Assembly (NCBI RefSeq): GCF_900110115.1
Contig: NZ_FOCM01000004.1
Location: 124,001 to 188,000 of the forward strand
Direction: 5' to 3'
Origin: Palleronia pelagia
Lineage (GTDB): Bacteria > Pseudomonadota > Alphaproteobacteria > Rhodobacterales > Rhodobacteraceae
Length of the DNA stretch: 64,000 nucleotides
In this document: piece after piece, positions 1-64,000 of the stretch
Position numbering within the stretch: position 1 is the first letter of the stretch
Layout: each line of letters starts with the position of its first letter
Notes under the pieces: model-generated
Seen by the model: the letters and a program-made list of their open reading frames with translations, nothing else
Told to the model about the DNA's origin: nothing
The model's database searches: none
Translations under genes and position numbers: made by a program

Positions 1-382
1 CGTGCTTGATGCACAGGAACTCGTCCGCGTCGAAGACCAGCACCCAGTCGCTCTCCATCACGACCGGCTCGTCCTGGGCATACTTGATGGCCGAGGGCTG
101 CGGCTTCAGCCCCTTGGGAATGTCGTTGCGGCGGTGGTGGACCAGCCCAAGCTCGTCCAGCCGGATCAGCATGGTGTCGGTGCCGTCCGTGCAATCGTTG
201 GTGTAGACGACCAGGTCGGTGAACCCGACGGCGATATGATGGGCCACCCATTCCAGAAGATAGGGCCCCTCGTCCTTCATCATCGACACGGCGGTGACGC
301 GCCCGTGGCGAGACGTATTCGGCACGGGCATGGCCGGGGCTTCCGCCTTCACGGCCCCATCGGTCGTTTCAACGACTGGCAT
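1..382 (-). CDS. glycosyltransferase family 2-like protein (partial, 3' end outside window)
   Basis: The minus strand is open from an ATG at 382 to the window edge, giving 127 residues without a stop. The visible part reads as the N-terminal half of a GT2-type (Glyco_tranf_2_4-like) glycosyltransferase. VSMMKDEGPYLLEW (about 32-45) is the usual opening of this family, and a DADEF stretch at 118-122 supplies the acidic nucleotide-sugar/metal site. The start at 382 follows a GGAAGGGGG ribosome site; in-frame ATGs at 403 and 427 are alternatives with poorer sites. It is divergent from the glycosyltransferase and methyltransferase genes at 593-3695 and probably belongs to the same surface-glycan locus. 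Donor and acceptor sugars cannot be told. Fold assignment is fairly sure; exact role is unknown. Confidence 0.8.
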   Translation of the reverse strand, partial: MPVVETTDGAVKAEAPAMPVPNTSRHGRVTAVSMMKDEGPYLLEWVAHHIAVGFTDLVVYTNDCTDGTDTMLIRLDELGLVHHRRNDIPKGLKPQPSAIKYAQDEPVVMESDWVLVFDADEFLCIKH

Positions 383-450
383 ATTGCCCCCTTCCACGCT
401 CATCGCCGGATATCGTGACACGGCCATGCGGCGATTTTAAGGCTACTGGT

Positions 451-490
451 CACGATCCGGCACAAATGAGACAAATCCGATGGGATCGTG
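451..490. promoter_or_regulatory. inverted repeat between divergent glycan genes
   Basis: CACGATCC at 451-458 is matched by its reverse complement GGATCGTG at 483-490 across 24 nt. It lies in the roughly 210-nt gap shared by the divergent genes at 382 (minus) and 593 (plus). It could be a regulator site or part of a leader hairpin. No regulator gene is adjacent, so this is only a candidate. Confidence 0.3.
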
Positions 491-592
491 CCGTTTTCCG
501 CAATCTTGCCGCATTCCCGTCCTAAGCGTCTGCGAAACCCGATCATCATAAAGCCCCGCGCGCAATCGCGCGTGCAGCAAGGAGCAGGACAG

Positions 593-1405
593 ATGTCATC
601 CCCGCAACGGCGCCCGGTCGCATCCCTCTGGATCGGCGAACGGCTGCAATACCTCAACCAGCTTTGCCTGGCGAGCCACGTGCAGCAGGGCCACCAGACC
701 ATTCTCTATACCACCCACAAGGTCGAGAACGTCCCCGAGGGTGTCGAGGTGCGCGATGCGAACGACGTGATGGCCATCGACCTGGAGCTGGTGCAGGGCA
801 CCTCGGCCTCGTTCTGGTCCAACGTCTTCCGCTACAAGATGATCAAGAAGGACGACGCGATCTGGATCGACTGCGACGCCTTCTGCCACCGCCCCTTCCC
901 CGACGAGATGGACAATATCTTCGCCGGGCACGGCATGCGCGGCGCGCTGAACTGCGGCGTGGTGAAGATCCCGCGCGAGGGCGAGCTGATCGACATGCTG
1001 CTGGACTACTACGACAACCTCCCGGACTACCCGCCCTGGTTCAACAAGAATCAGCGCAAGAAGCTGGACCGCCAGAAGGACGACGTTCCGCATTCCGAGA
1101 AGATCTACAAGGCCGAGCGCACGGCGTTCGGACCGCAGGCCTTCACCTACTTCGCCCAGCAGACGGGCGACTACGACAAGGCGATGACGCCCGATGTGCT
1201 CTACCCGGTGCCGTTCCAGCTGAACGACATCTTCTACGACCCCCACGGGCGGGTCGAAGGCTGGTTCACCGACAACACGTTGTCGGTCCATCTTTACACC
1301 AACGGGACCAAGCCCTGGTGGCGCAAGAACCCGCCGCTGGAAAATTCCTACGCCTGGCGGATGTGCCAGCAAGTGGGGATCGACCCGAAGCAGGCGCTGG
1401 AATAG
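593..1405 (+). CDS. glycosyltransferase-like protein with DxD motif
   Basis: This is a 270-aa protein. The start at 593 is chosen because AAGGAGCAGGACAG lies directly upstream; an in-frame extension to 488 has no ribosome site. The N-terminal SLWIGERLQYLNQLCL and the WIDCDAF block (DCD at 93-95) resemble nucleotide-diphospho-sugar transferases that act on surface polysaccharides. The Asp residues of the DxD motif normally hold the Mn/Mg-sugar nucleotide. The C-terminal part (SVHLYTNGTKPWWRK) matches the acceptor-side end of such enzymes. It is first of four closely spaced genes (593-3695), only 4 nt from the next, so likely an operon. There is no signal peptide or membrane segment, so it should act in the cytoplasm. 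Substrate unknown. Confidence 0.72.
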   Translation: MSSPQRRPVASLWIGERLQYLNQLCLASHVQQGHQTILYTTHKVENVPEGVEVRDANDVMAIDLELVQGTSASFWSNVFRYKMIKKDDAIWIDCDAFCHRPFPDEMDNIFAGHGMRGALNCGVVKIPREGELIDMLLDYYDNLPDYPPWFNKNQRKKLDRQKDDVPHSEKIYKAERTAFGPQAFTYFAQQTGDYDKAMTPDVLYPVPFQLNDIFYDPHGRVEGWFTDNTLSVHLYTNGTKPWWRKNPPLENSYAWRMCQQVGIDPKQALE

Positions 1406-1409
1406 GGCC

Positions 1410-2120
1410 ATGGGTATCAGCCTGATCCCGGCCGCCTTTCTGCTGCGCCATGCGGCCCACGTGAAAGACGCGAAAAGCGGCGTGATTTTGGGGCGGCAGA
1501 AGCTGCACATGAAGCCAGGCGCGCTGGACCGGTTCGTGAAACTGGCGCAGGCCAGTGGATACGACGTCGCGCCCCAGGACCTGCGCCAGGAAGACGGGTT
1601 CACCGAGCGGCTGCTGGACGCCATCGGCTATCCCCGGTTGGAGGCGCTGGACTTCACCGATTCCGAAGGGGCCGAGCACGTCCATGACCTGAACCGCCCC
1701 CTGCCCGACGATCTGCAGGAACGGTTCGACCTGGTCATCGACGGCGGCACGACCGAGCACGTGTTCAACATCGGACAGGCCATCGACAATTGCTATGCCA
1801 TGCTGAAGCCGGGCGGACTGATGCTGGCCTACATCGCCTGCGACGGCTGGTTCGGACACGGCTTCTTCCAGACCGGGCCGGACGTGCCGTGGCGCTATTG
1901 GCATCACACCCGCGGATGCGAGATGCTCGAGGTCAGCGTGGTGGGACGCCGCACGCCGCGCAAGATCGTCTCCATCCCCGACCCCACGGGGCGCCGGCGC
2001 GGGGGCGAGATGTTCTTCGAAGGTCCGCAGATGCTGCTGTACGCCGCGCGCAAGCCGCTGACCGCCCCGCCGTATGCGCCCCCGGTGCAGGGCCACTACG
2101 TCGAGGTCGCCCATGTCTGA
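1410..2120 (+). CDS. class I SAM-dependent methyltransferase
   Basis: A 236-aa protein. FDLVIDGGTTEHVFN (about 106-120) followed by AIDNCYAMLKPGGL (about 124-137) is the arrangement of strands 4 and 5 in Rossmann methyltransferases. In this type the early glycine-rich SAM loop is weak and the DGGTTEH block takes its place. It probably methylates a sugar or small acceptor during glycan assembly, judging only from neighbours. It begins 4 nt after the upstream glycosyltransferase, and its stop overlaps the start of the FkbM-type gene (ATGTCTGA), so translation of the run is probably coupled. The acceptor is unknown. Confidence 0.7.
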   Translation: MGISLIPAAFLLRHAAHVKDAKSGVILGRQKLHMKPGALDRFVKLAQASGYDVAPQDLRQEDGFTERLLDAIGYPRLEALDFTDSEGAEHVHDLNRPLPDDLQERFDLVIDGGTTEHVFNIGQAIDNCYAMLKPGGLMLAYIACDGWFGHGFFQTGPDVPWRYWHHTRGCEMLEVSVVGRRTPRKIVSIPDPTGRRRGGEMFFEGPQMLLYAARKPLTAPPYAPPVQGHYVEVAHV

Positions 2121-2808
2121 CACGAAGGCCGCCCAGCCCGAGAAGTCGCGCGCCGAGCTGCGCGCGGAGAAGATGATCCGCAAGCAGGAGCGCAACATGC
2201 GCGCGGCCGAGGCGCGGGGCTTTCTTGCCGGGGTCTGCGCGGTGCTGCGGCCCGGCGACATCGTCATGGACCTGGGCGCCAACCTGGGCGAGGTCACCGC
2301 GCCGCTTGCCGAGACCGGCGCGCATGTCGTGGCCTACGAGCCCGATCCCTGGACCTTCGGCCAGCTGCGTGACCGCTTCGCCGGGACCGACAATGTCGAG
2401 CTGGTCAATGCCGCCGTCGGCGCGACCAGCGGCACCGTGCGGCTGATGCGGGCCGAGAACTTCGACGACAACCCCGAGGGCGCATCGGTCAAGGCCACCA
2501 TCGTCGGCGGCGGCCGCTCCATCGACGCCGAGGCATCGGTCGAGGTGCCGCTGCTGTCCTTCGCCGACGAGGTCGCCCGCCTGACACGGGGCGGCGGGCG
2601 CATCGCGTTCTGCAAGATGGATATCGAGGGCGCAGAGCTGGACATCCTCGAGGATATCGTGGCGCGCAAGTCGCTCGACCCCGTCCAGACGCTGGTCGCC
2701 GAAACGCACGAGAACAAGTTCAAGGCCCTGCGCCCGCGGTTCCGCGCGCTGCGCGACGCCGCGGCCGACGCCTATCCCCGCCGCCGTCTGAACCTCGACT
2801 GGATCTGA
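2113..2808 (+). CDS. FkbM family methyltransferase
   Basis: A 231-aa protein with the FkbM signature. Motif I is DLGANLGEVT (53-62), the acidic ribose-binding YEPDP is at 75-79, and the family-typical KMDIEGAE is at 168-175. FkbM enzymes O-methylate sugars and polyketides, and a glycan O-methylation role fits the flanking glycosyltransferases. The start at 2113 overlaps the end of the preceding methyltransferase gene by 8 nt. An upstream in-frame extension (from 2074) lies wholly inside that gene and is rejected. The N-terminal 35 residues are rich in Lys, Arg and Glu and are probably helical. The protein should be soluble and cytoplasmic. Family call firm, substrate unknown. Confidence 0.85.
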   Translation: MSDTKAAQPEKSRAELRAEKMIRKQERNMRAAEARGFLAGVCAVLRPGDIVMDLGANLGEVTAPLAETGAHVVAYEPDPWTFGQLRDRFAGTDNVELVNAAVGATSGTVRLMRAENFDDNPEGASVKATIVGGGRSIDAEASVEVPLLSFADEVARLTRGGGRIAFCKMDIEGAELDILEDIVARKSLDPVQTLVAETHENKFKALRPRFRALRDAAADAYPRRRLNLDWI

Positions 2809-2810
2809 GG

Positions 2811-3695
2811 ATGACACGCCCCAAGCTGACCTTCGCCTATATCGTCGAGCCGCCCGAGTACCAGACGCTGGCCTGCACGCTCCTGGCCTCGATCCGCAGC
2901 TTCTTCGGCCCCGAGGTGGCGGCCATCGGCTATTGCCCCGCGCACCGGATGGACGAGCTGCATCCGGCGATCTTCAAGGCGCACGAGATCATGGGGGCGG
3001 AGATCCGGCCCATGGTGACCGAGGGCATGTGGGACGAACCCTACCCCCACGGCAACAAGATCATCGCCGCGATGCAGCCGCGCGACAGCGAATATTCCGC
3101 CTTCGTCGACAGTGACGTGCTCTTCCTGCGCGACAACACGCCCGAGAACATCCTGAAGCCGGGCCACGTCTCGTGCTCGGTCGCGGCCTCGATGGTCTGG
3201 GCCGAGCAGGACATCTGGGACACGATCTACGGCGCGCTGGACATGCCGATCCCCGACGAGCGGATCGAGTACATGCGCCGGCCCGTGGGCCCGGTCATCC
3301 CCTATTTCTCGGCCGGGCTGGTGAGCTTTCCCGAGAGTCCGTCGTCGGGCGAGCGATTTCCGGATGTCTGGTACGACACCGCGCGGCGGCTCGACCGGCT
3401 CACCCATCTCGAGAACCGGCGCCCCTATCTCGACCAGATGAGCCTGCCGCCCGCGATCCGGCGCGCCGGGCTCGACTGGAACATCCTGCCCGAAGAGCAG
3501 CATTACATCCTGGGCGGCCGGATCCGGGGCGAACCGCTGCCCGAGGACCGCGAGATCTTCACCATCCACTACCGCAAGACCGGCATCCTCAAGGAGCTTG
3601 GACTGCACAAGTTCGCACGCGGGCTGCTGGGTGAGCACACGGGCGTCAGCTTCGTGCGCCGGCTGACCGAGGCCCCCGAGAAGATCAAGGGCTGA
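2811..3695 (+). CDS. glycosyltransferase-like protein (nucleotide-sugar transferase fold)
   Basis: A 294-aa protein starting 2 nt after the FkbM gene stop. The N-terminus (KLTFAYIVEPPEYQ) and the AFVDSDVLFLRDN block, with DSD at 100-102, look like a GT-A-fold glycosyltransferase with a DxD metal site. DQMSLPPAIRRAGLDW and a C-terminal IHYRKTGIL complete the pattern of DxD surface-sugar transferases. It shares the style of the protein encoded at 593-1405 but is clearly a different sequence. It is last of the four-gene run; the next gene, 156 nt away, has its own promoter. No membrane segment was seen. Donor and acceptor cannot be predicted. Confidence 0.7.
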   Translation: MTRPKLTFAYIVEPPEYQTLACTLLASIRSFFGPEVAAIGYCPAHRMDELHPAIFKAHEIMGAEIRPMVTEGMWDEPYPHGNKIIAAMQPRDSEYSAFVDSDVLFLRDNTPENILKPGHVSCSVAASMVWAEQDIWDTIYGALDMPIPDERIEYMRRPVGPVIPYFSAGLVSFPESPSSGERFPDVWYDTARRLDRLTHLENRRPYLDQMSLPPAIRRAGLDWNILPEEQHYILGGRIRGEPLPEDREIFTIHYRKTGILKELGLHKFARGLLGEHTGVSFVRRLTEAPEKIKG

Positions 3696-3778
3696 GCGGA
3701 TGTCGGCCTGCATACCGGCCGCAATTGCGCCGGAATCTTCCAACCCCGCCCGACACTCGCGGCAAATTGGCCAAATTG

Positions 3779-3807
3779 TTGAACGTTTCCTCCGTCAGGA
3801 CTACTAT
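3779..3807 (+). promoter_or_regulatory. probable sigma-70 type promoter of the 3852 gene
   Basis: TTGAAC at 3779-3784 and TACTAT at 3802-3807 are separated by exactly 17 nt, a close match to the housekeeping consensus. The start codon is 44 nt further on. It marks a transcription unit separate from the glycan genes upstream. An AAATTG repeat (AAATTG-GCC-AAATTG) overlaps the -35 side. Confidence 0.6.
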
Positions 3808-3851
3808 CACGAGGCGCTTGGCACCCAAGGCGGCGGCGAAAGGCATTCGAC

Positions 3852-4703
3852 ATGAACTCGGTCACCGATCCGGTCGTCTTTGACGACTTCGACAGCCCTG
3901 ACCCGGACGAGGCGCAGGATTTCTCCTACTCTCTCTGCGCCGATGTCCACGTGGCGCTACGGCGCGCGGGGCCGGACCTGCTCATCTGCTTCGGCGACAC
4001 CGCGCCCTTCGACCACGTGATCGACGAGCTCGAATGGTCGGTGCTGAACGTCACATCGCCCTCGGCCGACGCGCTGATGCGGGACGAGGTCGTGGGATTC
4101 TTCGACGCCATGGCCGACGGCACGCTGATTGATGAATTCGACCGGGTGCTGGTCCTCGGCACGGGCGAACTGGCCGGTGTCGCGCTGGGATACTCGGTCT
4201 GCGCGCCCATGGCGCGGGTGCTGATTCTCGCGCCGCGCGGCCCGCTGACCGATACCGAACGTTTCCCGCCCAGCGCGGCGACCCTCGCGGCCGCCGAACG
4301 GGTGCAGGTCATCTACGACCCCATGGACGACGACAGCGCCACGACCGCGCGCGCCATTTCCGAACGCGGCGCGGACCTGATGCCCATGCGATTCGGCGAA
4401 AGCACCGGCGTGGTGACCGATCTCAACCGCCTCGACGTGATGGAAACCCTGCTCGAGGATGCCATGGACCGGCAGCTGAGCCGCCTGTCCTTCTTCCGCA
4501 TCCTGCGCGCCCGCCGCACCCGCGGCCCCTACCTGCGGCGGCTGAACGCCCGGCTGATCCAGTCCGACCGCGCGGTCCTGCGCGCGATGACCCTGCGCCA
4601 CATCGGCACCAAGCTGGGGCGCCGCCGCTATCTCCAGGAATACGAGAAGCTGGCGCAGGAACTGACCGAGGCCGGCGTCCGGATCCCCGAACCGCGCGCC
4701 TGA
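3852..4703 (+). CDS. conserved hypothetical protein, alpha/beta-hydrolase-like layout
   Basis: A 283-aa soluble protein that I cannot assign to a function. DLLICFGDTAP (about 39-49) followed by VLVLGTGELAGVALGYSV (about 98-115) and ARVLILAPRGP suggests alternating strands and helices like an alpha/beta hydrolase or Rossmann protein, but the expected GxSxG is replaced by GTGELAG. The C-terminal 90 residues are helical and Arg-rich. From memory, similar proteins in roseobacters are sometimes labelled phosphoadenosine phosphosulfate reductase; no PP-loop or cysteine motif supporting that is visible here. It has its own promoter (3779-3807) and sits alone between the glycan genes and pyrC. Confidence 0.6.
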   Translation: MNSVTDPVVFDDFDSPDPDEAQDFSYSLCADVHVALRRAGPDLLICFGDTAPFDHVIDELEWSVLNVTSPSADALMRDEVVGFFDAMADGTLIDEFDRVLVLGTGELAGVALGYSVCAPMARVLILAPRGPLTDTERFPPSAATLAAAERVQVIYDPMDDDSATTARAISERGADLMPMRFGESTGVVTDLNRLDVMETLLEDAMDRQLSRLSFFRILRARRTRGPYLRRLNARLIQSDRAVLRAMTLRHIGTKLGRRRYLQEYEKLAQELTEAGVRIPEPRA

Positions 4704-4753
4704 GCCCCCGCGCCCATCTGGCGCCGTCGCGCGCCGTGTTGTAGCGACGTGTC

Positions 4754-5791
4754 ATGGACCGACTGACCCTCCGCCGCCCCGACGACTGGCACCTGCACCT
4801 GCGCGACGGCGCCATGATGCGCGCCGTCCTGCCCCACAGCGCCGCCCATTTCGGCCGCGCCATCATCATGCCCAACCTCGTCCCGCCGGTGGTCACCGCG
4901 CGCGACGCGGCCGAGTACCGCGACCGCATCCTCGCCGCAAAGCCGCGCGGATCGGCATTCCAGCCGCTGATGACCCTCTACCTGACCGAGGAGACCGAGG
5001 TGCGCGACCTGCGCGCGGCGGCCGAGATCGGCCTGATTACCGCCGTCAAGCTCTACCCGGCGGGCGCGACCACGAACTCGGCCTCGGGCGTGCGGGACTT
5101 CACCAAGGTCCGCCGCGTGCTGGAGAACATGGCCCAGATCGGCCTGCCGCTCTGCGTGCATGGCGAGGTGACGGATCCCGAGATCGACATCTTCGACCGC
5201 GAGGCCGCGTTCATCGACCGCGTGCTCGACCCGATCCGGCGGGACGTGCCGGGCCTTCGGGTCGTCATGGAGCACGTGACGACATCGGACGCCGTGGACT
5301 ATGTGCGCGGGGGCGGCGACGACATCGCGGCTACGATCACGACCCACCACCTGGTCATCAACCGCAACCACATCCTGGCGGGCGGGATCAAGCCGCACTA
5401 CTACTGCCTGCCCGTGGCCAAGCGCGAGACCCACCGCCAGGCGCTGGTCGCGGCCGCCACCTCGGGGGGCGGGTCGTTCTTCCTCGGCACCGACAGCGCG
5501 CCGCATACCGACGCCGCCAAGCTGCAACCCTGCGGCTGCGCCGGCTGTTTCACCGCGCCGAATACGCTCTCCGTCCTGGCCCAAGTGTTCGAGGCAGAGG
5601 GCGCGCTGGACCTGCTCGAGGCCTTCACGTCGCTGAACGGCCCGGCCTTCTACCGACTGCCCGTGAACGAGGACACCATCACGCTCGAGCGGGGCGCGCC
5701 CGTCGAATACCCGGCGGCGATCGACACCGAAGACGGCCCCGTCACCGTGTTCGACCCCGGCATGCCACTGCACTGGCGCGTGCTGGACTGA
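4754..5791 (+). CDS. pyrC: dihydroorotase (homodimeric PyrC type)
   Basis: A 345-aa protein, the usual length of E. coli-type PyrC. It closes carbamoyl-aspartate to dihydroorotate in cytoplasmic pyrimidine synthesis. The binuclear zinc site is complete: HLH at 13-15, the lysine that becomes carbamylated in AVKLYPAG (K99), H136 in CVHGE, H174 in VMEHVTT, and D247 in [20 protein letters not shown] fits the substrate loop region. It is followed after a long inverted repeat by pyrE, the step after next in the same pathway. The start at 4754 is the first Met of the conserved N-terminus; the RBS is weak. Confidence 0.95.
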
Positions 5792-5827
5792 AATTCCGGC
5801 CGCGCGCCCTTTGCCCCGGTCCGTCAC

Positions 5828-5890
5828 ATGAGTATTTCCGGACCAGTGATGGGGACACGCGCCCTGCATCACTGGTCCTCAAATACTCAT
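5828..5890. terminator. long near-perfect inverted repeat between pyrC and pyrE
   Basis: The arms 5828-5851 and 5867-5890 are 24 nt each and pair at all but two central positions, with a 15-nt loop. The outer part of each arm is ATGAGTATTT and its complement; the inner part is GGACCAGTGATG and its complement. It lies downstream of pyrC with no clear T-run, so it may stabilise or end the pyrC transcript, or be a dispersed palindromic element. It separates two pathway genes that might otherwise form one operon. Confidence 0.55.
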
Positions 5891-5983
5891 ATCCGGCGCC
5901 TTGGGTCCTAGCGACAGCGCTCCGGGACTTGGCGCGCGCGACGCGGTGACATAGGCAGTCGCCGTCAGCCGAAGGAGCGCGCC

Positions 5984-6658
5984 ATGATTCCCACTTCCTT
6001 CCCGCCCCGCGACGAGATCGCCCGCCTGAGCGCCGGAATGCTGCTCGAGATCGGGGCGGTGCATTTCAATGCGCGCGAGCCCTTCATCCTGGCGTCGGGC
6101 CTGCCGTCGCCCACCTATATCGACTGCCGCAAGCTGATCTCGTTCCCGCGCATCCGGTCGACCCTGATGGATTTCCTGACCGTCACGGTGCTGCGAGACG
6201 CCGGGTTCGAAGCTTTCGACAACGTGGCGGGCGGCGAGACGGCGGGCATTCCCTTTGCCGCGCTGGTGGCCGAGCGGATGGCCCTGCCCATGACCTACGT
6301 CCGCAAGAAGCCGAAAGGCTATGGCCGCAACGCGCGCATCGAGGGTGTGATGGACGAAGGCCAGCGCGTCCTGCTGGTCGAGGACCTGACCACCGACGGC
6401 GGATCGAAACTGAGCTTCGTGGACGCCATCCGCGAAACCGGCGCCACCTGCGCCCATACCGCCGTCATCTTCAGCTACGGCATCTTCCCGGAAACCGAAA
6501 CGACCCTGGGCGATCACGGCGTCACCCTGCACAGCCTCTGCACCTGGTGGGATGTCTTGGCGGTGGCCCGCGACCGCGGCAGCTTCGATGCCGAGACCCT
6601 GGAAGGCGTCGAGGCGTTTCTGAGGGACCCCCGCGGCTGGCAAGCGGCGCGCGGCTGA
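5984..6658 (+). CDS. pyrE: orotate phosphoribosyltransferase
   Basis: A 224-aa protein that transfers ribose-phosphate from PRPP to orotate to make OMP. The PRPP loop [11 protein letters not shown] (132-142) and the preceding [10 protein letters not shown] (105-114), which supplies the flexible-loop lysines, are diagnostic. [13 protein letters not shown] (39-50) is the usual substrate-end block. The start is preceded by GAAGGAGCGCGCC, a good ribosome site. It lies between pyrC and dnaB, an order I recognise from Rhodobacterales. Cytoplasmic. Confidence 0.95.
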
Positions 6659-6853
6659 TCCACGATTCCTCCACAGCGGCCTGGTGGATAACCTGCGGCG
6701 GCTTGATCCATGCCCCATATCCTGCGACGGCCACAAACCCAGCCACAACCGAGGGTATACGGGCATTTCCGCCACCTAACTAAATTGGTTCTTGATCGGC
6801 CGCGCGCCGCGCCCTAACCCAAGGGCCTGATCGGCTATGCGGGGGTGTGAGGC

Positions 6854-8341
6854 ATGAACGAAATCGCGAAAATTCCCGCCGAGAGCGGCGATGGCGAAAG
6901 CGATCTCCTGCCCCACAACATCGACGCCGAGCAGCAGCTGCTGGGCGCGATCCTGACCAACAACGACATCTACGACCGGGTCGCGGCGATCATCAACGAA
7001 AGCCATTTCTACGACCCCGTGCACGCCCGCATCTACGAGGTGGCGAGCGCGCGGATCGCCCGCAACCAGGTGGCCAGCCCCGTGTCGCTGAAGGCGTTCC
7101 TGGCCGACGAGCCGGGTCTCGCCGACCTGGGCGGGCCCGCCTATCTCGTCCGGCTCGCGGGCGCCGCGATCTCAAGCTACGCGGCCAAGGACTATGCCCA
7201 GCTGATCTATGACCTGGCGATCCGGCGGAAGCTGATCCAGCTGGGGCGCGACATCTCGGACCGGGCGGCCAAGGTCGACGTGAGCTCGGAGCCGCGCGAA
7301 CAGATCGTCGAGGCCGAGCAGGAGCTCTACAAGCTGGGCGAGGCCGGGCAGTCGAACCAGGGGTTTCAGTCCTTCCTGCGCGCGGTCACCGACGCGGTGA
7401 ACGTCGCCAACGCCGCCTACCAGCGTGAAGGCGGGCTGGCGGGCGTCAGCACCGGCCTGATCGATCTGGACAAGAAGCTGGGCGGGCTGCACCGCTCGGA
7501 CCTTTTGATCCTGGCCGGGCGCCCCTCGATGGGCAAGACGTCGCTTGCCACCAACATCGCGTTCAACGTGGCCAAGGCCTACAGGAAGGGCCTGCGCCCC
7601 GACGGGACCGAGGGCACCGTCGATGGCGGCGTGGTGGGCTTCTACAGCCTGGAAATGAGCGCCGAGCAGCTGGCCGCCCGGATCCTGTCGGAGGCGAGCG
7701 AGGTGCCCAGCGAGCAGATCCGCCGCGGCGACATGAACGAGGGCGAGTTCCGCCGCTTCGTCGAGGCGGCGAAATCGCTGGAATCCTGCCCGATCTACAT
7801 CGACGACACGCCCGCCCTGCCCATCAGCCAGCTGGCCGCCCGCGCCCGGCGGCTGAAGCGCGAGCACGGGCTGGACGTGCTGGTGGTCGACTACCTGCAG
7901 CTGATCAAGGGCACCGGCCGCGACGCCAACCGCGTGAACGAGATCTCCGAGATTTCGCAGGGTCTTAAGGCCATCGCGAAGGAGCTGGACATTCCCGTCG
8001 TCGCCCTGTCGCAGCTGAGCCGCCAGGTCGAAAGCCGCGAGGACAAGCGCCCGCAGCTGTCGGACCTGCGCGAGTCGGGCTCGATCGAACAGGACGCCGA
8101 CGTGGTGATGTTCGTGTTCCGCGAAGAGTACTACAAGGAACGCGAGAAGCCGGGCGAGCACGAGCTCGAGAAGATGGCCACCTGGCAGACCGAGATGGAA
8201 CGACTGCACGGCCGCGCCGAGGTCATCATCGGCAAGCAGCGCCACGGCCCCATCGGCACGGTCGACCTGAGCTTCGAGGGCCGGTTCACCCGCTTCGGCA
8301 ACCTCGTCCAGCCCTGGCAGCAGGGCGGCGGCGAGTACTGA
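6854..8341 (+). CDS. dnaB: replicative DNA helicase DnaB
   Basis: A 495-aa hexameric 5'-3' helicase that unwinds DNA ahead of the fork. The N-terminal primase-interacting helical domain begins with LLPHNIDAEQQLLGAI (18-33) and runs to about residue 120; a linker and the RecA-like motor follow. Walker A is AGRPSMGKTS (221-230), Walker B is VVDYLQL (344-350), and SQLSRQVE plus LRESGSIEQDADVV are the later helicase motifs. No intein or insertion is present. It begins 195 nt after pyrE; that gap shows no convincing promoter to me. Essential and presumably constitutive. Confidence 0.97.
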   Translation: MNEIAKIPAESGDGESDLLPHNIDAEQQLLGAILTNNDIYDRVAAIINESHFYDPVHARIYEVASARIARNQVASPVSLKAFLADEPGLADLGGPAYLVRLAGAAISSYAAKDYAQLIYDLAIRRKLIQLGRDISDRAAKVDVSSEPREQIVEAEQELYKLGEAGQSNQGFQSFLRAVTDAVNVANAAYQREGGLAGVSTGLIDLDKKLGGLHRSDLLILAGRPSMGKTSLATNIAFNVAKAYRKGLRPDGTEGTVDGGVVGFYSLEMSAEQLAARILSEASEVPSEQIRRGDMNEGEFRRFVEAAKSLESCPIYIDDTPALPISQLAARARRLKREHGLDVLVVDYLQLIKGTGRDANRVNEISEISQGLKAIAKELDIPVVALSQLSRQVESREDKRPQLSDLRESGSIEQDADVVMFVFREEYYKEREKPGEHELEKMATWQTEMERLHGRAEVIIGKQRHGPIGTVDLSFEGRFTRFGNLVQPWQQGGGEY

Positions 8342-8393
8342 CCCGCGCAGACGTTACTGGACAGCCTGGCGGCGGTCGGTGTTCGCTGACCCC

Positions 8394-9200
8394 ATGCGCT
8401 GGCTGACGATCCTTCTTCTCGGCCTCTGGGCGTCGATCGCCCGGGCCGAGTATCACGATGGCAAGACCGAGGTGGACCTGGAGCTTCTGCTGCTGGTCGA
8501 CGTCTCCCGCTCCATGAGCCCGGCCGAGCAGGAGATCCAGCGGCGCGGCTATGCCGAGGCCCTGGCCAGCGACGACGTGATCGAGGCGATCCTGGGCGGG
8601 CTGACGGGACGCATCGCGCTGTCCTACGTGGAATGGGCGGGCAGCTACAGCATCCGCACTGTGGTGGACTGGACGCTGATCGGCGCGGCCGAGGACGCCC
8701 GCGCCTTCGCCGACGGCATCGGGACCAGCCAGTTGGCCTCGATGCAGCGCACGTCGATCTCGGGGGCTCTGCGTTTCGGCATGGTGACCCTGCGCGACAA
8801 CGACTTTCGCGGGCTTCGGCGGGTCATCGACATCTCGGGCGACGGGCCCAATAACGAGGGCGGCCCGGTCGTCCCGGACCGCAACCGCGCCGTGGCCGAG
8901 GGGATCATCATCAACGGCCTGCCCCTGATGACCCGCGACGGACAGGGCAGCCGCTGGTATCTCGAGGATCTCGACGAGTATTACCGCGCCTGCGTCATCG
9001 GCGGACCCGGCGCCTTCGTCCTGCCCGTCCTTCGATGGGAGGAGTTCGCTCCCGCCATCAAGCGCAAGCTGATCCTCGAGATCGCGGGCCGCCAGCCTGA
9101 ACGCCTGTGGCGGGCGCAGGCCACCGCGCCGGCCGGGTACGATTGCCTCGTGGGGGAAAAGCGCTGGGAACGGATGCGCCGCATTTACGACCTTCCCTGA
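8394..9200 (+). CDS. secreted DUF1194 protein with von Willebrand A-like domain
   Basis: A 268-aa protein. The ATG at 8394 gives a clean signal peptide (MRWLTILLLGLWASIARA); a GTG five codons upstream is less likely. The mature protein opens with a vWA-type metal-site motif LLLVDVSRSMS (D36-x-S38-x-S40 of MIDAS). GLRRVIDISGDGPNN provides the later conserved Asp. DUF1194 proteins are predicted exported adhesion- or metal-binding modules with no defined function. It sits between dnaB and a metallo-hydrolase gene on the same strand. Family call is firm, function unknown. Confidence 0.82.
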   Translation: MRWLTILLLGLWASIARAEYHDGKTEVDLELLLLVDVSRSMSPAEQEIQRRGYAEALASDDVIEAILGGLTGRIALSYVEWAGSYSIRTVVDWTLIGAAEDARAFADGIGTSQLASMQRTSISGALRFGMVTLRDNDFRGLRRVIDISGDGPNNEGGPVVPDRNRAVAEGIIINGLPLMTRDGQGSRWYLEDLDEYYRACVIGGPGAFVLPVLRWEEFAPAIKRKLILEIAGRQPERLWRAQATAPAGYDCLVGEKRWERMRRIYDLP

Positions 9201-9246
9201 CTGTCCTATCACCGGGGCGGTTTTGCCCAAGCCCCCGGAGCGCGCC

Positions 9247-10611
9247 TTGCAGATCGAATTCGTCAACCACGCCTCGGTCCTGATATCGCACGGGGACGTC
9301 CGGCTGCTGACCGATCCCTGGTACCAGGGACCGGCTTTCCACAAGGGCTGGCGGCTGCTGGTCGAGACGCCCGACGACACCATCGCGGACCTTCTCGACC
9401 GGGTGACGCATATCTGGATCAGCCACGAACATCCCGACCACTTCTCGATCGGATTCTTCAAGCGCTGGGGCGACACGATCCGCGCGCGGGGCATCAAGCT
9501 GCTGTTCCAGGGGATCGAGGATCAGCGGGTGGCGGATTTCCTGCGCGCGCAGGGGTTCGACCTGACCGAGATGGACTTCGGTCGCCCCTACACGCTGGGC
9601 GCGGATTTCGAAGCGATCTGCCTGAAGGACGAATTCTACGACTCGCTGATCTCGATCCGCGCGGGCGGGCAGCACGTGCTGAACCTGAACGACTGCGCCG
9701 TGGCCGACGATGCGCGGGCCAAGGAGATCCACGATGTCGTCGGCGATTGCGACGTGCTGCTGACCCAGTTCAGCTATGCCGCGTGGAAGGGCGGGCGCGA
9801 GAACCGCGACTGGCGCGTGGCCGCCGCGCAGGAGAAGCTGAACAACATCCGCGTGCAGGCGCGCGCCTTCAAGCCGAAGCAGGTGATCCCCTTCGCGTCC
9901 TTCGTGGCCTTCGCCCACGTGCGCAACGCCTACCTGAACGATGCGGCCAACACGCCAGACGATGTCATCGCCGCCTTCAGGGACGCGGATTTCGACCTGC
10001 GCGTCATGCAGCCCGGCGACGTGACCGACGGCACCCCCGACCCCGAGGCCCACGCCCGCGCGGCCGAGTTCTGGCGCGCCGTCTACGCCCGGCCGCTGGA
10101 CGATCCCATGACCTATGGCAGCGTCGAGGACGACAAGATCCGCGCCTCGTTCGACGGCTGGCGCGACCGGGTCTTCGCCAACAACTCGCGCGCGGCCATG
10201 CGGCTGGCGCAGAAGCTCAGCCCGATCGCGGTGCTTCAGCCGGTGGTCATCCACACCGACGACACCGGGCAATCCTGGCGCATCGACCCGCCGGCCGGCA
10301 CGCTCGAGCCGACCGAGGCGAAGGCCGACCTGGTCATGCATTCCGAGTCGCTGAACTTCCTGTTCTCGAATTCCTTCGGGTTCGACACGCTGGGCGTCAA
10401 CGGCACCTTCGAAGAGGCGCGAACGGGCGGCTTTTCCCGCGCCGCGCGGTCGCTGGCGATCGAGAACCTGAACAACCTCGGCCTGCGCTTCGGGCCCGGA
10501 CTGCTGTTCGAGCCGCGGATCATCGGCGTGTTCCTCGAACGGTTGCGCAAGGTCAGCGCCCGGATGAAGGGCGTGGGCAAGACCGAGGCCCCAACCGGAA
10601 GGGACGCATGA
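9247..10611 (+). CDS. MBL-fold metallo-hydrolase
   Basis: About 454 aa. The TTG at 9247 is chosen because GGAG lies 8-11 nt upstream and the product then begins [12 protein letters not shown], the first beta strand of this family; a TTG at 9223 is an alternative. The zinc-ligand motif SHEHPDHF (59-66) and [11 protein letters not shown] are visible. The protein is longer than simple MBL enzymes; a C-terminal half of about 200 residues (from about 260) carries no motif I know. The architecture recalls UlaG/CMP-sialate hydroxylase-like MBL proteins, but no Rieske cysteines are present. It nearly abuts alr (ATGACATG junction). Substrate unknown. Confidence 0.75.
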
Positions 10612-10612
10612 C

Positions 10613-11650
10613 ATGGCAAACGCGACGCTGACCATCGACCTGGGCGCGCTGAGCGACAACTGGCGCAGCCTCGACGCGGCCTCGGGCGAGGGCGTGGAGA
10701 CCGGCGCGGTGGTCAAGGCCAACGCCTATGGCCTTGGACTGGCGCGGGTCGCGCGCAGCCTGTCCGAGACGGGCGTGCGGTCCTTCTTCGTGGCCGAGGT
10801 GCAGGAGGGTGTCGCGCTGCGCCGCGCACTGGGCGACGGGCCGCAGATCTTCGTCTTCTCCGGCCACATGGACGGCGACACCGACGCGATCCGCAAGTTC
10901 GACCTGATCCCGCTGCTGAACTCGATCGAACAGATGACCCGCCACTTCGAGGCGCTGTCGGGCAGCCCCTTCGGCGTGCAGCTCGACACCGGGATGAACC
11001 GCCTGGGCCTAGAGCCGGCCGAGTGGGACGCCGCCCGCCGCATCGTGCTGGGACAGGGACCGAAGCTGGTGATGAGCCATCTTGCCTGCGCCGATGAGCC
11101 CGACGACCCCATGAACGCGCGGCAATTGCAGGCCTTCCACGACATGACCGACGGCATCGACGCGCCCCGGTCGCTGGCCGCCACGGGCGGGATCCTCCTA
11201 GGGTCGGACTACCACTTCGACATGACGCGGCCGGGCGTCGGCCTTTATGGCGGGCTGCCCTTCGCGGACGCGAAACCGGTGGTGCACCTGCGGGTGCCGA
11301 TCATCCAGACCCGCGACGTCGCCCCGGGCGAGGCGGTCGGCTACGGCGCGTCGTGGCTGGCGGACGAACCCGCGCGCATCGCCACGGTCCAAGCGGGTTA
11401 CGCCGACGGGCTGATCCGCCTGATGGGCGACCGCACGGTGATGTTCGCGGGCGATATCCCCTGCCCGCTGGCCGGCCGCGTGTCCATGGACATGCTGACG
11501 GTCGACATCACCCATCTGGACGAGGTGCCCGACCACCTGGTCATGCTGGGCACCCAGCAGGGCGTCGACGACCTGGCCGACGCGGCGCGCACCATCGGGT
11601 ACGAGATCCTGACCTCGCTCGGATCACGCTACGATCGCAGCTACATCTGA
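10613..11650 (+). CDS. alr: alanine racemase
   Basis: A 345-aa PLP enzyme that converts L- to D-alanine for peptidoglycan. The PLP lysine is in [10 protein letters not shown] (K35), the second catalytic base Tyr is in AVGYGASW (Y244), and RPGVGLYGG and AGRVSMDM are family blocks. It starts one base after the upstream metallo-hydrolase stop, so the two are probably co-translated, although no shared pathway is known. Cytoplasmic dimer in known members. Length is slightly below that of E. coli Alr but complete. Confidence 0.95.
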
Positions 11651-11954
11651 TTGGGCGCCGCCTGGCGCCTATCGGGCCCCGGGTGTGACACTGTTCCGGA
11701 AACCGAAACAATCGCCCTTGAAGCATCCTCGGGACGGCATTCGGCACGGCATTTGCGTGCGGAGCCCCGGGGGGCAGCGAGAAAAGGCCCTTTGCGGGGC
11801 ATCCGGCGGCTAACCCCCTGCGTTCCGGGTCGCTTTATCGCCGGTTTTCCGGGCATTACGCCTGAACCGCCTTTGCGACGGAACCGAAGCGGCCAAAAAT
11901 AATTGACCTCGGCAAGCGGGAAATCGCTTAAGATGTGAGTCGGGGATTTTTGAA
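11651..11954. other. intergenic stretch after alr
   Basis: About 304 nt without a gene. A short GC-rich palindrome (GGCGCC-GCCT-GGCGCC) lies just after alr. An AT-richer segment from about 11895 carries TTGACC (11903-11908) and, 17 nt on, GCTTAA, a weak promoter candidate for the gene at 11955. No RNA gene or repeat was recognised. Confidence 0.4.
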
Positions 11955-12722
11955 ATGTCGCATTCTGCAAAAGCCTTTCGCCGGTCAGCCGCCGCGCAGA
12001 TCCAATGGATCGCCTCGGCCCTGATCGTCGTGGCGGGTCTGACGCTCGCGAGCGTGACCCTGGCCGGTGCCCTGGGATACCTCCCCGTGCTGACCCTGCC
12101 CCTGCAATTCGGCGACACGCTGTTGCCGCAGGCGGGGCTTCTGGTGCAGGCGGGTCTCGCGATTTTCCTGCTCGCCATCGTCGCCTGCCTGCCCTCGGGG
12201 ATGCGGACGCTGGCGCTTGAGACCAGCCACCGCGACTTCCAGATCTCCATGTCCGACGTGGCCGAGGCCTATCGCATCTGCCACGCCGCCGACCGGGGCG
12301 GCGTGTTCATGCTGTCGGAACAGTTCGACGCGGTGAAGGAGCGGATCAAGTACATGCGCGACCATCCCGACCTTGGCCATCTCGAACCCGATATCCTCGA
12401 AACCGCGGCCGAGATGTCTTACGCCAGCCGTGAACTGGCCGAGACCTACAGCGACGAGAACGTGGCCCGCGCCCGCAGCTTCCTGGCCCATCGCCAGGAA
12501 GAGGTCGCGATCTACGAGGATCGCATCGACCGCGCCCTGACCGCCTGTCGCGACCTGCGCCGCCAGCGCGAGGCCGTGGGCGTCGACGAGGACATGATCG
12601 AAAGCCGCCTGCGTGCGATGGACGAGGAATTCGGCCCCCTTCTGGCCGAGCTGGGCTATGAGCGTCAGCGCGGCAACGTGATCGCCCTGCCCGCCGCGAC
12701 GAAGGGCATGGCGGCGGAGTGA
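11955..12722 (+). CDS. two-helix membrane protein with coiled-coil tail, unknown function
   Basis: A 255-aa protein. Two hydrophobic segments (about 17-43 and 58-80) anchor it in the inner membrane. The remaining 170 residues are charged and helical (RIKYMRDHPDLGHLEPDILETAAEM; repeated Glu/Arg heptad-like stretches), suggesting a cytoplasmic coiled coil. I recall similar roseobacter proteins being labelled DNA repair protein, probably because they sit next to radA; nothing in the sequence supports a repair role. It ends 36 nt before radA on the same strand. Confidence 0.6.
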   Translation: MSHSAKAFRRSAAAQIQWIASALIVVAGLTLASVTLAGALGYLPVLTLPLQFGDTLLPQAGLLVQAGLAIFLLAIVACLPSGMRTLALETSHRDFQISMSDVAEAYRICHAADRGGVFMLSEQFDAVKERIKYMRDHPDLGHLEPDILETAAEMSYASRELAETYSDENVARARSFLAHRQEEVAIYEDRIDRALTACRDLRRQREAVGVDEDMIESRLRAMDEEFGPLLAELGYERQRGNVIALPAATKGMAAE

Positions 12723-12758
12723 TCTTGCACGACTCTGCCTGTTTCGGCAGAAGGACGC

Positions 12759-14123
12759 ATGGCGAAAACCCCCGATTTCATCTGTCAGTCCTGCGGCGCG
12801 ACCTATTCCAAGTGGTCGGGCCGCTGCGACGCGTGCGGCGCGTGGAACACCATCGTCGAAGAGGCGCCGCTGTCCGCGGGACCGGCCTCGAAATCCTTGG
12901 GCAAGAAGCGCGGGCGCGGCATGGCGCTGGTGGATCTCGCCACCGAGGAGACGCCGCCACCGCGCACGCAATCCGGCCTGGCCGAGCTTGACCGCGTTCT
13001 GGGCGGCGGCCTTGTCCCCGCCAGCGCGATCCTCGTGGGCGGCGATCCCGGCATCGGCAAATCCACCCTGCTTCTCCAGGGCGCGGCCGCCTTCGCCGCG
13101 TCGGGGCTGAAGACCGTCTACGTTTCGGGCGAGGAGGCCAGCGCCCAGGTCCGCATGCGCGCGCAGCGGCTGGGCCTCGGGCAGGCGCCCGTCCAGCTGG
13201 CCGCCGAGACCAACCTGCGCGAGATCCTGACGACGCTCGAGGCCGAGAAGCCCGATCTGGCCATCATCGACTCGGTCCAGACCATGTGGGCCGACAACGT
13301 CGAAAGCGCGCCGGGCAGCGTCAGCCAGGTGCGCGCCGCCGCGCACGAGCTTACGACCTTCGCCAAGCGCCACGGCATGAGCGTGATCCTGGTGGGACAC
13401 GTCACCAAGGAAGGCCAGATCGCCGGGCCACGCGTGGTCGAGCACATGGTCGACACGGTGCTCTATTTCGAGGGCGAGCGCGGCCACCAGTTCCGCATCC
13501 TGCGCGCGGTCAAGAACCGCTTCGGTCCCGCCGACGAGATCGGCGTCTTCGAGATGACCGGCGGCGGCCTGGCCGAGGTGGCCAATCCCAGCGCGCTGTT
13601 CCTGGGGGACCGCGACCGGCCCAGCCCCGGCAGCGCGGTGTTCGCCGGGATCGAGGGCTCGCGCCCCGTGCTGTGCGAGATCCAGGCACTTGTCGCCCCC
13701 ACGCCCCACGCGCAACCGCGTCGGCAGGCGGTGGGCTGGGATACCGGGCGGCTGGCGATGATCCTCGCCGTGCTCGAGGCGCGCTGCGCCGTTCCGTTCC
13801 AGGGGCTGGACGTCTACCTGAACATCGCGGGCGGGTTGCGCGTGCGCGAACCGGCCGCCGACCTGGCCGTCGCGCTGGCGCTTCTCAGCGCGCGCGAGGA
13901 CACCGCCCTGCCCCCGCAATCGGTCGTCTTCGGCGAAATCAGCCTCTCGGGTGCGCTGCGCCCCGCCGGGCAGACCGAAAACAGGTTGAAAGAAGCCGCG
14001 AAACTTGGTTTCTCGACGGCAATCGCGCCAAAGGCGAGCAAGACGCAGGCTTCCCAGGACATGCGCATCACCAGTTATCCCGACATGGCCACGCTCGTGG
14101 GCGACATGTTCGGCGCCGGATAA
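12759..14123 (+). CDS. radA: DNA repair protein RadA
   Basis: A 454-aa RecA-family ATPase that promotes branch migration in recombination. The N-terminal zinc finger has C9, C12, C23 and C26 (CQSC...CDAC). Walker A is GGDPGIGKST (94-103), the RadA-specific KNRFG is at 252-256, and a Lon-protease-like C-terminal domain follows (QGLDVYLNIAGG to the end). All key residues are present. The downstream cvpA gene begins 11 nt later, so the two form an operon, as in other Rhodobacterales. Confidence 0.96.
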   Translation: MAKTPDFICQSCGATYSKWSGRCDACGAWNTIVEEAPLSAGPASKSLGKKRGRGMALVDLATEETPPPRTQSGLAELDRVLGGGLVPASAILVGGDPGIGKSTLLLQGAAAFAASGLKTVYVSGEEASAQVRMRAQRLGLGQAPVQLAAETNLREILTTLEAEKPDLAIIDSVQTMWADNVESAPGSVSQVRAAAHELTTFAKRHGMSVILVGHVTKEGQIAGPRVVEHMVDTVLYFEGERGHQFRILRAVKNRFGPADEIGVFEMTGGGLAEVANPSALFLGDRDRPSPGSAVFAGIEGSRPVLCEIQALVAPTPHAQPRRQAVGWDTGRLAMILAVLEARCAVPFQGLDVYLNIAGGLRVREPAADLAVALALLSAREDTALPPQSVVFGEISLSGALRPAGQTENRLKEAAKLGFSTAIAPKASKTQASQDMRITSYPDMATLVGDMFGAG

Positions 14124-14134
14124 GGACAGGCTTC

Positions 14135-14689
14135 ATGGACGGCTTCACCCTCGTCGACGGTATCGTGGCCGCGGTCATCGTGGTGTCGGCCCTTCTGGCC
14201 TACAGCCGCGGCTTCGTGCGCGAGGCCATGGCCATCGTCGGCTGGATCGCCGCGGCGATCGCGGCTTTCGTCCTGGCCCCGCCGGTGCAGCCGCTGGTGC
14301 GCGAGCTTCCGGTGATCGGCGACTTCCTTGGCGACAGCTGCGAATTGTCGATCATCGCCGCCTTCGCGGCGGTGTTCGCCGTCGCCCTCGTGGTCGCGTC
14401 GATCTTCACGCCGCTTCTGTCAGGCGCGATCCGCGACTCTGCACTGGGCGGGGTCGACCAGGGCGCGGGCTTTCTCTTCGGGGTGGCCCGCGGCGTGCTG
14501 CTCGTCGCCGTGGCCTTCATCGTCTACGACCGCGTCGCCGCGACCGAATCGATGCCCATGGTCGACAACAGCCGCACCGCGCAGATCTTCGCCCGGTCGC
14601 AAAGCGATCTGGACAGCGCCATCCCCGATGACGCCCCGGGCTGGATCGTCGAGCAGTACGAAAGCCTGGTCAGCGTCTGTGAGGGCTAG
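14135..14689 (+). CDS. cvpA: CvpA family membrane protein
   Basis: A 184-aa inner-membrane protein with four hydrophobic segments, starting MDGFTLVDGIVAAVIVVSALL. The YSRGFVREAMAIVGW block (about 28-42) and GGVDQGAGFLFGVARG (about 105-120) are CvpA signatures. CvpA homologues affect envelope tolerance and, in E. coli, colicin V production; the gene classically sits upstream of purF. Here an Lrp/LysE pair is wedged between it and purF. The start at 14135 follows AAGGACAGGCTTC. Its stop codon overlaps the stop of the convergent Lrp gene. Confidence 0.88.
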   Translation: MDGFTLVDGIVAAVIVVSALLAYSRGFVREAMAIVGWIAAAIAAFVLAPPVQPLVRELPVIGDFLGDSCELSIIAAFAAVFAVALVVASIFTPLLSGAIRDSALGGVDQGAGFLFGVARGVLLVAVAFIVYDRVAATESMPMVDNSRTAQIFARSQSDLDSAIPDDAPGWIVEQYESLVSVCEG

Positions 14690-15129
14690 GCCCGCTCGTC
14701 CTTGGGGCTTCCCATCACCACGTGGGTGGTGATCGAGCTCAGCTGCGGCAGGGCGCCCAGCACCTCGGTATGGAAGTGCTTGAAGGCGGCGAGGTCCGCC
14801 GCCTCGACCCGCAGCAGGTATTCCACCACGCCGGTGATGTTGTGGCATTCGACCACCTCGGGCGCACGGTCCATCGCCGCCTCGAAGGCCGCCTGGGCGT
14901 CGCGGGTATGCAGGCTCAGCCCCACGGTCAGGTAGGCCACGAAGCCAAGGCCCCGCCGCGCCGGGTCGATCCGCGCGCGGTAGCCCGTGATGACCCCCGC
15001 CCGCTCCAGCGCGCCGACCCGCCGCAGGCAGGCCGAGGGCGACAGCCCGACCCGGTCGGCCAGCGCCAGGTTGCTGATCCGCGCCTCGGCCGACAGTACG
15101 CGCAATATTCGGTCGTCAATCGCATCCAT
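14686..15129 (-). CDS. Lrp/AsnC family transcriptional regulator
   Basis: A 147-aa protein. An N-terminal winged helix (MDAIDDRILRVLSAEARISN; recognition region around LSPSACLRRV) is followed by an AsnC/RAM ligand-binding domain (about 65-140) with GVVEYLLRVEAADL. These regulators sense amino acids and form octamers. It is divergent from a LysE-type exporter, with a 107-nt shared control region containing a TTGCGCGCAA palindrome, so it most likely controls that exporter in response to an amino acid. It overlaps the convergent cvpA stop by 4 nt. Confidence 0.9.
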   Translation of the reverse strand: MDAIDDRILRVLSAEARISNLALADRVGLSPSACLRRVGALERAGVITGYRARIDPARRGLGFVAYLTVGLSLHTRDAQAAFEAAMDRAPEVVECHNITGVVEYLLRVEAADLAAFKHFHTEVLGALPQLSSITTHVVMGSPKDERA

Positions 15130-15200
15130 GCCAACAGTCTACGGCGCGGAAGCCGTCTCATCCACGCAAATTCGCAACCAATCACCGCTGAAACGGCAGG

Positions 15201-15216
15201 ATATTGCGCGCAAGAT
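15201..15216. promoter_or_regulatory. palindrome in the lrp-lysE control region
   Basis: AT-A-TTGCGCGCAA-G-AT is a 16-nt palindrome with one mismatched pair, centred 28 nt before the LysE-type start codon and about 80 nt from the Lrp-type start. Its position between a regulator and its probable target makes it a candidate operator. Confidence 0.4.
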
Positions 15217-15236
15217 AACGAACACCCCGGATCGTC

Positions 15237-15827
15237 ATGGCCCCCGACACCTTCCTCGCCCTCCTGACCTTCGCCATCGTGGCCACCGTCACGCCGGGGC
15301 CCAACAACGTCATGGTCATGGCCTCGGGCGCCAATTTCGGGCTGCGCCGGACCCTGCCGCACATGCTGGGAATCACCTTCGGGTTCGGGGCGATGATCGC
15401 GCTGGTCGGCGTGGGGGTGATGCGGGCGTTCGACGCTTGGCCGCCCAGCTACACCGTGATGCAGGTGCTCTGCGCGGCCTACCTGCTCTACCTCGCGTAC
15501 CGCATCGCCACGGCCCCGCCGCCGGGTGCCGCGGGGCCCCGCGCCCGGCCGTTCACCGCCCTCCAGGCCGCCGCGTTCCAGTGGATCAATCCCAAGGCCT
15601 GGGCGATGGGACTGGCAGCGGTGACGCTTTATGCCCCCACTCGCGCGGCGGAGTCGGTGCTGATCGTCGCGGGGACCTTCATGCTGGTCGCCATGCCCTG
15701 CATCGCGATCTGGGTGATGGCGGGCCAGGGGCTGGCCCGCGCGCTGACATCGCCCTTTCGCCGGCGCCTGTTCAATGGGCTCATGGCCGGCGGATTGATC
15801 CTGTCCCTCGCCCCCGCGCTGATCTGA
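15237..15827 (+). CDS. LysE family translocator
   Basis: A 196-aa, six-segment inner-membrane exporter. TPGPNNVMVMASGANFG (19-35) is the LysE/RhtB signature, and FQWINPKAWAMGL is the matching motif in the second half. Members export amino acids or derivatives to prevent overload. It is divergent from an Lrp/AsnC regulator, the normal pairing for amino-acid-induced export. The exported amino acid cannot be read from the sequence. The start at 15237 has only a weak RBS. Confidence 0.88.
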   Translation: MAPDTFLALLTFAIVATVTPGPNNVMVMASGANFGLRRTLPHMLGITFGFGAMIALVGVGVMRAFDAWPPSYTVMQVLCAAYLLYLAYRIATAPPPGAAGPRARPFTALQAAAFQWINPKAWAMGLAAVTLYAPTRAAESVLIVAGTFMLVAMPCIAIWVMAGQGLARALTSPFRRRLFNGLMAGGLILSLAPALI

Positions 15828-15915
15828 CCGCGTCTCGGCACCGGGCCGAGGGTGACAGTGGCATGACAAGGGACTATGTGTGCCGCGACCCACCCAGAGA
15901 TTCGGGATCCGTGCC

Positions 15916-17409
15916 ATGCGCAGCCTGCCCCCCGCCCATCCGTTCGACACGTCGCACCTGCGCGACGCCGGGCACGACGACAAGCTGCGCGAGGAATGCG
16001 GCGTCTTCGGCGTCTGCGGGGTCGAGGACGCGGCCAACTTCGTCGCCCTGGGCCTGCACGCGCTGCAGCACCGCGGGCAGGAAGCCGGGGGCATCGTCAG
16101 CTACCATCCCGACCACGGCTTCAACTCGGCCCGCCGCTTCGGCTATGTCCGCGACAATTTCACCAAGCAGTCGCTGATGGACACCTTGCCCGGCGGGTTG
16201 GCAATCGGGCATGTGCGCTATTCCACGGCCGGCTCCAAGGGCAACACCCAGATCCGCGACGTGCAACCCTTCTTCGGCGAATTCTCGATGGGCGGCGCGG
16301 CCATCGCCCACAATGGCAACATCGTGAATGCCGACGCGCTGCGGTGCGAGTTGATCGACCGCGGCTCGATCTTCCAGTCGTCCTCGGACAGCGAATGCAT
16401 CATCCACCTCATGGCCCGTTCGCTCCAGCGCAAGGTGCCCGAGCGGATGCAGGACGCGCTGCGCCGGGTTGAGGGGGCCTTCTCCATCGTCGCCATGACC
16501 CGCACCAAGCTGATCGGCGTGCGCGACCCGCTGGGCGTACGTCCCCTTGTCCTGGGCCGGCTCGGCGACGGCTATGCCCTGTCGTCCGAGACCTGCGCGC
16601 TGGACATCTGCGGGGCCGAGTTCCTGCGCGAGATCGAGCCGGGCGAGATGGTCGTCATCGAGGACGGTCAGGTCACTTCGCACCGCCCGTTCCAGGCCGA
16701 GCGTCCGCGCTTCTGCATCTTCGAGCACGTCTATTTCTCGCGGCCCGACTCGATTCTCGGGGGCCGGTCCGTCTACGAGACGCGCCGCCAGATCGGCGTC
16801 GAACTGGCGCGCGAGGCGCCGGTGGAGGCCGACCTGGTCTGCCCCGTGCCCGACTCCGGCACACCGGCGGCCATCGGGTTCAGCCAGGAATCCGGCATCC
16901 CCTACGCCATGGGGATCATCCGTAACCAGTATATGGGCCGGACCTTCATCGAACCGACCGAGCAGATCCGCAACATGGGCGTGCGGCTGAAGCTGAACGT
17001 GAACCGGGCCCTCATCCGCGGCAAGCGGGTCATTCTGGTCGACGACAGCGTGGTGCGCGGCACGACCAGCATCAAGATCCGCGAGATGATCCTCGATGCC
17101 GGCGCGAAAGAGGTCCATTTCCGCATCGCCTCGCCCCCCACCGCCTGGCCCTGCTTCTACGGCGTCGACACGCCCGAACGCGAAAAGCTGCTGGCGGCTA
17201 CCATGTCCGAGGACGAGATGTGCGCCCACCTGGGGATGGATTCGCTGAATTTCATCTCGCTCGACGGACTTTACCGCGCCGTGGGCGAGACCGCTGGGCG
17301 CGACCCCGAGCGTCCGCAATACTGCGATGCCTGTTTCTCGGGCGACTACCCGGTGCGCCCCGCCGACGGGATCGAGAAGGGGTTTAAGATGAAGGAAGCC
17401 GCCGAATAG
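15916..17409 (+). CDS. purF: amidophosphoribosyltransferase
   Basis: About 497 aa. It makes phosphoribosylamine from PRPP and glutamine, the first step of purine synthesis. After a 27-residue propeptide the mature enzyme would start at Cys28 (ECGVFGV), the N-terminal nucleophile of the Ntn glutaminase domain. LQHRGQEAGGI, RYSTAGSKGNTQ and HNGNIVNA line the glutamine site. The PRPP loop is DDSVVRGTTS (376-385). The ATG at 15916 is preferred; a GTG at 15880 would only lengthen the propeptide. Cys residues near the C-terminus (YCDACFSG) are typical. Cytoplasmic. Confidence 0.95.
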   Translation: MRSLPPAHPFDTSHLRDAGHDDKLREECGVFGVCGVEDAANFVALGLHALQHRGQEAGGIVSYHPDHGFNSARRFGYVRDNFTKQSLMDTLPGGLAIGHVRYSTAGSKGNTQIRDVQPFFGEFSMGGAAIAHNGNIVNADALRCELIDRGSIFQSSSDSECIIHLMARSLQRKVPERMQDALRRVEGAFSIVAMTRTKLIGVRDPLGVRPLVLGRLGDGYALSSETCALDICGAEFLREIEPGEMVVIEDGQVTSHRPFQAERPRFCIFEHVYFSRPDSILGGRSVYETRRQIGVELAREAPVEADLVCPVPDSGTPAAIGFSQESGIPYAMGIIRNQYMGRTFIEPTEQIRNMGVRLKLNVNRALIRGKRVILVDDSVVRGTTSIKIREMILDAGAKEVHFRIASPPTAWPCFYGVDTPEREKLLAATMSEDEMCAHLGMDSLNFISLDGLYRAVGETAGRDPERPQYCDACFSGDYPVRPADGIEKGFKMKEAAE

Positions 17410-17440
17410 CACCGCGGTAGCGCCCGCGCGCCGCCCCCGG

Positions 17441-17461
17441 CTTCATCTTTCCAAAAATACC
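17441..17461 (-). repeat. dispersed 21-nt intergenic repeat, copy 1
   Basis: On the minus strand this reads GGTATTT, two bases (TT), then GGAAAGATGAAG. The same 21-mer, differing only at its two central bases, recurs at 22475 and 38009. It lies between purF and the SDR gene. Function unknown. Confidence 0.75.
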
Positions 17462-17547
17462 TGAATCCTGCGCCGGGCCGCCCGCGCGACGTGCCGCCGG
17501 GTGCGCAAGCGCTTGACGCCGCACGTCCGACGAAGCACATCGCGCCC

Positions 17548-18189
17548 ATGACCAAACTTGCCCTCATCACCGGCGCGTCCCGCGGACTCGGCGCCGCCCT
17601 GGCCGAGGCCCTGGCGCCCGGCCACCACGTCATGGCAGTCGCCCGGACCACCGGCGCGCTGGAAGAGCTCGACGACCGCATCAAGGCCCGCGGCGGCGAC
17701 GCGACGCTCGCGCCCATGGATGTGACCGACGCGGGCGCCATGGCGCATATGTGCCGCAGCATCTTCGACCGCTGGGGCCACTTGGACCTGTGGCTGCATT
17801 GCGCGATCCACGCCGCGCCGCTGACCCCGGCGGGCCAGATCGACGCGCGCGACTGGAAGAAAAGCGTCGACGTGAACGCCAACGCCACCGCCACGCTGAT
17901 CCCCATGGTCGAGCCTCTGCTGCGCGCCGCGCCCGAGGGCCGCGCCGTCTTCTTCGACGACGACCGTGCGGGGCAGAAGTTCTTCGGCTCCTACGGGGCG
18001 ACCAAGGCCACGCAGATCGCCTTGGCCCGCAGCTGGCAGGCCGAAACGCGGAACACGGGCCCCCGGGTCGACATCCTGACGCCCGCGCCCATGCCCACCG
18101 CCACGCGCGGACGGTTCTTTCCGGGCGAGGACCGGTCACAGCTGGCAACCTGCGCGGACGAGGCCACACGCCTTTTGGCGATGCTCTGA
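17548..18189 (+). CDS. SDR-fold protein with degenerate active site
   Basis: A 213-aa Rossmann protein of the short-chain dehydrogenase type. The cofactor motif TGASRGLGAAL (9-19) is intact and a YGATK motif (Tyr/Lys pair) follows. The usual NNAG is replaced by LHCAIHA, and the position 13 residues before the Tyr, normally the catalytic Ser, falls in an FFDDD stretch with no Ser. It therefore may bind a nucleotide without being a normal dehydrogenase. The start at 17548 places the cofactor motif at the N-terminus; an extension to 17491 has no support. It follows purF and precedes surE. Confidence 0.72.
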   Translation: MTKLALITGASRGLGAALAEALAPGHHVMAVARTTGALEELDDRIKARGGDATLAPMDVTDAGAMAHMCRSIFDRWGHLDLWLHCAIHAAPLTPAGQIDARDWKKSVDVNANATATLIPMVEPLLRAAPEGRAVFFDDDRAGQKFFGSYGATKATQIALARSWQAETRNTGPRVDILTPAPMPTATRGRFFPGEDRSQLATCADEATRLLAML

Positions 18190-18267
18190 CATCCCTTGCG
18201 CATCCTTGCCGCGCGCCCGCCGCTCGCCTAGACCCGGGTAAAGCGAGCGGACGCAGCCGGGGGCAAC

Positions 18268-19053
18268 ATGCGTATTCTCATCACCAATGACGACGGCATC
18301 AACGCGCCGGGGCTGAAGGTGCTGCACGCCATCGCCGCCGCCATCGCGGGCGACGGTGGCGAGGTCTGGACCGTCGCCCCCGCGTTCGAGCAGTCGGGCG
18401 TCGGCCACTGCATCAGCTACACCCACCCCACCCTGGTCAGCGAGCTGGAGACGCGCCGCTGGGCCGCCGAGGGCTCGCCCGCCGATTGCGTGCTGGCGGC
18501 GATGCACGACATCCTGCCCAGCCCCCCTGACCTGGTGCTGTCGGGCGTGAACCGCGGCAACAACGCCGCCGAGAACGTCCTGTACTCGGGAACCATCGGC
18601 GCGGCGATGGAAGGCGCGCTGCAAGGCCGCCGCGCCATCGCGCTGAGCCAGTTCTACGGTCCCGGCAACCGCGATGGCGGCGACGGGTTCGACGCCGCGC
18701 GGGTCTGGGGCGAACGGGTGGTGCGCGCGCTGCTCGACGCCGACCTCTGGGGCGACGAGGACGGTTACCGCACGTTCTACAACGTCAACTTCCCACCCGT
18801 CCCCGGCGACGCGGTGAAGGGCATGAAGGCGGCCGCCCAGGGCTTCCGTCACGGCGACGGCTTCAAGGTCGAGCCGGTGATCTCGCCCTCGGGCCGGCGG
18901 TTCCAGTGGACGCGCGGCGCCGACCAGCAGCGGCCGACGCAGCCCGGCACGGACGCGGCCGTGAACCTCGACGGCTGGATCTCGGTCACACCGCTTGTCG
19001 CCGACCTGACCGACCGGGACACGCTGGGCGAATTGGCGGACCGCCTGTCATGA
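18268..19053 (+). CDS. surE: 5'/3'-nucleotidase SurE
   Basis: A 261-aa phosphatase that removes phosphate from nucleoside monophosphates and short polyphosphate, linked with stress survival. The metal site residues are in [10 protein letters not shown] (D8, D9), S43 in EQSGVGH, and N95 in [18 protein letters not shown] follows. Its TGA overlaps the ATG of pcm (ATGA), the classic surE-pcm coupling. Cytoplasmic. Confidence 0.95.
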
Positions 19054-19691
19054 GCTTCGACGCCGAGACACGCATGCAGTTCCTCTTCGCCCTGCGCTCG
19101 CAGGGGGTGACGGACAAGCGCGTCTTGGCGGCGATGGAAAAGATCGATCGCGGCAAGTTCGTGCGCGGCATCTTCGCCGAACGCGCCTACGAGGACATGC
19201 CGCTGCCCATCGCTTGCGGCCAGACCATCAGCCAGCCCTCGGTCGTGGGGCTGATGACCCAGGCGCTCGAGATCAGCCCGCGCGACAAGGTGCTCGAGAT
19301 CGGGACCGGTTCGGGCTACCAGGCGGCGATCCTGTCGCGGCTGGCGCGGCGGGTCTACACCGTGGACCGTCACCGCCGCCTGGTGGCCGAGGCCCGCGCC
19401 GTGTTCGAGGCGCTGGAGCTGGCAAATGTCACGGCCTTCACCGCCGACGGAAGCCACGGGCTGGCCGACCAGGCGCCCTTCGACCGCATCCTGGTGACGG
19501 CGGCGGCCGAGGACCCGCCCGGCCCCCTCTTGGCGGAATTGCGCGTGGGCGGTATCATGGTCGTGCCAGTAGGCCAGAGCGACGCGGTGCAGACGCTGAT
19601 CAAGGTGACGCGCCACGAAAGCGGCTTCGACTACGAGGAGCTGCGCCCGGTGCGGTTCGTGCCGCTTCTGGAAGGGCTGAGCCGGGATTGA
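19050..19691 (+). CDS. pcm: protein-L-isoaspartate O-methyltransferase
   Basis: A 213-aa SAM enzyme that methylates isoaspartyl residues so that damaged proteins can be repaired. [16 protein letters not shown] (57-72) binds the substrate; [15 protein letters not shown] is motif [10 protein letters not shown] is the later conserved strand. The start at 19050 overlaps the surE stop by 4 nt. A long in-frame upstream extension lies inside surE and is rejected. Together with surE and nlpD it forms the familiar surE-pcm-nlpD stationary-phase block. Confidence 0.95.
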
Positions 19692-19850
19692 CCGGGCGGT
19701 TGCGCGCCGGAAGTGACGGGACGAGTATTTCACGGGATCGGCACAGGATCGGGGCACACGCTGAACGACCCCGGCGGCCGGCATGCAGGCGGAACGGCGG
19801 CACATGAGGTCCGGATGAAGGCCCGGCCGCAAGCACGAGGACATGAGGCA

Positions 19851-21071
19851 GTGAACACCACATTTCGGCTCGGACGCGGCCATGGCGCCACGCGGTTGAC
19901 CCTTTGCGCGGGACTGGCGCTGGCGCTGGCGGGTTGCGACAGCAGCGGGCAGCTGGATTTCGACCTTCGCGACAATCTCGGGGACGCGTTCGACACCAGC
20001 CCGGCGGTGCGGATGGCGGTGGCCGACCGGCCCCGGCCCGACAATCGCGGCGTGATCTCCTACCCGTCCTACCAGGTGGCGGTCGCCCGGCGCGGCGACA
20101 CCGTGCAGGACGTGGCGGCCCGCGTGGGCCTGCCGGCGGGCGAGCTGGCCAGCTATAACGGCCTGCCCATGGACGTGACGCTGCGCCGGGGCGAGATCGT
20201 CGCCCTGCCCCGCCGCGTGGCAGAACCGTCGGCGGCCACCGGCGCCCCCGCGCCCGCGTCCCAGACCGGCAGCGTCACCACCGCGGCCCTGCCGTCGACC
20301 GGTGGCGTGACGACCCAGAGCCTGGAAGACCGCGCCAACGCGGCCATCAATCGCGGCGAAAGTGTGTCCGGCCCCACCGCCGCGCCCGCGCCGTCACAGG
20401 GCGCCGAGCCGCAGCGCCACCGCGTCGCGCGGGGCGAAACCGCCTATGGCATCGCGCGGCAATACGGCGTTCCGGTCTCGGCCCTCGGCGAATGGAACGG
20501 CCTTGGCTCCGATCTGACCGTGCGCGAGGGCCAGTTCCTGATCATCCCGGTGGTCACGCGGGTCGAGTCGCCCGGCGAAAGCCGCCCCGGCGACGGATCG
20601 GTCGCGCCCACGCCCCCCTCGGCCGCGGCGCCCCTGCCCCAAGACGAAAGCCCCGAAACGGCGGAAGAGGACGTGCCCGACGCGCCCGATGTCGGCCAGA
20701 CGACGACCACCGCGCAGTCCGGTGGCCGCTTCCTCTACCCGGTGACCGGCTCGATCATCCGGCCCTACCGCAAGGGCCGCAACGACGGGATCGACATCGC
20801 GGCCACCCCGGGAACCCCGGTGAAGGCCGCCGACGCCGGCACCGTCGCCGCGATCACCCGCGACACCGACCAGGTGCCGATCCTCGTGCTGCGCCATCCC
20901 GGCAACGTCCTGACGGTCTATGCCGGGGTCGAGGGCATCAACGTCGAAAAGGGCGACAGCATCAGCCGGGGCCAGGTCGTGGCGCGCGTCCGCGATACCG
21001 ACCCGAGCTTCCTGCATTTCGAGGTGCGTGAAGGGTTCGAGTCGGTCGATCCGGTCAGCTACCTGCAGTAG
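19851..21071 (+). CDS. nlpD: NlpD-like lipoprotein: two LysM domains and a degenerate M23 (LytM) domain
   Basis: About 406 aa from a GTG at 19851, which gives a lipoprotein signal with lipobox LALAGC (C29). LysM domains at about 74-120 and 190-234 bind peptidoglycan; a Pro/Ala-rich linker leads to a LytM domain (about 292-406). Compared with active M23 enzymes, the first zinc His is Asn (NDGIDIA, 311-317), the YxH His is Gly (YAG, 357-359) and the first His of HxH is Phe (SFLHFE). Only the Asp and last His remain. Such degenerate LytM proteins activate cell-wall amidases rather than cut. The surE-pcm context supports NlpD. An ATG at 19815 is an alternative start. Confidence 0.85.
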   Translation: MNTTFRLGRGHGATRLTLCAGLALALAGCDSSGQLDFDLRDNLGDAFDTSPAVRMAVADRPRPDNRGVISYPSYQVAVARRGDTVQDVAARVGLPAGELASYNGLPMDVTLRRGEIVALPRRVAEPSAATGAPAPASQTGSVTTAALPSTGGVTTQSLEDRANAAINRGESVSGPTAAPAPSQGAEPQRHRVARGETAYGIARQYGVPVSALGEWNGLGSDLTVREGQFLIIPVVTRVESPGESRPGDGSVAPTPPSAAAPLPQDESPETAEEDVPDAPDVGQTTTTAQSGGRFLYPVTGSIIRPYRKGRNDGIDIAATPGTPVKAADAGTVAAITRDTDQVPILVLRHPGNVLTVYAGVEGINVEKGDSISRGQVVARVRDTDPSFLHFEVREGFESVDPVSYLQ

Positions 21072-21244
21072 GACGCGGCGTCGGGACCCGTCTCGTCGGA
21101 CTGACACAACCTGCCGTTGCGATAGACAAACCCTGTTCGCGCGGAAATCCGCTCATTTCCGCGTCGCGGCAGGATCGCTGCGCGACAGCATCGAATGGCC
21201 GGACCTAGCCTTGCCTTCCGTACTGCATTTCAAGGGAGGCACAG

Positions 21245-22441
21245 ATGACCAAGGGTATTTCGAGACGCGCCGCGCTGGGCGCCATCGGCGCGGGCTCGGC
21301 GGGGCTTGCCATGACCGCCGCGGGCGCGCAGGAAATGGGGCCGGTCGCGCCGCCATCGACGGTCAGCGACCCGCCCCGCGACTTCGGTCCGGACGGCGCG
21401 CCCAACGTCTATTTCTGGGACGCCGACGTGATCGCCGTGGATCCCGCCTTCAACGGGCTGGCGCAGCCGAACGCGCCGATCCAGCGGCTGTGGACCGGCG
21501 CGCTCTGGGCCGAGGGGCCGGCCTGGTCGAGCGTCGGCAAGTACCTTGTCTTCTCCGACATCCCCAACAACCGGCAGATCCGCTGGCTCGAAGATGACGG
21601 CCACGTGAGCGTCATGCGCTACCCGTCCAACAACTCGAACGGCAACAGCTTCGACTGGCAGGGACGGCAGCTGAGCTGCGAGCACCTGACCCGCCGCGTG
21701 GTGCGCTACGAGCTGGACGGCTCGGTGACGATTCTCGCCGACCGCTACGAGGGGATGCGCTTCAACTCGCCCAACGACATCGTGGCGGCGAAGGATGGCA
21801 GCTACTGGTTCACCGACCCGCCCTATGGCGGCCAGCTTTACGAGGGCGCGGTGGGCGCGCCCGGTGGCCCCACCAATCCCGACGGGCTGATCAACCAGCG
21901 GCTGGGCCAGCCGCCCGAGATCGGCGACGCCATGCGCGAGATGGAGACGGCGACCTACCGTATCGCGCCCGACGGCACCATCGCCCGCGTGGTCGGGCAG
22001 GACCTGGTTCCCGATCCGAACGGGCTGGCGCTGAGCCCCGACGAGACCACCCTTTACATTGCTTCGACCGGCCCCGGACCGGGCGACGGGGGCGTGGGCG
22101 GCGAGGGCAACATCTTCGCCTTCGACGTGACGCCGGAAGGCGAGGCCGTGAACGGCCGGATCTTCACCGATTGCGTCGTCGATGGCGTCAAGTGCGGCCC
22201 GGACGGGCTGGCCATCGACGTGTTCGGCAATGTCTGGTCCTCGTCGAATGCCGGGCGCAACGTGGGCTATAACGGCGTGACCTGCTGGTCGCCCGACGGC
22301 AGGCTTCTGGGTCGGATCCGCCTGCCCGAGGTCTGTGGAAACCTCTGTTTCGGCGGCCCCAAGCGGAACCGGCTGTTCATGGCCGGCAGCCAGTCGCTTT
22401 ATGCCGTCTACACGGCAACGCAGGGCGCGGGCGCGGCCTGA
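21245..22441 (+). CDS. SMP-30/gluconolactonase family protein, Tat-exported
   Basis: A 398-aa six-bladed beta-propeller protein. The N-terminus SRRAALGAIGAGSAGLAM carries a twin-arginine signal, so it should be exported folded by the Tat system, whose genes lie 1-2.5 kb away. WAEGPAW, FSDIPNNRQIRW, NSPNDIVAAKDGSYWFTDPPYG and DPNGLALSPDETTLY are the metal-site and blade motifs of SMP-30/gluconolactonases (Glu, Asn, Asn and Asp ligands). These enzymes hydrolyse sugar lactones or related esters. A good ribosome site (GGGAGGCACAG) precedes the ATG. Natural substrate unknown. Confidence 0.85.
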   Translation: MTKGISRRAALGAIGAGSAGLAMTAAGAQEMGPVAPPSTVSDPPRDFGPDGAPNVYFWDADVIAVDPAFNGLAQPNAPIQRLWTGALWAEGPAWSSVGKYLVFSDIPNNRQIRWLEDDGHVSVMRYPSNNSNGNSFDWQGRQLSCEHLTRRVVRYELDGSVTILADRYEGMRFNSPNDIVAAKDGSYWFTDPPYGGQLYEGAVGAPGGPTNPDGLINQRLGQPPEIGDAMREMETATYRIAPDGTIARVVGQDLVPDPNGLALSPDETTLYIASTGPGPGDGGVGGEGNIFAFDVTPEGEAVNGRIFTDCVVDGVKCGPDGLAIDVFGNVWSSSNAGRNVGYNGVTCWSPDGRLLGRIRLPEVCGNLCFGGPKRNRLFMAGSQSLYAVYTATQGAGAA

Positions 22442-22474
22442 CCGGACAGCGGGGGCCAGCCCCCGCACCCCCGA

Positions 22475-22495
22475 GGTATTTGGGGAAAGATGAAG
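22475..22495 (+). repeat. dispersed 21-nt intergenic repeat, copy 2
   Basis: GGTATTT, two bases (GG), then GGAAAGATGAAG, between the convergent SMP-30 and DUF815 genes. A GGGGGCC-AGC-CCCC hairpin lies just upstream (from 22451). Same element as at 17441 and 38009. Confidence 0.75.
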
Positions 22496-22552
22496 ATGGG
22501 GGCGGCGCATTGACGGGTGCCGTCCCGCGAGTGGTGGAAGGGCCCGGCGGTC

Positions 22553-23389
22553 TCAGCCCAGCGCGATGCCGCGGCGGCCGGCGAGGTCGGTGAAATACTG
22601 CCAGGCGACGCGGCCGGACCGGGCGCCGCGCGTGGCCTGCCACTCGATCGCCTCGGCGCGCAGGGTGTCGTCGTCGATCTCGACCCCGTGGGCGTCGCAG
22701 TAGCCGCGGATCATGGCGAGGTATTCGTCCTGCGTGCAGGGGTGGAAGCCCAGCCACAACCCGAACCGGTCGCTGAGCGATACCTTTTCCTCGGTCGCCT
22801 CGGTGGGCGAGATCGAGCTTGCCCGCTCGTTCTCGATCATGTCGCGGGGCATCAGGTGGCGGCGGTTGGACGTGGCGTAGAACACGACATTGTCCGGCCG
22901 CCCCTCGATCCCGCCGTCCAGCACCGCCTTCAGCGACTTGTAGTGCTGGTCGTCGTGGCTGAAGGACAGGTCGTCGCAGAACAGCACGAAGCGATACGCG
23001 CTGGCCCGCAGGTGGCCCAGCAGCCGCCCGATGGAGGGCAGATCCTCGCGCTGGACCTCGACGATCTTCAGCGGATGTTCCTGCGCGACCTGGGCATGGA
23101 TCGCCTTCACCAGGCTGGATTTCCCCATGCCGCGCGCGCCCCAGAGCAGGGCGTTGTTGGCCGCCTGCCCGCGGGCGAATTGCCGGGTGTTCTGCAGCAG
23201 CGTGTCGCGCGAGCGGTCGATCCCCACCAGCAGCGACACGTCCACGCGGTTGACGGCCGGGACCGGCTGCACCCGGTCCGGCGAGACGTGCCACACGAAG
23301 GCATCGGCCGCGTCGAAATCGGGGGCCTGCAACGGCGCCGGGGACATCCGCTCCAGCGCGTCGGCGATGCGGATCAGCGGATCGCTCAC
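22553..23389 (-). CDS. DUF815 family AAA-type ATP-binding protein
   Basis: About 278 aa from a GTG at 23389 that overlaps the tatC stop (GTGA), indicating coupling. Walker A is GARGMGKSS (84-92) and Walker B is FVLFCDDLSF (about 134-143). The remainder (SNRRHLMPRDM, SDRFGLWLGFHP) matches DUF815, a family of AAA-type ATPases with no settled role. No membrane segment. It is last in the tatA-tatB-tatC-DUF815 run. A longer reading frame upstream runs inside tatC in another frame and is rejected. Confidence 0.87.
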   Translation of the reverse strand: MSDPLIRIADALERMSPAPLQAPDFDAADAFVWHVSPDRVQPVPAVNRVDVSLLVGIDRSRDTLLQNTRQFARGQAANNALLWGARGMGKSSLVKAIHAQVAQEHPLKIVEVQREDLPSIGRLLGHLRASAYRFVLFCDDLSFSHDDQHYKSLKAVLDGGIEGRPDNVVFYATSNRRHLMPRDMIENERASSISPTEATEEKVSLSDRFGLWLGFHPCTQDEYLAMIRGYCDAHGVEIDDDTLRAEAIEWQATRGARSGRVAWQYFTDLAGRRGIALG

Positions 23390-24288
23390 GGGCGCTTGCT
23401 TTCGTCCTCGGGCTCGTCGTCGTCCAGCTCGGCGTCGTCGAAATCGTCGTAGAGCGTTTCGTTCGGGCCCAGCACGCCCTCGGCGCGGAGCTCCTCGGTG
23501 CGCTTGCGCTCGACCCGCGCCACGAGAAGGATCGAGATCTCGTAGAGCCCGTAGACCACCACGAACAGGATCACCTGGGTGATGACATCCGGCGGCGTCA
23601 CCAGCGCGGCCAGCACGAGGATGCCGACCACGGCGTATTTGCGCACCTCGCCCAGACCGCGCGCGGTGACCAGGCCGGCCTTGCCCATGAGCGTCAGCAG
23701 CACCGGCAGCTGGAAGCACAGACCGAAGGCCACGATGAACTTGATCGTCAGGTTCAGGTATTCCTGCGCCGAGCCCTGGAAGACCACGGAAAGCGGCGCG
23801 CCGACCTCGGGCACCACGGCCTGGCCGCTGTCCCCGAACTGCTGGAACCCCAGGAAGAAGTCATAGGCCAGCGGCGTGACCACGTAGAAGGCGAAGGCCG
23901 CGCCCATCACGAACATGAAGGGCGAGGCGATCAGGAACGGCAGGAAGGCCCCCCGCTCGGACTTGTAGAGACCGGGCGCCACGAACCGCCACATCTGCCC
24001 CGCGATCACCGGGAAGGCCAGGAACAGGCCGCCCAGCAGCGACACCTTGATCGCCACGAAGAAACCTTCCTGCGGCGAGATGAAGATCAGGTCGCAATCC
24101 TGCCCCCGGGTCGCCAGGACCTCGCACAGCGGGTCGGTCAGGAAGTTGAAGATCGGGGTCGCCACGGTGAAGCAGATCACCATGCCGATGATGAAGGCGA
24201 CGACCGAGCGGATCAGCCGCGTGCGCAGCTCGGCCAGGTGCTCGATCAGCGGGGCGGCCGTGTCGTCCAGGTCGTCCGATTGGCTCAC
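23386..24288 (-). CDS. tatC: Sec-independent protein translocase TatC
   Basis: A 300-aa inner-membrane protein with six predicted segments, the receptor for twin-arginine signals. [17 protein letters not shown] (about 12-28) is the conserved cytoplasmic start, and the F-P-x-x-x-x-Q-x-W motif is present as [21 protein letters not shown]. The C-terminus has an acidic tail (about 275-300), longer than in E. coli. It overlaps both tatB (ATGA) and the DUF815 gene. A Tat-dependent SMP-30 protein is encoded close by. Confidence 0.96.
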
Positions 24289-24707
24289 GCTTGATCGTCC
24301 TTCGCGCTGGTCAGCGGCGTATCCGCGGCGCTGCCCGTGTCCTTCTTCGGTTCGGGCTGCGCCTGCAACGCGGCATCACGCTTTTCGGCGTCCACCGGCG
24401 TCCTGGGCTTCGCGGCCTTGGCCGATTTCTTCGGGTCCCACTTCTCGAAGCTGTCGGCGGCCTCGTTCAGCTTGTCGAGCCCGTACTTCTTGGGATTGCT
24501 CATCCCCTTCAGGTCGCGCCCGATATCCTTGACGCCGGCATCGTCGGCCGCGTCGTCCATGGCCTTCTGGAACTCGCGCGCCATGCCCTTCACCTTGCCG
24601 GTGAAGCGGCCAAGCGTCCGGAACATGCCCGGAAGGTCCTTCGGCCCCACCACGATCAGCGCGACGATGCCGATGACCAGAAGCTCGGTCATCCCGATAT
24701 CGAACAT
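24285..24707 (-). CDS. tatB: Sec-independent protein translocase TatB
   Basis: A 140-aa protein: a single N-terminal membrane helix ([26 protein letters not shown]), an amphipathic helix, and a long Lys/Ala/Pro-rich cytoplasmic tail. The FDIG start with E8 and the GPKDLP turn is diagnostic for TatB. It forms the substrate receptor with TatC and is coupled to it by a 4-nt overlap. Confidence 0.95.
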
Positions 24708-24736
24708 GGGCGGCGCCCCTTAACGAAGCTGTGGGA

Positions 24737-24991
24737 TCAGGTGCGGGTCTCGGACTTGTCGTCGGTGTGCACCGCCGGGGTGGCCGGCTTGTCGTCTTCC
24801 CCGGGCGCCGAGATCTCGCGCGCATTGTCGGCCTTCTTGGCCTCCTCGTCGCTGTCGGAAACGCCCTTCTTGAAGGCAGTGATGCCCTTGCCGACCTCGC
24901 CCATCAGCGACGAGATCTTGCCACGGCCGAACAGAACCAGCACCACCACGGCGATCAGAAGAAGGCCCGGAAGGCCGATATTGTTGAGCAT
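24737..24991 (-). CDS. tatA: Sec-independent protein translocase TatA
   Basis: An 84-aa protein. The start at 24991 ([26 protein letters not shown]) is preferred because the first residues form the membrane helix directly; an extension to 25036 would add a charged segment before it. [17 protein letters not shown] is the hinge and amphipathic helix of TatA/E. The tail is acidic. It forms the pore of the Tat system and is first gene of tatABC-DUF815. Confidence 0.94.
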
Positions 24992-25079
24992 TGGATCTCT
25001 CCCTGCGGCGGACCTGCGTGCCGCCTCTTGCGTCATCCCATCTAAGCCATGTGCGCCGAGAGTTGAAGGCGCAATCCGG

Positions 25080-26177
25080 TCACTTTTGCAGCCCGAGCGC
25101 CACCGATTGGCCCGTCCGCGCCGATTCCTGGGCGGCCAGCCCCATCTCGACCGCGCGCGCCCCGTCGCTGAGCGTCACCTCGACCGGCCCCTGTCCCAGC
25201 ACCACGTCGCGAAACCGGCTGTGCTGGTAGAAGGTCGACCCGTTGTGATCGCCCGCATCCAGCAGCGTGGGATCGACCGGAATCTCGACCACCTGCGGGC
25301 CACGCGGGCTGCGCGGGCTGACGATCACCTGCGGGACCGGCGGCGCGCCCAGATGCGCAGGCCAGAAGCGGCCCGGACCGGGGACCAGCGCCTCGATCTT
25401 GCCGGTGGGACCGGTGACGCTGATCTCTTCCTGGTAGCGCGAGCCTTCGGCGAACATGCACAGCTCGAGCATGGCACGGCTGCCATTGTCGAAATCCACG
25501 ATGACGTAGCCGTTGTCCCAGACATCGGGCGCGCGGCCCTCGTAGCTTTCGTCCTTGTGGTTCACGGACTGCCCCGCGCTCGCCATGACGCGCACCGGCT
25601 CGGCCCTCAGGATCACCCGCATCAGGTCGAAGAAATGGCAGCATTTCTCGACAAGCGTGCCGCCGGACCAGTCGTTGAAGCGGTTCCAGTGACCGACCTT
25701 GTGCAGGAAGGGAAAGCGGTGCTCGCGGATCGACAGCATAACGGGCCCGCCGGTGGCCGCGTCCACCTGCTCGATCAGGGCGGCGATGGGCGGCATATAG
25801 CGGTATTCCATGGCCACCCACACGGGGGCCGGGTAATCGAGGGCCGCCAGGCGGGCGGCCTGCGCCGCGTCGGTGTAAAGAGGCTTTTCCATCAGCAGGG
25901 GCAGCGGGCGGCGGGCCGCGATCTGCTCCATCTGGGCGACGTGCAGGTGGTTGGGCGACACCACCACCAGCGCGTCCAGTGGCTCGACCGCCAGCAGTGC
26001 GTCCACGCCCGGGCACATCTGGGCGCTGGGGGCCAGGGCGGCAGCAGCACGCGCCATGTCCGGGTCCGGCTCGAAGATGGCCGCGACCCGCGCCTCGGGC
26101 AGAAGGGCGATATTGCGCAGGTGCTCCTGCCCCATCATGCCGCAGCCGATCACGCCATAATTGATGATTCCTGACAT
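25080..26177 (-). CDS. Gfo/Idh/MocA family protein, possible NAD-dependent sugar hydrolase or dehydrogenase
   Basis: A 365-aa protein. The NAD motif GVIGCGMMG (8-16) and MEKPLYTD (96-103) are standard for the family. The second domain has [15 protein letters not shown] (172-186), where most dehydrogenases have GGG-x-x-D-x-G-x-H. The start at 26177 has a GGGACGGG site and lies 8 nt after the GntR gene. It is divergent from a monooxygenase/AKR/flavin reductase/TRAP operon. Members are usually sugar or inositol dehydrogenases, but NAD-dependent sulfoquinovosidases (GH188) also belong to this fold. The neighbours make that reading attractive; it is an inference. Confidence 0.78.
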
Positions 26178-26185
26178 TCCCGTCC

Positions 26186-26890
26186 CTATTTCAGTCGATT
26201 TACGTAAGATACCTTGTCCGGATCGAACCATGTCCGCGAATACTCGACCGGGGTGCCGTCCTGGGCCCAGGACAGGCGGTGCACATGGCCGACCGACGCG
26301 CCGCCGGCAAGACCCAGCGCCGCGCCCCAGCCCGGCAGGCGGCCGATGCCGACCCGGTCCTCGACGCGCAGGATGCGCAGGCCGAACTCGGTGAGATAGC
26401 TGCGGTAGAGCGACGGGCCGATCCGGTCGGCGCCGAAGCCCGGCGCGCGCCCGGCGTCGAGCCAGATCTCCTCGACGGCGGCCGGCGCGTCGTCCAGCAG
26501 GCGCAGGCGGCGGATACGATGGGCGTCGGGCGCGGCGCCGAAGTCGGGCGCATCGGACGGCTTCGCCAGCCGGTCCACCGAGATCAGCTGCGCGCCGGGC
26601 AGGCCGGGACCGGATGGCGTCTCGAGCCGGAAGAACCCGTAAAGCCCGCCGACACTGCGCACGCCGCGCACGTAGTTGCCCGACCCCTGGCGCCGTTCGA
26701 TCAGGCCCTGGTCGACCAGTTCCTGCAGCGCCTTGCGCAGGGTTCCGACGGCGATACCGTGGGTCGCGGCCATGGCGCGCTCGGGCGGAAGACGCTCGCC
26801 TTCGAGCAGCCGCCCCGCAGCGATATCGCGGGTCACGAGGTCCGCGATCTGGCGATAGAGAGGTGTCGGCGGCAGGTCTTGCATCGGCAT
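26186..26890 (-). CDS. GntR family regulator (HutC-type)
   Basis: A 234-aa protein. The N-terminal GntR winged helix (PLYRQIADLVTRDIAAGRL; LPPERAMAATHGIAVGTLRKAL) is followed by a UTRA-type sensor domain (about 85-230) with DAPAAVEEIWLDA and the C-terminal EYSRTWFDPDKVSY. Such sensors bind sugars, amino acids or similar small molecules. The start at 26890 is preferred over a long in-frame extension across the control region. A perfect 7+7 palindrome at 26911-26926, 21 nt before its start codon, is its likely operator, so it should repress itself and the divergent operon until inducer binds. Confidence 0.9.
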   Translation of the reverse strand: MPMQDLPPTPLYRQIADLVTRDIAAGRLLEGERLPPERAMAATHGIAVGTLRKALQELVDQGLIERRQGSGNYVRGVRSVGGLYGFFRLETPSGPGLPGAQLISVDRLAKPSDAPDFGAAPDAHRIRRLRLLDDAPAAVEEIWLDAGRAPGFGADRIGPSLYRSYLTEFGLRILRVEDRVGIGRLPGWGAALGLAGGASVGHVHRLSWAQDGTPVEYSRTWFDPDKVSYVNRLK

Positions 26891-26910
26891 CCGGAGAAAA
26901 TTGATGTAGT

Positions 26911-26926
26911 ATTGATGCACATCAAT
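26911..26926. promoter_or_regulatory. probable GntR operator
   Basis: ATTGATG-CA-CATCAAT is a palindrome with perfect 7-nt arms, placed between the divergent GntR and monooxygenase genes. An extra TTGATG half-site begins 10 nt upstream (26901). Size, symmetry and position fit a HutC-type GntR site. Confidence 0.65.
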
Positions 26927-26971
26927 GACCGTGCTAGGCAAGCGGAAATCCAAGCGGAAAGAGAGGCCCCC

Positions 26972-28126
26972 ATGACCGTCGTCCCCATCACGTCCGCCGA
27001 CCTGGACGCCGTCGAGGTCTCGTGGTTCTCGGCGCTCTGCTCGGACGACTACCAGTTCCTGGGCGTGCCCGACGGTGCGCTGCGGTCGAGCTGGGCGCAT
27101 TGCTCGTCGATCCTGAAAGAGGCCGAAGCCCAGGGCTTCCGCAACATCCTATGTCCGTCCTCGTACCAGGTCGGGCAGGACACGCTGAGCTTCGTTGCCG
27201 GCGGCGCAGCCATCACGGACCGGATCAACATGCTGGCCGCCATCCGCTGCGGCGAGATGCAGCCGATCATGCTGGCGCGCACGGTGGCCACGCTGGACCA
27301 CATGCTGGAAGGACGGCTGACGCTGAACGTGATCTCGTCGGACTTCCCGGGCGAGAAAGCCGAAAGCGCCTATCGCTACCAACGCTCGCGCGAGGTGGTC
27401 GAGATCCTCAAGCAGGCCTGGACCCAAGACGAAATCAACTTCAGCGGAGAAGTCTATGATTTCAAGGGTATTTCCACCGATCCCGCGAAGCCCTACCAGA
27501 CCGGCGGGCCGCTGCTTTATTTCGGCGGCTATTCGCCCCCCGCGCTGGACCTGTGCGGCGAGCACTGCGATGTCTACCTCATGTGGCCCGAGCCCAAGGA
27601 GCAGATCGCCGAACGCATGAAAGCCGTCAACGAAGTCGCTGAGAAATATGACAGAACGCTGGATTATGGCCTGCGTGTCCACGTCATCGTGCGCGACACC
27701 GAGGCCGAGGCGAAGGAATACGCCGAGCACCTGGTCAGCCAGCTCGACGACGAGTACGGCACGCTGATCCGTGACCGCGCCCATGACAGCACGTCGCTGG
27801 GCGTCAGCCACCAAGCCCGCGCGCGCGAGCTGGCCGACCAGTTCGGGTATGTCGAGCCGCACCTCTGGACAGGCATCGGGCGGGCCCGCTCGGGCTGCGG
27901 CGCGGCGCTGGTCGGCAGCACGGACCAGGTGCTGTCGGAAATCGAAGCTTACAAAAAAATGGGAATCCGGGCTTTCATCTTCTCGGGCTACCCGCATCTT
28001 GATGAGTGCAAGTCGGCGGGCCAGCGTCTCCTGCCGAACCTGGAAACCTGTTCCCTGCCGGAGGCCTATGGCCGTGTGCCGCAGGGGATGCCGCAGACCC
28101 CTCTCGGGGCAGGAGAACGCCGCTGA
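26972..28126 (+). CDS. LLM-class FMN-dependent monooxygenase, SsuD/SmoC-like
   Basis: A 384-aa luciferase-like (TIM-barrel) flavin monooxygenase. The C-terminal GCGAALVGSTDQV and SGYPHLDE (about 338-345) are hallmarks of the alkanesulfonate-monooxygenase branch; LEGRLTLNVISSD (about 112-124) is the flavin-site region. Such enzymes use reduced FMN from a partner reductase and O2 to break C-S bonds of sulfonates. The partner is probably the flavin reductase encoded at 29013. With an AKR in between, the set resembles SmoC-SmoB-SmoA of the sulfoquinovose monooxygenase pathway. The start at 26972 has AGAGAGG upstream. Its stop overlaps the AKR start. Confidence 0.82.
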   Translation: MTVVPITSADLDAVEVSWFSALCSDDYQFLGVPDGALRSSWAHCSSILKEAEAQGFRNILCPSSYQVGQDTLSFVAGGAAITDRINMLAAIRCGEMQPIMLARTVATLDHMLEGRLTLNVISSDFPGEKAESAYRYQRSREVVEILKQAWTQDEINFSGEVYDFKGISTDPAKPYQTGGPLLYFGGYSPPALDLCGEHCDVYLMWPEPKEQIAERMKAVNEVAEKYDRTLDYGLRVHVIVRDTEAEAKEYAEHLVSQLDDEYGTLIRDRAHDSTSLGVSHQARARELADQFGYVEPHLWTGIGRARSGCGAALVGSTDQVLSEIEAYKKMGIRAFIFSGYPHLDECKSAGQRLLPNLETCSLPEAYGRVPQGMPQTPLGAGERR

Positions 28127-29016
28127 TGCAACGTGTCGAGCTTGGAAATGATGTCAGCCTCAGCCGCATCCTGTACGGGATGTGGCGGCTGACCGACGAC
28201 GACACCGCGCCGGAGCATATCCGCGACAAGATCGAGGCCTGCCTGGACCAGGGCATCACCACCATGGACCAGGCCGACATCTACGGCGGCTACATGGCGG
28301 AAGAGGCGCTGGGGGCCGCGCTGACGCCGGAGCTGCGCAAGCGCATCGAGATCGTCACCAAATGCGACATCGTCGCGCCGGCCGGCCGCCACGCCAAGGC
28401 GCGGGTGAAGCACTACGACACCAGCCGCGCCCATATCGAGGCGTCGGTCGAACAGTCGCTGAAGCTGATGGGTATCGACGAGATCGACCTGCTGCTGATC
28501 CACCGCCCCGACCCCTTCATGGATCACCACGAGACCGGCGCGGTTCTGGACGAGCTGGTGGCCTCGGGCAAGGTCCGCGCCGTGGGCGTTTCGAACTTCA
28601 GGCGCCATGACTGGACGCTGCTGCAATCGGCCATGAAGACCAAGCTGGTCGCCAACCAGATCGAGATGTCGCTGGCCGAGATCGCGCCCTTCACCAACGG
28701 CGACCTGGCCCTCATCCAGGAATTCGGCGCCGCGCCCATGGCGTGGTCGCCCCTTGGCGGCGGCGAGCTGATGACCGGCAAGGGCGGCCACACCAAGCTG
28801 CGCACCCGGCTGAGCGAGTATTCCCAGCGCGAAGGCTGCGACATGGCGGCCGTGGCCGTGGCCTGGCTGATGGCGCACCCGGCGGGCATCCTTCCGGTGA
28901 TGGGCACCAACAACATCAAGCGCATCAAGACGCTGGCCAAGGCCGCCGACGTGAGCCTCAGCCGCGAGGACTGGTTCGACCTCTACACCTGCGCCCTGGG
29001 CCGCGAGGTGGCGTGA
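28126..29016 (+). CDS. aldo/keto reductase (YdhF/SmoB-like)
   Basis: A 296-aa NAD(P)H-dependent TIM-barrel reductase. The catalytic tetrad is visible: D51 and Y56 in QADIYGGY, K79 in VTKCD, H126 in LLIHRPDP. The start overlaps the monooxygenase stop (TGATG), and its own end overlaps the flavin reductase start (GTGA), so the three are translated as a unit. If the monooxygenase removes sulfite from a sugar sulfonate, the product is a sugar dialdehyde, and this reductase would convert it to the plain sugar as SmoB does. Family call firm, substrate inferred. Confidence 0.85.
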   Translation: MQRVELGNDVSLSRILYGMWRLTDDDTAPEHIRDKIEACLDQGITTMDQADIYGGYMAEEALGAALTPELRKRIEIVTKCDIVAPAGRHAKARVKHYDTSRAHIEASVEQSLKLMGIDEIDLLLIHRPDPFMDHHETGAVLDELVASGKVRAVGVSNFRRHDWTLLQSAMKTKLVANQIEMSLAEIAPFTNGDLALIQEFGAAPMAWSPLGGGELMTGKGGHTKLRTRLSEYSQREGCDMAAVAVAWLMAHPAGILPVMGTNNIKRIKTLAKAADVSLSREDWFDLYTCALGREVA

Positions 29017-29525
29017 CCGTGGCGCCGCCCGAGCCTTTCCAGCGCGCCGACCTGGGCGACGCGCGCGCCCTGCGACAGGCCTTGGGGCGGTTCGCCACCG
29101 GTGTGACCGTGGTGACCACCGATGCCGAGACCGGTCCGCTGGGCATTACTGCGAACAGCTTTTCATCTGTCTCGCTGGACCCGCCGCTGGTGCTGTGGTC
29201 GCCCGCCAAGGCCTCGCGCCGCTTCGGCCCGTTCACCGAATGCGATGCTTTCGCGATCCACGTCCTTGGGGATTCCCAGTCCGAACTGGCGAAGAATTTC
29301 GTCACCGAGGGCGATATCTTCGACCGTCTGGATTGGTCGCGCGCCGAGGACGGAACGCCCCTGATCGAGGGCTGCCTCGCGCGGTTCTATTGCCGGATGC
29401 ACGCGATTCACGACGCGGGCGATCACGCGATCGTCGTCGGCCGGGTCGCAGGCGCGACCTATCGCGAGGGTGCGCCACTGGTCTTTTCAGGCGGCCAATT
29501 CGGGCTGTTCAGCGGTCTGGATTGA
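29013..29525 (+). CDS. flavin reductase domain protein (SmoA/RutF-like)
   Basis: A 170-aa protein from a GTG overlapping the AKR stop. FATGVTVVTTDAETGPLGITANSFSSVSLDPPLVLW (split over about 23-58) is the FMN-binding core of the flavin reductase-like family, and AIVVGRVAGATYREGAPLVFSGGQFG is its end. It should reduce FMN or FAD with NAD(P)H and hand it to the monooxygenase at 26972, forming a two-component system. Placement directly within the operon supports this pairing. Confidence 0.88.
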   Translation: MTVAPPEPFQRADLGDARALRQALGRFATGVTVVTTDAETGPLGITANSFSSVSLDPPLVLWSPAKASRRFGPFTECDAFAIHVLGDSQSELAKNFVTEGDIFDRLDWSRAEDGTPLIEGCLARFYCRMHAIHDAGDHAIVVGRVAGATYREGAPLVFSGGQFGLFSGLD

Positions 29526-29589
29526 CGCCAGACTGAGGCACGGGACGACCCCGGATCAACCGGGGCGTCCATAAAGGGAGGATCGGCGC

Positions 29590-30171
29590 ATGCGCGTCCT
29601 GAAGGGCCTTTTGTGGCCTTTCCAGACATGGAACGACTTGGTGCTGCCCGTCGGGCGCATCGTCGCCATCATTGCGATCGCCCTGATGGTGGTGGCGATC
29701 CTGGTGCAGGTCTTTTTCCGCTACGTCCTCAACAACGCCCTGCCTTGGCCGGACGAGGCCGCGCGCTTCATGATGCTGTGGATGACCGGCCTGATGGCGC
29801 CCATGGCCTATCGCCGGGGCGGGTTTGTGGCCATCGACACGCTGCCCATGATGCTGCCGCGTGCAGCGGCCGCCGCGCTGTCCATCGCGCTGCTGCTGAT
29901 CGCGGGCATCGTGCTGGCGGTGGCCGTGCGCATCGGCTGGTCCGAGGTCACGGGCTTCGGCGGCCGGTTCGCCACCGCGTCCCTGTACCTGCCCCTGCCC
30001 GACGGCTGGTTTCGCATCCCGCGCAGCTGGATGATGGCAAGCCTTCTGGTGGGTGTCGTGCTGCTGCTGATCGTGAATATCGAGCTGATCCTGCGCAGCA
30101 TCCTGCGGCTGTTGGGGGCGCGGGACCTGAAGGATCTTGCCCCCGCCGAAGAAGAGATCATGGCGGAATGA
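29590..30171 (+). CDS. TRAP transporter small permease subunit (DctQ type)
   Basis: A 193-aa membrane protein with four hydrophobic segments. RYVLNNALPWPDEAARFMMLWM (about 42-63) is the DctQ family core, including the conserved W-x-E/D block. GGAGGATCGGCGC precedes the start. With the large permease and the binding protein downstream it forms a complete tripartite TRAP importer driven by an ion gradient. It follows the flavin reductase after 64 nt on the same strand, so it is likely the same operon. Confidence 0.9.
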   Translation: MRVLKGLLWPFQTWNDLVLPVGRIVAIIAIALMVVAILVQVFFRYVLNNALPWPDEAARFMMLWMTGLMAPMAYRRGGFVAIDTLPMMLPRAAAAALSIALLLIAGIVLAVAVRIGWSEVTGFGGRFATASLYLPLPDGWFRIPRSWMMASLLVGVVLLLIVNIELILRSILRLLGARDLKDLAPAEEEIMAE

Positions 30172-30172
30172 C

Positions 30173-31462
30173 ATGCTGATCTGGTTCCTGCCCGTCTTCC
30201 TGGTGTTCCTGGTCATCGGCCTGCCGGTCTTCTTCGGGCTGCTGGCCGCGCCCGGAATCCTGCTTTGGCTCAACGGGCAGGAACGCGATATCACGCTGCT
30301 TTACCGCAATGTCTATAACGGGATGGACAGCTTCCCGCTGATGGCGATCCCGTTTTTCATGCTGGCGGGAGAGCTGATGAACAAGGGCGGCATCACCGAG
30401 CGGCTGGTCGAATTCAGCCAGGCGCTGATGGGCCACCTGCGGGGCGGGCTGGCGCATGTGAACGTTCTGTCGTCGATGCTGTTCGCCGGACTGTCTGGCT
30501 CGGCCGTCGCCGATACCTCGGCGCTGGGCTCGATGCTGATACCGGCGATGGAGAAGCAGGGCTATACCCGCAAGTTCGCCGCAGCCATCACGGCCGCAAG
30601 CTCGGTCATCGGGCCGATCATCCCGCCCTCGGGCATCATGATCATCTACGCCTACGTGATGGGCGAATCCGTGGCCGCGCTGTTCCTCGCCGGGATCGTG
30701 CCGGGCGCCCTTGTGGGCATCGGGCTGATGCTGGTCATCAAGGTGATGGCCGACAAGTACGACTTCCCCGTCGCGGGCCGCAAGACGACCTGGGGCGAGC
30801 GCGGGCAAGCCAGCCTCAAGGCGTTCTTCCCGCTGATGACGCCGGTCATCATCATGGGCGGCATCCTCGCGGGCGTGTTCACCCCGACCGAGGCCGCCGC
30901 CATCGCCGTGGCCTACGCGCTGTTCATCGGGCTTTTCGTGCTGCGGACGCTGAAATTCAGCGAGATCCCCGAGGTGCTGAGCCGCGCGGCGACGACCTCG
31001 GCGGTGGTGCTGCTGCTGGTGGGCGCGGCCATGGCGTTCAAGACCGTCGTGTCCCTGTCACACGCGCCGGAGATCATGGCGGACTATATCCTGTCGCTGT
31101 CGGAAAACCCGCTGATGCTGCTGTTCCTGATCAACCTGCTGCTGTTCGCGGTGGGCATGTTCCTGGACGCCGGACCGGCCATCATCATACTCGGGCCGAT
31201 CTTGGGGCCGATCTTCGTCGACCTGGGCGTCGATCCCATCCACTTCGCCATCATCATGTCGGTGAACCTGACCGTGGGCCTCGCCACGCCGCCCATGGGG
31301 CTGGTGCTGTTCGTCGCCTCGTCGGTCTCGGGCGAACGGGTCGAGGCGATTTCCAAGGCGATCCTGCCGTTCCTGGCCGTCGAGATCCTGGTGATCTTCC
31401 TCATCACCTACGTCCCCGGCATTTCCATGACGATCCCGCGCCTGACGGGCTTCGCGAACTGA
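30173..31462 (+). CDS. TRAP transporter large permease subunit (DctM type)
   Basis: About 429 aa from the ATG at 30173, one base after the small-subunit stop. About twelve hydrophobic segments; PLMAIPFFMLAGELMN, SGSAVADTSALGSMLIPAM and FTPTEAAAIAVAYA are the DctM signatures. It carries substrate across the inner membrane together with DctQ. The N-terminus MLIWFLPVFLVFLVI begins the first helix directly, which supports this start over an upstream in-frame one. Confidence 0.93.
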   Translation: MLIWFLPVFLVFLVIGLPVFFGLLAAPGILLWLNGQERDITLLYRNVYNGMDSFPLMAIPFFMLAGELMNKGGITERLVEFSQALMGHLRGGLAHVNVLSSMLFAGLSGSAVADTSALGSMLIPAMEKQGYTRKFAAAITAASSVIGPIIPPSGIMIIYAYVMGESVAALFLAGIVPGALVGIGLMLVIKVMADKYDFPVAGRKTTWGERGQASLKAFFPLMTPVIIMGGILAGVFTPTEAAAIAVAYALFIGLFVLRTLKFSEIPEVLSRAATTSAVVLLLVGAAMAFKTVVSLSHAPEIMADYILSLSENPLMLLFLINLLLFAVGMFLDAGPAIIILGPILGPIFVDLGVDPIHFAIIMSVNLTVGLATPPMGLVLFVASSVSGERVEAISKAILPFLAVEILVIFLITYVPGISMTIPRLTGFAN

Positions 31463-31483
31463 ACTCAACAAGGGAGAGAAAGA

Positions 31484-32551
31484 ATGTTGAAACACCTGAC
31501 CACCGCCGCGATCTCCGCGGCCCTGCTTGGCGGCACGGCCATCGCCGCCTACGCCCAGGACACCATCACCCTGCGCGCCACCGCGAACTCGAACGAGAAC
31601 GACGAGGACTATGACGGCCTGGTCGTCTTCAAGAACTTCGTCGAGCAGGCCAGCAACGGCGCCATCGAAGTCGAGATGTTCATCGGCACCCAGCTCTGCT
31701 CGAACGGGGCGGAATGCATGCAGGGCGTCGCCGACGGCTCCATCGACATCTACGTGTCGACCTCGGGCGGCACCTCGGGCATCTTCCCCTTCGTGCAGGT
31801 GCTGGACCTGCCCTACCTGATGGCGAACGACCGCGTGGCCGAGGGCGTGCTGGAATCCGGCACCGAGTTCGTGACCACCATGCAGGACATGGTCGAGGAG
31901 ACGTCGGGCGGCGCGATCAAGCTGATGACCATCGGCAACACCGGCGGCTGGCGCAACTTCGCCAACACCCAGCGCCGGGTCGAGACGCCCGCCGACCTGG
32001 AAGGGCTGAAGATCCGGACCGTCGTGGCCGACCTGCCGCAGGAGCTGGTCCGCGCGCTGGGGGCCTCGCCCACCCCGATCCCGTGGCCCGAGCTGTTCAC
32101 CTCGTTCCAGACGGGCGTTGTCGAAGGCTCGAAGAACGGCATCACCGACATCATGGGCATGAAGTTCCCCGATGCGGGCCTGCAATACCTGACGCTGGAC
32201 GGCCACGCCTACATGGGCGCCCTGTGGTTCATGAACGGCGAGCGGTTCAACGGCATGTCGGACGAGCAGAAGCGCGTCATCGTGGATGGCTTCTACCAGC
32301 TGCAACAGGCGACCTTCGCCTCGCCCAAGCGCAAGTCCATCGAAGCCTACCAGGCGTTCCAGGACGGCGGCGGTGATCTCTACGTGCCGACCCCGGACCA
32401 GAAGGCCATGTTCGCCGAGGCCGCCCAGCCGGTCTACGAGTGGTTCCAGCAGAACGTGGACGGCGGCGAAGCAGTCTACAACGCCATGACCGCCACCGTG
32501 GAAGAGGTCGAGGCCGAGATCGAAGCCCAGCGCGAGGCGACGATCCAGTAA
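31484..32551 (+). CDS. TRAP transporter substrate-binding protein (DctP type)
   Basis: A 355-aa periplasmic protein with signal peptide (MLKHLTTAAISAALLGGTAIAAYAQ). The anion-binding Arg of DctP proteins is present in GLKIRTVVADL (R178), followed by PTPIPWPELFTSFQTGVVEG, the usual ligand-pocket block. That Arg normally pairs with a carboxylate and could equally hold a sulfonate. AAGGGAGAGAAAGA precedes the start, and an intrinsic terminator follows, closing the operon. It captures the substrate for the permease genes upstream; ligand not known. Confidence 0.92.
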   Translation: MLKHLTTAAISAALLGGTAIAAYAQDTITLRATANSNENDEDYDGLVVFKNFVEQASNGAIEVEMFIGTQLCSNGAECMQGVADGSIDIYVSTSGGTSGIFPFVQVLDLPYLMANDRVAEGVLESGTEFVTTMQDMVEETSGGAIKLMTIGNTGGWRNFANTQRRVETPADLEGLKIRTVVADLPQELVRALGASPTPIPWPELFTSFQTGVVEGSKNGITDIMGMKFPDAGLQYLTLDGHAYMGALWFMNGERFNGMSDEQKRVIVDGFYQLQQATFASPKRKSIEAYQAFQDGGGDLYVPTPDQKAMFAEAAQPVYEWFQQNVDGGEAVYNAMTATVEEVEAEIEAQREATIQ

Positions 32552-32572
32552 ATCGCGATCCCCGTTGATCGC

Positions 32573-32613
32573 GACGCCGCCGACCCTTGTGGGTTCGGCG
32601 GCGTCTTTCTTTT
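32573..32613 (+). terminator. intrinsic terminator of the TRAP operon
   Basis: GACGCCGCCGACCC (32573-32586), a 4-nt loop, then GGGTTCGGCGGCGTC (32591-32605; one extra T) and the run TTTCTTTT (32606-32613). A strong stem with a T-run 22 nt after the binding-protein stop. Confidence 0.85.
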
Positions 32614-32662
32614 GCTGTCCTGCATACTAGCCAAGCGGCCCGGGCGCGGTGGCCGTGCCGTC

Positions 32663-33130
32663 CTACCCCGAATCGCTCAGGGTGCTGCGCCGGTCCTCGA
32701 TCCAGCGGATCGCGACGAGGCCCAGCGCCAGCGCCAGCACGGCCGCCGCGATCCCCATGAGGAAGCTGCCGGTCGCGTTGTCGACCTCGAGCACGATGAG
32801 CTTGCGCACCACCGCCAGCATGCCGATCGTGATGACGGTGCGAAGCTGCCCGAAACCGTGGTCGCCCAACACCATCTGCCGGATCGAATGCGCGAGCTCC
32901 ACCGCGATGACCGCGGCCAGGACCCGGTCGAACAACGTCTGGAATTGCACGTAATCCAGCTCGGCATTCTCGGCCAGCGTGACGCCGATGACCGTGCGCA
33001 GGAAAGAATACACCGCCAGCAAAACGACCATCATCATGCCGATCAGGATGACGCCCGAGACCAGTCTCTCGAACCAGCCATACGCCCGGAGGACGGGACT
33101 TCTGCTTTCTTCGGCGCCCTTGTCGGCCAT
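32663..33130 (-). CDS. PsiE-like small membrane protein
   Basis: A 155-aa inner-membrane protein with four hydrophobic segments and length typical of the phosphate-starvation-inducible PsiE family. RLVSGVILIGMMMVVLLAVYSFLRTVIG, AELAHSIRQ-like helix (VELAHSIRQMVLGDHG) and RTVITIGMLAVVRKLIVLE match the family pattern. Function is unknown; no Pho-type promoter was recognised. The ATG at 33130 is preferred over an in-frame extension. Convergent with the TRAP operon and divergent from lysC. Confidence 0.75.
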   Translation of the reverse strand: MADKGAEESRSPVLRAYGWFERLVSGVILIGMMMVVLLAVYSFLRTVIGVTLAENAELDYVQFQTLFDRVLAAVIAVELAHSIRQMVLGDHGFGQLRTVITIGMLAVVRKLIVLEVDNATGSFLMGIAAAVLALALGLVAIRWIEDRRSTLSDSG

Positions 33131-33249
33131 GGAGGTATCGCTCTCCCTTCGGCAGGCCACCTAGGGCGCGATGGCCTCGGGGCGAGCCGACGCTTGCGCC
33201 CGCCCGGCCCAAAACATACACACGCGCGGAATGTCAGGAAGGGGGCGCC

Positions 33250-34488
33250 ATGTCGGTGCTGGTGATGAAATTCGGCGGCACGTCGGTCGCGACGCTGGAT
33301 CGGATCAAGCGCGCGGCCAAGCGCGTGGGGCGCGAGGTGGCGAACGGCCACGACGTGATCGTCATCGTGTCGGCCATGTCGGGCAAGACGAACGAGCTTG
33401 TCGGCTGGGTCGGCGAGACCTCGCCGCTGTTCGACGCGCGCGAATACGACGCCGTGGTCAGCTCGGGCGAGAACGTGACCGCGGGCCTCATGGCGCTGAC
33501 CCTGCAGGAAATGGATATCCCCGCGCGCAGCTGGCAGGGCTGGCAGGTGCCGCTCAAGACCAACGGCGCCCATGGCGCGGCCCGGATCGAGGAGATCCCG
33601 ACCGACAACCTGAATGCCAAGTTCGGCCAGGGCATGCGCGTGGCCGTGGTCGCGGGCTTCCAGGGGATCAGCCCCGAGGGCCGCATCACCACGCTGGGGC
33701 GCGGCGGCTCGGACACCACCGCCGTGGCCTTCGCCGCCGCCTTCGAAGCGGTGCGCTGCGACATCTACACCGACGTGGACGGGGTCTATACCACCGACCC
33801 GCGGATCACGTCGAAGGCCCGCAAGCTCGACCGGATCGCCTTCGAGGAGATGCTGGAACTGGCGAGCCTCGGCGCCAAGGTGCTGCAAACCCGCTCGGTC
33901 GAGCTGGCGATGCGCTACAAGGTCAAGCTCAGGGTGCTGAGCTCGTTCGACGAATACGATGAAACCGCCGGAACGCTGGTCTGCGAAGAGGACGAAGTCA
34001 TGGAAAACAACGTGGTTGCCGGTGTCGCCTATTCCCGCGACGAGGCGAAGATGACGCTGATCAGCGTGGCCGACCGCCCCGGCATCGCCGCCGCGATCTT
34101 CGGACCGCTGGCCGAGGCCGGCGTGAACGTCGACATGATCGTGCAGAACATCAGCGAGGAAGGCCGCACCGACATGACCTTCTCGTGCCCCGTCGACCAG
34201 GTGAAACGGGCCGAGCAGGCCATGGCCCAGGCCAAGGAGCGGGGCGAGATCGCCTACCACGACCTGGTGGCCGATACCGAGGTCGCGAAGGTCTCGGTGG
34301 TGGGCATCGGCATGCGCAGCCACGCCGGTGTCGCCGCGCGCATGTTCAAGTCGCTGCGCGACGAGAACGTGAACATCAAGGTCATCACCACGTCCGAGAT
34401 CAAGATCAGCGTGCTGATCGACCGGAAATACATGGAGCTGGCCGTGCAGGCGCTGCACGACACGTTCGAGCTGGAAAAGGCGGGCTGA
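33250..34488 (+). CDS. lysC: aspartate kinase
   Basis: A 412-aa enzyme that phosphorylates aspartate, first step to lysine, threonine and methionine. KFGGTSV (7-13) binds ATP; GRGGSDTTAVAFAAA and DVDGVYTTDPRI are catalytic blocks. Two ACT domains (about 265-400: TLISVADRPGIAAAIFG; VSVVGIGMRSHAGVAARMF) mark the feedback-regulated Class II type. An in-frame Met near residue 250 (VMENNVVAG) is in the position where some relatives start a separate regulatory subunit; nothing here proves such use. AGGAAGGGGGCGCC precedes the ATG. Confidence 0.96.
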   Translation: MSVLVMKFGGTSVATLDRIKRAAKRVGREVANGHDVIVIVSAMSGKTNELVGWVGETSPLFDAREYDAVVSSGENVTAGLMALTLQEMDIPARSWQGWQVPLKTNGAHGAARIEEIPTDNLNAKFGQGMRVAVVAGFQGISPEGRITTLGRGGSDTTAVAFAAAFEAVRCDIYTDVDGVYTTDPRITSKARKLDRIAFEEMLELASLGAKVLQTRSVELAMRYKVKLRVLSSFDEYDETAGTLVCEEDEVMENNVVAGVAYSRDEAKMTLISVADRPGIAAAIFGPLAEAGVNVDMIVQNISEEGRTDMTFSCPVDQVKRAEQAMAQAKERGEIAYHDLVADTEVAKVSVVGIGMRSHAGVAARMFKSLRDENVNIKVITTSEIKISVLIDRKYMELAVQALHDTFELEKAG

Positions 34489-34495
34489 CGCGCCC

Positions 34496-35587
34496 CTAGC
34501 CGCGCAGCATCCGCCGCCCGAATACGACCAGCACGAACACCGTCAGCGCCGCGGCGATCAGGCCCAGCGCGACCGCCCGGCGCACGAGGCCCGAAAGCGG
34601 CCCGAGGATGTCGGCCTCGGGCAGATAGATCATCACCGTCCAAGGCGTCCGCTCGAGCGGCAGACGCTGGACGGCGCCGCGCCAGGTCTCGCCGCCCGCC
34701 TGAAATCGCGCCAGGCGGATTTCGCCGGGGAACAGGTCGTCGATGCCCCCCTCGATGCTGTCCGCGGCCCGCGCGAGGATGGGGTCATTCCCGTCCGCCA
34801 GAGTCGCAAGGCGCAAACTATCGCCTTGGGCGGGGACCAGCAGGTCGGGATCGCGATGGGCGATGATCGTGCCGTCCTGCGCCACGATCGCCGCCGCGCC
34901 CCGGGCGCTGATATCGAGCGTCTCCAGAAAGGCCGACAGCGCGTCGATCTCGATATCCACGCCGACCACGCCCCGAAACTCGCCGTTGATGCCCCCCGTC
35001 ACGGGCGCCGAGACGGTGATACCGGGTCGGCGCGAAGTGAAGAAGACATAGGGCGCGGTCCAGGCCACGCCGCCCTGCCGCGCGGCCGCCACGTACCACG
35101 GCCGTGTCCGCGGATCGTAGTCGTCGTCGGGGTCCGTCCGGGGGTCGCTGGGCACGAAGCGCGCGTCGACGCCGACCAGCGTCACCTCGCGGACGGGCCG
35201 GGTCATGACCTGTTTCACGGTGAAGGGTGCCGTGGCAGGATCCTCGTCGCGCGACACGAAGGTGAAGCTGCCATCGGGCCGCCCCAGGTAAAGCCCGGAA
35301 AAATCGCTGCGCGTCTGCAGGATCTCGAAGAAATACCGCGCCAGCCGGTCCCGGTCAGCGGTCGCCAGCACCTGCGAGCGCGCGAGCCTGCGCGTCAGCA
35401 GGGCGGCGTCGGCGGCCGGGGTCAGGAACTCGGTGGTGAACGCCGTGGTGTCACGGGCGATCCGCTGCGTCAGCCGGTCGGCATAGCTTAGGATGATCCC
35501 CTGCCCCGTGACGTAGCTCAGCCCCAGCACGCCGAACACCGCCGCCAATTGCAGCAGCACCAGCAACGCAATTGCGCGTTTCATCAT
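34496..35587 (-). CDS. membrane-anchored dCache sensor protein without output domain
   Basis: A 363-aa protein: membrane helix 1 at about 4-26, a large periplasmic region (about 30-330), membrane helix 2 at about 336-357, and only six residues (RRMLRG) inside. The periplasmic part has the dCache features: DPRTRPWYVAA, FTSRRPGITVSAPV, GEFRGVVGVDIEIDALSAFL. Such domains bind small ligands at the head of chemoreceptors, histidine kinases or GGDEF enzymes, but none of those modules is attached here. It may work with a separate partner or be a truncated receptor. It is convergent with lysC (7 nt apart) and divergent from ptsP. Confidence 0.8.
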   Translation of the reverse strand: MMKRAIALLVLLQLAAVFGVLGLSYVTGQGIILSYADRLTQRIARDTTAFTTEFLTPAADAALLTRRLARSQVLATADRDRLARYFFEILQTRSDFSGLYLGRPDGSFTFVSRDEDPATAPFTVKQVMTRPVREVTLVGVDARFVPSDPRTDPDDDYDPRTRPWYVAAARQGGVAWTAPYVFFTSRRPGITVSAPVTGGINGEFRGVVGVDIEIDALSAFLETLDISARGAAAIVAQDGTIIAHRDPDLLVPAQGDSLRLATLADGNDPILARAADSIEGGIDDLFPGEIRLARFQAGGETWRGAVQRLPLERTPWTVMIYLPEADILGPLSGLVRRAVALGLIAAALTVFVLVVFGRRMLRG

Positions 35588-35640
35588 CGGACCACCCCTT
35601 CCGTTGCAACAGCATTGACCGCCACGGCACGAATTACCAA

Positions 35641-35663
35641 GCCCCCCCTCCCCAAGGGGGGGC
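35641..35663. promoter_or_regulatory. G/C-tract hairpin upstream of ptsP
   Basis: GCCCCCCC, a 7-nt loop, then GGGGGGGC: a perfect 8-bp stem 46 nt before the ptsP start, in the gap shared with the divergent dCache gene. It could act in a leader RNA or simply separate the two promoters. Confidence 0.35.
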
Positions 35664-35709
35664 AGAGCCGCTATAGATACGCGGCAATTTCAGAAGAGAT
35701 GCGGCTCCG

Positions 35710-37962
35710 ATGGCACAAACGACCGAAAGCGAAAGCCGCAAGCTGCTGGGCCGCCTTCGCGATGCCCTGGCCGAGGACAGCGCGGGCCAGGCGCGGCTTG
35801 ACCGCATCGTTCAGCTGATCGCCGCCTCGATGGAGACCGAGGTCTGCTCGATCTACCTGTTCCGCGATGCCGACACGCTTGAACTGTGCGCCACCGAGGG
35901 CCTGAAGCCCGAGGCGGTGCACAAGACCCGGATGCGGCTGGGCGAGGGTCTTGTGGGCCGTGTCGCGCGGCAGGCCAAGGCGATCAACACCGCCGACGCC
36001 CCCGCCACCAAGGGGTTCCGCTATATGCCCGAAACGGGGGAAGAGGCGTATTCGTCCTTCCTCGGCATCCCGATCCAGCGGCTGGGTGAAACGCTGGGCG
36101 TGCTGGTCGTGCAGTCGCGCGAGGCGCGGCAATATTCCGACGACGAGGTCTACGCGCTGGAAGTCGTGGCCATGGTCCTGGCCGAGATGACCGAGCTGGG
36201 TGCCTTCACCGGCGAGGGTGCCGCGCTTTCGGCCCGCCACCAGCATCCCGTCATGATCCGCGGCGGCGTGGGGCAGGAAGGCACGGCCGAGGGCAACGTC
36301 TGGCTGCACGAGCCGCGCGTGGTCGTCACCAACCCCATCGCCGAGGACCCCGACCGCGAGACCGAGCGCCTGACCACCGCCGTGGAAGAGCTGCGCGCCA
36401 AGGTCGACGAGATGCTGACCGCGTCCGCCATGAGCGACAAGGAACAGCGCGCCGTGCTGGAAACCTATCGCATGTTCGCCCATTCGCGCGGCTGGATGCA
36501 GCGCATGTGCGAGGACATCAAGCTGGGCCTGTCGGCCGAAGCCGCGGTCGAGAAGGAACAATCCGCCGCCCGCGCCCGGCTGCAGAACGCGCCCGACGCC
36601 TACATGCGCGAACGCATGTCCGACCTCGACGACCTGTCGCGTCGGCTGCTGCGGATCCTGACGGGCCAGGGGCGCGAGACCGGGGCCGAGATGCCGCCGA
36701 AGCCCATCCTTGTGGCGCGGAACATCGGCCCGGGCGAGCTTCTGGATTACGGGCGCAGCCTGCGCGGCATCGTGCTGGAACAGGGGTCGGTCGGCAGCCA
36801 CGCCGCCGTGGTGGCCCGCGCGCTGGCGATCCCGCTGATCATCCGCGCCGATCACATCACGACCGAGGCGCTGAACGGCGACCCGATCCTCCTGGATGGC
36901 GAGCAGGGCATCGTGCACCTGCGCCCCGAGGACACCATCCTGTCCGCCTTCCGCGACAAGATGGCGATGCAGGCCAAGGCCCAGGAACGGTATGCCGACC
37001 TGCGCGACAAGCCCGCGACGACGCTGTGCGGCGCCACGATTGGCCTGACGATGAACGCGGGGCTGATGGCTGACCTGCCCAGCCTCGAGAACTCGGGCGC
37101 CGAGGGGGTAGGCCTGTTCCGGACCGAGCTGCAGTTCCTCGCCCGTTCCAACGTGCCGCGCCGGGGCGATCTCGCCGCGCTCTATTCGCGGGTGCTGGAC
37201 GCGGCGCATGGCAAGCCGGTGACGTTCCGCACGCTCGACATCGGGTCGGACAAGGTTCTGCCCTACATGAAGCGCCCCGAGGAGCCGAACCCGGCGCTGG
37301 GATGGCGGGCGATCCGGGTGGGGCTGGACAAGAAGGGCATCATGCGGATGCAGCTTCAGGCGCTGATCCGCGCCGCGAACGGCCGCCCGCTGCGCGTGAT
37401 GTTCCCCTTTATCGCCCAGTTCGACGAGTTCCGCGAAGCGCGACAGCATCTGCTCGACGAGATCGAGCGCGAGCGTAAGCTGGGCCACGTCCTGCCCGAA
37501 CAGCTCGAGATCGGCGCCATGCTCGAAACCCCAAGCCTGGTGTTCGCGCCGCGCCAGTTTTTCGAGATGGCCGATTTCATCTCGATCGGCGGCAACGACC
37601 TGAAGCAGTTCTTCTTCGCCGCCGACCGCGAGAATGAACGCGTGCGGCGCCGCTATGACACGCTGAACGTCAGCTTCCTGACACTCATCGAAACCGTCGC
37701 GAACCGTTGCGCCGAGGCCGACACACCCGTCAGCTTCTGTGGCGAGGATGCGGGCCGCCCGGTCGAGGCGCTGTGTTTCGCGGCCATGGGCCTGCGGTCG
37801 CTGTCCATGCGACCGGCCTCGATCGGCCCGGTCAAGCACCTGCTGCGCCGCGTGGACCTGAACGACGCGCGGGCCGTGATCGACGAGGCCCGAGAAAGCG
37901 GCGCGCAGTCGGTCCGCCCGGCCGTGACCGAGTGGCTGAGCAAGGCGCTGGCCCAGGGCTGA
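35710..37962 (+). CDS. ptsP: phosphoenolpyruvate-protein phosphotransferase PtsP (nitrogen PTS enzyme I)
   Basis: A 750-aa protein. A GAF sensor domain (about 15-160) precedes a full enzyme I module. The phosphorylated His is in GSVGSHAAVVARAL (H364), FRTELQFLARS and MVMFPF-like blocks (RVMFPFIAQ) form the PEP barrel, and the catalytic Cys is in SFCGEDAG (C677). PtsP passes phosphate from PEP to NPr and IIA-Ntr, a regulatory chain sensing nitrogen and carbon state rather than importing sugar. The lysC-ptsP proximity is, as I recall, common in Rhodobacterales; here the dCache gene lies between. Confidence 0.95.
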   Translation: MAQTTESESRKLLGRLRDALAEDSAGQARLDRIVQLIAASMETEVCSIYLFRDADTLELCATEGLKPEAVHKTRMRLGEGLVGRVARQAKAINTADAPATKGFRYMPETGEEAYSSFLGIPIQRLGETLGVLVVQSREARQYSDDEVYALEVVAMVLAEMTELGAFTGEGAALSARHQHPVMIRGGVGQEGTAEGNVWLHEPRVVVTNPIAEDPDRETERLTTAVEELRAKVDEMLTASAMSDKEQRAVLETYRMFAHSRGWMQRMCEDIKLGLSAEAAVEKEQSAARARLQNAPDAYMRERMSDLDDLSRRLLRILTGQGRETGAEMPPKPILVARNIGPGELLDYGRSLRGIVLEQGSVGSHAAVVARALAIPLIIRADHITTEALNGDPILLDGEQGIVHLRPEDTILSAFRDKMAMQAKAQERYADLRDKPATTLCGATIGLTMNAGLMADLPSLENSGAEGVGLFRTELQFLARSNVPRRGDLAALYSRVLDAAHGKPVTFRTLDIGSDKVLPYMKRPEEPNPALGWRAIRVGLDKKGIMRMQLQALIRAANGRPLRVMFPFIAQFDEFREARQHLLDEIERERKLGHVLPEQLEIGAMLETPSLVFAPRQFFEMADFISIGGNDLKQFFFAADRENERVRRRYDTLNVSFLTLIETVANRCAEADTPVSFCGEDAGRPVEALCFAAMGLRSLSMRPASIGPVKHLLRRVDLNDARAVIDEARESGAQSVRPAVTEWLSKALAQG

Positions 37963-38008
37963 GCGCACTTTTGGTGGTGACGCAGCAAGTGGCCAACGCC
38001 GGGCGGTA

Positions 38009-38029
38009 GGTATTTATGGAAAGATGAAG
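38009..38029 (+). repeat. dispersed 21-nt intergenic repeat, copy 3
   Basis: GGTATTT, two bases (AT), then GGAAAGATGAAG, between the convergent ptsP and EcsC-like genes. Same element as at 17441 and 22475. Confidence 0.75.
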
Positions 38030-38061
38030 CTGGCTCTCCGGGCAAGATCGCCCGGCGGCCG

Positions 38062-38847
38062 TCAGACGATCATGCGCGGCGGATCGACCAGCAGGCGGAA
38101 TTCGCGCAGCAGCACATCGACCGGGACATCGGCATCGCGGGCCAGCGCGCGCAGCCCGAAATAGACCCGCGCCATGTCCTGGTAATAGCTGGTGAAAGCA
38201 TAGTTCGTGGCGGCGCCCGCCACCGCGCCGATCACCGGGACGGTCTGCGCCGCCAGTTTCTGGCCCAGCACCAGCGCCAGCCGCGGCGCGACGCGGGCGA
38301 TGATGCCGTGGATCGCCGCGCCGGTCAGCGTCACGCGTGCCGAGAGGAACGCCATGTCGGTGCCGTCGTCGCGCGAGAGCGGCCCGGCGGCCGAGAAGAT
38401 CTGCAGGCAATGCGCCCGCACGGTGGGATCGTCGGTATCGAAACCCAGATCGGCCGCGATACCCTGGATCGCGCGCAACAGCACCGTGGTCGTCACCGGC
38501 AGTTCGGCCAGCGCGGTGGGCAGCCCGCCCGCGCCCCCGGCCGCGCCCATGGCCGTGGTGGTCGCGGTATTCAGCCAGTCGGGCCTGTCGGACAGCCGCG
38601 TGCGCGATACGCTGGCCGCGTCGAACGCGGTTTCCAGCGCGCGCTTGGTGGCCCGGTCCAGTTGACCGCGCACCGATTGCGGCAGCTTCTCGATTAGGTC
38701 CTCGGCCTGCCCGCCCACGAGGCTCAGCACCTGCATGCCCACGTTGTCGGCCGCCTTGAAGCGGCGCGCCAGCACGGCGAGCGCGGCCTCGGTCTCGGGC
38801 GACAGGGTGTCGGTCTGGGCGGGCGGCTTGCGGTCGGTCTGGTCCAT
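38062..38847 (-). CDS. EcsC family protein
   Basis: A 261-aa protein. ATTTAMGAAGGAGGLPTALAELPVTTTVLLRAIQGIAADLG is spread over about 95-137 and, with AAQTVPVIGAVAGAATNYAFTSYY (about 200-223), gives the two glycine-rich hydrophobic helices typical of EcsC proteins. The role of this family is not established; in Bacillus it accompanies an ABC transporter, but no transporter is adjacent here. It probably associates with the membrane. Convergent with ptsP and 41 nt downstream of the GNAT gene on the same strand. Confidence 0.8.
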   Translation of the reverse strand: MDQTDRKPPAQTDTLSPETEAALAVLARRFKAADNVGMQVLSLVGGQAEDLIEKLPQSVRGQLDRATKRALETAFDAASVSRTRLSDRPDWLNTATTTAMGAAGGAGGLPTALAELPVTTTVLLRAIQGIAADLGFDTDDPTVRAHCLQIFSAAGPLSRDDGTDMAFLSARVTLTGAAIHGIIARVAPRLALVLGQKLAAQTVPVIGAVAGAATNYAFTSYYQDMARVYFGLRALARDADVPVDVLLREFRLLVDPPRMIV

Positions 38848-38888
38848 CGCTGAAAGATGGGGGCAGAACGCGCCCGCGACAAGATGGC

Positions 38889-39416
38889 TCAGACCGGGCG
38901 GGTGACCGGACCGGTGACGCCTTCCCAGCCACCCGGCACTAGGTCGCAGCCCAGCACCCGGTCGGGGTTTGTGGGCGGCGGCATCTCGACCCCGTCCAGC
39001 CGGTCGAAGCCGAACCGGCCGTAATAGGGCGCATCGCCCACCAGCATCAGGCGAGAGGCCCCCATGGCGCGGGCCCGCGCGATCACCTCGCGGATCAGCT
39101 GCGCGCCAACGCCCTCGCCCTGCCGAGTGGGGTGCACCGCCACGGGGCCCAGAAGCAGCGCGTCATGCGCGTCGCCCACGCGGACCGGCCAGACGCGGAT
39201 GGCGCCGCCGAGGATGCCGCCCTCGTCGCGGATCACCAGGCACAGGGGGGCCACCGGCGGGACGCCGTCGCGCAGCCGATAGGATGACAAGGCCGTGCGC
39301 CCTGGCGCGAAGCTCAGGTCGAACAGCGCCTCGACCTCCCACACATCCGTTGGTTTTTCCTCGCTCAGACCGTGCAGTGGCTTCGCCCCATCTTCCCCGT
39401 GGGCAGCGCGTAGCAC
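38889..39416 (-). CDS. GNAT family N-acetyltransferase
   Basis: About 175 aa. LLGPVAVHPTRQGEGVGAQLIREVIARARAMG (split over about 88-118) holds the acetyl-CoA pyrophosphate loop (Q/R-x-x-G-x-G/A: RQGEGVG). GDAPYYGRFGFDRL is the usual late motif of the YhbS-like subgroup. The target amine is unknown. The start is uncertain: a GTG at 39416 opens the longest frame, and a GTG about 23 codons in (before WEVEALF) would remove a poorly conserved N-terminal stretch. Confidence 0.8.
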   Translation of the reverse strand: MLRAAHGEDGAKPLHGLSEEKPTDVWEVEALFDLSFAPGRTALSSYRLRDGVPPVAPLCLVIRDEGGILGGAIRVWPVRVGDAHDALLLGPVAVHPTRQGEGVGAQLIREVIARARAMGASRLMLVGDAPYYGRFGFDRLDGVEMPPPTNPDRVLGCDLVPGGWEGVTGPVTRPV

Positions 39417-39453
39417 GGTGCTAAGTTCGGGGAAACAGCTTGAGAGGATCCCG

Positions 39454-40059
39454 ATGTTCTACCGCCCCGCCGATGGCCATCCATTGCCCCACAACCCGTT
39501 CGGCGCGATCGTCACGCCACGGCCCATCGGCTGGATCTCGTCGCGGGACGATGACGGGAGGGACAACCTCGCCCCCTATTCCTTCTTCAACGCGGTCGCC
39601 TACACACCGCCGCAGGTGATGTTCGCCTCGACCTCGGCCAAGGAGGATCGCGGCGACACCAAGGACAGCGTCGCCAATATCCGCGAGACCCGTGTCTTCT
39701 GCGTGAACATCGTGCCCTACGACCTGCGCGACGCGATGAACGCGTCGTCGAGCGCCCTGCCCGCCGGCACCGACGAGTTCGCCCATGCGGGCCTGGAAAA
39801 AGAGGAGTGCGAGACGATCGATTGCGCCCGCGTCGCCGCTGCGCCGGCGGCGCTGGAATGCAAGCTGACCCAGATCGTGAAGCTTGAAGGGGCGCACAAC
39901 TTCCTTGTCCTGGGCGAGGTGACCGGCATCCACCTGCGCGACGACTGCGTGAAGGATGGCCGCTTCGACGTGCTGTCGTTCAACCCGCTGTCGCGGATGG
40001 GCTACCGTGATTACACCGTCGTGCGAGAAGCGTTTGAATTGATGCGCCCGGACGACTAG
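39454..40059 (+). CDS. flavin reductase family protein (FMN-binding split barrel)
   Basis: A 201-aa protein from the ATG at 39454, which follows GAGAGGATCCCG. GAIVTPRPIGWISSRDDDG and NLAPYSFFNAVAYTPPQVMFAST are the FMN-binding strands, and NFLVLGEVTGIHL is the dimer strand of the family also called DIM6/NTAB-type. It probably reduces or binds FMN; the partner is unknown. It is a different branch from the flavin reductase at 29013. It is divergent from the GNAT gene. Confidence 0.85.
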   Translation: MFYRPADGHPLPHNPFGAIVTPRPIGWISSRDDDGRDNLAPYSFFNAVAYTPPQVMFASTSAKEDRGDTKDSVANIRETRVFCVNIVPYDLRDAMNASSSALPAGTDEFAHAGLEKEECETIDCARVAAAPAALECKLTQIVKLEGAHNFLVLGEVTGIHLRDDCVKDGRFDVLSFNPLSRMGYRDYTVVREAFELMRPDD

Positions 40060-40139
40060 GCTGATCTGGCAATTGATGGAGGGAGCCATGGACCTGACCG
40101 CCTGAGACCGATCAAAACGACCTCAGCAAGGACAGAGCC

Positions 40140-40799
40140 ATGCAAGACACGCCTTCCCGCGCGTCCCTTCCGGACGCGACCGCAACCCATCCGATTACCC
40201 TGCCCGACGGCACGGCCCACCAGGGCACCGTGCACCTGTCGCGCGTCCTCGATCATCCGAATATCGTGGTTGGGGATTACACCTATGCCTCGGCCACGCC
40301 GCCGCCCGAGGATTGGGCCGCCTCCCTCGCCCCGTATCTCTACCCCGGGGCGCCCGACCGGCTGGTGATCGGGCGCTTCTGCCAGATCGCCGAGGGCACG
40401 CGGTTCATCACCGCCTCGGCCAACCACGCCACGCGGGGGATCAGCACCTACCCCTTCCCGGTCTTCGATCCCGCGACGCTGACCGGCTACAGCCCCGACC
40501 GCCGGGATATCGTGCTGGGCCACGATGTCTGGACCGGTTACGGCAGCCTAATCACGCCCGGCGCGCGGATCGGCAGCGGCGCGATCATCGGCGCGGGCAG
40601 CGTGGTGCGGGGCGAAATTCCGGCCTATGCCGTTGCGACCGGCAACCCGGCGCGGGTGGTGCGGATGCGCTTCGACGCGCCGACGGTGGCGCGGCTGCTG
40701 GATCTGGCGTGGTGGGATTGGCCCACCGAGCGGATCGCGCAGGCCGCGGGCGCGCTTCAGGCCGGTGACGTCGCCGCGCTGGCGCGGCTGGCGCCCTAG
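40140..40799 (+). CDS. CatB-related left-handed beta-helix O-acetyltransferase
   Basis: A 219-aa hexapeptide-repeat enzyme. YTYASATPPPE, RFCQIAEGTRFITASANHATRGI and HDVWTGYGSLITPGARIGSGAIIGAGSVV (split over about 125-153) match the xenobiotic/antibiotic acetyltransferase branch (Vat/CatB). The putative catalytic His is in SANHATRG. Chromosomal members often have unknown acceptors, so drug resistance should not be assumed. A short Ala/Leu-rich C-terminal helix (AQAAGALQAGDVAALARLAP) is present. Stands alone on the plus strand. Confidence 0.85.
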   Translation: MQDTPSRASLPDATATHPITLPDGTAHQGTVHLSRVLDHPNIVVGDYTYASATPPPEDWAASLAPYLYPGAPDRLVIGRFCQIAEGTRFITASANHATRGISTYPFPVFDPATLTGYSPDRRDIVLGHDVWTGYGSLITPGARIGSGAIIGAGSVVRGEIPAYAVATGNPARVVRMRFDAPTVARLLDLAWWDWPTERIAQAAGALQAGDVAALARLAP

Positions 40800-40884
40800 G
40801 CCTCACACCGGTCCGGCCATGGGTGCGTGGACGCGCCGGGGCAGTGAGCCGCCCCGGCGCGTCCACCGATCAAGCCACGAAACC

Positions 40885-42504
40885 CTAGTGACCCGCGCCC
40901 AGCTGGCCGGTGCGCACGCCGTAATCCACGGCCAGCGCGTAGTCGGGATCGTCCTCGCTGTCGGTCATCAACTGCCCGGCCTTCTTCAGTAGGTAATGGC
41001 AGTCGCGGCTCAGGTGGCGCAGTTCCAGCTTCTTGCCCGCCGCCTCGTACTTGGCGGCCACGGCCTCGATCGCGGTAAGGGCCGACTGGTCCGCCACGCG
41101 CGAATTGGCGAAGTCGACGATCACCAGCTTAGGGTCGGTCTCGGGGTCGAACAGCTCGGAAAAGCCTTCGGCCGAGCCGAAGAACAGCGGGCCGTCCACC
41201 GCGTAGACCTTGGCGCCCTCGGGCGTGACGTGGGTGCGCGCGCGGATGCGGCTGGCGTTCTGCCAGGCATAGGCCAGCGCCGACACGATCACGCCCACCA
41301 CCACCGCGGTGGCAAGGTCGTAGGCCACGGTCACCGCCGTCACCAGCACGATGACGAAGGCATCCACGAACGGCACCTTGGTCAGGATCTTCAGCGAATT
41401 CCACGCGAAGGTGCCGATCACGACCATGAACATCACGCCCACCAGCGCGGCCAGCGGCACCAGCTCGATCACCGGCGCGGCGAACAGGATGAAGCACAGC
41501 AGGAACAGCGCGGCAGCGATACCCGACAGGCGCATCCGTCCGCCCGAGTTCACGTTGATCATCGACTGGCCGATCATGGCGCAGCCCCCCATGCCGCCGA
41601 AAAAGCCGGTCACGGTATTCGCCGCGCCCTGTGCCACGCACTCTTTCGACGCACCGCCCCGCTGGCCGGTGATTTCGCCCACCAGGTTCAACGTCAGGAG
41701 CGATTCGATCAGGCCGATGGCCGCGAGGATCACCGCGTAGGGCAGGATGATCTGAAACGTCTCGAGGGTCAGCGGAACGGCGGGGATGTGGAACGGCGGA
41801 AGACCGCCCTCGATCGAGGCCAGGTCGCCCACCAGCGGCGTGTCGAGCCCCAGCCCGATCACAACCACCGCCACGACGCCGATGCCGGCCAGCGGCGCCG
41901 GGATAATCGTCGTCAGCTTCGGCAGGCCCCAGATGATCGCCATGGTCAGCGCCACCAGCGCCAGCATCAGGTAAAGCCGCGGCCCCGACAGCCATTCGCC
42001 GCCGGACATGCCGTGGCCCGTGACTTCGGCGGTGCCCGGCACCTGGAACTGCGTCAGCTGCGCGAGGAAGATCACGATGGCCAGGCCGTTGACGAAGCCC
42101 AGCATCACCGGGTGCGGCACCAGGCGGATGAACTTGCCCCACCGCATCACGCCCACGAAGATCTGGATCAGACCCATCAGGACCACCGTGGCGAACAGAT
42201 ACTCGATCCCGTGCTGCGCCACGAGGCTGACCATCACCACGGCCAGCGCACCCGTCGCGCCCGAGATCATGCCGGGCCGTCCGCCCAGAACGGCGGTGAT
42301 CAGCCCCACGATGAAGGCCGCGTAGAGCCCGACCAGCGGCGGCACGCCCGCGACGAAGGCGAAGGCCACCGCCTCGGGGACCAGCGCCAAAGCGACAGTC
42401 AGGCCCGAAAGGATCTCGGTCTTGATCTGACGCGGATCGGTCGCGCCGCGCGGCTTTTTCGGTGTGATGGCATCGCCGAGGGCGGCCATGAGAGAACCGG
42501 CCAT
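40885..42504 (-). CDS. SulP family inorganic anion transporter
   Basis: A 539-aa protein from the ATG at 42504, preceded by AAGGAGAAGGAC. About eleven to twelve hydrophobic segments; [27 protein letters not shown] (about 40-66) and [18 protein letters not shown] are SulP signatures. The C-terminal STAS domain (about 430-520) contains [16 protein letters not shown]. Members carry sulfate, bicarbonate or other anions; in marine bacteria both are plausible and the sequence does not decide. It stands alone between two plus-strand genes. Confidence 0.92.
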
Positions 42505-42784
42505 GTCCTTCTCCTTCGATGTGCGTGGGGCACCGTGGTGCGCAAGGGGGGCCAAAGCACGGACGGGGCCGCACCGCAGCCCCGTCACATTGTTTGTTGC
42601 CGCTCACATAACACACGAGCGAAAAATCGCCAGCCCCCCGATCCGAACCCGGAGACCGTGACGCGCATACCCGCGTTGCAGGTCTCTCAAGCCGGCACCT
42701 GATAAGACGGCGCATGCCCCTTTCCATCCGGACAACCCGCGGGCATCCTGCCGCCGGCAGCAACGGGCACGGAGGCGCAGGACC

Positions 42785-43666
42785 ATGGACAAGACCGTTA
42801 TCGGGATCATCGGCGGATCGGGCGTCTACCAGATCGAGGGGCTGGAGGACGCGCGTTGGGTCGAGGTCGAAACGCCGTGGGGCGAACCGTCGGACAAGGT
42901 GCTGACCGGCACGCTGGACGGCGTTCCCATGGTCTTCCTGCCGCGCCACGGACGCGGCCACGTGCACTCGCCGACCACCGTCCCCTATCGTGCCAACATC
43001 GACGCGATGAAGCGGATGGGCGTCACCGACATCGTCAGCGTCTCGGCCTGCGGGTCCTTCCGCGAAGAGATGGCGCCCGGCGACTTCGTCATCGTCGACC
43101 AGTTCATCGACCGCACCTTCGCGCGCGAGAAATCGTTTTTCGGCACCGGTTGCGTCGCCCATGTGAGCGTGGCGCATCCCACTTGCCCGCGGCTCGGGAA
43201 GGCCTGCTTTGACGCCGCGAAGGTGCAGGGCGTGACCGTGCACGACGGCGGCACCTACCTGGCGATGGAGGGGCCGCAATTCTCCGCGGCCGCCGAATCG
43301 AAGATGTACCGAGAATCCTGGGGCGCCGACGTGATCGGGATGACCAACATGCCCGAGGCCAAGCTCGCCCGCGAGGCCGAGATCTGCTATGCCAGCGTGG
43401 CCATGATCACCGACTACGACAGCTGGCATCCGGACCATGGCTCGGTCGACATCTCGGACATCATCGCGACGCTGGGCGCCAATGCCGACGCGGCGCGCGG
43501 GCTGGTGGCGCGCCTGCCCGGCCTTCTCGGCGGCGCGCGTGCGCCTTGCCCCCATGGCTGCGACCGGGCGCTCGAATACGCGATCATGACCGCGCCCGAT
43601 CACCGCCACCCCGACGTGGTGGCCAGGCTCGATGCCGTGGCCGGCCGCGTGCTCGGCAGCACTTAA
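42785..43666 (+). CDS. mtnP: S-methyl-5'-thioadenosine phosphorylase
   Basis: A 293-aa enzyme that splits methylthioadenosine with phosphate into adenine and 5-methylthioribose-1-phosphate. IGIIGGSGVYQ (5-15) binds phosphate, PRHGRGHVHSP and VSACGSFREEM are family motifs, and GMTNMPEAKLAREAEICY holds the purine-site residues. The adenine released can be rescued by the apt product encoded 279 nt downstream on the same strand, giving an MTA-to-AMP salvage pair. Cytoplasmic trimer in known members. Confidence 0.93.
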   Translation: MDKTVIGIIGGSGVYQIEGLEDARWVEVETPWGEPSDKVLTGTLDGVPMVFLPRHGRGHVHSPTTVPYRANIDAMKRMGVTDIVSVSACGSFREEMAPGDFVIVDQFIDRTFAREKSFFGTGCVAHVSVAHPTCPRLGKACFDAAKVQGVTVHDGGTYLAMEGPQFSAAAESKMYRESWGADVIGMTNMPEAKLAREAEICYASVAMITDYDSWHPDHGSVDISDIIATLGANADAARGLVARLPGLLGGARAPCPHGCDRALEYAIMTAPDHRHPDVVARLDAVAGRVLGST

Positions 43667-43738
43667 CACTTCCTTTACCTTGCTGGCGCAGGGTCCGGGT
43701 GGGTCCCCCAAAGACCGCGTTCCCCCACGGGACGGGGG

Positions 43739-43763
43739 CGCTGCACAGCCACACGGTGCAGCG
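43739..43763. other. hairpin in the mtnP-apt gap
   Basis: CGCTGCAC and GTGCAGCG pair across 9 nt. No T-run follows. The 278-nt gap otherwise shows nothing I recognise. Confidence 0.3.
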
Positions 43764-43944
43764 TCCCACCCCCGGATCGCAGGCAGTGCGGATCGGCCCG
43801 CTCCCGCACCGCATGCAACCGTCGGGACAGGGCGTCCGACCCGGTCGGGTTTCCGACTCCGCCGTCGCCCGACAGCCCGTTTCCCCGCCGCCCAAAGGGT
43901 GCTAAGCCGCGCCCGACCGTTCCTTGCGTGTTGAAAGGATGCCC

Positions 43945-44481
43945 ATGGCCCGGAAGACCCTGCGCGACTACATCCGCACGATCCCCGATTTCCCGCACGA
44001 GGGGATCATGTTCCGCGACGTGACGACATTGTTCGCCGATCCGCGCGGCTTTCGCATGTGTATCGACCAGCTGCTCCATCCCTTCGCCGATCAGCGGATC
44101 GACAAGGTCGTGGGCCTCGAGGCGCGCGGCTTCATCCTGGGCGGCGCCGTCGCGCACCAGCTGTCCGTGGGATTCGTGCCGATCCGCAAGAAGGGCAAGC
44201 TGCCCGCCGCGACGCTGTCGCAGGAGTACCAGCTGGAATACGGCTCGGCCACGATGGAGGTGCATGACGACGCCATCCTCGAGGGCGAGCGCATCCTGAT
44301 CGTCGACGACCTGCTGGCCACCGGCGGCACGGCCGAGGCCGGCATCAAGCTGGTCGAACGGCTGGGCGGCGTGGTCACCGGCTGTGCCTTCATCGTGGAC
44401 CTGCCCGACCTGGGCGGACGCAAGCGGCTGGAAGACATGGGCATGACGGTCGAGGCGCTCTGCGCTTTCGAGGGCGAGTAG
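43945..44481 (+). CDS. apt: adenine phosphoribosyltransferase
   Basis: A 178-aa enzyme that turns adenine and PRPP into AMP. The PRPP loop is [10 protein letters not shown] (120-129); [26 protein letters not shown] and RKKGKLP complete the type-specific set. The ATG at 43945 has AAAGGA at good spacing; an ATG two codons earlier is nearly equivalent. Follows mtnP, which produces its substrate. The glutamine amidotransferase gene starts 7 nt later. Confidence 0.95.
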
Positions 44482-44488
44482 ACCGACC

Positions 44489-45172
44489 ATGCACCTGGGC
44501 CTTTTGCAATGCGGCCCCACCGCACCCGCGCTCGATGATCGCCACGGCGGCTACCCCGAGCTTTACGCCGCGCTGATCGGCCCCGGTTTCGACTGGACGA
44601 CCTGGCGCGTCTTCGACGGCGATTTCCCCGATGGCCCCGACGCGGCCGAGGGCTGGCTGGTCTCGGGGTCGAAATTCGGCGCCTACGAGGATCACGACTG
44701 GATCGCGCCGCTGGAACGTCTCATCCGCGGGATCCACGACAGCGGGCGCCCGCTTGTGGGCATCTGCTTCGGCCACCAGGTGGTGGCGCAGGCGCTTGGC
44801 GGACGGGTCGAGAAATTCGCGGGCGGCTGGGCCGTGGGACGCCAGACCTACACGCTCGAGGGCGACACGGTACACCTGAACGCGTGGCACCAGGACCAGG
44901 TGACGCAACTGCCGCCCGGCGCCGAGGTGATCGCCACGAACGATTTCGCCCGGACCGCGGGTCTGCGCATCGGCCCCGCGACCCTGACCCTGCAGCCCCA
45001 CCCCGAGTTCGGGCGCGACTACGTCGCCGACCTGATCGACGCACGTGGACGCGGCGTCGTGCCCGAACCGCTGCTGGACGGCGCGCGCGACGGGCTAGGT
45101 CAGCCGGTGGACAACGCGCGCATCGGCGCGTGGCTGGCCGATTTCTACCGCGCCCACAAGGATCCGAGATGA
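44489..45172 (+). CDS. class I glutamine amidotransferase-like protein
   Basis: A 227-aa protein with a complete triad: C93 in VGICFGHQ, H171 and E173 in LQPHPEF. GWLVSGSKFGAYEDHDWI is the oxyanion side. It resembles free-standing GATase1 proteins of the YfeJ type, which lack a fused synthase. Its stop overlaps the start of a glutamine synthetase-like gene (ATGA), so the two products probably act together on a gamma-glutamyl compound, for example by removing or supplying glutamine. The exact reaction is unknown. Confidence 0.82.
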   Translation: MHLGLLQCGPTAPALDDRHGGYPELYAALIGPGFDWTTWRVFDGDFPDGPDAAEGWLVSGSKFGAYEDHDWIAPLERLIRGIHDSGRPLVGICFGHQVVAQALGGRVEKFAGGWAVGRQTYTLEGDTVHLNAWHQDQVTQLPPGAEVIATNDFARTAGLRIGPATLTLQPHPEFGRDYVADLIDARGRGVVPEPLLDGARDGLGQPVDNARIGAWLADFYRAHKDPR

Positions 45173-46524
45173 CCGACTGGCTCAAGCACGCCCCCCAGGC
45201 CGCCCGCGACTACCTGCAAGGCCATCGCCTGGACGAGGTCGAGTGCATCGTCGCCGACCTGCCCGGCATCGCCCGCGGCAAGGCCATGCCCGGACCGAAA
45301 TTCGCGCGCCAGAACCGGTTCTTCCTGCCCGCGTCGATCTTCCTGCAGACGATCACCGGCGACTGGGCGGATGACATCATCCCCATGGGCACGACCGAGC
45401 CCGACATGATCCTGACCCCGGACTACGCCACCGCCACCGCCGCCCCCTGGACGGCGGACCGGACGCTGCAGGTGATCCACGACATGACCCTGCAATCGGG
45501 CGAGCCGGTTCCCTTCGCCCCGCGCAACGTGCTGAAACGCGTGGTCGCGGCCTATCATGCCCGCGGCTGGACGCCCGTTGTGGCGCCCGAGATGGAGTTC
45601 TACCTGGTCGCCCGGAACACGGACCCCGCGCAGCAGATCGCGCCGATGACGGGGCGCACGGGCCGCGCGGCGGCGGCACGGCAGGCCTATTCGCTGTCGG
45701 CGGTCGATGAATACGGCAGTGTCATCGACGACATCTACGACTTCGCCGAGGCGCAGGGGTTCGAGATCGACGGCATCACCCAGGAAGGCGGCGCCGGGCA
45801 GCTGGAAATCAACATGCGCCACGGCAACCCGGTGAAGCTGGCCGACGAGATCTTCTTCTTCAAGCGCCTGATCCGCGAGGCGGCGCTGCGCCACAACTGC
45901 TTCGCCACCTTCATGGCCAAGCCGATCGAGCGCGAGCCCGGAAGCTCGATGCACATTCACCACTCGGTGCTGGACGAGAGCGGGCGGAACATCTTCTCGG
46001 CCGAGGATGGATCCGAGACGCCGGCGTTCCAGCACTTCATCGGCGGGCTTCAGCGCCACCTGCCCAGCGCCATCGCGCTGTTGGCGCCCTACGTGAACTC
46101 GTATCGCCGCTACGTACGGGACTTCTCGGCGCCGGTGAACCTGGAATGGGGCCGCGACAATCGCACGGTCGGCCTGCGCGTCCCCGTCTCGACCCCCGAG
46201 GCGCGGCGGGTGGAAAACCGGATCGCGGGCATGGACTGCAACCCCTATCTCGGGATCGCGGCGTCGCTGGCCTGCGGCTATCTCGGGATGGTGGCGGGCG
46301 ACATGCCCCGGCCCGAGCGTGAAGACACCGCCTATGACAGCGCCGACGACATCCCGCGCGGGCTTTACGATGCGTTGGAGCAATTCGGGGACAACGCGGC
46401 CCTGCTGGATCTGCTGGGCGACGAGTTCGGTAAAGTCTACGGCGCCGTGAAGGCGGCCGAGTACGGCGAATTCCTGCAGGTAATCTCGCCGTGGGAGCGG
46501 GAGCACCTGCTGATCAGCGTGTGA
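45169..46524 (+). CDS. glutamine synthetase family protein (PuuA-like gamma-glutamyl ligase)
   Basis: A 451-aa protein with the GS fold. PEMEFYLV (about 138-145), GAGQLEINMRHGNP and GSSMHIHHSV give the metal and ATP site glutamates and histidines; NPYLGIAASLACG is a common tract of the PuuA/GlnT branch. It lacks the adenylylation-site context of GlnA. Such proteins join glutamate to amines such as putrescine or other small amines. Coupled by a 4-nt overlap to a glutamine amidotransferase-like gene. No other Puu genes are near, so the amine cannot be named. Confidence 0.85.
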   Translation: MTDWLKHAPQAARDYLQGHRLDEVECIVADLPGIARGKAMPGPKFARQNRFFLPASIFLQTITGDWADDIIPMGTTEPDMILTPDYATATAAPWTADRTLQVIHDMTLQSGEPVPFAPRNVLKRVVAAYHARGWTPVVAPEMEFYLVARNTDPAQQIAPMTGRTGRAAAARQAYSLSAVDEYGSVIDDIYDFAEAQGFEIDGITQEGGAGQLEINMRHGNPVKLADEIFFFKRLIREAALRHNCFATFMAKPIEREPGSSMHIHHSVLDESGRNIFSAEDGSETPAFQHFIGGLQRHLPSAIALLAPYVNSYRRYVRDFSAPVNLEWGRDNRTVGLRVPVSTPEARRVENRIAGMDCNPYLGIAASLACGYLGMVAGDMPRPEREDTAYDSADDIPRGLYDALEQFGDNAALLDLLGDEFGKVYGAVKAAEYGEFLQVISPWEREHLLISV

Positions 46525-46534
46525 ACGGGCGGGC

Positions 46535-47095
46535 TCAGCCCTTCTTGTTCATCTCGGCCAGCTGGCTCTGAAGCTCGCTCAGCTGGGTGCGGATCTCGTC
46601 CAGTTCGGCGGTCTTGCGCTCGGCCTCTTCGGCCTTGGTCTCGCCCTCCCCCTCGTCGCCACCGGCCAGCCCGCCGGTCACGGCTTTCAGCCACGCCCGT
46701 TGCTGCGCCTGCATAGCGTCGTAGCCCGGCATGGCAGACATGGGATTCATGGCCCGGTCGATCATCTTCGACTGGCTGTCGCGCAGCATGTCGAAGCTCA
46801 TGGCCAGGAACTGCGGCACCACCGACTGCGCCTGCGTCGTGTAGCTGCGCACGAGGTCGGTCAGCACCGCCAGGGGCAGGACGGATTCGCCCTTGGATTC
46901 GTGCTCGGCCACGATTTGCAGAAGGTACTGACGCGTCAGGTCATCGCCGCTTTTCAGGTCGACGATCTGCACATCCCGGCCCGCGCGGATGAAACCCGCG
47001 ATATCTTCGAGCGTGACGTAATCGCTGGTCTCGGTGTTGTAGAGCCTGCGCGAGGCGTAGCGCTTGATCAACAAAGGCTTGGGGGCGTCTGGCAT
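46535..47095 (-). CDS. phaR: polyhydroxyalkanoate synthesis repressor PhaR
   Basis: A 186-aa regulator. LLIKRYASRRLYNTETSDYVTLEDI (about 7-31) is the PHB/PHA accumulation DNA-binding domain, followed by RQYLLQIVAEHESKG; the end is a Glu/Lys coiled coil. PhaR represses the phasin and its own gene and is released when it binds PHA granules. A CTGC-GCT-GCAA near-palindrome lies 19 nt upstream of its start. The start at 47095 places the conserved domain at the N-terminus. It sits beside phaP, phaC and phaZ. Confidence 0.94.
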   Translation of the reverse strand: MPDAPKPLLIKRYASRRLYNTETSDYVTLEDIAGFIRAGRDVQIVDLKSGDDLTRQYLLQIVAEHESKGESVLPLAVLTDLVRSYTTQAQSVVPQFLAMSFDMLRDSQSKMIDRAMNPMSAMPGYDAMQAQQRAWLKAVTGGLAGGDEGEGETKAEEAERKTAELDEIRTQLSELQSQLAEMNKKG

Positions 47096-47113
47096 CGATT
47101 CCTCGCGGGTATT

Positions 47114-47124
47114 CTGCGCTGCAA
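47114..47124. promoter_or_regulatory. probable PhaR site upstream of phaR
   Basis: CTGC-GCT-GCAA, one mismatch from the CTGC-N3-GCAG pattern reported for PhaR in Paracoccus. Suggests autorepression. Companion sites at 47784 and 49658. Confidence 0.45.
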
Positions 47125-47148
47125 CAGAAGCGTAGATTGCATGTGCGG

Positions 47149-47185
47149 AAAAAGAAAGGGGCGCGCCGGGTGGCACGCCCCTTCC
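47149..47185 (-). terminator. intrinsic terminator of the phasin gene
   Basis: On the minus strand, AAGGGGCG-T-GCC-ACCC-GGC-G-CGCCCCTT forms a long stem followed directly by TTTCTTTTT-like T-rich sequence. It lies 39 nt beyond the phasin stop and before phaR, so phaR can be expressed separately. Confidence 0.8.
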
Positions 47186-47223
47186 GTCTCTCTGACCGGA
47201 TCCGCAATGGATCCTGCGCGGCC

Positions 47224-47676
47224 TTACTTGGCGGCGGCGGTCGCCTTCTTGGTGGCGGCGGTCATGTCGTTGGTGGCCTTCTTGGCGGCGGCGGTCATGT
47301 CTTCCGACATGTCCTTGCCGGCGGCCAGCATCAGTTCGACGGTTTCCATCTGGACCTTCTTCGCGACTTCGGCGAAGGCGGCCATGGTTTCGGCCGACAT
47401 CTCGGCTTGGGCCGAGGCGAAATCGGTCATGGCCTTGGTGTAGTCGGTGGGCTCGTCACGGGCGACGGTCACGTCCGACATCTTGGACAGGGTGTCCTTG
47501 GTCCACTTGGTCGAGATCTCGGTCGACTTCTCGGCAGCTTCCAGAGCGACCTTCGACATCTTCTCGCCGAAGCTGGCATAGGTTTTGAAGCCGTCCTGAA
47601 ACGCGCTCATGTCCATGGGCATGGCGGCGATCATCTCGTTGATGGTCTTGCTGAAGTCTTGCGTCTTGGCAGCCAT
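47224..47676 (-). CDS. phaP: phasin family protein
   Basis: A 150-aa, almost all-helical, Ala/Met/Lys-rich protein. EKMSKVALEAAEKSTEISTKWTKDTLSKM (split over about 38-66) is the amphipathic core of phasin_2 proteins, and the C-terminus is an Ala/Lys-repeat tail (AAAKKATNDMTAATKKATAAAK). Phasins coat PHA granules and can become very abundant. A very strong AAGGAGA ribosome site precedes the ATG, fitting high expression, and a strong terminator follows. PhaR probably controls it through the site at 47784. Confidence 0.92.
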   Translation of the reverse strand: MAAKTQDFSKTINEMIAAMPMDMSAFQDGFKTYASFGEKMSKVALEAAEKSTEISTKWTKDTLSKMSDVTVARDEPTDYTKAMTDFASAQAEMSAETMAAFAEVAKKVQMETVELMLAAGKDMSEDMTAAAKKATNDMTAATKKATAAAK

Positions 47677-47743
47677 AATTCAGTCTCCTTTTCAGTTCGG
47701 AGCCCGGTGAGTTGTGGGGACGCGGCTCCGTTGCGTTCTGAAT

Positions 47744-47774
47744 GGTATATGCATGCTGCGGCGCGGCATTTCAA
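47744..47774 (-). promoter_or_regulatory. possible phaP promoter
   Basis: On the minus strand TTGAAA (47774-47769) and TATACC (47749-47744), 19 nt apart, slightly long. The PhaR-type palindrome at 47784-47794 lies 9 nt upstream of the -35. Confidence 0.35.
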
Positions 47775-47783
47775 GAGGTCTTT

Positions 47784-47794
47784 CTGCACTGCAG
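47784..47794. promoter_or_regulatory. probable PhaR operator between phaP and phaC
   Basis: CTGC-ACT-GCAG, an 11-nt perfect-arm palindrome 108 nt before the phasin start and just past the phaC stop. Exact match to the CTGC-N3-GCAG pattern. Confidence 0.6.
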
Positions 47795-47831
47795 CAAAAA
47801 ATCCCGATCCGGCCCCAAACCCCTGAGACAG

Positions 47832-49634
47832 CTATTTTTTATGGCCCTTCACGTAGGTTCCAGGCGCATCGCCGAGGATTTCCCGGCCGTCATCCCCCGG
47901 TGCACGCGCGGCAATTTTCTTGCCGGACTTCTTCGACAGCCACTCTCCCCAGCGGCCCCACCAGGACCCTTCGTGGAACTCGGCCGCCGCCTGCCAGTCC
48001 TCGGGCGTGCCGCTCCAGTCGCCGTTCACGTAGTGGCCGTATTTCTTCTTGCTGGGCGGGTTGATGATCCCGGCGATATGGCCGGATTCCGACAGCACGA
48101 AGGTCTTGGACCGGCTGCCCATCTTCTGGATACCGCGGAAGCTGCTTTTCCAGTTGGCGATGTGGTCGGTTTCGCAGGCGATGGCCATGAGCGGCACTTT
48201 CACCTCGCCGATCTTCAGGGTCTCGCCCAGGATCTCGATGCCCTCGGTGGCGAACTTGTCGTCCTGGCACAGCCCGCGCAGGTACTCGACCGCCATCTTG
48301 CCGGGCAGGTTGGTCCCGTCGCCGTTCCAGTACAGCAGGTCGAAGGCCGGCGGGGTCTGCCCCATCATGTAGCTGCGGATGGCGGGCTGGTAGATCAGGT
48401 CGTTGGAGCGCAGGAAGCTGAAGGTCCGGCTCATGTAGAAACTGTCGAGCACGCCCGTCCGCTCGACCTCGCGCTCGATCCCGTCGACGAAATCGTCTTC
48501 CAGGAACACACCAACCTCGCCCCGGTCCGAGAAGTCGGTGAGGGTGGTGAAGAAGGTGGCCGAGTTGATCGGCTTCTCGCCGCGCTTTTCCAGCAGCGAC
48601 AGGGTGAGCGACAGGGTGGTGCCGGCGATGCAGTAGCCGACGGCGTTGATCTTGGGCTCGCCCGTGATCTCCTTCACCTGCGCGATCGCTTCTAGGAACC
48701 CCTCCTCGATATAGTCGCCGAGGCTGACGTCGGCATAGCTTTCGTCGGGGTTCACCCAGCTGACGACGAACAGGGTGTAACCCTGGTCGACGATCCACTT
48801 CACCAGGCTGTTCTTGTCCTTCAGGTCGAGGATGTAGAACTTGTTGATCCAGGGCGGGAAGATCAGCAGCGGCGTCTTGTGGACCTGCTCGGTCGTCGGC
48901 GTGTACTGAATCAGCTCGAACATGCGGTTGCGATAGACGACCTTGCCCGGCGTGGTGGCCAGGTTGCCCCCCACCTCGAACGCGTCCTTGTCGGCCAGGG
49001 TAACGACCAGCTCGCCGTCATTGGCCTCGAGATCGCGCACCAGGTTCTCCAGCCCGTCCACCAGGCTCTGTCCCTCGGTCTCGACCGCGCGGCTCAGCGC
49101 CTCGGGGTTGGTGCCGAGGAAATTGGTGGGGCTCATCATGTCGACGATCTGCTGGCTGAAATAGTTCAGCCGCTTGCGGTCGGCCGGGTCCAGCCCTTCG
49201 AGCTTGTCCACCGCCTCGGTCATGGCGTGGGCATTGAACAGATATTGCTGCTTTAGATAATTGAAGAACGGATGCTCGGCCCACATCGGGTCCGAAAATC
49301 GGCGATCATCGCCGCTGCGGTCCTCGGGCGCGCTGAAATCGCCCCGCGCCAGCTTGTGCTGCGCCTCGACGTAGTGGGTCAGGGACTTGCCCCAGTAGCT
49401 GATCTGGTGCTCCAGCAGCTTGGACGGGTTCGACATCATCTCGGCCATCCAGGCGGTGGCGGCCTTCATGTAGAGATCACCGCCCGGCCCCTGCAATGCG
49501 CCCGGAACCGTGCGCTTGTTCGACAGGACCTTGACCAGACGTTCGGACAGCTCCTCCAGCTTCTTGATGTTTTCGGCCATCTTTTCCGATACTTCGGCCA
49601 CATCGCCGGCCTTATCCGTTTGTCCAGTTGCCAT
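47832..49634 (-). CDS. phaC: class I poly(3-hydroxyalkanoate) synthase
   Basis: A 600-aa enzyme that polymerises hydroxyacyl-CoA into PHA granules. The N-terminal 200 residues are the class I-specific domain (WMAEMMSNPSKLL, FNYLKQQYLF). The catalytic triad is C335 in GYCIAGTT (lipase-like box with Cys), D490 in CETDHIANW and H519 in ESGHIAGI. A PhaR-type site and a hairpin lie between its start and the divergent depolymerase gene. Length is typical. Confidence 0.96.
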   Translation of the reverse strand: MATGQTDKAGDVAEVSEKMAENIKKLEELSERLVKVLSNKRTVPGALQGPGGDLYMKAATAWMAEMMSNPSKLLEHQISYWGKSLTHYVEAQHKLARGDFSAPEDRSGDDRRFSDPMWAEHPFFNYLKQQYLFNAHAMTEAVDKLEGLDPADRKRLNYFSQQIVDMMSPTNFLGTNPEALSRAVETEGQSLVDGLENLVRDLEANDGELVVTLADKDAFEVGGNLATTPGKVVYRNRMFELIQYTPTTEQVHKTPLLIFPPWINKFYILDLKDKNSLVKWIVDQGYTLFVVSWVNPDESYADVSLGDYIEEGFLEAIAQVKEITGEPKINAVGYCIAGTTLSLTLSLLEKRGEKPINSATFFTTLTDFSDRGEVGVFLEDDFVDGIEREVERTGVLDSFYMSRTFSFLRSNDLIYQPAIRSYMMGQTPPAFDLLYWNGDGTNLPGKMAVEYLRGLCQDDKFATEGIEILGETLKIGEVKVPLMAIACETDHIANWKSSFRGIQKMGSRSKTFVLSESGHIAGIINPPSKKKYGHYVNGDWSGTPEDWQAAAEFHEGSWWGRWGEWLSKKSGKKIAARAPGDDGREILGDAPGTYVKGHKK

Positions 49635-49657
49635 GAGGTGTGCTCCGATCTAGCTTG

Positions 49658-49668
49658 CTGCACAGCAG
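49658..49668. promoter_or_regulatory. probable PhaR operator between phaC and phaZ
   Basis: CTGC-ACA-GCAG, perfect 4-nt arms with a 3-nt spacer, 24 nt from the phaC start and 92 nt from the phaZ start. It could control either or both divergent genes. Confidence 0.6.
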
Positions 49669-49677
49669 CATTGCGAT

Positions 49678-49700
49678 TTTCGCCTAATCTTGTGGCGAAA
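49678..49700. promoter_or_regulatory. inverted repeat upstream of phaZ
   Basis: TTTCGCC and GGCGAAA pair across 9 nt, next to the PhaR-type site in the phaC-phaZ gap. A second regulator site or a leader hairpin. Confidence 0.3.
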
Positions 49701-49759
49701 TTAACCCAGCGTGCTGAGGAATTAAAGCCACGCGAACCGCGGGCGGAAGGACTTGTGCC

Positions 49760-51085
49760 ATGCGTTATATGCTCACCTACGACATGATGGAGACGGCGCG
49801 CGTCAGCTATCAATGGATGGGCGCCACGGCCCGTGCCATCGGGTCATATCCGGCGACGGGCCTCTTTCCCAACCCCATGTTCCAGCTCCTCTCGGCGTGG
49901 GGCGACGTGACCGAACGCAGTTTCGACCGCATGGTGGCCAAGCCCGACTGGGGCATCGATACCGTCGTGGGCGAGGACGGACGCGACCACGTCGTCAGCG
50001 TCGAGCCGGTGGTCAAGAAAGCCTTCGGCGACCTGATCAAGTTCTCGGTCTCGGGCCGCGCGCCCATGGAGCGCAAGATCCTGCTGGTCGCGCCCATGTC
50101 GGGCCACTACGCCACCCTGCTGCGTTCGACCGTCGCGTCGCTTCTGCCCGACGCCGACATCTACGTGACCGACTGGCACAACGCGCGCGAGATCCCGGTC
50201 TCGGAAGGCAAGTTCGACGTCGACGACTACACCCTCTATCTCGTGGATTTCATGCGCCACCTGGGCGCAGACACGAATGTCATCGCGGTGTGTCAGCCGG
50301 TGCCGCTGGCGCTGGCCGCCACCGCCTACCTGGCCGAGCACGAGCCCAAGGCCCAGCCCGCCACGCTGACGCTGATCGGCGGCCCCGTGGACCCCGACGC
50401 GAAAGCGACCGAGGTGACCGATTTCGGCCGCCGCGTGACAATGGGCCAGCTCGAGCACATGGTGATCCAGCGCGTGGGCTTCAAATACGCGGGCGCAGGC
50501 CGGATGGTCTATCCCGGCCTTCTGCAGCTGACTTCCTTCATCTCGATGAACGCGGAAAAGCACGCGCAGGCCTTCCACAACCAGATCCTGCGCGTCGCCA
50601 AGGGCGAGGCCAGCGACCACGACAAGCACAACAAGTTCTACGACGAATACCTGTCGGTGATGGACATGACGGCCGAGTTCTACCTTTCGACCGTCGAGCG
50701 GGTCTTCAAGAACCGCGACATCGCCCGCAACGTGTTCACGGTGAACGGCGAAACCGTCGATATCTCGAAGATCACCGACGTGGCCGTGCATATCGTCGAG
50801 GGCGAGGAGGACGACATCTCGGCCCCCGGGCAGTGCCTAGCCGCGCTGGACCTGATGCCCGACCTGCCCGAGGACAAGAAGGCCCAGCACCTCGAGCCCG
50901 GGGCCGGCCATTACGGCATCTTCGCGGGCCGGTCCTGGCGCAACAACATCCGGCCGCTGGTGCTGGATTTCATCGACGACAACGCCGAGCGTGAGCACTC
51001 GCAGCGCGCGGCCAACGTCAAATCGGCGCCGCGCGGCACCGGCGGCAAGCGCAAGCGCTCGGGCGAAGGTCCGACACCGGTCTGA
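49760..51085 (+). CDS. phaZ: intracellular polyhydroxyalkanoate depolymerase
   Basis: A 441-aa enzyme. The start MRYMLTYDMMETAR and the nucleophile region NVIAVCQPVPL (C178 in place of the usual Ser) identify the intracellular PhaZ type that degrades native granules. SFISMNAEKHAQAF, EGEEDDISAPGQ (acid) and EPGAGHYGIFAG (His) complete the hydrolase triad region. No signal peptide, as expected. The last 30 residues are basic and probably disordered. It is divergent from phaC and shares a PhaR-type site with it. Confidence 0.94.
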   Translation: MRYMLTYDMMETARVSYQWMGATARAIGSYPATGLFPNPMFQLLSAWGDVTERSFDRMVAKPDWGIDTVVGEDGRDHVVSVEPVVKKAFGDLIKFSVSGRAPMERKILLVAPMSGHYATLLRSTVASLLPDADIYVTDWHNAREIPVSEGKFDVDDYTLYLVDFMRHLGADTNVIAVCQPVPLALAATAYLAEHEPKAQPATLTLIGGPVDPDAKATEVTDFGRRVTMGQLEHMVIQRVGFKYAGAGRMVYPGLLQLTSFISMNAEKHAQAFHNQILRVAKGEASDHDKHNKFYDEYLSVMDMTAEFYLSTVERVFKNRDIARNVFTVNGETVDISKITDVAVHIVEGEEDDISAPGQCLAALDLMPDLPEDKKAQHLEPGAGHYGIFAGRSWRNNIRPLVLDFIDDNAEREHSQRAANVKSAPRGTGGKRKRSGEGPTPV

Positions 51086-51101
51086 GCGGCGGCGGCCGCG
51101 C

Positions 51102-51821
51102 CTATCTCAGCATCACGGCCGCCTCCGACCACCCCATCCACTCCCGCAGCGCCCCGATGACGTCATCGGGGCGTTCCAGCATGGGCAGATGTCCCGCCCC
51201 GGCGATGGTACGCGCGACGCCGCGTGGCATCAGCCCGGCAACGAAATCGCAGCGTTGCGGCGGCATCAGGCGGTCCTCGGATCCGCTCAGCACCAGCGCA
51301 GGCAGGTGCGCCTGTCGCAGGGTCTTCTGCTGGTCGGGGCGCCGTTGCAGCGCGCGCACCTGCCGTTCGTAGGTGGCAACGCCCAGCGCCTCGGCGCCGT
51401 CCGCCAGGAACTCGGCCAGCGGCGCGCGCAGGGGGCCATCGGCCAGCGTCGCCGCCGGCACGTCCTCGGCCATGACCGCGGCTAATTGCCCGGCCTTGGC
51501 GCGCACCAGCCGCAACTCGCGCTCGGCCGCCTGGTGGGGCGGCTCGGGCAGGCAGCCCGCGGCGACAAGGGCGATACGCGCGACACGGTCCGGCGCGCGT
51601 CGCAGGATCTCCATCGCCACGTGACCGCCCAGCGAATGGCCCGCAAGCGCGAAGCGCGGCGGCAGTTGGGTCAGAAGATGGGTTGCCATGTCCTCGACCC
51701 GGTCGAACGGGCCGAGTGGCGGCAGCGCCAGCGTGGTGTCGCTGGCCAGCGCCTCGATTTGCGGTCCCCAGATCCGCAGGTCGGTCATGAAACCCGGCAG
51801 CAGAACCAATGGTGTCTGCAT
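51102..51821 (-). CDS. alpha/beta-fold hydrolase
   Basis: A 239-aa soluble hydrolase. The nucleophile elbow is GHSLGG (61-66, S63), the acid is in LSGSEDRLMPP and the His in AGAGHLPMLERP. PLVLLPGFMTDLRIW is the oxyanion strand. The start at 51821 has AGGAA 7 nt upstream. It belongs to the broad MhpC/RutD-like group; substrate unknown. Convergent with phaZ, 16 nt apart. Confidence 0.85.
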   Translation of the reverse strand: MQTPLVLLPGFMTDLRIWGPQIEALASDTTLALPPLGPFDRVEDMATHLLTQLPPRFALAGHSLGGHVAMEILRRAPDRVARIALVAAGCLPEPPHQAAERELRLVRAKAGQLAAVMAEDVPAATLADGPLRAPLAEFLADGAEALGVATYERQVRALQRRPDQQKTLRQAHLPALVLSGSEDRLMPPQRCDFVAGLMPRGVARTIAGAGHLPMLERPDDVIGALREWMGWSEAAVMLR

Positions 51822-51951
51822 GGGTCGTTTCCTGTTTCGGGTCCGGCGACAGGTGGTCGGGCGGCCCATTTTTGCATTGTCGGACTCGGAGGTTAGGATG
51901 TCCGTCCGATCAACCGCAAGTGGCGCCCGCGCGTCGGGCGCCGCCGTGCTT

Positions 51952-52914
51952 TCACGGCAACGCGCGGACCCAATCGACCATGCGCGCGGCCATCGGATCG
52001 GTCAGACCGGGCGACAGGATATCGCCGGCAAGCACGTGGTGCGACGGCGCGTTGCCCGGCGGCACGTCCACCGTTTCGATCGTCACCGGCCCACCCCAGC
52101 GCCCCATCGCATCGCGGGTCGCGGCGGGGCGCACAACTTCGTCATTCTCGGACAGAAGGACCAGCGCCGGGGCGGTCGCCTGGCCCAGGTCGGCGTCGTT
52201 GGCCGCCGCCACCAGAGCCGCCATGGGCAGCGTGGACACCGTCGGATAGCGCGTGGTCCAGTAGCGCGCGTGGGCGTCGTTCTCGGGCTCGAAGCTGCGG
52301 GTCTCGCCGGCGAGCAGCGGCACGAGGTGTTCGGCCGCCGGCCAGCGCAGCAGGAAAGCAGCGGAGTTCTGGATCCCGAAATTGGGGGAGATCATGATCT
52401 GCGCGTCGATCCCGCGGCCCGTGGCCGCACCGTAGGCCGCCAGCGTTCCGCCGGTGGAGGTCGAGATCGCCAGCACCCGGTCGCCGATCCGGTCGGCCAC
52501 CGCCAGCGCCTCGTCCAGGTCGCGGACCCAGTCGGCGGCCACGGGCTGCGCCATGGCGGGGCCGTCCCGGCCGTGGCCGGTCAGCCGCATGAAGACGAGG
52601 TTGGCGCCCAGCGCCTCGGCCACGCGGTCGGGGACCGGGCGGATTTCCTCGGAACTGGCAGAAAAGCCGTGCAGGTAGATCACCACCCAGTCCGTGTCCT
52701 CGCCCGGCGCGCCGGCCCACACGATCCGTTTCTCGGTCCCCGGCACGATGTCGTCGAACCGCGCTTCCTGCGCCGCCAGGTATTCTGCCGGATCGTCGCC
52801 GATGGCGGACGCGTCGAAATCCGGCGCGGTGCCCAGCCCCTCGGGCGGGTAAAGCGCCCAGGCGCCGCCGAACAGAAGCAGGGCCGCGACCGTCAGCCGG
52901 ATCAGCCAGGTCAC
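51952..52914 (-). CDS. membrane-anchored alpha/beta hydrolase with variant nucleophile motif
   Basis: A 320-aa protein. An N-terminal hydrophobic segment (about 4-21) probably anchors it or is an uncleaved signal, so the body is likely periplasmic. VVIYLHGFSAS is the oxyanion strand. The nucleophile turn reads ISTSTGGT, so the usual GxSxG has Ser for the first Gly (S153 nucleophile). SENDEVVRP supplies the acid and SHHVLAGD the His. Its start overlaps the end of the upstream hydrolase gene (4 nt), a two-hydrolase operon. Substrate unknown. Confidence 0.78.
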   Translation of the reverse strand: MTWLIRLTVAALLLFGGAWALYPPEGLGTAPDFDASAIGDDPAEYLAAQEARFDDIVPGTEKRIVWAGAPGEDTDWVVIYLHGFSASSEEIRPVPDRVAEALGANLVFMRLTGHGRDGPAMAQPVAADWVRDLDEALAVADRIGDRVLAISTSTGGTLAAYGAATGRGIDAQIMISPNFGIQNSAAFLLRWPAAEHLVPLLAGETRSFEPENDAHARYWTTRYPTVSTLPMAALVAAANDADLGQATAPALVLLSENDEVVRPAATRDAMGRWGGPVTIETVDVPPGNAPSHHVLAGDILSPGLTDPMAARMVDWVRALP

Positions 52915-53651
52915 GCCAATCGCTCCAAAACCTCGTCGATCGCGGCTTCGATCAGGGCCAGACAGTCGGGATCGGAAAACCGGTGATCGGCCCCGCGCAC
53001 CAGCGTCAGCCGCACGTCACCCGTCAGGTGATCCAGCAGGCGCAACGCCACGGTGCGGTCCACATCCTCGTCCGCCGTGCCCTGCAACAGGCGCACCGGT
53101 CCGATATCGCGCAGTGGTTCCCGCAGAACCAGGTGGTTGCGGCCGTCCTCGATCAGCCGACGCGTGATGACATAGGGCGCGCCGTATTCCGACGGCAGGA
53201 CAACCCTGCCCCAGCGTTCCATCTCGTCGTGCTGCTGCGGCGAGAACCCGGCGGCCATGCTGTCCTCGGTAAAGTCCGGCGCGGCCGCGATGCCGACGAA
53301 GCCCGCGACCCGCGCGATACGCTGGGCCAGAAGAAGCGCAATCCAGCCGCCCATGGACGACCCGACCAGCAGGACGGGCCCCTCGGTCAGCGCCGACACC
53401 GCGGCCTCGGCATCCTCGGCCCAGTCGCCGATGGCGCCTTCCTCGAATTCGCCCGAGGATTGCCCGTGGCCCGAGTAGTCCAGCCGCAGGAAGGCGCGGC
53501 CGCGCGACTTGGCCCACGACTCGAGATGCACGGCCTTGGTGCCGCCCATGTCGGATTTGAACCCGCCCAGGAATACGACGACCGGCCCCTTGCCGGCGGT
53601 CAGGTGATAGGCGATGCGGCGGCCCTGCGGCGTTTCCAGGAAATCGGTCAT
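52911..53651 (-). CDS. alpha/beta hydrolase
   Basis: A 246-aa soluble hydrolase. VVVFLGGFKSDMGGTKA is the oxyanion region, GSSMGG (97-102, S99) the nucleophile, GTADEDVD the acid and GADHRFSD the His. The FKSDMxGxKA pattern recalls the ABHD10/BAAT-like thioesterase group, but this is only a likeness. Overlaps the membrane-anchored hydrolase gene by 4 nt and follows the MFS gene after 39 nt. Confidence 0.83.
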   Translation of the reverse strand: MTDFLETPQGRRIAYHLTAGKGPVVVFLGGFKSDMGGTKAVHLESWAKSRGRAFLRLDYSGHGQSSGEFEEGAIGDWAEDAEAAVSALTEGPVLLVGSSMGGWIALLLAQRIARVAGFVGIAAAPDFTEDSMAAGFSPQQHDEMERWGRVVLPSEYGAPYVITRRLIEDGRNHLVLREPLRDIGPVRLLQGTADEDVDRTVALRLLDHLTGDVRLTLVRGADHRFSDPDCLALIEAAIDEVLERLA

Positions 53652-53690
53652 GGCGCGCAGCCTAGCCGGATCATTCTGAAAGAAAAGGGA

Positions 53691-54974
53691 TTATTCGACC
53701 TCGTCGAGCTGCCCCGCCACCCCCACGGCCGCAAGCGACATCACCGCGAACAGCGCCAGGGTCGTGCCCGCGCCCCAGATCGAGGCCAGCGCGCCGAAGA
53801 GGCCCGATCCAAGCAGCACGACGCCGATGACGGTGTTGCTGACGGCGGTGTAGCTGGCCCGCTTGTCGCCGGGCGCCATGTCGACCAGGTAGGTCGACCG
53901 CCCCTGCCGCACGCCGTGATAGGCGATCATCAGGACGAACAGCACCGCGGGCATGGCCCACCACTGGCCGGCCAGACCCGACATCTCGAGAAGCAGCGCG
54001 GCCCCCAACGCCAGCGCGGCGACCACGCCCGACAGGCGCAGCACGTTGCGCGACGACCGGTCGGACATCCGGCCCCAGACATAGGACGACAGGAAGGACG
54101 CCACCGACGACGCCAGCACCAGTGCGCCCAGCTGGTCGAAGCCGCCCTGCCCCGCCTTGGCCCCCAAAAGGATCAGGTAGGGCGGCGCCAGCGCCGTGGC
54201 GGTCAGCAAGCCCCGCACGATGATGAACAGAAGAAGCTGCCGGTCCTCGGTCAGAAGCGACATCTGCCCCAGCGATGTGCCCTCGGGCTCTTGCGGGGTC
54301 GGCTGTTCCCGCAGGGTCGAGAACAGCGCCCCCGCGATCAGCCACAGCGCGGCCGCGAGGCTCAGCGCGCCGATGACCAGCGCGAACCGCGGGCCGAGGT
54401 CCAGCACGAGGATCAGCGCGAAGACGATGACGCCGACGCTCGCCACGCTGGCCGCGAGCCCCGTGGCCGAGCCGCGCCGCGACGTGCCCACGGTCTTGCC
54501 GAGAATGTCCTTGTAGCTGACCGAGCAGACGGACCGCGCCAGCGCCAGCACCGCCAGAAGCAGGCAGATTACGATGCCCGCCGCGTTGCCGTCAAGCGTC
54601 AGGCCTGCCAGCACGATCCCCGCACATGCGGCGCCCTGCACCGCCGATCCGCCCGCCCAGGCCCATTTGCGCCGGGCCATCGCGTGAATGCGCGGCGCCG
54701 TGAACAGCTGCGGCAGCAGCGCGCCCGCCTCGCGGATCGGGACCAGCAGCCCGACGAGGAAGGACGACGCGCCCAGCGTGTTCAGCAGCCAGCTCAGCAC
54801 CAGCTTGGGCGACAGCAGCCCGTCGGCCAGCTTGGTCATCGACAGCGACGTGGCATGGCGCAGGAAATTGCCGGGCTCGTCGGCCTGCGCTTCCTCGTTC
54901 AACCCGCCGGGGTCGTCGGTGTCGTCGGTCAATGCCTCGAACAGCGTTTCCTCGTAACTCGTCGTGTCGCTCAT
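53691..54974 (-). CDS. MFS transporter
   Basis: A 427-aa inner-membrane protein with about twelve hydrophobic segments after a 50-residue acidic cytoplasmic start (LTDDTDDPGGLNEEAQ). DGLLSPKLVLSWLL, APRIHAMARRKWAW (cytoplasmic 2-3 loop) and SSYVWGRMSDRSSRNVL (the 8-9 loop with GRMSDR) are MFS patterns. CGGAGGGCGGG precedes the ATG at 54974. It is divergent from an ArsR-type regulator fused to an SRPBCC domain, which may control it. Cargo unknown. Confidence 0.85.
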   Translation of the reverse strand: MSDTTSYEETLFEALTDDTDDPGGLNEEAQADEPGNFLRHATSLSMTKLADGLLSPKLVLSWLLNTLGASSFLVGLLVPIREAGALLPQLFTAPRIHAMARRKWAWAGGSAVQGAACAGIVLAGLTLDGNAAGIVICLLLAVLALARSVCSVSYKDILGKTVGTSRRGSATGLAASVASVGVIVFALILVLDLGPRFALVIGALSLAAALWLIAGALFSTLREQPTPQEPEGTSLGQMSLLTEDRQLLLFIIVRGLLTATALAPPYLILLGAKAGQGGFDQLGALVLASSVASFLSSYVWGRMSDRSSRNVLRLSGVVAALALGAALLLEMSGLAGQWWAMPAVLFVLMIAYHGVRQGRSTYLVDMAPGDKRASYTAVSNTVIGVVLLGSGLFGALASIWGAGTTLALFAVMSLAAVGVAGQLDEVE

Positions 54975-55070
54975 CCCGCCCTCCGTCTGACCTGATCGCA
55001 TCTAGCACCCCGCGGGCGCGAGACACGTTACCATATTGACACGTGACTAAATGCGCACCTATTGTGATCC

Positions 55071-55832
55071 ATGGACGCGATCTTCAAAGCCCTCAACGAC
55101 CCCTCCCGCCGCGCGCTGCTGGACGCGCTGCGCCGGCGCGATGGACAGACCCTGACCGAGCTTGTCGAAACCATCGACATGACCCGCTTCGGGGTCGCCA
55201 AGCACCTTGGGCTTCTCGAGGACGCGCACCTGATCACCACCGTCAAGCGCGGGCGTTTCAAGTACCACTATCTCAATGCCGTGCCCCTGCAGGAACTGGT
55301 CGACCGCTGGATCGAACCGATGCTGGCAGGGCCCACCGCGCGCGGCCTCATCGACCTGAAAACACACTTGGAAAAGGACACTGCCATGCTGACGCAACCC
55401 AAGCCCGACCTGGTGCTGCATACCTTCATCCGCTGCACCCGCGACGCCCTGTGGGAGGCGCTGACCCGCGCCGAAATCCGGGCAGGCTATCACTTCGCCG
55501 CGAAATCCGTCGAGGGCGACCTTGCGAAACCCGGCGATGCCGTGGTGATGACCCGCCTCGACGGCGGCCCGATGCTGCGCGAGGAGGTCATCGCCCTCAC
55601 GCCCAAGTCCCGCATCGAAGCCACGTTCGAGCCTGCCTGGATGCCGGACGCTCCGTCTTCGCGCACCGTCATGATGATCGAAGAAAGCCCCGGCGGCATG
55701 AAGCTGACCGTCGAGCATTATGACCTGCCGCCGGGCTCGGAGGGCGTGAACGAAGGCTGGTCGCGTCTGCTGTCGGGTCTGAAGACCTGGCTCGAGACCG
55801 GCGAAAGCGTGCGCTTCGCGCAGGCAGGCTGA
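55071..55832 (+). CDS. ArsR-type HTH fused to SRPBCC (AHSA1-like) domain
   Basis: A 253-aa two-domain protein. Residues 1-90 are an ArsR winged helix (IFKALNDPSRRALLDALRRRDGQTL, RFGVAKHLGLLEDAHLI). Residues about 105-250 are an SRPBCC ligand-pocket domain (LHTFIRCTRDALWEALT; GWSRLLSGLKTWLETG). In many bacteria these two are separate adjacent genes; here they are fused, so one protein may bind both DNA and a hydrophobic ligand. No metal-binding cysteine motif of ArsR is seen. It is divergent from an MFS gene; a CACGTG lies in the shared 96-nt gap. An intrinsic terminator follows. Confidence 0.85.
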   Translation: MDAIFKALNDPSRRALLDALRRRDGQTLTELVETIDMTRFGVAKHLGLLEDAHLITTVKRGRFKYHYLNAVPLQELVDRWIEPMLAGPTARGLIDLKTHLEKDTAMLTQPKPDLVLHTFIRCTRDALWEALTRAEIRAGYHFAAKSVEGDLAKPGDAVVMTRLDGGPMLREEVIALTPKSRIEATFEPAWMPDAPSSRTVMMIEESPGGMKLTVEHYDLPPGSEGVNEGWSRLLSGLKTWLETGESVRFAQAG

Positions 55833-55928
55833 GCCGGGGAAGGCTTTGATCGACCCGTGGCCATGCCCGGCGACGGAAGGGCACGGCCAACACGAGCCCC
55901 ACGCGGGCCCGGACTTACAGCACACGAG

Positions 55929-55973
55929 AAGACAGGGCGCGGCGCTTTCAACGGGCGCCGCGCCCTTTGTCTT
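55929..55973 (+). terminator. intrinsic terminator between the ArsR-SRPBCC gene and thrS
   Basis: GGGCGCGGCGC (55935-55945), 9-nt loop, GCGCCGCGCCC (55955-55965), then TTTGTCTT; outer bases AAGACA and TGTCTT also pair. Strong stem with a T-rich tail. Confidence 0.8.
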
Positions 55974-56060
55974 GACTTGGGCGCCGGTCCCCGGCACTCG
56001 GGGGCCACATAACTTGCAACCGGGCGTTCCGTGGGCGCCAAACCGACGAGGAGGCCCGAC

Positions 56061-58040
56061 ATGGCCCAGATCTCCCTCACCTTTCCCGATGGCAATGCGC
56101 GCGCGTTCGACGCCGGCGTGACCGCGGCCGACGTGGCCGCGTCGATCAGCACGTCGCTGGGCAAGAAGGCCATTTCCGCCAGCCTCGACGGCGAACACTG
56201 GGACCTGCAATGGCCGATCGAGCGTGACGGCGCCATCGCCATCCACACGCTGCAGGACGACGCCCCGGCGCTGGAACTGATCCGCCACGACCTGGCCCAC
56301 ATCATGGCCCGCGCGGTTCAGGAGATCTGGCCGGACGTGAAGGTGACCATCGGACCCGTGACCGATCACGGCTGGTTCTACGACTTCGACCGGACCGAGC
56401 CCTTCACCCCCGAGGACCTGGGCCAGATCGAGGACCGGATGCGCAAGATCATCAACGCGCGCGAGCCCGTGCGCACCGAGATCTGGGACCGCGCCCGCGC
56501 CATCGCCCATTACGAAGAGACCGGTGAGCCGTTCAAGGTCGAGCTGATCGAGCGCATCCCCGAGGACGCGCCCATCCGCATGTACTGGCACGGCGACTGG
56601 CAGGATCTCTGCCGCGGCCCCCATCTGGCGCATACGGGACAGGTGCCCGGCGATGCATTCAAGCTGATGGGCGTTTCCGGCGCCTACTGGTTCGGTGACG
56701 TGACCCGGCCGCAGCTGCAGCGGATCACCGGCGTGGCCTTCAAGAACAAGAAGGACCTGAACGCGCACCTGACCATGCTCGAGGAGGCCGCCAAGCGCGA
56801 CCACCGCAAACTCGGCCGCGAGATGGACTTGTTCCACATGCAGGAAGAGGCCCCCGGGCAGGTCTTCTGGCACCCCAATGGCTGGACGATCTACACCGCA
56901 CTGCAGGACTACATTCGCCGCAAGCAGCGCGCCGGCGGCTACCGCGAGATCAACACTCCGCAGGTGGTCGACCGCAAGCTGTGGGAAGCTTCGGGCCACT
57001 GGGACAAGTACCAGCACCACATGTTCCTGGTCGAGGTGGACGAGTCCCGCGATGGCGAGGAGGACGACGCCTCGGCCAAAAGCAAGGCGCACACCCGCAT
57101 CAACGCGCTGAAGCCCATGAACTGCCCCTGCCACGTTCAGGTTTACAACCAGGGGCTGAAATCCTACCGCGACCTGCCGCTGCGGCTGGCCGAGTTCGGG
57201 TCCTGCGCGCGGTTCGAGCCGTCGGGCGCGCTGCACGGGATCATGCGGGTTCGGGGTTTCACCCAGGACGACGCCCACATCTTCTGCGCCGAGGAGCAGA
57301 TCGAGGAGGAATGCGCCCGCTTCATCGAGTTCCTGGCCGATGTCTACGCCGAGCTTGGCTTTCCCACCTTCGAGATCAAGTTCGCCACCCGTCCCGAGAA
57401 ACGCGTGGGGTCCGAAGAATCGTGGGATTACGTCGAGAATGCGCTGGAGGAGGCGATCCGCAAGACCGGGCGCACCTACACGCTCGAGGCCGGGGACGGT
57501 GCGTTTTACGGACCGAAGCTCGACTTCTACCTGACCGACGCCATCGGGCGGGTCTGGCAGTGCGGCACGTTCCAGGTCGACCCCAACCTGCCCGAGCGTC
57601 TGGACGCGACCTATGTGGGGCAGGACGGCGAGAAGCATCGCCCGTTCATGCTGCACCGCGCCGCGCTGGGATCGTTCGAGCGGTTCATCGGTATCCTGAT
57701 CGAGGAGCATGCCGGCCGCCTGCCGCTGTGGCTTGCGCCGCGGCAGGTGGTGGTGGCGTCCATCGTGTCCGACGCGGACGAGTATGTTTCGGAAATCACG
57801 GAGCTTCTGCGGAAGAACGGCATCCGGGCCGAGGCCGACACCCGCAACGAGAAGATCAACTACAAGGTGCGCGAACACTCGGTCGGCAAGGTGCCGGTGA
57901 TCCTTGCCATTGGCGCGCGCGAGGTCGAGGAGCGGACCGTGTCGCTGCGCCGGCTGGGCGAGAAGCAGACGCGCAGCCTGACGCTGGACGCGCTGGTGGA
58001 CGAGCTGGTGGCCGAGGCCACGCCGCCGGATCTCAGGTGA
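56061..58040 (+). CDS. thrS: threonyl-tRNA synthetase
   Basis: A 659-aa class II synthetase. A TGS domain (about 1-62), an editing domain with [11 protein letters not shown] and [10 protein letters not shown], the catalytic core (motif 1 and 2; zinc ligand C355 in [34 protein letters not shown]) and the anticodon-binding domain (from about 560: [12 protein letters not shown]) are all present. The core has NCPCH where many have NCPGH, and an acidic insert ([12 protein letters not shown]) precedes it. GACGAGGAGGCCCGAC gives a good ribosome site. Its last 8 nt overlap the convergent ArsC-like gene. No T-box was seen upstream. Confidence 0.96.
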
Positions 58041-58356
58041 GGGCGGCGCGGGTTTCGGGGGTCCAGCCCAGGTAAAGCGTTCCGTCGTGGTCGATGACGG
58101 GACGCTTCATCAGCGTTGGATGCGCCGCGATGAGCGTGGCGGGGTCGCCGGCCCGCTCGGCCTCGTCGAGACCACGCCAGGTGGTCGAGCGGCGGTTGAC
58201 GATGGCGTCGCCGAAGCACGCCACCAGCCGGTCCAGCAGGTCGGCGGGAATCCGGTCGGCGCGGATGTCGCTCACCTGCGGGTCATGGCCCGCCTCCTTG
58301 AGGGATTTCAGGGCCTTGCGGCAGGTATCGCAGGTTTTGAGCGCGTAGACATGCAT
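58033..58356 (-). CDS. ArsC/Spx family protein
   Basis: A 107-aa thioredoxin-fold protein. The CxxC is KTCDTC (C9, C12) at the start of helix 1; [24 protein letters not shown] and [14 protein letters not shown] are the family blocks. The NRRST and KRPVI pattern fits the Spx/YffB-like branch rather than true arsenate reductases, and no ars genes are near. The ATG at 58356 is preferred to upstream GTGs. The 3' end overlaps thrS by 8 nt in convergent orientation. Confidence 0.85.
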
Positions 58357-58549
58357 CTTTGTCACCGTTGGAGAATTTGACACCGTAGTTTTTCTTGCAA
58401 TCGAAGGCAGAATTTATCAGCCTTTTTGCGTGATTAGCACTGAACGACCGGCGAGCCTTCCCTCGGAGCGGCCACTACTGGGACTTTCTGGCTGCACCAC
58501 CCCCGCCGCAATACCGCGGGCGGGACCACGACGACAGGGAGAAAACGGC

Positions 58550-58756
58550 ATGCCCACTGGCACCGTAAAATGGTTCAATACTACCAAGGGCTTCGGCTTC
58601 ATCGCGCCGGATGCCGGCGGCAAGGACGTCTTCGTCCATATCTCGGCGGTGGAACGCGCCGGGATGACCGGCTTGGCCGACAACCAGAAGGTGAGCTATG
58701 AGCTGATCGCGGGCCGTGACGGCCGCGAATCGGCGGGCGAACTTCAAGCGCTCTGA
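58550..58756 (+). CDS. cold-shock domain protein
   Basis: A 68-aa single OB-fold protein of the CspA family. MPTGTVKWFNTTKGFGFI carries RNP1 (KGFGFI) and VFVHIS is RNP2. It binds single-stranded RNA and may act as an RNA chaperone. A long leader (about 170 nt from the divergent ArsC-like gene), with a GC-rich hairpin at about 58501-58522 just before the ribosome site (GGGAGAAAACGGC), would allow temperature control at RNA level; this is an inference. A perfect terminator follows. Confidence 0.93.
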   Translation: MPTGTVKWFNTTKGFGFIAPDAGGKDVFVHISAVERAGMTGLADNQKVSYELIAGRDGRESAGELQAL

Positions 58757-58781
58757 CGCTCAGGATATTCCCGAGGATCTG

Positions 58782-58812
58782 GCCCGCGCCGCCCACCCGG
58801 CGCGGGCTTTTT
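58782..58812 (+). terminator. intrinsic terminator of the cold-shock gene
   Basis: GCCCGCGCCG, 6-nt loop, CGGCGCGGGC (10 perfect pairs) and then TTTTT, 26 nt after the stop codon. Confidence 0.88.
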
Positions 58813-58964
58813 CGTGCACGGCCCGTGCAGCACGTGTGCCGCATGCGTCGGGTCAGCGTGCCCGCCGCGTGCACCGACCTGCCCACGGCGTACACCCGCC
58901 GGCACGGGGCGTGCCGACGGCGTCGGACAAGTGGCACGGTGCGTGCACCGCGCGTCGGACAGGA
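58813..58964. other. GTGC/GCAC-dense intergenic stretch
   Basis: About 150 nt between the cold-shock terminator and the small secreted protein gene, packed with GTGC, GCAC and GTGCACGG-like words (for example GTGCACGG, GCAGCACGTGTGC, GCGTGCACCG, GGTGCGTGCACCG). No reading frame is convincing. It can form several alternative short hairpins. Confidence 0.35.
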
Positions 58965-59237
58965 TCAGTCGAGACCCTTGTGCGTCGGGATGCCCTTCTC
59001 GGCCGGGATGTACTCGACCCGGCGGGGCGCGTGGCGCCGGGGGACCGGGTGCTGCATCACCTGGGCATAGGTCATGTGGGTGGTGGGTTTGCCGCAGCAG
59101 ATCTCGCCGCCCGCGTAGACGGGCTGGAGCCCATTGGGGCAGAAGTTCTCGTGCGTCTTGAACGGATAGACCTGCTGTTCGGCCATGGCCGGCGCGGCGA
59201 GACAGCCCAGCGCCAGGGCGATTGCGATACGTTTCAT
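58965..59237 (-). CDS. small secreted hypothetical protein
   Basis: A 90-aa protein with a clear signal peptide (MKRIAIALALGCLAAPAMA). The mature part has two short Cys motifs (ENFCPNGLQP and GEICCGKP), so it may form disulfides or bind a metal in the periplasm. GAGGGG precedes the start at 59237. No known family recognised; I recall similar small proteins in roseobacters. A longer upstream in-frame reading runs into the repeat region and is rejected. Confidence 0.7.
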   Translation of the reverse strand: MKRIAIALALGCLAAPAMAEQQVYPFKTHENFCPNGLQPVYAGGEICCGKPTTHMTYAQVMQHPVPRRHAPRRVEYIPAEKGIPTHKGLD

Positions 59238-59371
59238 ATTGACCCCTCGTCGGTGGCCCCCGGGCCGATCCCGCGCGCCTGTGAAGGGAAGGCTAGCCGC
59301 GAGATGCCGCCCGGTCAATTTCCCGGTTTGGAAACAGTGGGGTAAGGCCCGGTCGCGGCCCTGGCCGCGAT

Positions 59372-59394
59372 GGGGCTTTCCAGTGGAAAGCCCC
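59372..59394. repeat. perfect hairpin
   Basis: GGGGCTTTCC-AGT-GGAAAGCCCC, a perfect 10-bp stem. The core CCAGTGG recurs with different but still pairing flanks inside the tandem repeat units. Confidence 0.7.
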
Positions 59395-59405
59395 AAGGGC
59401 CGAAC

Positions 59406-59427
59406 GCGGATTGCGCGAGCAATCCGC
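59406..59427. repeat. perfect hairpin
   Basis: GCGGATTGC-GCGA-GCAATCCGC, a perfect 9-bp stem with a GNRA-type loop, 7 nt before the tandem repeats begin. Confidence 0.7.
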
Positions 59428-59433
59428 AGGCAA

Positions 59434-59702
59434 GCGTGAAGCGCCCGGTCTGGGGTTCGCCGGGACCGTCGCGCCAGTGGCGCGGCGGAAGCCCGGGGGA
59501 CGGTCGGGCGTCTACGGTCGTGCGTCTCGGAGAGGGCAGCGCCCGGCCCGAGGGGGGCGTGAAGCGCCCGCCCTGGGGTTCGCCGGGACCGTCGCGCCAG
59601 TGGCGCGGCGTCAGCCCGGCGGACGGTCGGGCGTCTACGGTCGTGCGTCTCGGAGAGGGCAGCGCCCGGCCCGAGGGGGGGCGTGAAGCGCCCGCCCTGG
59701 GG
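59434..59702. repeat. tandem repeat, unit about 123 nt, two full copies plus a fragment
   Basis: Copies begin with GCGTGAAGCGCCCG at 59434, 59557 and 59681; the third is cut after about 22 nt. The two full copies are nearly identical. Differences cluster near GGTCTGGGG/GCCCTGGGG and GGAAGCCCGGGGG/GTCAGCCCGGCGG. Each contains CGCGCCA-G-TGGCGCG, a perfect 7-bp stem. No coding function is evident. Confidence 0.85.
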
Positions 59703-59717
59703 GGCGGGTCGGGCGCT

Positions 59718-59736
59718 GCCCGGCGTGCCGCCGGGC
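59718..59736. repeat. perfect hairpin 3' of the AT-rich gene
   Basis: GCCCGGCG-TGC-CGCCGGGC, 21 nt past the stop of the minus-strand gene at 59757. No T-run follows on that strand, so it is not a standard terminator. Confidence 0.55.
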
Positions 59737-59756
59737 GATCGAAGATGCAATTATAT

Positions 59757-61133
59757 CTATGGGACACGAAAGATATCCAAAAAACCCTCTATCCCTCTTG
59801 CGTCTCGAAAGACCACCCACGATGAAGCAGAATAGTAGTCCAATCCATCCAGCTTTGCCATCTCCGCAAATCTAAGGATGTTCTCATTATCATCTGTGAC
59901 GCAAGCATGAGCCAATCGCACAACAGCCGAAGAGTCTGACCAGTCGTGGCTTCGAAGAACCTCCGCGATTTTCCGCTCACGCTCCTTGCTTTCCATATCC
60001 CGATCAATCTTATAGCTCAGCGCATGATTAATCACAAAAGCGGAACGCTCTCTGTTCGTCAGGCTTCTCGGCCCATTTTTACCGAACACACACAGCCTTC
60101 GCGCCATCTTAGTCAATCCGGCATCGAGAAACTCATGAGAGTCTGACAAGACACACGATCGAGAGCTCTCAAGATCACGGGGAAGAAGTTTCTGCCAAAG
60201 TAAGTGAAGACAGAAATATCCAACTTGATAAATACGCGCGACTGAGCGACGCAGGTACTTCCGAGTTATCCGCACTTGTTCGCCAATTCTAGGTAGATCC
60301 TCAGGATTACACCCTGCTGCAACGCAGTTATCGATATACCGTCGGTTAACAATACCACCAGCGTGCGCTATTATGTGTCGCCTCTGGCACGCTTCCGTAA
60401 ATTCGGCAATTAGTTCTTTATCACTCGTAAAATTAACAGAGAACTTCTTCTCCAGCTCACGAAGGATTTTGGTATGACCGGTATTCAGAAGTAATTTCTC
60501 GATTTTTGACTCGATCACTGCATTTCGGGCATCAGACACTGAATCAAACTCCATCAGCTCACCGAGAGAAATTGTATCATCGTCTTGCGCAAATATTTCC
60601 GGCTTGATCTCGGCCATAAGCCTCAACATATTCGCCAGCAGAACCTCATACTCTGATAAATACGCACCTAGAGTTGTTTGCAGCATATTACCAGCAACAA
60701 CCACGACGTGAGTCGACCTATTTATCCGGTTGATAAGATGTCTTACATCTTCAGATCGGATCTCAAATTCTTTGACACTGGTTTCACCGTCAAAATACTC
60801 CCTCTCCTCCACCGCTTGTTCTGATGCGATCTTTCGAATACTTTCGGTATTCTCCCCAATGATATTATCTACACTTCGGCTGGCGATCGCAGGAATAGTA
60901 TCAAAAAATGCTAACGCTGTTTCTGTCCATTCAATGCTTAGAAGCCTCAGCTTGTCGCTTTCCGTAACCTCGGGAAGTTTCTCGACTTTCGATGATTCTT
61001 CAATTTCTTCGGCACTTCCTTCGTCGGGTTCAGCCTCTTCGTCATCTGAAACAAATTCGATGCGGGAAGCGCCGTCACTCAGATAACTTAACCTGAAGGT
61101 GACTGTATCTTTGCGGGTATCAGCTCCACCCAT
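59757..61133 (-). CDS. AT-rich accessory gene, hypothetical protein with HEPN-like motif
   Basis: A 458-aa protein of no family I can name with confidence. The N-terminus has an acidic patch (about 29-58). The middle (about 145-310) is helical and contains QRRHIIAHAGGIVNRRY (250-266), an R-x4-H motif with the following glycines and Tyr as in HEPN/RiboL-PSP-type RNase domains. The C-terminus (about 358-458) is another helical region. Two 60-nt lines of the gene that I counted are 40% and 48% GC, far below neighbours, and it uses ATA, TTA and AGA codons rare elsewhere here: likely acquired. Its ATG overlaps the thyX stop (TGATG). A defence or toxin role is only a guess. Confidence 0.75.
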   Translation of the reverse strand: MGGADTRKDTVTFRLSYLSDGASRIEFVSDDEEAEPDEGSAEEIEESSKVEKLPEVTESDKLRLLSIEWTETALAFFDTIPAIASRSVDNIIGENTESIRKIASEQAVEEREYFDGETSVKEFEIRSEDVRHLINRINRSTHVVVVAGNMLQTTLGAYLSEYEVLLANMLRLMAEIKPEIFAQDDDTISLGELMEFDSVSDARNAVIESKIEKLLLNTGHTKILRELEKKFSVNFTSDKELIAEFTEACQRRHIIAHAGGIVNRRYIDNCVAAGCNPEDLPRIGEQVRITRKYLRRSVARIYQVGYFCLHLLWQKLLPRDLESSRSCVLSDSHEFLDAGLTKMARRLCVFGKNGPRSLTNRERSAFVINHALSYKIDRDMESKERERKIAEVLRSHDWSDSSAVVRLAHACVTDDNENILRFAEMAKLDGLDYYSASSWVVFRDARGIEGFLDIFRVP

Positions 61134-62038
61134 CACCCAATCACCCCCATCAACTCCGCCCATTCGCGCTTGGTCAGGCCGCTCGTCTCCTGCGTGACCT
61201 CTTCGCCGGCCAGCATCCGCCGCACGACCTGCACGCCGGTGGCCGAGAGCTGCGCGGCGCCCAGGCGGTATTCCTCGAAGGCGGCATAGGCGAGCGGGAC
61301 CCAGTCGCGGACCAGGTCGCAGATGACCTCGGCGTAGACGCGGATCTCGTACTGGGCGTGGGGGTCGGCGCGCAGGCGGAGGAAGTGGAAGAGGTTGTGC
61401 AGGTCCACCTTCCAGTACCACTGGGTGTAGACATTGGCGGGCAGGTTCATGCGGGCAAGCTCGCGCGCGAGACCCTGCTGCCCCTCCTGCCCCATCATCT
61501 GCTCGTAATGGTCGTAGGCGCGGTCGGAATCGGCCTTGAGGGTTTCCAGCACGCGGGCGGCCTCGTCGCCCTCGAGCGTGGCGCCGCGGCCCTGGTTGTT
61601 GATGCTGGACTGGGCGGCCAGGTGCTCGGGCGCGGGGATGTAGAACTCGCGGTCGAGCACCGAGTAGCGGGCGGAATACTCGTTCACGTTGGCGGTGCGG
61701 TGGCGGATCCACTGGCGCGCGACGAAGACCGGCAGCTTCACGTGCAGCTTGAGCTCGCACATCTCGAACGGGGTCGAGTGCCAGTGCCGCATGAGATAGC
61801 GGATCAGCCCCTCGTCGTTCTGCACCGACTTGGTGCCGCGGCCATAGCTGACGCGCGCGGCCTGGGTGATGGCGGCGTCGTCGCCCATGTAGTCGATGAC
61901 CCGCACGAAGCCGTGGTCGAGCACCGGGTGCGCGCGGTAGAGCTGCGCCTCGATCCCCGGAGAGGTGGCCCGCAGCGTGGGCTGGGACTGGGCGCGCTGG
62001 GCGTCGATTTCGGCCTGCTGGTCGGGCGACAGGGGCAT
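61133..62038 (-). CDS. thyX: FAD-dependent thymidylate synthase ThyX
   Basis: A 301-aa flavoenzyme that makes dTMP from dUMP. The signature [15 protein letters not shown] (RHRxxNxNExSxR form) is complete, preceded by [24 protein letters not shown] (split over about 95-118), with [20 protein letters not shown] as the helical FAD-side block. The start at 62038 ([14 protein letters not shown]) has GGAAGGACA upstream. A downstream AT-rich gene is start-stop coupled to it. No ThyA is in the window. Confidence 0.95.
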
Positions 62039-62257
62039 GGGGCGGTGTCCTTCCGGGCTTCGTGAGTCGAGGGCTACCATATCGTGGGGGCGGCACCCGC
62101 AAAACAACCATATGCGGGTTATCCACGACAATTGGGGCAATTTCCCCACAGGCGGGTGACGATTTGGCCGCAACCCCCGGGTGCGCTTGACCGGGCACGC
62201 GGACCGGGGGCACGGTGCCGGAAAAACAACGAGCAGACCTCCAAGGCAGGTAGAGCC

Positions 62258-63352
62258 ATGTTCCGGATTCCCCTTTCCATCGCGCTGGCCGCGGTGTTGT
62301 CCCTTGCCGCCTGCGGCGGTCCCAACCCGTTCAATGCGCCCGAGGAAGAGACCGACGGCGGCACCGATGGCGGCACCGGCGGCGATGACGGCACGCCGAT
62401 ACAGTCCGATCGCGGCCTGCCCCCCGGCACGTCGTCGCCCAGCCCCGACAACGCCATCGTCCGCTACGAGGCCAACGACTCGGCCGGCGGCGGCGGTTTC
62501 GCCGAGGGGATCGAATACGACCGGGCCACGGACACGTTCACGGTCGACAACCTGGCCTTCGACGGCGACAACACCTACGCCCGCGGCACGGCGGTCAGCT
62601 CGCTCGGGCCGTTCGCGGTGTACGAGTCGGACGTGACGACCACCGACCCGGTCACCGGCAACGTGATCGACACCTTCCCCTACCGCGCGATCTACGGCGT
62701 GTCGCGCACCGGCCAGACCGAGTTCGCCATCGTGCGCACCGGCGGCTACCTGAATTACGGCTTCGGCGGCTTCGTCTACCAGCGGAACGCCGAGGACGCG
62801 GCCGGCAACCCGGTGACGCTGGATCTGCCGACCGAGGGCGACGCCGAATACGCCGGCGACTATGCGGGCGTGCGGATCTTCGACGGGAAAGGCGGGCTGG
62901 AATACGTGACCGGCGACGCGTCGATGCTGATCGACTTCAAGGATTTCAACGACAGCCAGGCGGGCGTGCTGCTGCGGGTGCGCAACCGGCGGCTGTACGA
63001 CGTCAACGGCAACGACATAACGTCGGCCTACCTGGACGCGCTCGAGGCCGACAACGCCGACCTGATCCGGCCCAGCGCCACCGACGGCAGCGGCAACGAG
63101 GTGCTGGCCAGTATCGGCAGCCGGGTGAACCCGAACGTCGCCGACGCCAATGGCGAGATCGTGCAGGAGATCTTCGCGCGCTACTCCGAGACCGACGGCA
63201 CGTCGTTCGAAGCGGGCGACGGCCAGTACTATGCCATCATGTCCGGCCAGAACGCGTCCGAGATCGTGGGCGTGCTGGTGATGGAGGGAGCGGACGCGCG
63301 CAGCGACGCGACCTTCCAGGAGACCGGCGGCTTCATCGTCTATCGTCAATGA
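62258..63352 (+). CDS. lipoprotein with TbpB-like barrel repeats, probable Slam-exported surface lipoprotein
   Basis: A 364-aa protein. The lipobox LSLAAC gives lipid-modified C19, followed by an Asp/Gly/Thr-rich flexible linker ([14 protein letters not shown]). The C-terminal half has strand patterns like the handle/barrel domains of transferrin-binding protein B and related surface lipoproteins: [53 protein letters not shown]. The stop overlaps the start of a TPR/Slam-type gene (CAATGATG), so the two are made together; Slam proteins move such lipoproteins to the cell surface. Ligand unknown; no iron or haem site can be read. The start at 62258 is fixed by the signal peptide. Confidence 0.72.
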
Positions 63353-64000
63353 TGCGCGGGGCGCGATTGCCCCCGTCCTTTCGGCGCGCGACGCTGGCCC
63401 TGCTGGCGGCGCTGGCCCTTGCGGGGCCGGTCGCGGCCGAGCCCGCCGCGCTGAACCCCGACCAGATGCGGGTCGCCGCGGGCCGCGCGACGGCGTCGGG
63501 GCAGCCCTTGGCCGCCAAGGCCATGGCCGAGGCGCTGCTGGCGCGCGACCGCGATGACATCCAGGCCCTGCTGGCGCTTTCGCGGGCTGAGCGCGACCTG
63601 GGCGACTACGACGCGGCGCGCGACGCAGGAATGCGCGCCTGGTCGCTGGGCCGCCGGGACGAGGACCGCTATGCCGCCGCGCTGGCCGTGGCGCAGGCGC
63701 AGGCGTCGAAAGGCGCACGCACGCGGTCGCAGTTCTGGCTGCGCCGCGCGGTCGAGGTGGCGCCCGACGACCGGGCCGAGGCGCGGGCCATCCGCGATTA
63801 CCGCTATGTCCGCGCGCGCAACCCTTGGGCGACGCAGCTGTCCTTCACCCTGGCGCCGTCGTCGAACGTGAACGGCGGGACCAGCAACGAGACCGCGGAC
63901 CTGTACCTGAGCGGCACGCCCATCGGCGACCTCTACCTGCCCGACGCGCAGCTGGGCCCCACGGCCCGGGCGCTGTCGGGGGTCGAGCTGGCACTGGGCG
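63349..64000 (+). CDS. Slam-type outer-membrane protein with N-terminal TPR (partial, runs off window)
   Basis: 217 residues are visible, with no stop before the window end. A signal peptide ([16 protein letters not shown]) is followed by TPR-like helices (about 40-150: [39 protein letters not shown], split by turns; [13 protein letters not shown]). A linker (RARNPW) leads to [17 protein letters not shown], which matches the first strands of the DUF560/Slam barrel (typically ending in S/D-N-x-N). Slam proteins translocate surface lipoproteins across the outer membrane (type XI secretion). Coupling to the lipoprotein gene at 62258 strongly suggests that is its cargo. ATGs at 63349 and 63352 are both possible starts. 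Confidence 0.78.

Follow-up and report, generated by a model that had tools for sequence, protein, structure and literature searches.

A sulfo-SMO operon of Palleronia pelagia with a TRAP importer that probably serves sulfoquinovose

Sulfoquinovose (SQ) is the sulfur-bearing sugar found in the membranes of plants and algae, and one of the pathways acting on it, sulfo-SMO, is reportedly the subject of Sharma et al. 2022. Passages of two papers put SQ production at 10 billion tons per year (PMC10755693) and count roseobacters among SQ users (PMC13372026); no statement on how roseobacters import SQ was found in the literature passages searched. This gives interest to a locus of Palleronia pelagia (Rhodobacteraceae) in which genes of sulfo-SMO type are followed by a TRAP importer: is the operon a complete one for SQ, and is the TRAP its door? 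We regard it as very likely that this is a complete sulfo-SMO operon of a marine bacterium, with a TRAP importer serving SQ or SQ glycosides. The enzymes and the link of GH188 to Roseobacter are already published, and the new evidence here concerns the importer.

Gene layout and enzymes

Genes were called from ORFs and Pfam/NCBIfam profiles between positions 25080 and 32551 of the window, that is, the whole stretch of 64,000 nucleotides analysed (RefSeq GCF_900110115.1, NZ_FOCM01000004.1, positions 124,001-188,000, forward strand). For the Gfo/Idh, GntR, monooxygenase, reductase and DctM genes, one start was chosen from the in-frame candidates.

25080-26177, minus strand: predicted GH188 NAD-dependent sulfoquinovosidase (SqgA-like, Gfo/Idh fold), 365 aa; phmmer and sulfonate-site alignment
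26186-26890, minus strand: GntR/UTRA regulator (PF00392 and PF07702); start presumed to be the ATG at 26890
26901-26925, no strand: candidate operator TTGAT-N6-TTGAT-N4-ATCAA; palindrome and half-site counts
26972-28126, plus strand: smoC, predicted FMNH2-dependent sulfoquinovose monooxygenase, luciferase-like, 384 aa; matches 7oh2/7olf
28126-29016, plus strand: smoB, aldo/keto reductase, predicted to convert 6-dehydroglucose to glucose; matches 7bby/7bbz
29013-29525, plus strand: smoA, flavin reductase predicted to supply FMNH2; PF01613, 133 bits
29590-30171, plus strand: dctQ, TRAP small permease; PF04290, 77 bits
30173-31462, plus strand: dctM, TRAP large permease; PF06808, 405 bits, and TIGR00786 above its cut-off
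31484-32551, plus strand: dctP, TRAP solute-binding protein, proposed binder of SQ or SQ glycosides; PF03480, 177 bits

The GH188 and GntR genes are divergent from smoC-smoB-smoA-dctQ-dctM-dctP, a series in which smoC/smoB and smoB/smoA overlap by 1 and 4 bases, respectively, followed by gaps of 64 (smoA-dctQ), 1 (dctQ-dctM) and 21 bases (dctM-dctP); beyond dctP, the next long ORF (32663-33160) lies on the opposite strand. The operon holds all three TRAP parts, and the layout agrees to the base with the original prediction of an SsuD-type monooxygenase, an aldo/keto reductase and a flavin reductase joined by overlaps, then DctQ-DctM-DctP, with divergent GntR and Gfo/Idh genes.

Against solved chains, SmoC scored 703 bits with 7oh2 and 696 with 7olf, which we take to be SmoC of the sulfo-SMO pathway, and 187-190 bits with three alkanesulfonate monooxygenase chains; 306 of the 384 columns of its alignment with 7oh2 are identical (80%). 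A plain alkanesulfonate monooxygenase is rejected on these chain scores and on those with profiles. In 248 genomes of the family, SmoC matches at E ≤1e-30 are either at least 74% or at most 36% identical, with nothing in between. Judged by sequence, the protein is thus probably a sulfo-SMO enzyme to which SsuD is only a distant relative, a point on which the original prediction had staked itself. Nearest to SmoB are 7bby and 7bbz, presumably SmoB of the same pathway (394 bits; next chain 218), and the best NCBIfam family of SmoA is FerA (216 bits, below the cut-off of 260), both reductases being encoded within the smoC operon. In a passage of PMC13372026, a sulfo-SMO-positive genome is defined by SmoB and SmoC within 10 ORFs, a definition that leaves out the importer type.

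The Gfo/Idh protein had been predicted to open the glycoside, and its membership of GH188, as judged by sequence, argues for this role. By phmmer, it scored 532 bits with 8zn9 (the nearest solved chain), 390 with 8qc3 and 378 with 8qc2, the next chain being at 63, and its R-F-P-F-L-H-K stretch aligns with 8qc2/8qc3 such that the sulfonate-site Arg, Leu and Lys (R166, L170 and K172 in 8QC2 numbering; PMC11465081) are kept. An ordinary inositol-type dehydrogenase, which would leave the operon handling free SQ only, is what the best NCBIfam family (inositol 2-dehydrogenase) might suggest, but at 97 bits for a cut-off of 355 that match is far below those with GH188 chains, and with the R-x3-L-x-K site found in 103/103 rows of a GH188 tree, we consider this reading extremely unlikely. 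The likeness to SqgA (PDB 8QC2, 8QC3; PMC10755693) is a full-length match with the sulfonate-binding residues in place, and no essential difference was noticed. A search of the genome for GH31 gave no match, which makes GH188 the only SQase candidate found. Since a passage of PMC10755693 already reports GH188 in Roseobacter sulfo-SMO clusters, this half of the earlier reading is not new.

Spread of the TRAP importer and fold of its binding protein

TRAP genes follow smoC in 46 of 80 close SmoC loci from named genomes (2 of these 46 are cut by a contig end), and of 11 plasmid records with a SmoC of at least 76%, 10 have a DctP at least 64% identical no more than 5 kb from smoC, so the layout is not due to chance. 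The operon had been called a variant; the TRAP at smoC stands, but with such a spread the word is too weak. In the 248 family genomes (which overlap with the 80 loci and are not an independent sample), the DctP group is sharply bounded, its members being 63-100% identical and the rest at most 51%. Members (at least 63%) occur in 86 genomes and SmoC (at least 74%) in 106, one copy being split by a stop; 63 genomes have both, within 8 kb of each other in 59 (Fisher p 1.7e-12, shared ancestry ignored). The pathway does not depend on the TRAP, since 43 of the 106 SmoC genomes have no member of the DctP group, absences that are soft as at most 8 DctP candidates were scored per genome.

These counts bear on the possibility that the enzymes are truly sulfo-SMO, while the TRAP is merely co-transcribed with them and has an unrelated carboxylate as its cargo. 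A TRAP neighbour is not rare in a genome that encodes 18 DctP proteins, and no TRAP was seen at 34 of the 80 loci, both of which suit this possibility; it fits poorly with the finding that in 82 of 86 genomes DctP has genes of one or other SQ module next to it, and with two annotated TRAP operons that name no other importer alongside. In the other four genomes (G014, G102, G185 and G201), no SQ gene adjoins the TRAP on the stretch examined, the contig of G102 being 4 kb long. Some relatives have ABC transporters near smoC. We do not claim those at TRAP-less loci as SQ importers, because at one such locus (L077) the PDB matches of the binding protein at E ≤1e-10 were limited to an arabino-oligosaccharide binder and one other sugar-binding protein.

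An AlphaFold2 model of DctP (pTM 0.81) retrieved TRAP binding proteins with Foldseek, the isethionate-binding IseP (PDB 8T9T; PMC11668362) ranking third. The two proteins share their fold, at 22% identity in the structural alignment, and an Arg/Arg/Asn triad: DctP R157, R178 and N218, present in 53/53 aligned rows, map onto the anion triad Arg156/Arg177/Asn217 described in a passage on IseP (PMC11668362). The same paper presents this triad as common among carboxylate-binding TRAP proteins, which is a further point for a carboxylate cargo and means that the triad alone is no proof of sulfonate binding. Tyr153, Asn98 and His244 of IseP align with G154, G96 and A246 of DctP, which would leave more room, an argument drawn from the alignment, as confidence in the model is low for residues 1-24 and 201-225. 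Unlike IseP, the DctP group has an invariant Cys72/Cys78 pair.

The same TRAP beside a second pathway

Among the 23 genomes with DctP but no smoC, 16 have the TRAP genes inside a sulfo-EMP-like cluster, 5 have remnants of the SMO operon and 2 have neither. All 16 clusters encode a PfkB kinase, an SftI-like isomerase and a GH188 protein, 15 a LacD-type aldolase and 13 a DeoR regulator (gene families were named on the L102 copy and, at two further loci, on three individual genes). They are called 'EMP-like' because the L102 isomerase, the one copy scored, reaches 252 bits for SftI, under the NCBIfam cut-off of 700. A passage of PMC10755693 states that sulfo-EMP clusters contain GH188. The EMP-like clusters have the TRAP and GH188 families in common with the window, but follow a kinase-aldolase-isomerase route with no SmoABC, and their GH188 belongs to another clade than that of SMO operons.

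The DctP proteins of the two modules are intermixed on their tree; the GH188 tree (103 rows), by contrast, parts the modules cleanly, with 1 change between SMO and EMP labels (SH-aLRT 100). The DctP tree of 76 rows requires 10 changes for the SMO and EMP labels and 11 for EMP versus all remaining rows, 5 of these 11 being forced by starred branches; a set of 53 rows, thinned after the first DctP tree had been seen, gives 7 changes, 2 of them forced, and an AU p of 0.03 against a single EMP clade. The only compounds that both routes share are SQ and its glycosides, which are therefore the likely cargo of DctP. Preference for an unrelated carboxylate, which the original prediction had named as what would speak against it, is hard to reconcile with a family that appears to follow two SQ pathways and intermixes between them, and we judge it improbable.

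Could the operon serve a sulfonate other than SQ, for instance sulfofucose or a sulfo-sugar related to it? The specificity of SmoC is assigned here from sequence, and a sulfofucose route is known in a Paracoccus (PMC12421959), both of which leave room for this. Against it, SmoC, SmoB and the GH188 protein each best match chains of SQ pathways (for SmoC and SmoB, a pathway that we presume), and the L102 cluster contains its SftI-like SQ isomerase. The Paracoccus route also relies on different enzymes and on what is putatively an ABC importer, and we hold this explanation to be very unlikely. Returning to SQ, we lean towards the broader view that marine Alphaproteobacteria have a TRAP family dedicated to intact sulfoquinovosides, portable enough to have joined two unrelated routes, sulfo-SMO and a sulfo-EMP-like one, several times, among the main doors for SQ in roseobacters, and often accompanied by a di-haem peroxidase.

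Proposed route, known systems and regulation

In the route that we propose for Palleronia, (i) DctP would bind SQ or an SQ glycoside, e.g. SQ-glycerol, in the periplasm, (ii) DctQM would import this cargo on an ion gradient, (iii) GH188 in the cytosol would release SQ, using NAD as its catalytic cofactor, (iv) SmoC, with FMNH2 from SmoA, would cleave the C-S bond to give sulfite and 6-dehydroglucose and (v) SmoB would convert 6-dehydroglucose to glucose. As the NAD-dependent hydrolase presumably resides in the cytosol, glycosides would have to pass through the TRAP intact.

The sulfo-SMO pathway of Agrobacterium, rhizobia and roseobacters likewise has SmoA, SmoB and SmoC in one operon, from which the window differs in having GH188, with no GH31 found. 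A. tumefaciens C58 has an ABC system with a binding protein for SQ-glycerol (PMC8873060); no such importer is in the window operon, where DctQMP come directly after smoA. The original prediction of a complete set in which TRAP replaces ABC thus gains support from the enzyme matches and the link of the DctP family to two SQ pathways. TRAP systems have been proposed for other organosulfonates beside catabolic genes, namely taurine and sulfolactate (passages of PMC10507020) and isethionate (passages of PMC6386719), all small C2-C3 sulfonates rather than sulfo-sugars; both papers name SQ only in their reference lists. No TRAP importer for SQ was seen in the literature searched, and 'TRAP' is absent from the main text of PMC10755693, PMC13372026, PMC12890257, PMC9594981 and PMC8873060; the search covered text, and a TRAP gene may already be drawn in a figure or supplement, in Liu et al. 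2023, which deals with Roseobacter and SQ, or in Sharma et al. 2022. If the TRAP does import SQ, uptake would be coupled to an ion gradient, not ATP, a sulfo-sugar would join isethionate, taurine and sulfolactate as TRAP cargoes, and there would be a gene marker for SQ uptake spanning two pathways at once.

The GntR protein is probably an SQ-responsive repressor, which would govern both divergent transcripts from the TTGAT operator. A second operator-like site (C10:262269), upstream of another TRAP gene of the genome, was not counted in the regulon, because that gene adjoins an AraC-like regulator (by eye) and falls outside the DctP group. The palindrome at 26912-26925 occurs once in the window (0.01 expected), 31 of the 91 loci left after removal of repeats have TTGAT-N4-ATCAA in the 140 bases ahead of smoC, and TTGAT half-sites upstream of smoC number 2.43, as against 0.31 per random 140-base stretch.

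Operon and enzymes

The extent originally predicted for the operon (25080-32551) is exact, as confirmed by ORF and family assignment, in a genome of 3.85 Mb and 25 contigs. Overlaps of 1 and 4 bases join the enzyme genes, and the TRAP genes follow gaps of 64, 1 and 21 bases.

Features of the operon
From 25080, (-) strand: GH188 gene and GntR/UTRA gene, divergent to the six (+) genes
To 32551, (+) strand: luciferase-like monooxygenase, aldo/keto reductase, flavin reductase, DctQ, DctM and DctP, in that order
26901-26925: TTGAT-N6-TTGAT-N4-ATCAA between gntR and smoC, candidate operator
31697-31717: Cys72 and Cys78 of DctP

The monooxygenase (SmoC) scores 703 bits to 7oh2 and 696 to 7olf, PDB chains that we take to be SmoC although their displayed names are generic or misleading, versus about 190 bits or less to three alkanesulfonate monooxygenase chains; the alignment with 7oh2 has identical residues at 306 of its 384 columns, and Palleronia salina SmoC is 99% identical. 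The aldo/keto reductase reaches 394 bits to 7bby/7bbz, presumably SmoB under equally generic or misleading PDB names, the next chain scoring 218. The suspected kinship of the Gfo/Idh protein with GH188 is borne out (532 bits to 8zn9, 390 to 8qc3 and 378 to 8qc2, next chain 63), text passages of PMC10755693 describing 8QC2 (FlSqgA) and 8QC3 (ArSqgA) as sulfoquinovosidases of the new family GH188. The sulfonate-binding residues named in passages of PMC11465081 (R166, L170 and K172) have their equivalents kept here, as RFPFLHK, and the site is kept in 103/103 GH188 rows of our tree. No GH31 match turned up in this genome, which fits the near-universal presence of GH188 in marine Roseobacter sulfo-SMO (monooxygenase route) clusters stated in the passages of PMC10755693. 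By eye, the nucleotide-binding motif of GH188 begins in the first fifteen residues, with no space for an export signal and, since the enzyme needs NAD, glycosides would have to enter whole.

One importer beside two sulfoquinovose routes

In 248 genomes of the family, with up to eight candidates scored per genome, best DctP matches are at 63-100% in 86 genomes, at 51 and 48% in two, and at 35% or less in the others. SmoC (at least 74%) occurs in 106 genomes, in one of them (G216) as two pieces with a stop. Both proteins are found in 63 genomes: 59 have them no more than 8 kb apart and the remaining four have them on separate contigs, two of these (L117, L122) with SmoB and SmoA adjoining the TRAP at a contig end; SmoC occurs without DctP in 43 genomes and DctP without SmoC in 23 (Fisher p 1.7e-12, without correction for ancestry).

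The surroundings of the TRAP were taken for all 23 DctP-only genomes. In 16, it shares the locus with GH188, an isomerase and a kinase of PfkB type, in stretches (some ending early) that also hold an aldolase (15), DeoR (13), a mutarotase-like gene (10) and an aldehyde dehydrogenase (9). Families were assigned on one copy, L102, as PfkB, DeoC/LacD aldolase, aldose epimerase and SSADH-like dehydrogenase; because the sole NCBIfam match of its isomerase, sulfoquinovose (SQ) isomerase SftI, is at 252 bits, under the cut-off of 700, the cluster is named 'sulfo-EMP-like'. Five others (L091, L094, L103, L109, L111) have SMO operon remnants beside the TRAP and no trace of SmoC, and two (L092, L110) have neither. 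SQ genes thus adjoin DctP in 82 of 86 genomes. Four of the SmoC-less loci (L091, L103, L109, L111) retain smoB and/or smoA with the TRAP genes, L111 also gntR and GH188, which may reflect decay or another desulfonating enzyme elsewhere. A YdjC-like and NagB-like gene pair adjoins the TRAP in a few loci (L113:9697-11390, L110:6753-8512).

An importer tied to one route would have DctP sorting by route, which it does not. In a 76-row tree, SMO and EMP rows mix in one clade (SH-aLRT 100), the labels requiring 10 changes over the whole tree, while EMP rows versus all others require 11, five forced by starred branches; L115, an EMP row with the 48% DctP, falls outside this clade. The groups were set before the tree and thinning was decided after it; with outgroups, unassigned rows and nine near-copies taken out (53 rows), there are seven changes, two forced, and a single EMP clade is rejected (AU p 0.03), which gives modest support. 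In both trees, route labels are more clustered than shuffled labels, hence exchange of the importer is occasional, not free. In the GH188 tree, the routes are split by a single change (SH-aLRT 100, under a simpler model and with a program warning on two long EMP branches), so that the hydrolase moves with its pathway whereas the importer moves between pathways.

Upstream, the two routes have only SQ and its glycosides in common and, since the SMO operon yields sulfite and glucose, sulfolactate or DHPS as cargo would make no sense. Sulfo-SMO in roseobacters and GH188 within sulfo-SMO are already published. No TRAP importer for SQ was found named in the literature searched, which comprised text passages (figures and some key papers being outside coverage), and as far as searched the evidence for an importer shared across two SQ routes is new; it makes the cargo directly testable.

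The predicted binding site of DctP

The AlphaFold2 model of DctP has pTM 0.81 and mean pLDDT 80, with weak parts at residues 1-24 and 201-225. Its structural matches are TRAP binding proteins, the isethionate-binding IseP (8t9t) ranking third. According to passages of PMC11668362, IseP holds the sulfonate by Arg156, Arg177 and Asn217, which align with R157, R178 and N218 of DctP, invariant in 53/53 rows. This triad also serves carboxylates, and would permit rather than prove sulfonate binding. Asn98, Tyr153 and His244 of IseP are G96, G154 and A246 in DctP, again invariant in 53/53 rows, which would suit a larger ligand. Cys72 and Cys78, six residues apart, are likewise invariant (53/53), likely forming a disulfide; such a pair is absent at the aligned places in five solved relatives.

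Spread, control and accompanying genes

In named genomes, 547 SmoC loci were available; among the best 80 of them, TRAP genes follow smoA in 46 (44 with DctM and DctP, two ending at a contig end), a sugar-type ABC binding protein lies somewhere in the stretch in 14, and 20, some on short contigs, have neither. On plasmids, SmoC (at least 76%) is found in 11 records, 10 with DctP (at least 64%) within 5 kb; the annotation of three records shows the TRAP operon in Ruegeria sp. TM1040 and Rhizobium sp. SL42 and the ABC form in Marinovum algicola. Outside the family, five genomes of a class sample of 385 have SmoC (E 1e-150 or better), the TRAP adjoining in three, absent in one and cut by a contig break in one. 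On the SmoC tree, TRAP presence or absence requires 12 changes, at least three forced by starred branches (85 of 94 rows scored). Some TRAP-less loci have a sugar-type ABC transporter (L077:13276-19019, L008, L124:12530-18249), often with a second Gfo/Idh gene; no solved chain is close to the L077 binding protein. More distant relatives of SmoC (50-53% identity), which fall between true SmoC and SsuD, occur in Emticicia, Spirosoma and Sphingomonas (plasmids NC_018745.1, NZ_CP089541.1, NZ_CP089539.1, NZ_CP032828.1).

The window has a single copy of the inner palindrome of the candidate operator, TTGAT-N4-ATCAA, against 0.01 expected, and the genome has it at four sites. Of 91 loci, 31 carry it upstream of smoC, a region in which TTGAT half-sites are about eight times denser than in random stretches. 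The palindrome was not seen upstream of dctQ in eight EMP-like loci inspected which, with DeoR in 13 of the 16 clusters, suggests that the importer there is probably wired to a different regulator.

In all 46 loci that have both dctP and a gene for a di-haem cytochrome c peroxidase (PF03150, MauG-like; named on L102), the peroxidase gene is located downstream and shares the strand of dctP (L125:15843-17072 in Ruegeria sp. TM1040, relatives likewise). With at least 8 kb downstream, it is present in 26 of 39 TRAP loci versus none of 33 TRAP-less SmoC loci, and it is found in 14 of 16 EMP-like loci; the window's genome has a 60% homologue on another contig (C5:213813-215033). In Rhizobium sp. SL42 (L123:14926-15885) and Ruegeria sp. 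TM1040 (L125:17079-18104), the next gene after the TRAP operon bears the annotation 'putative sulfate exporter', a possible exit for sulfite, and the window's genome has one PF03601 protein, on another contig (C10:133174-134061).
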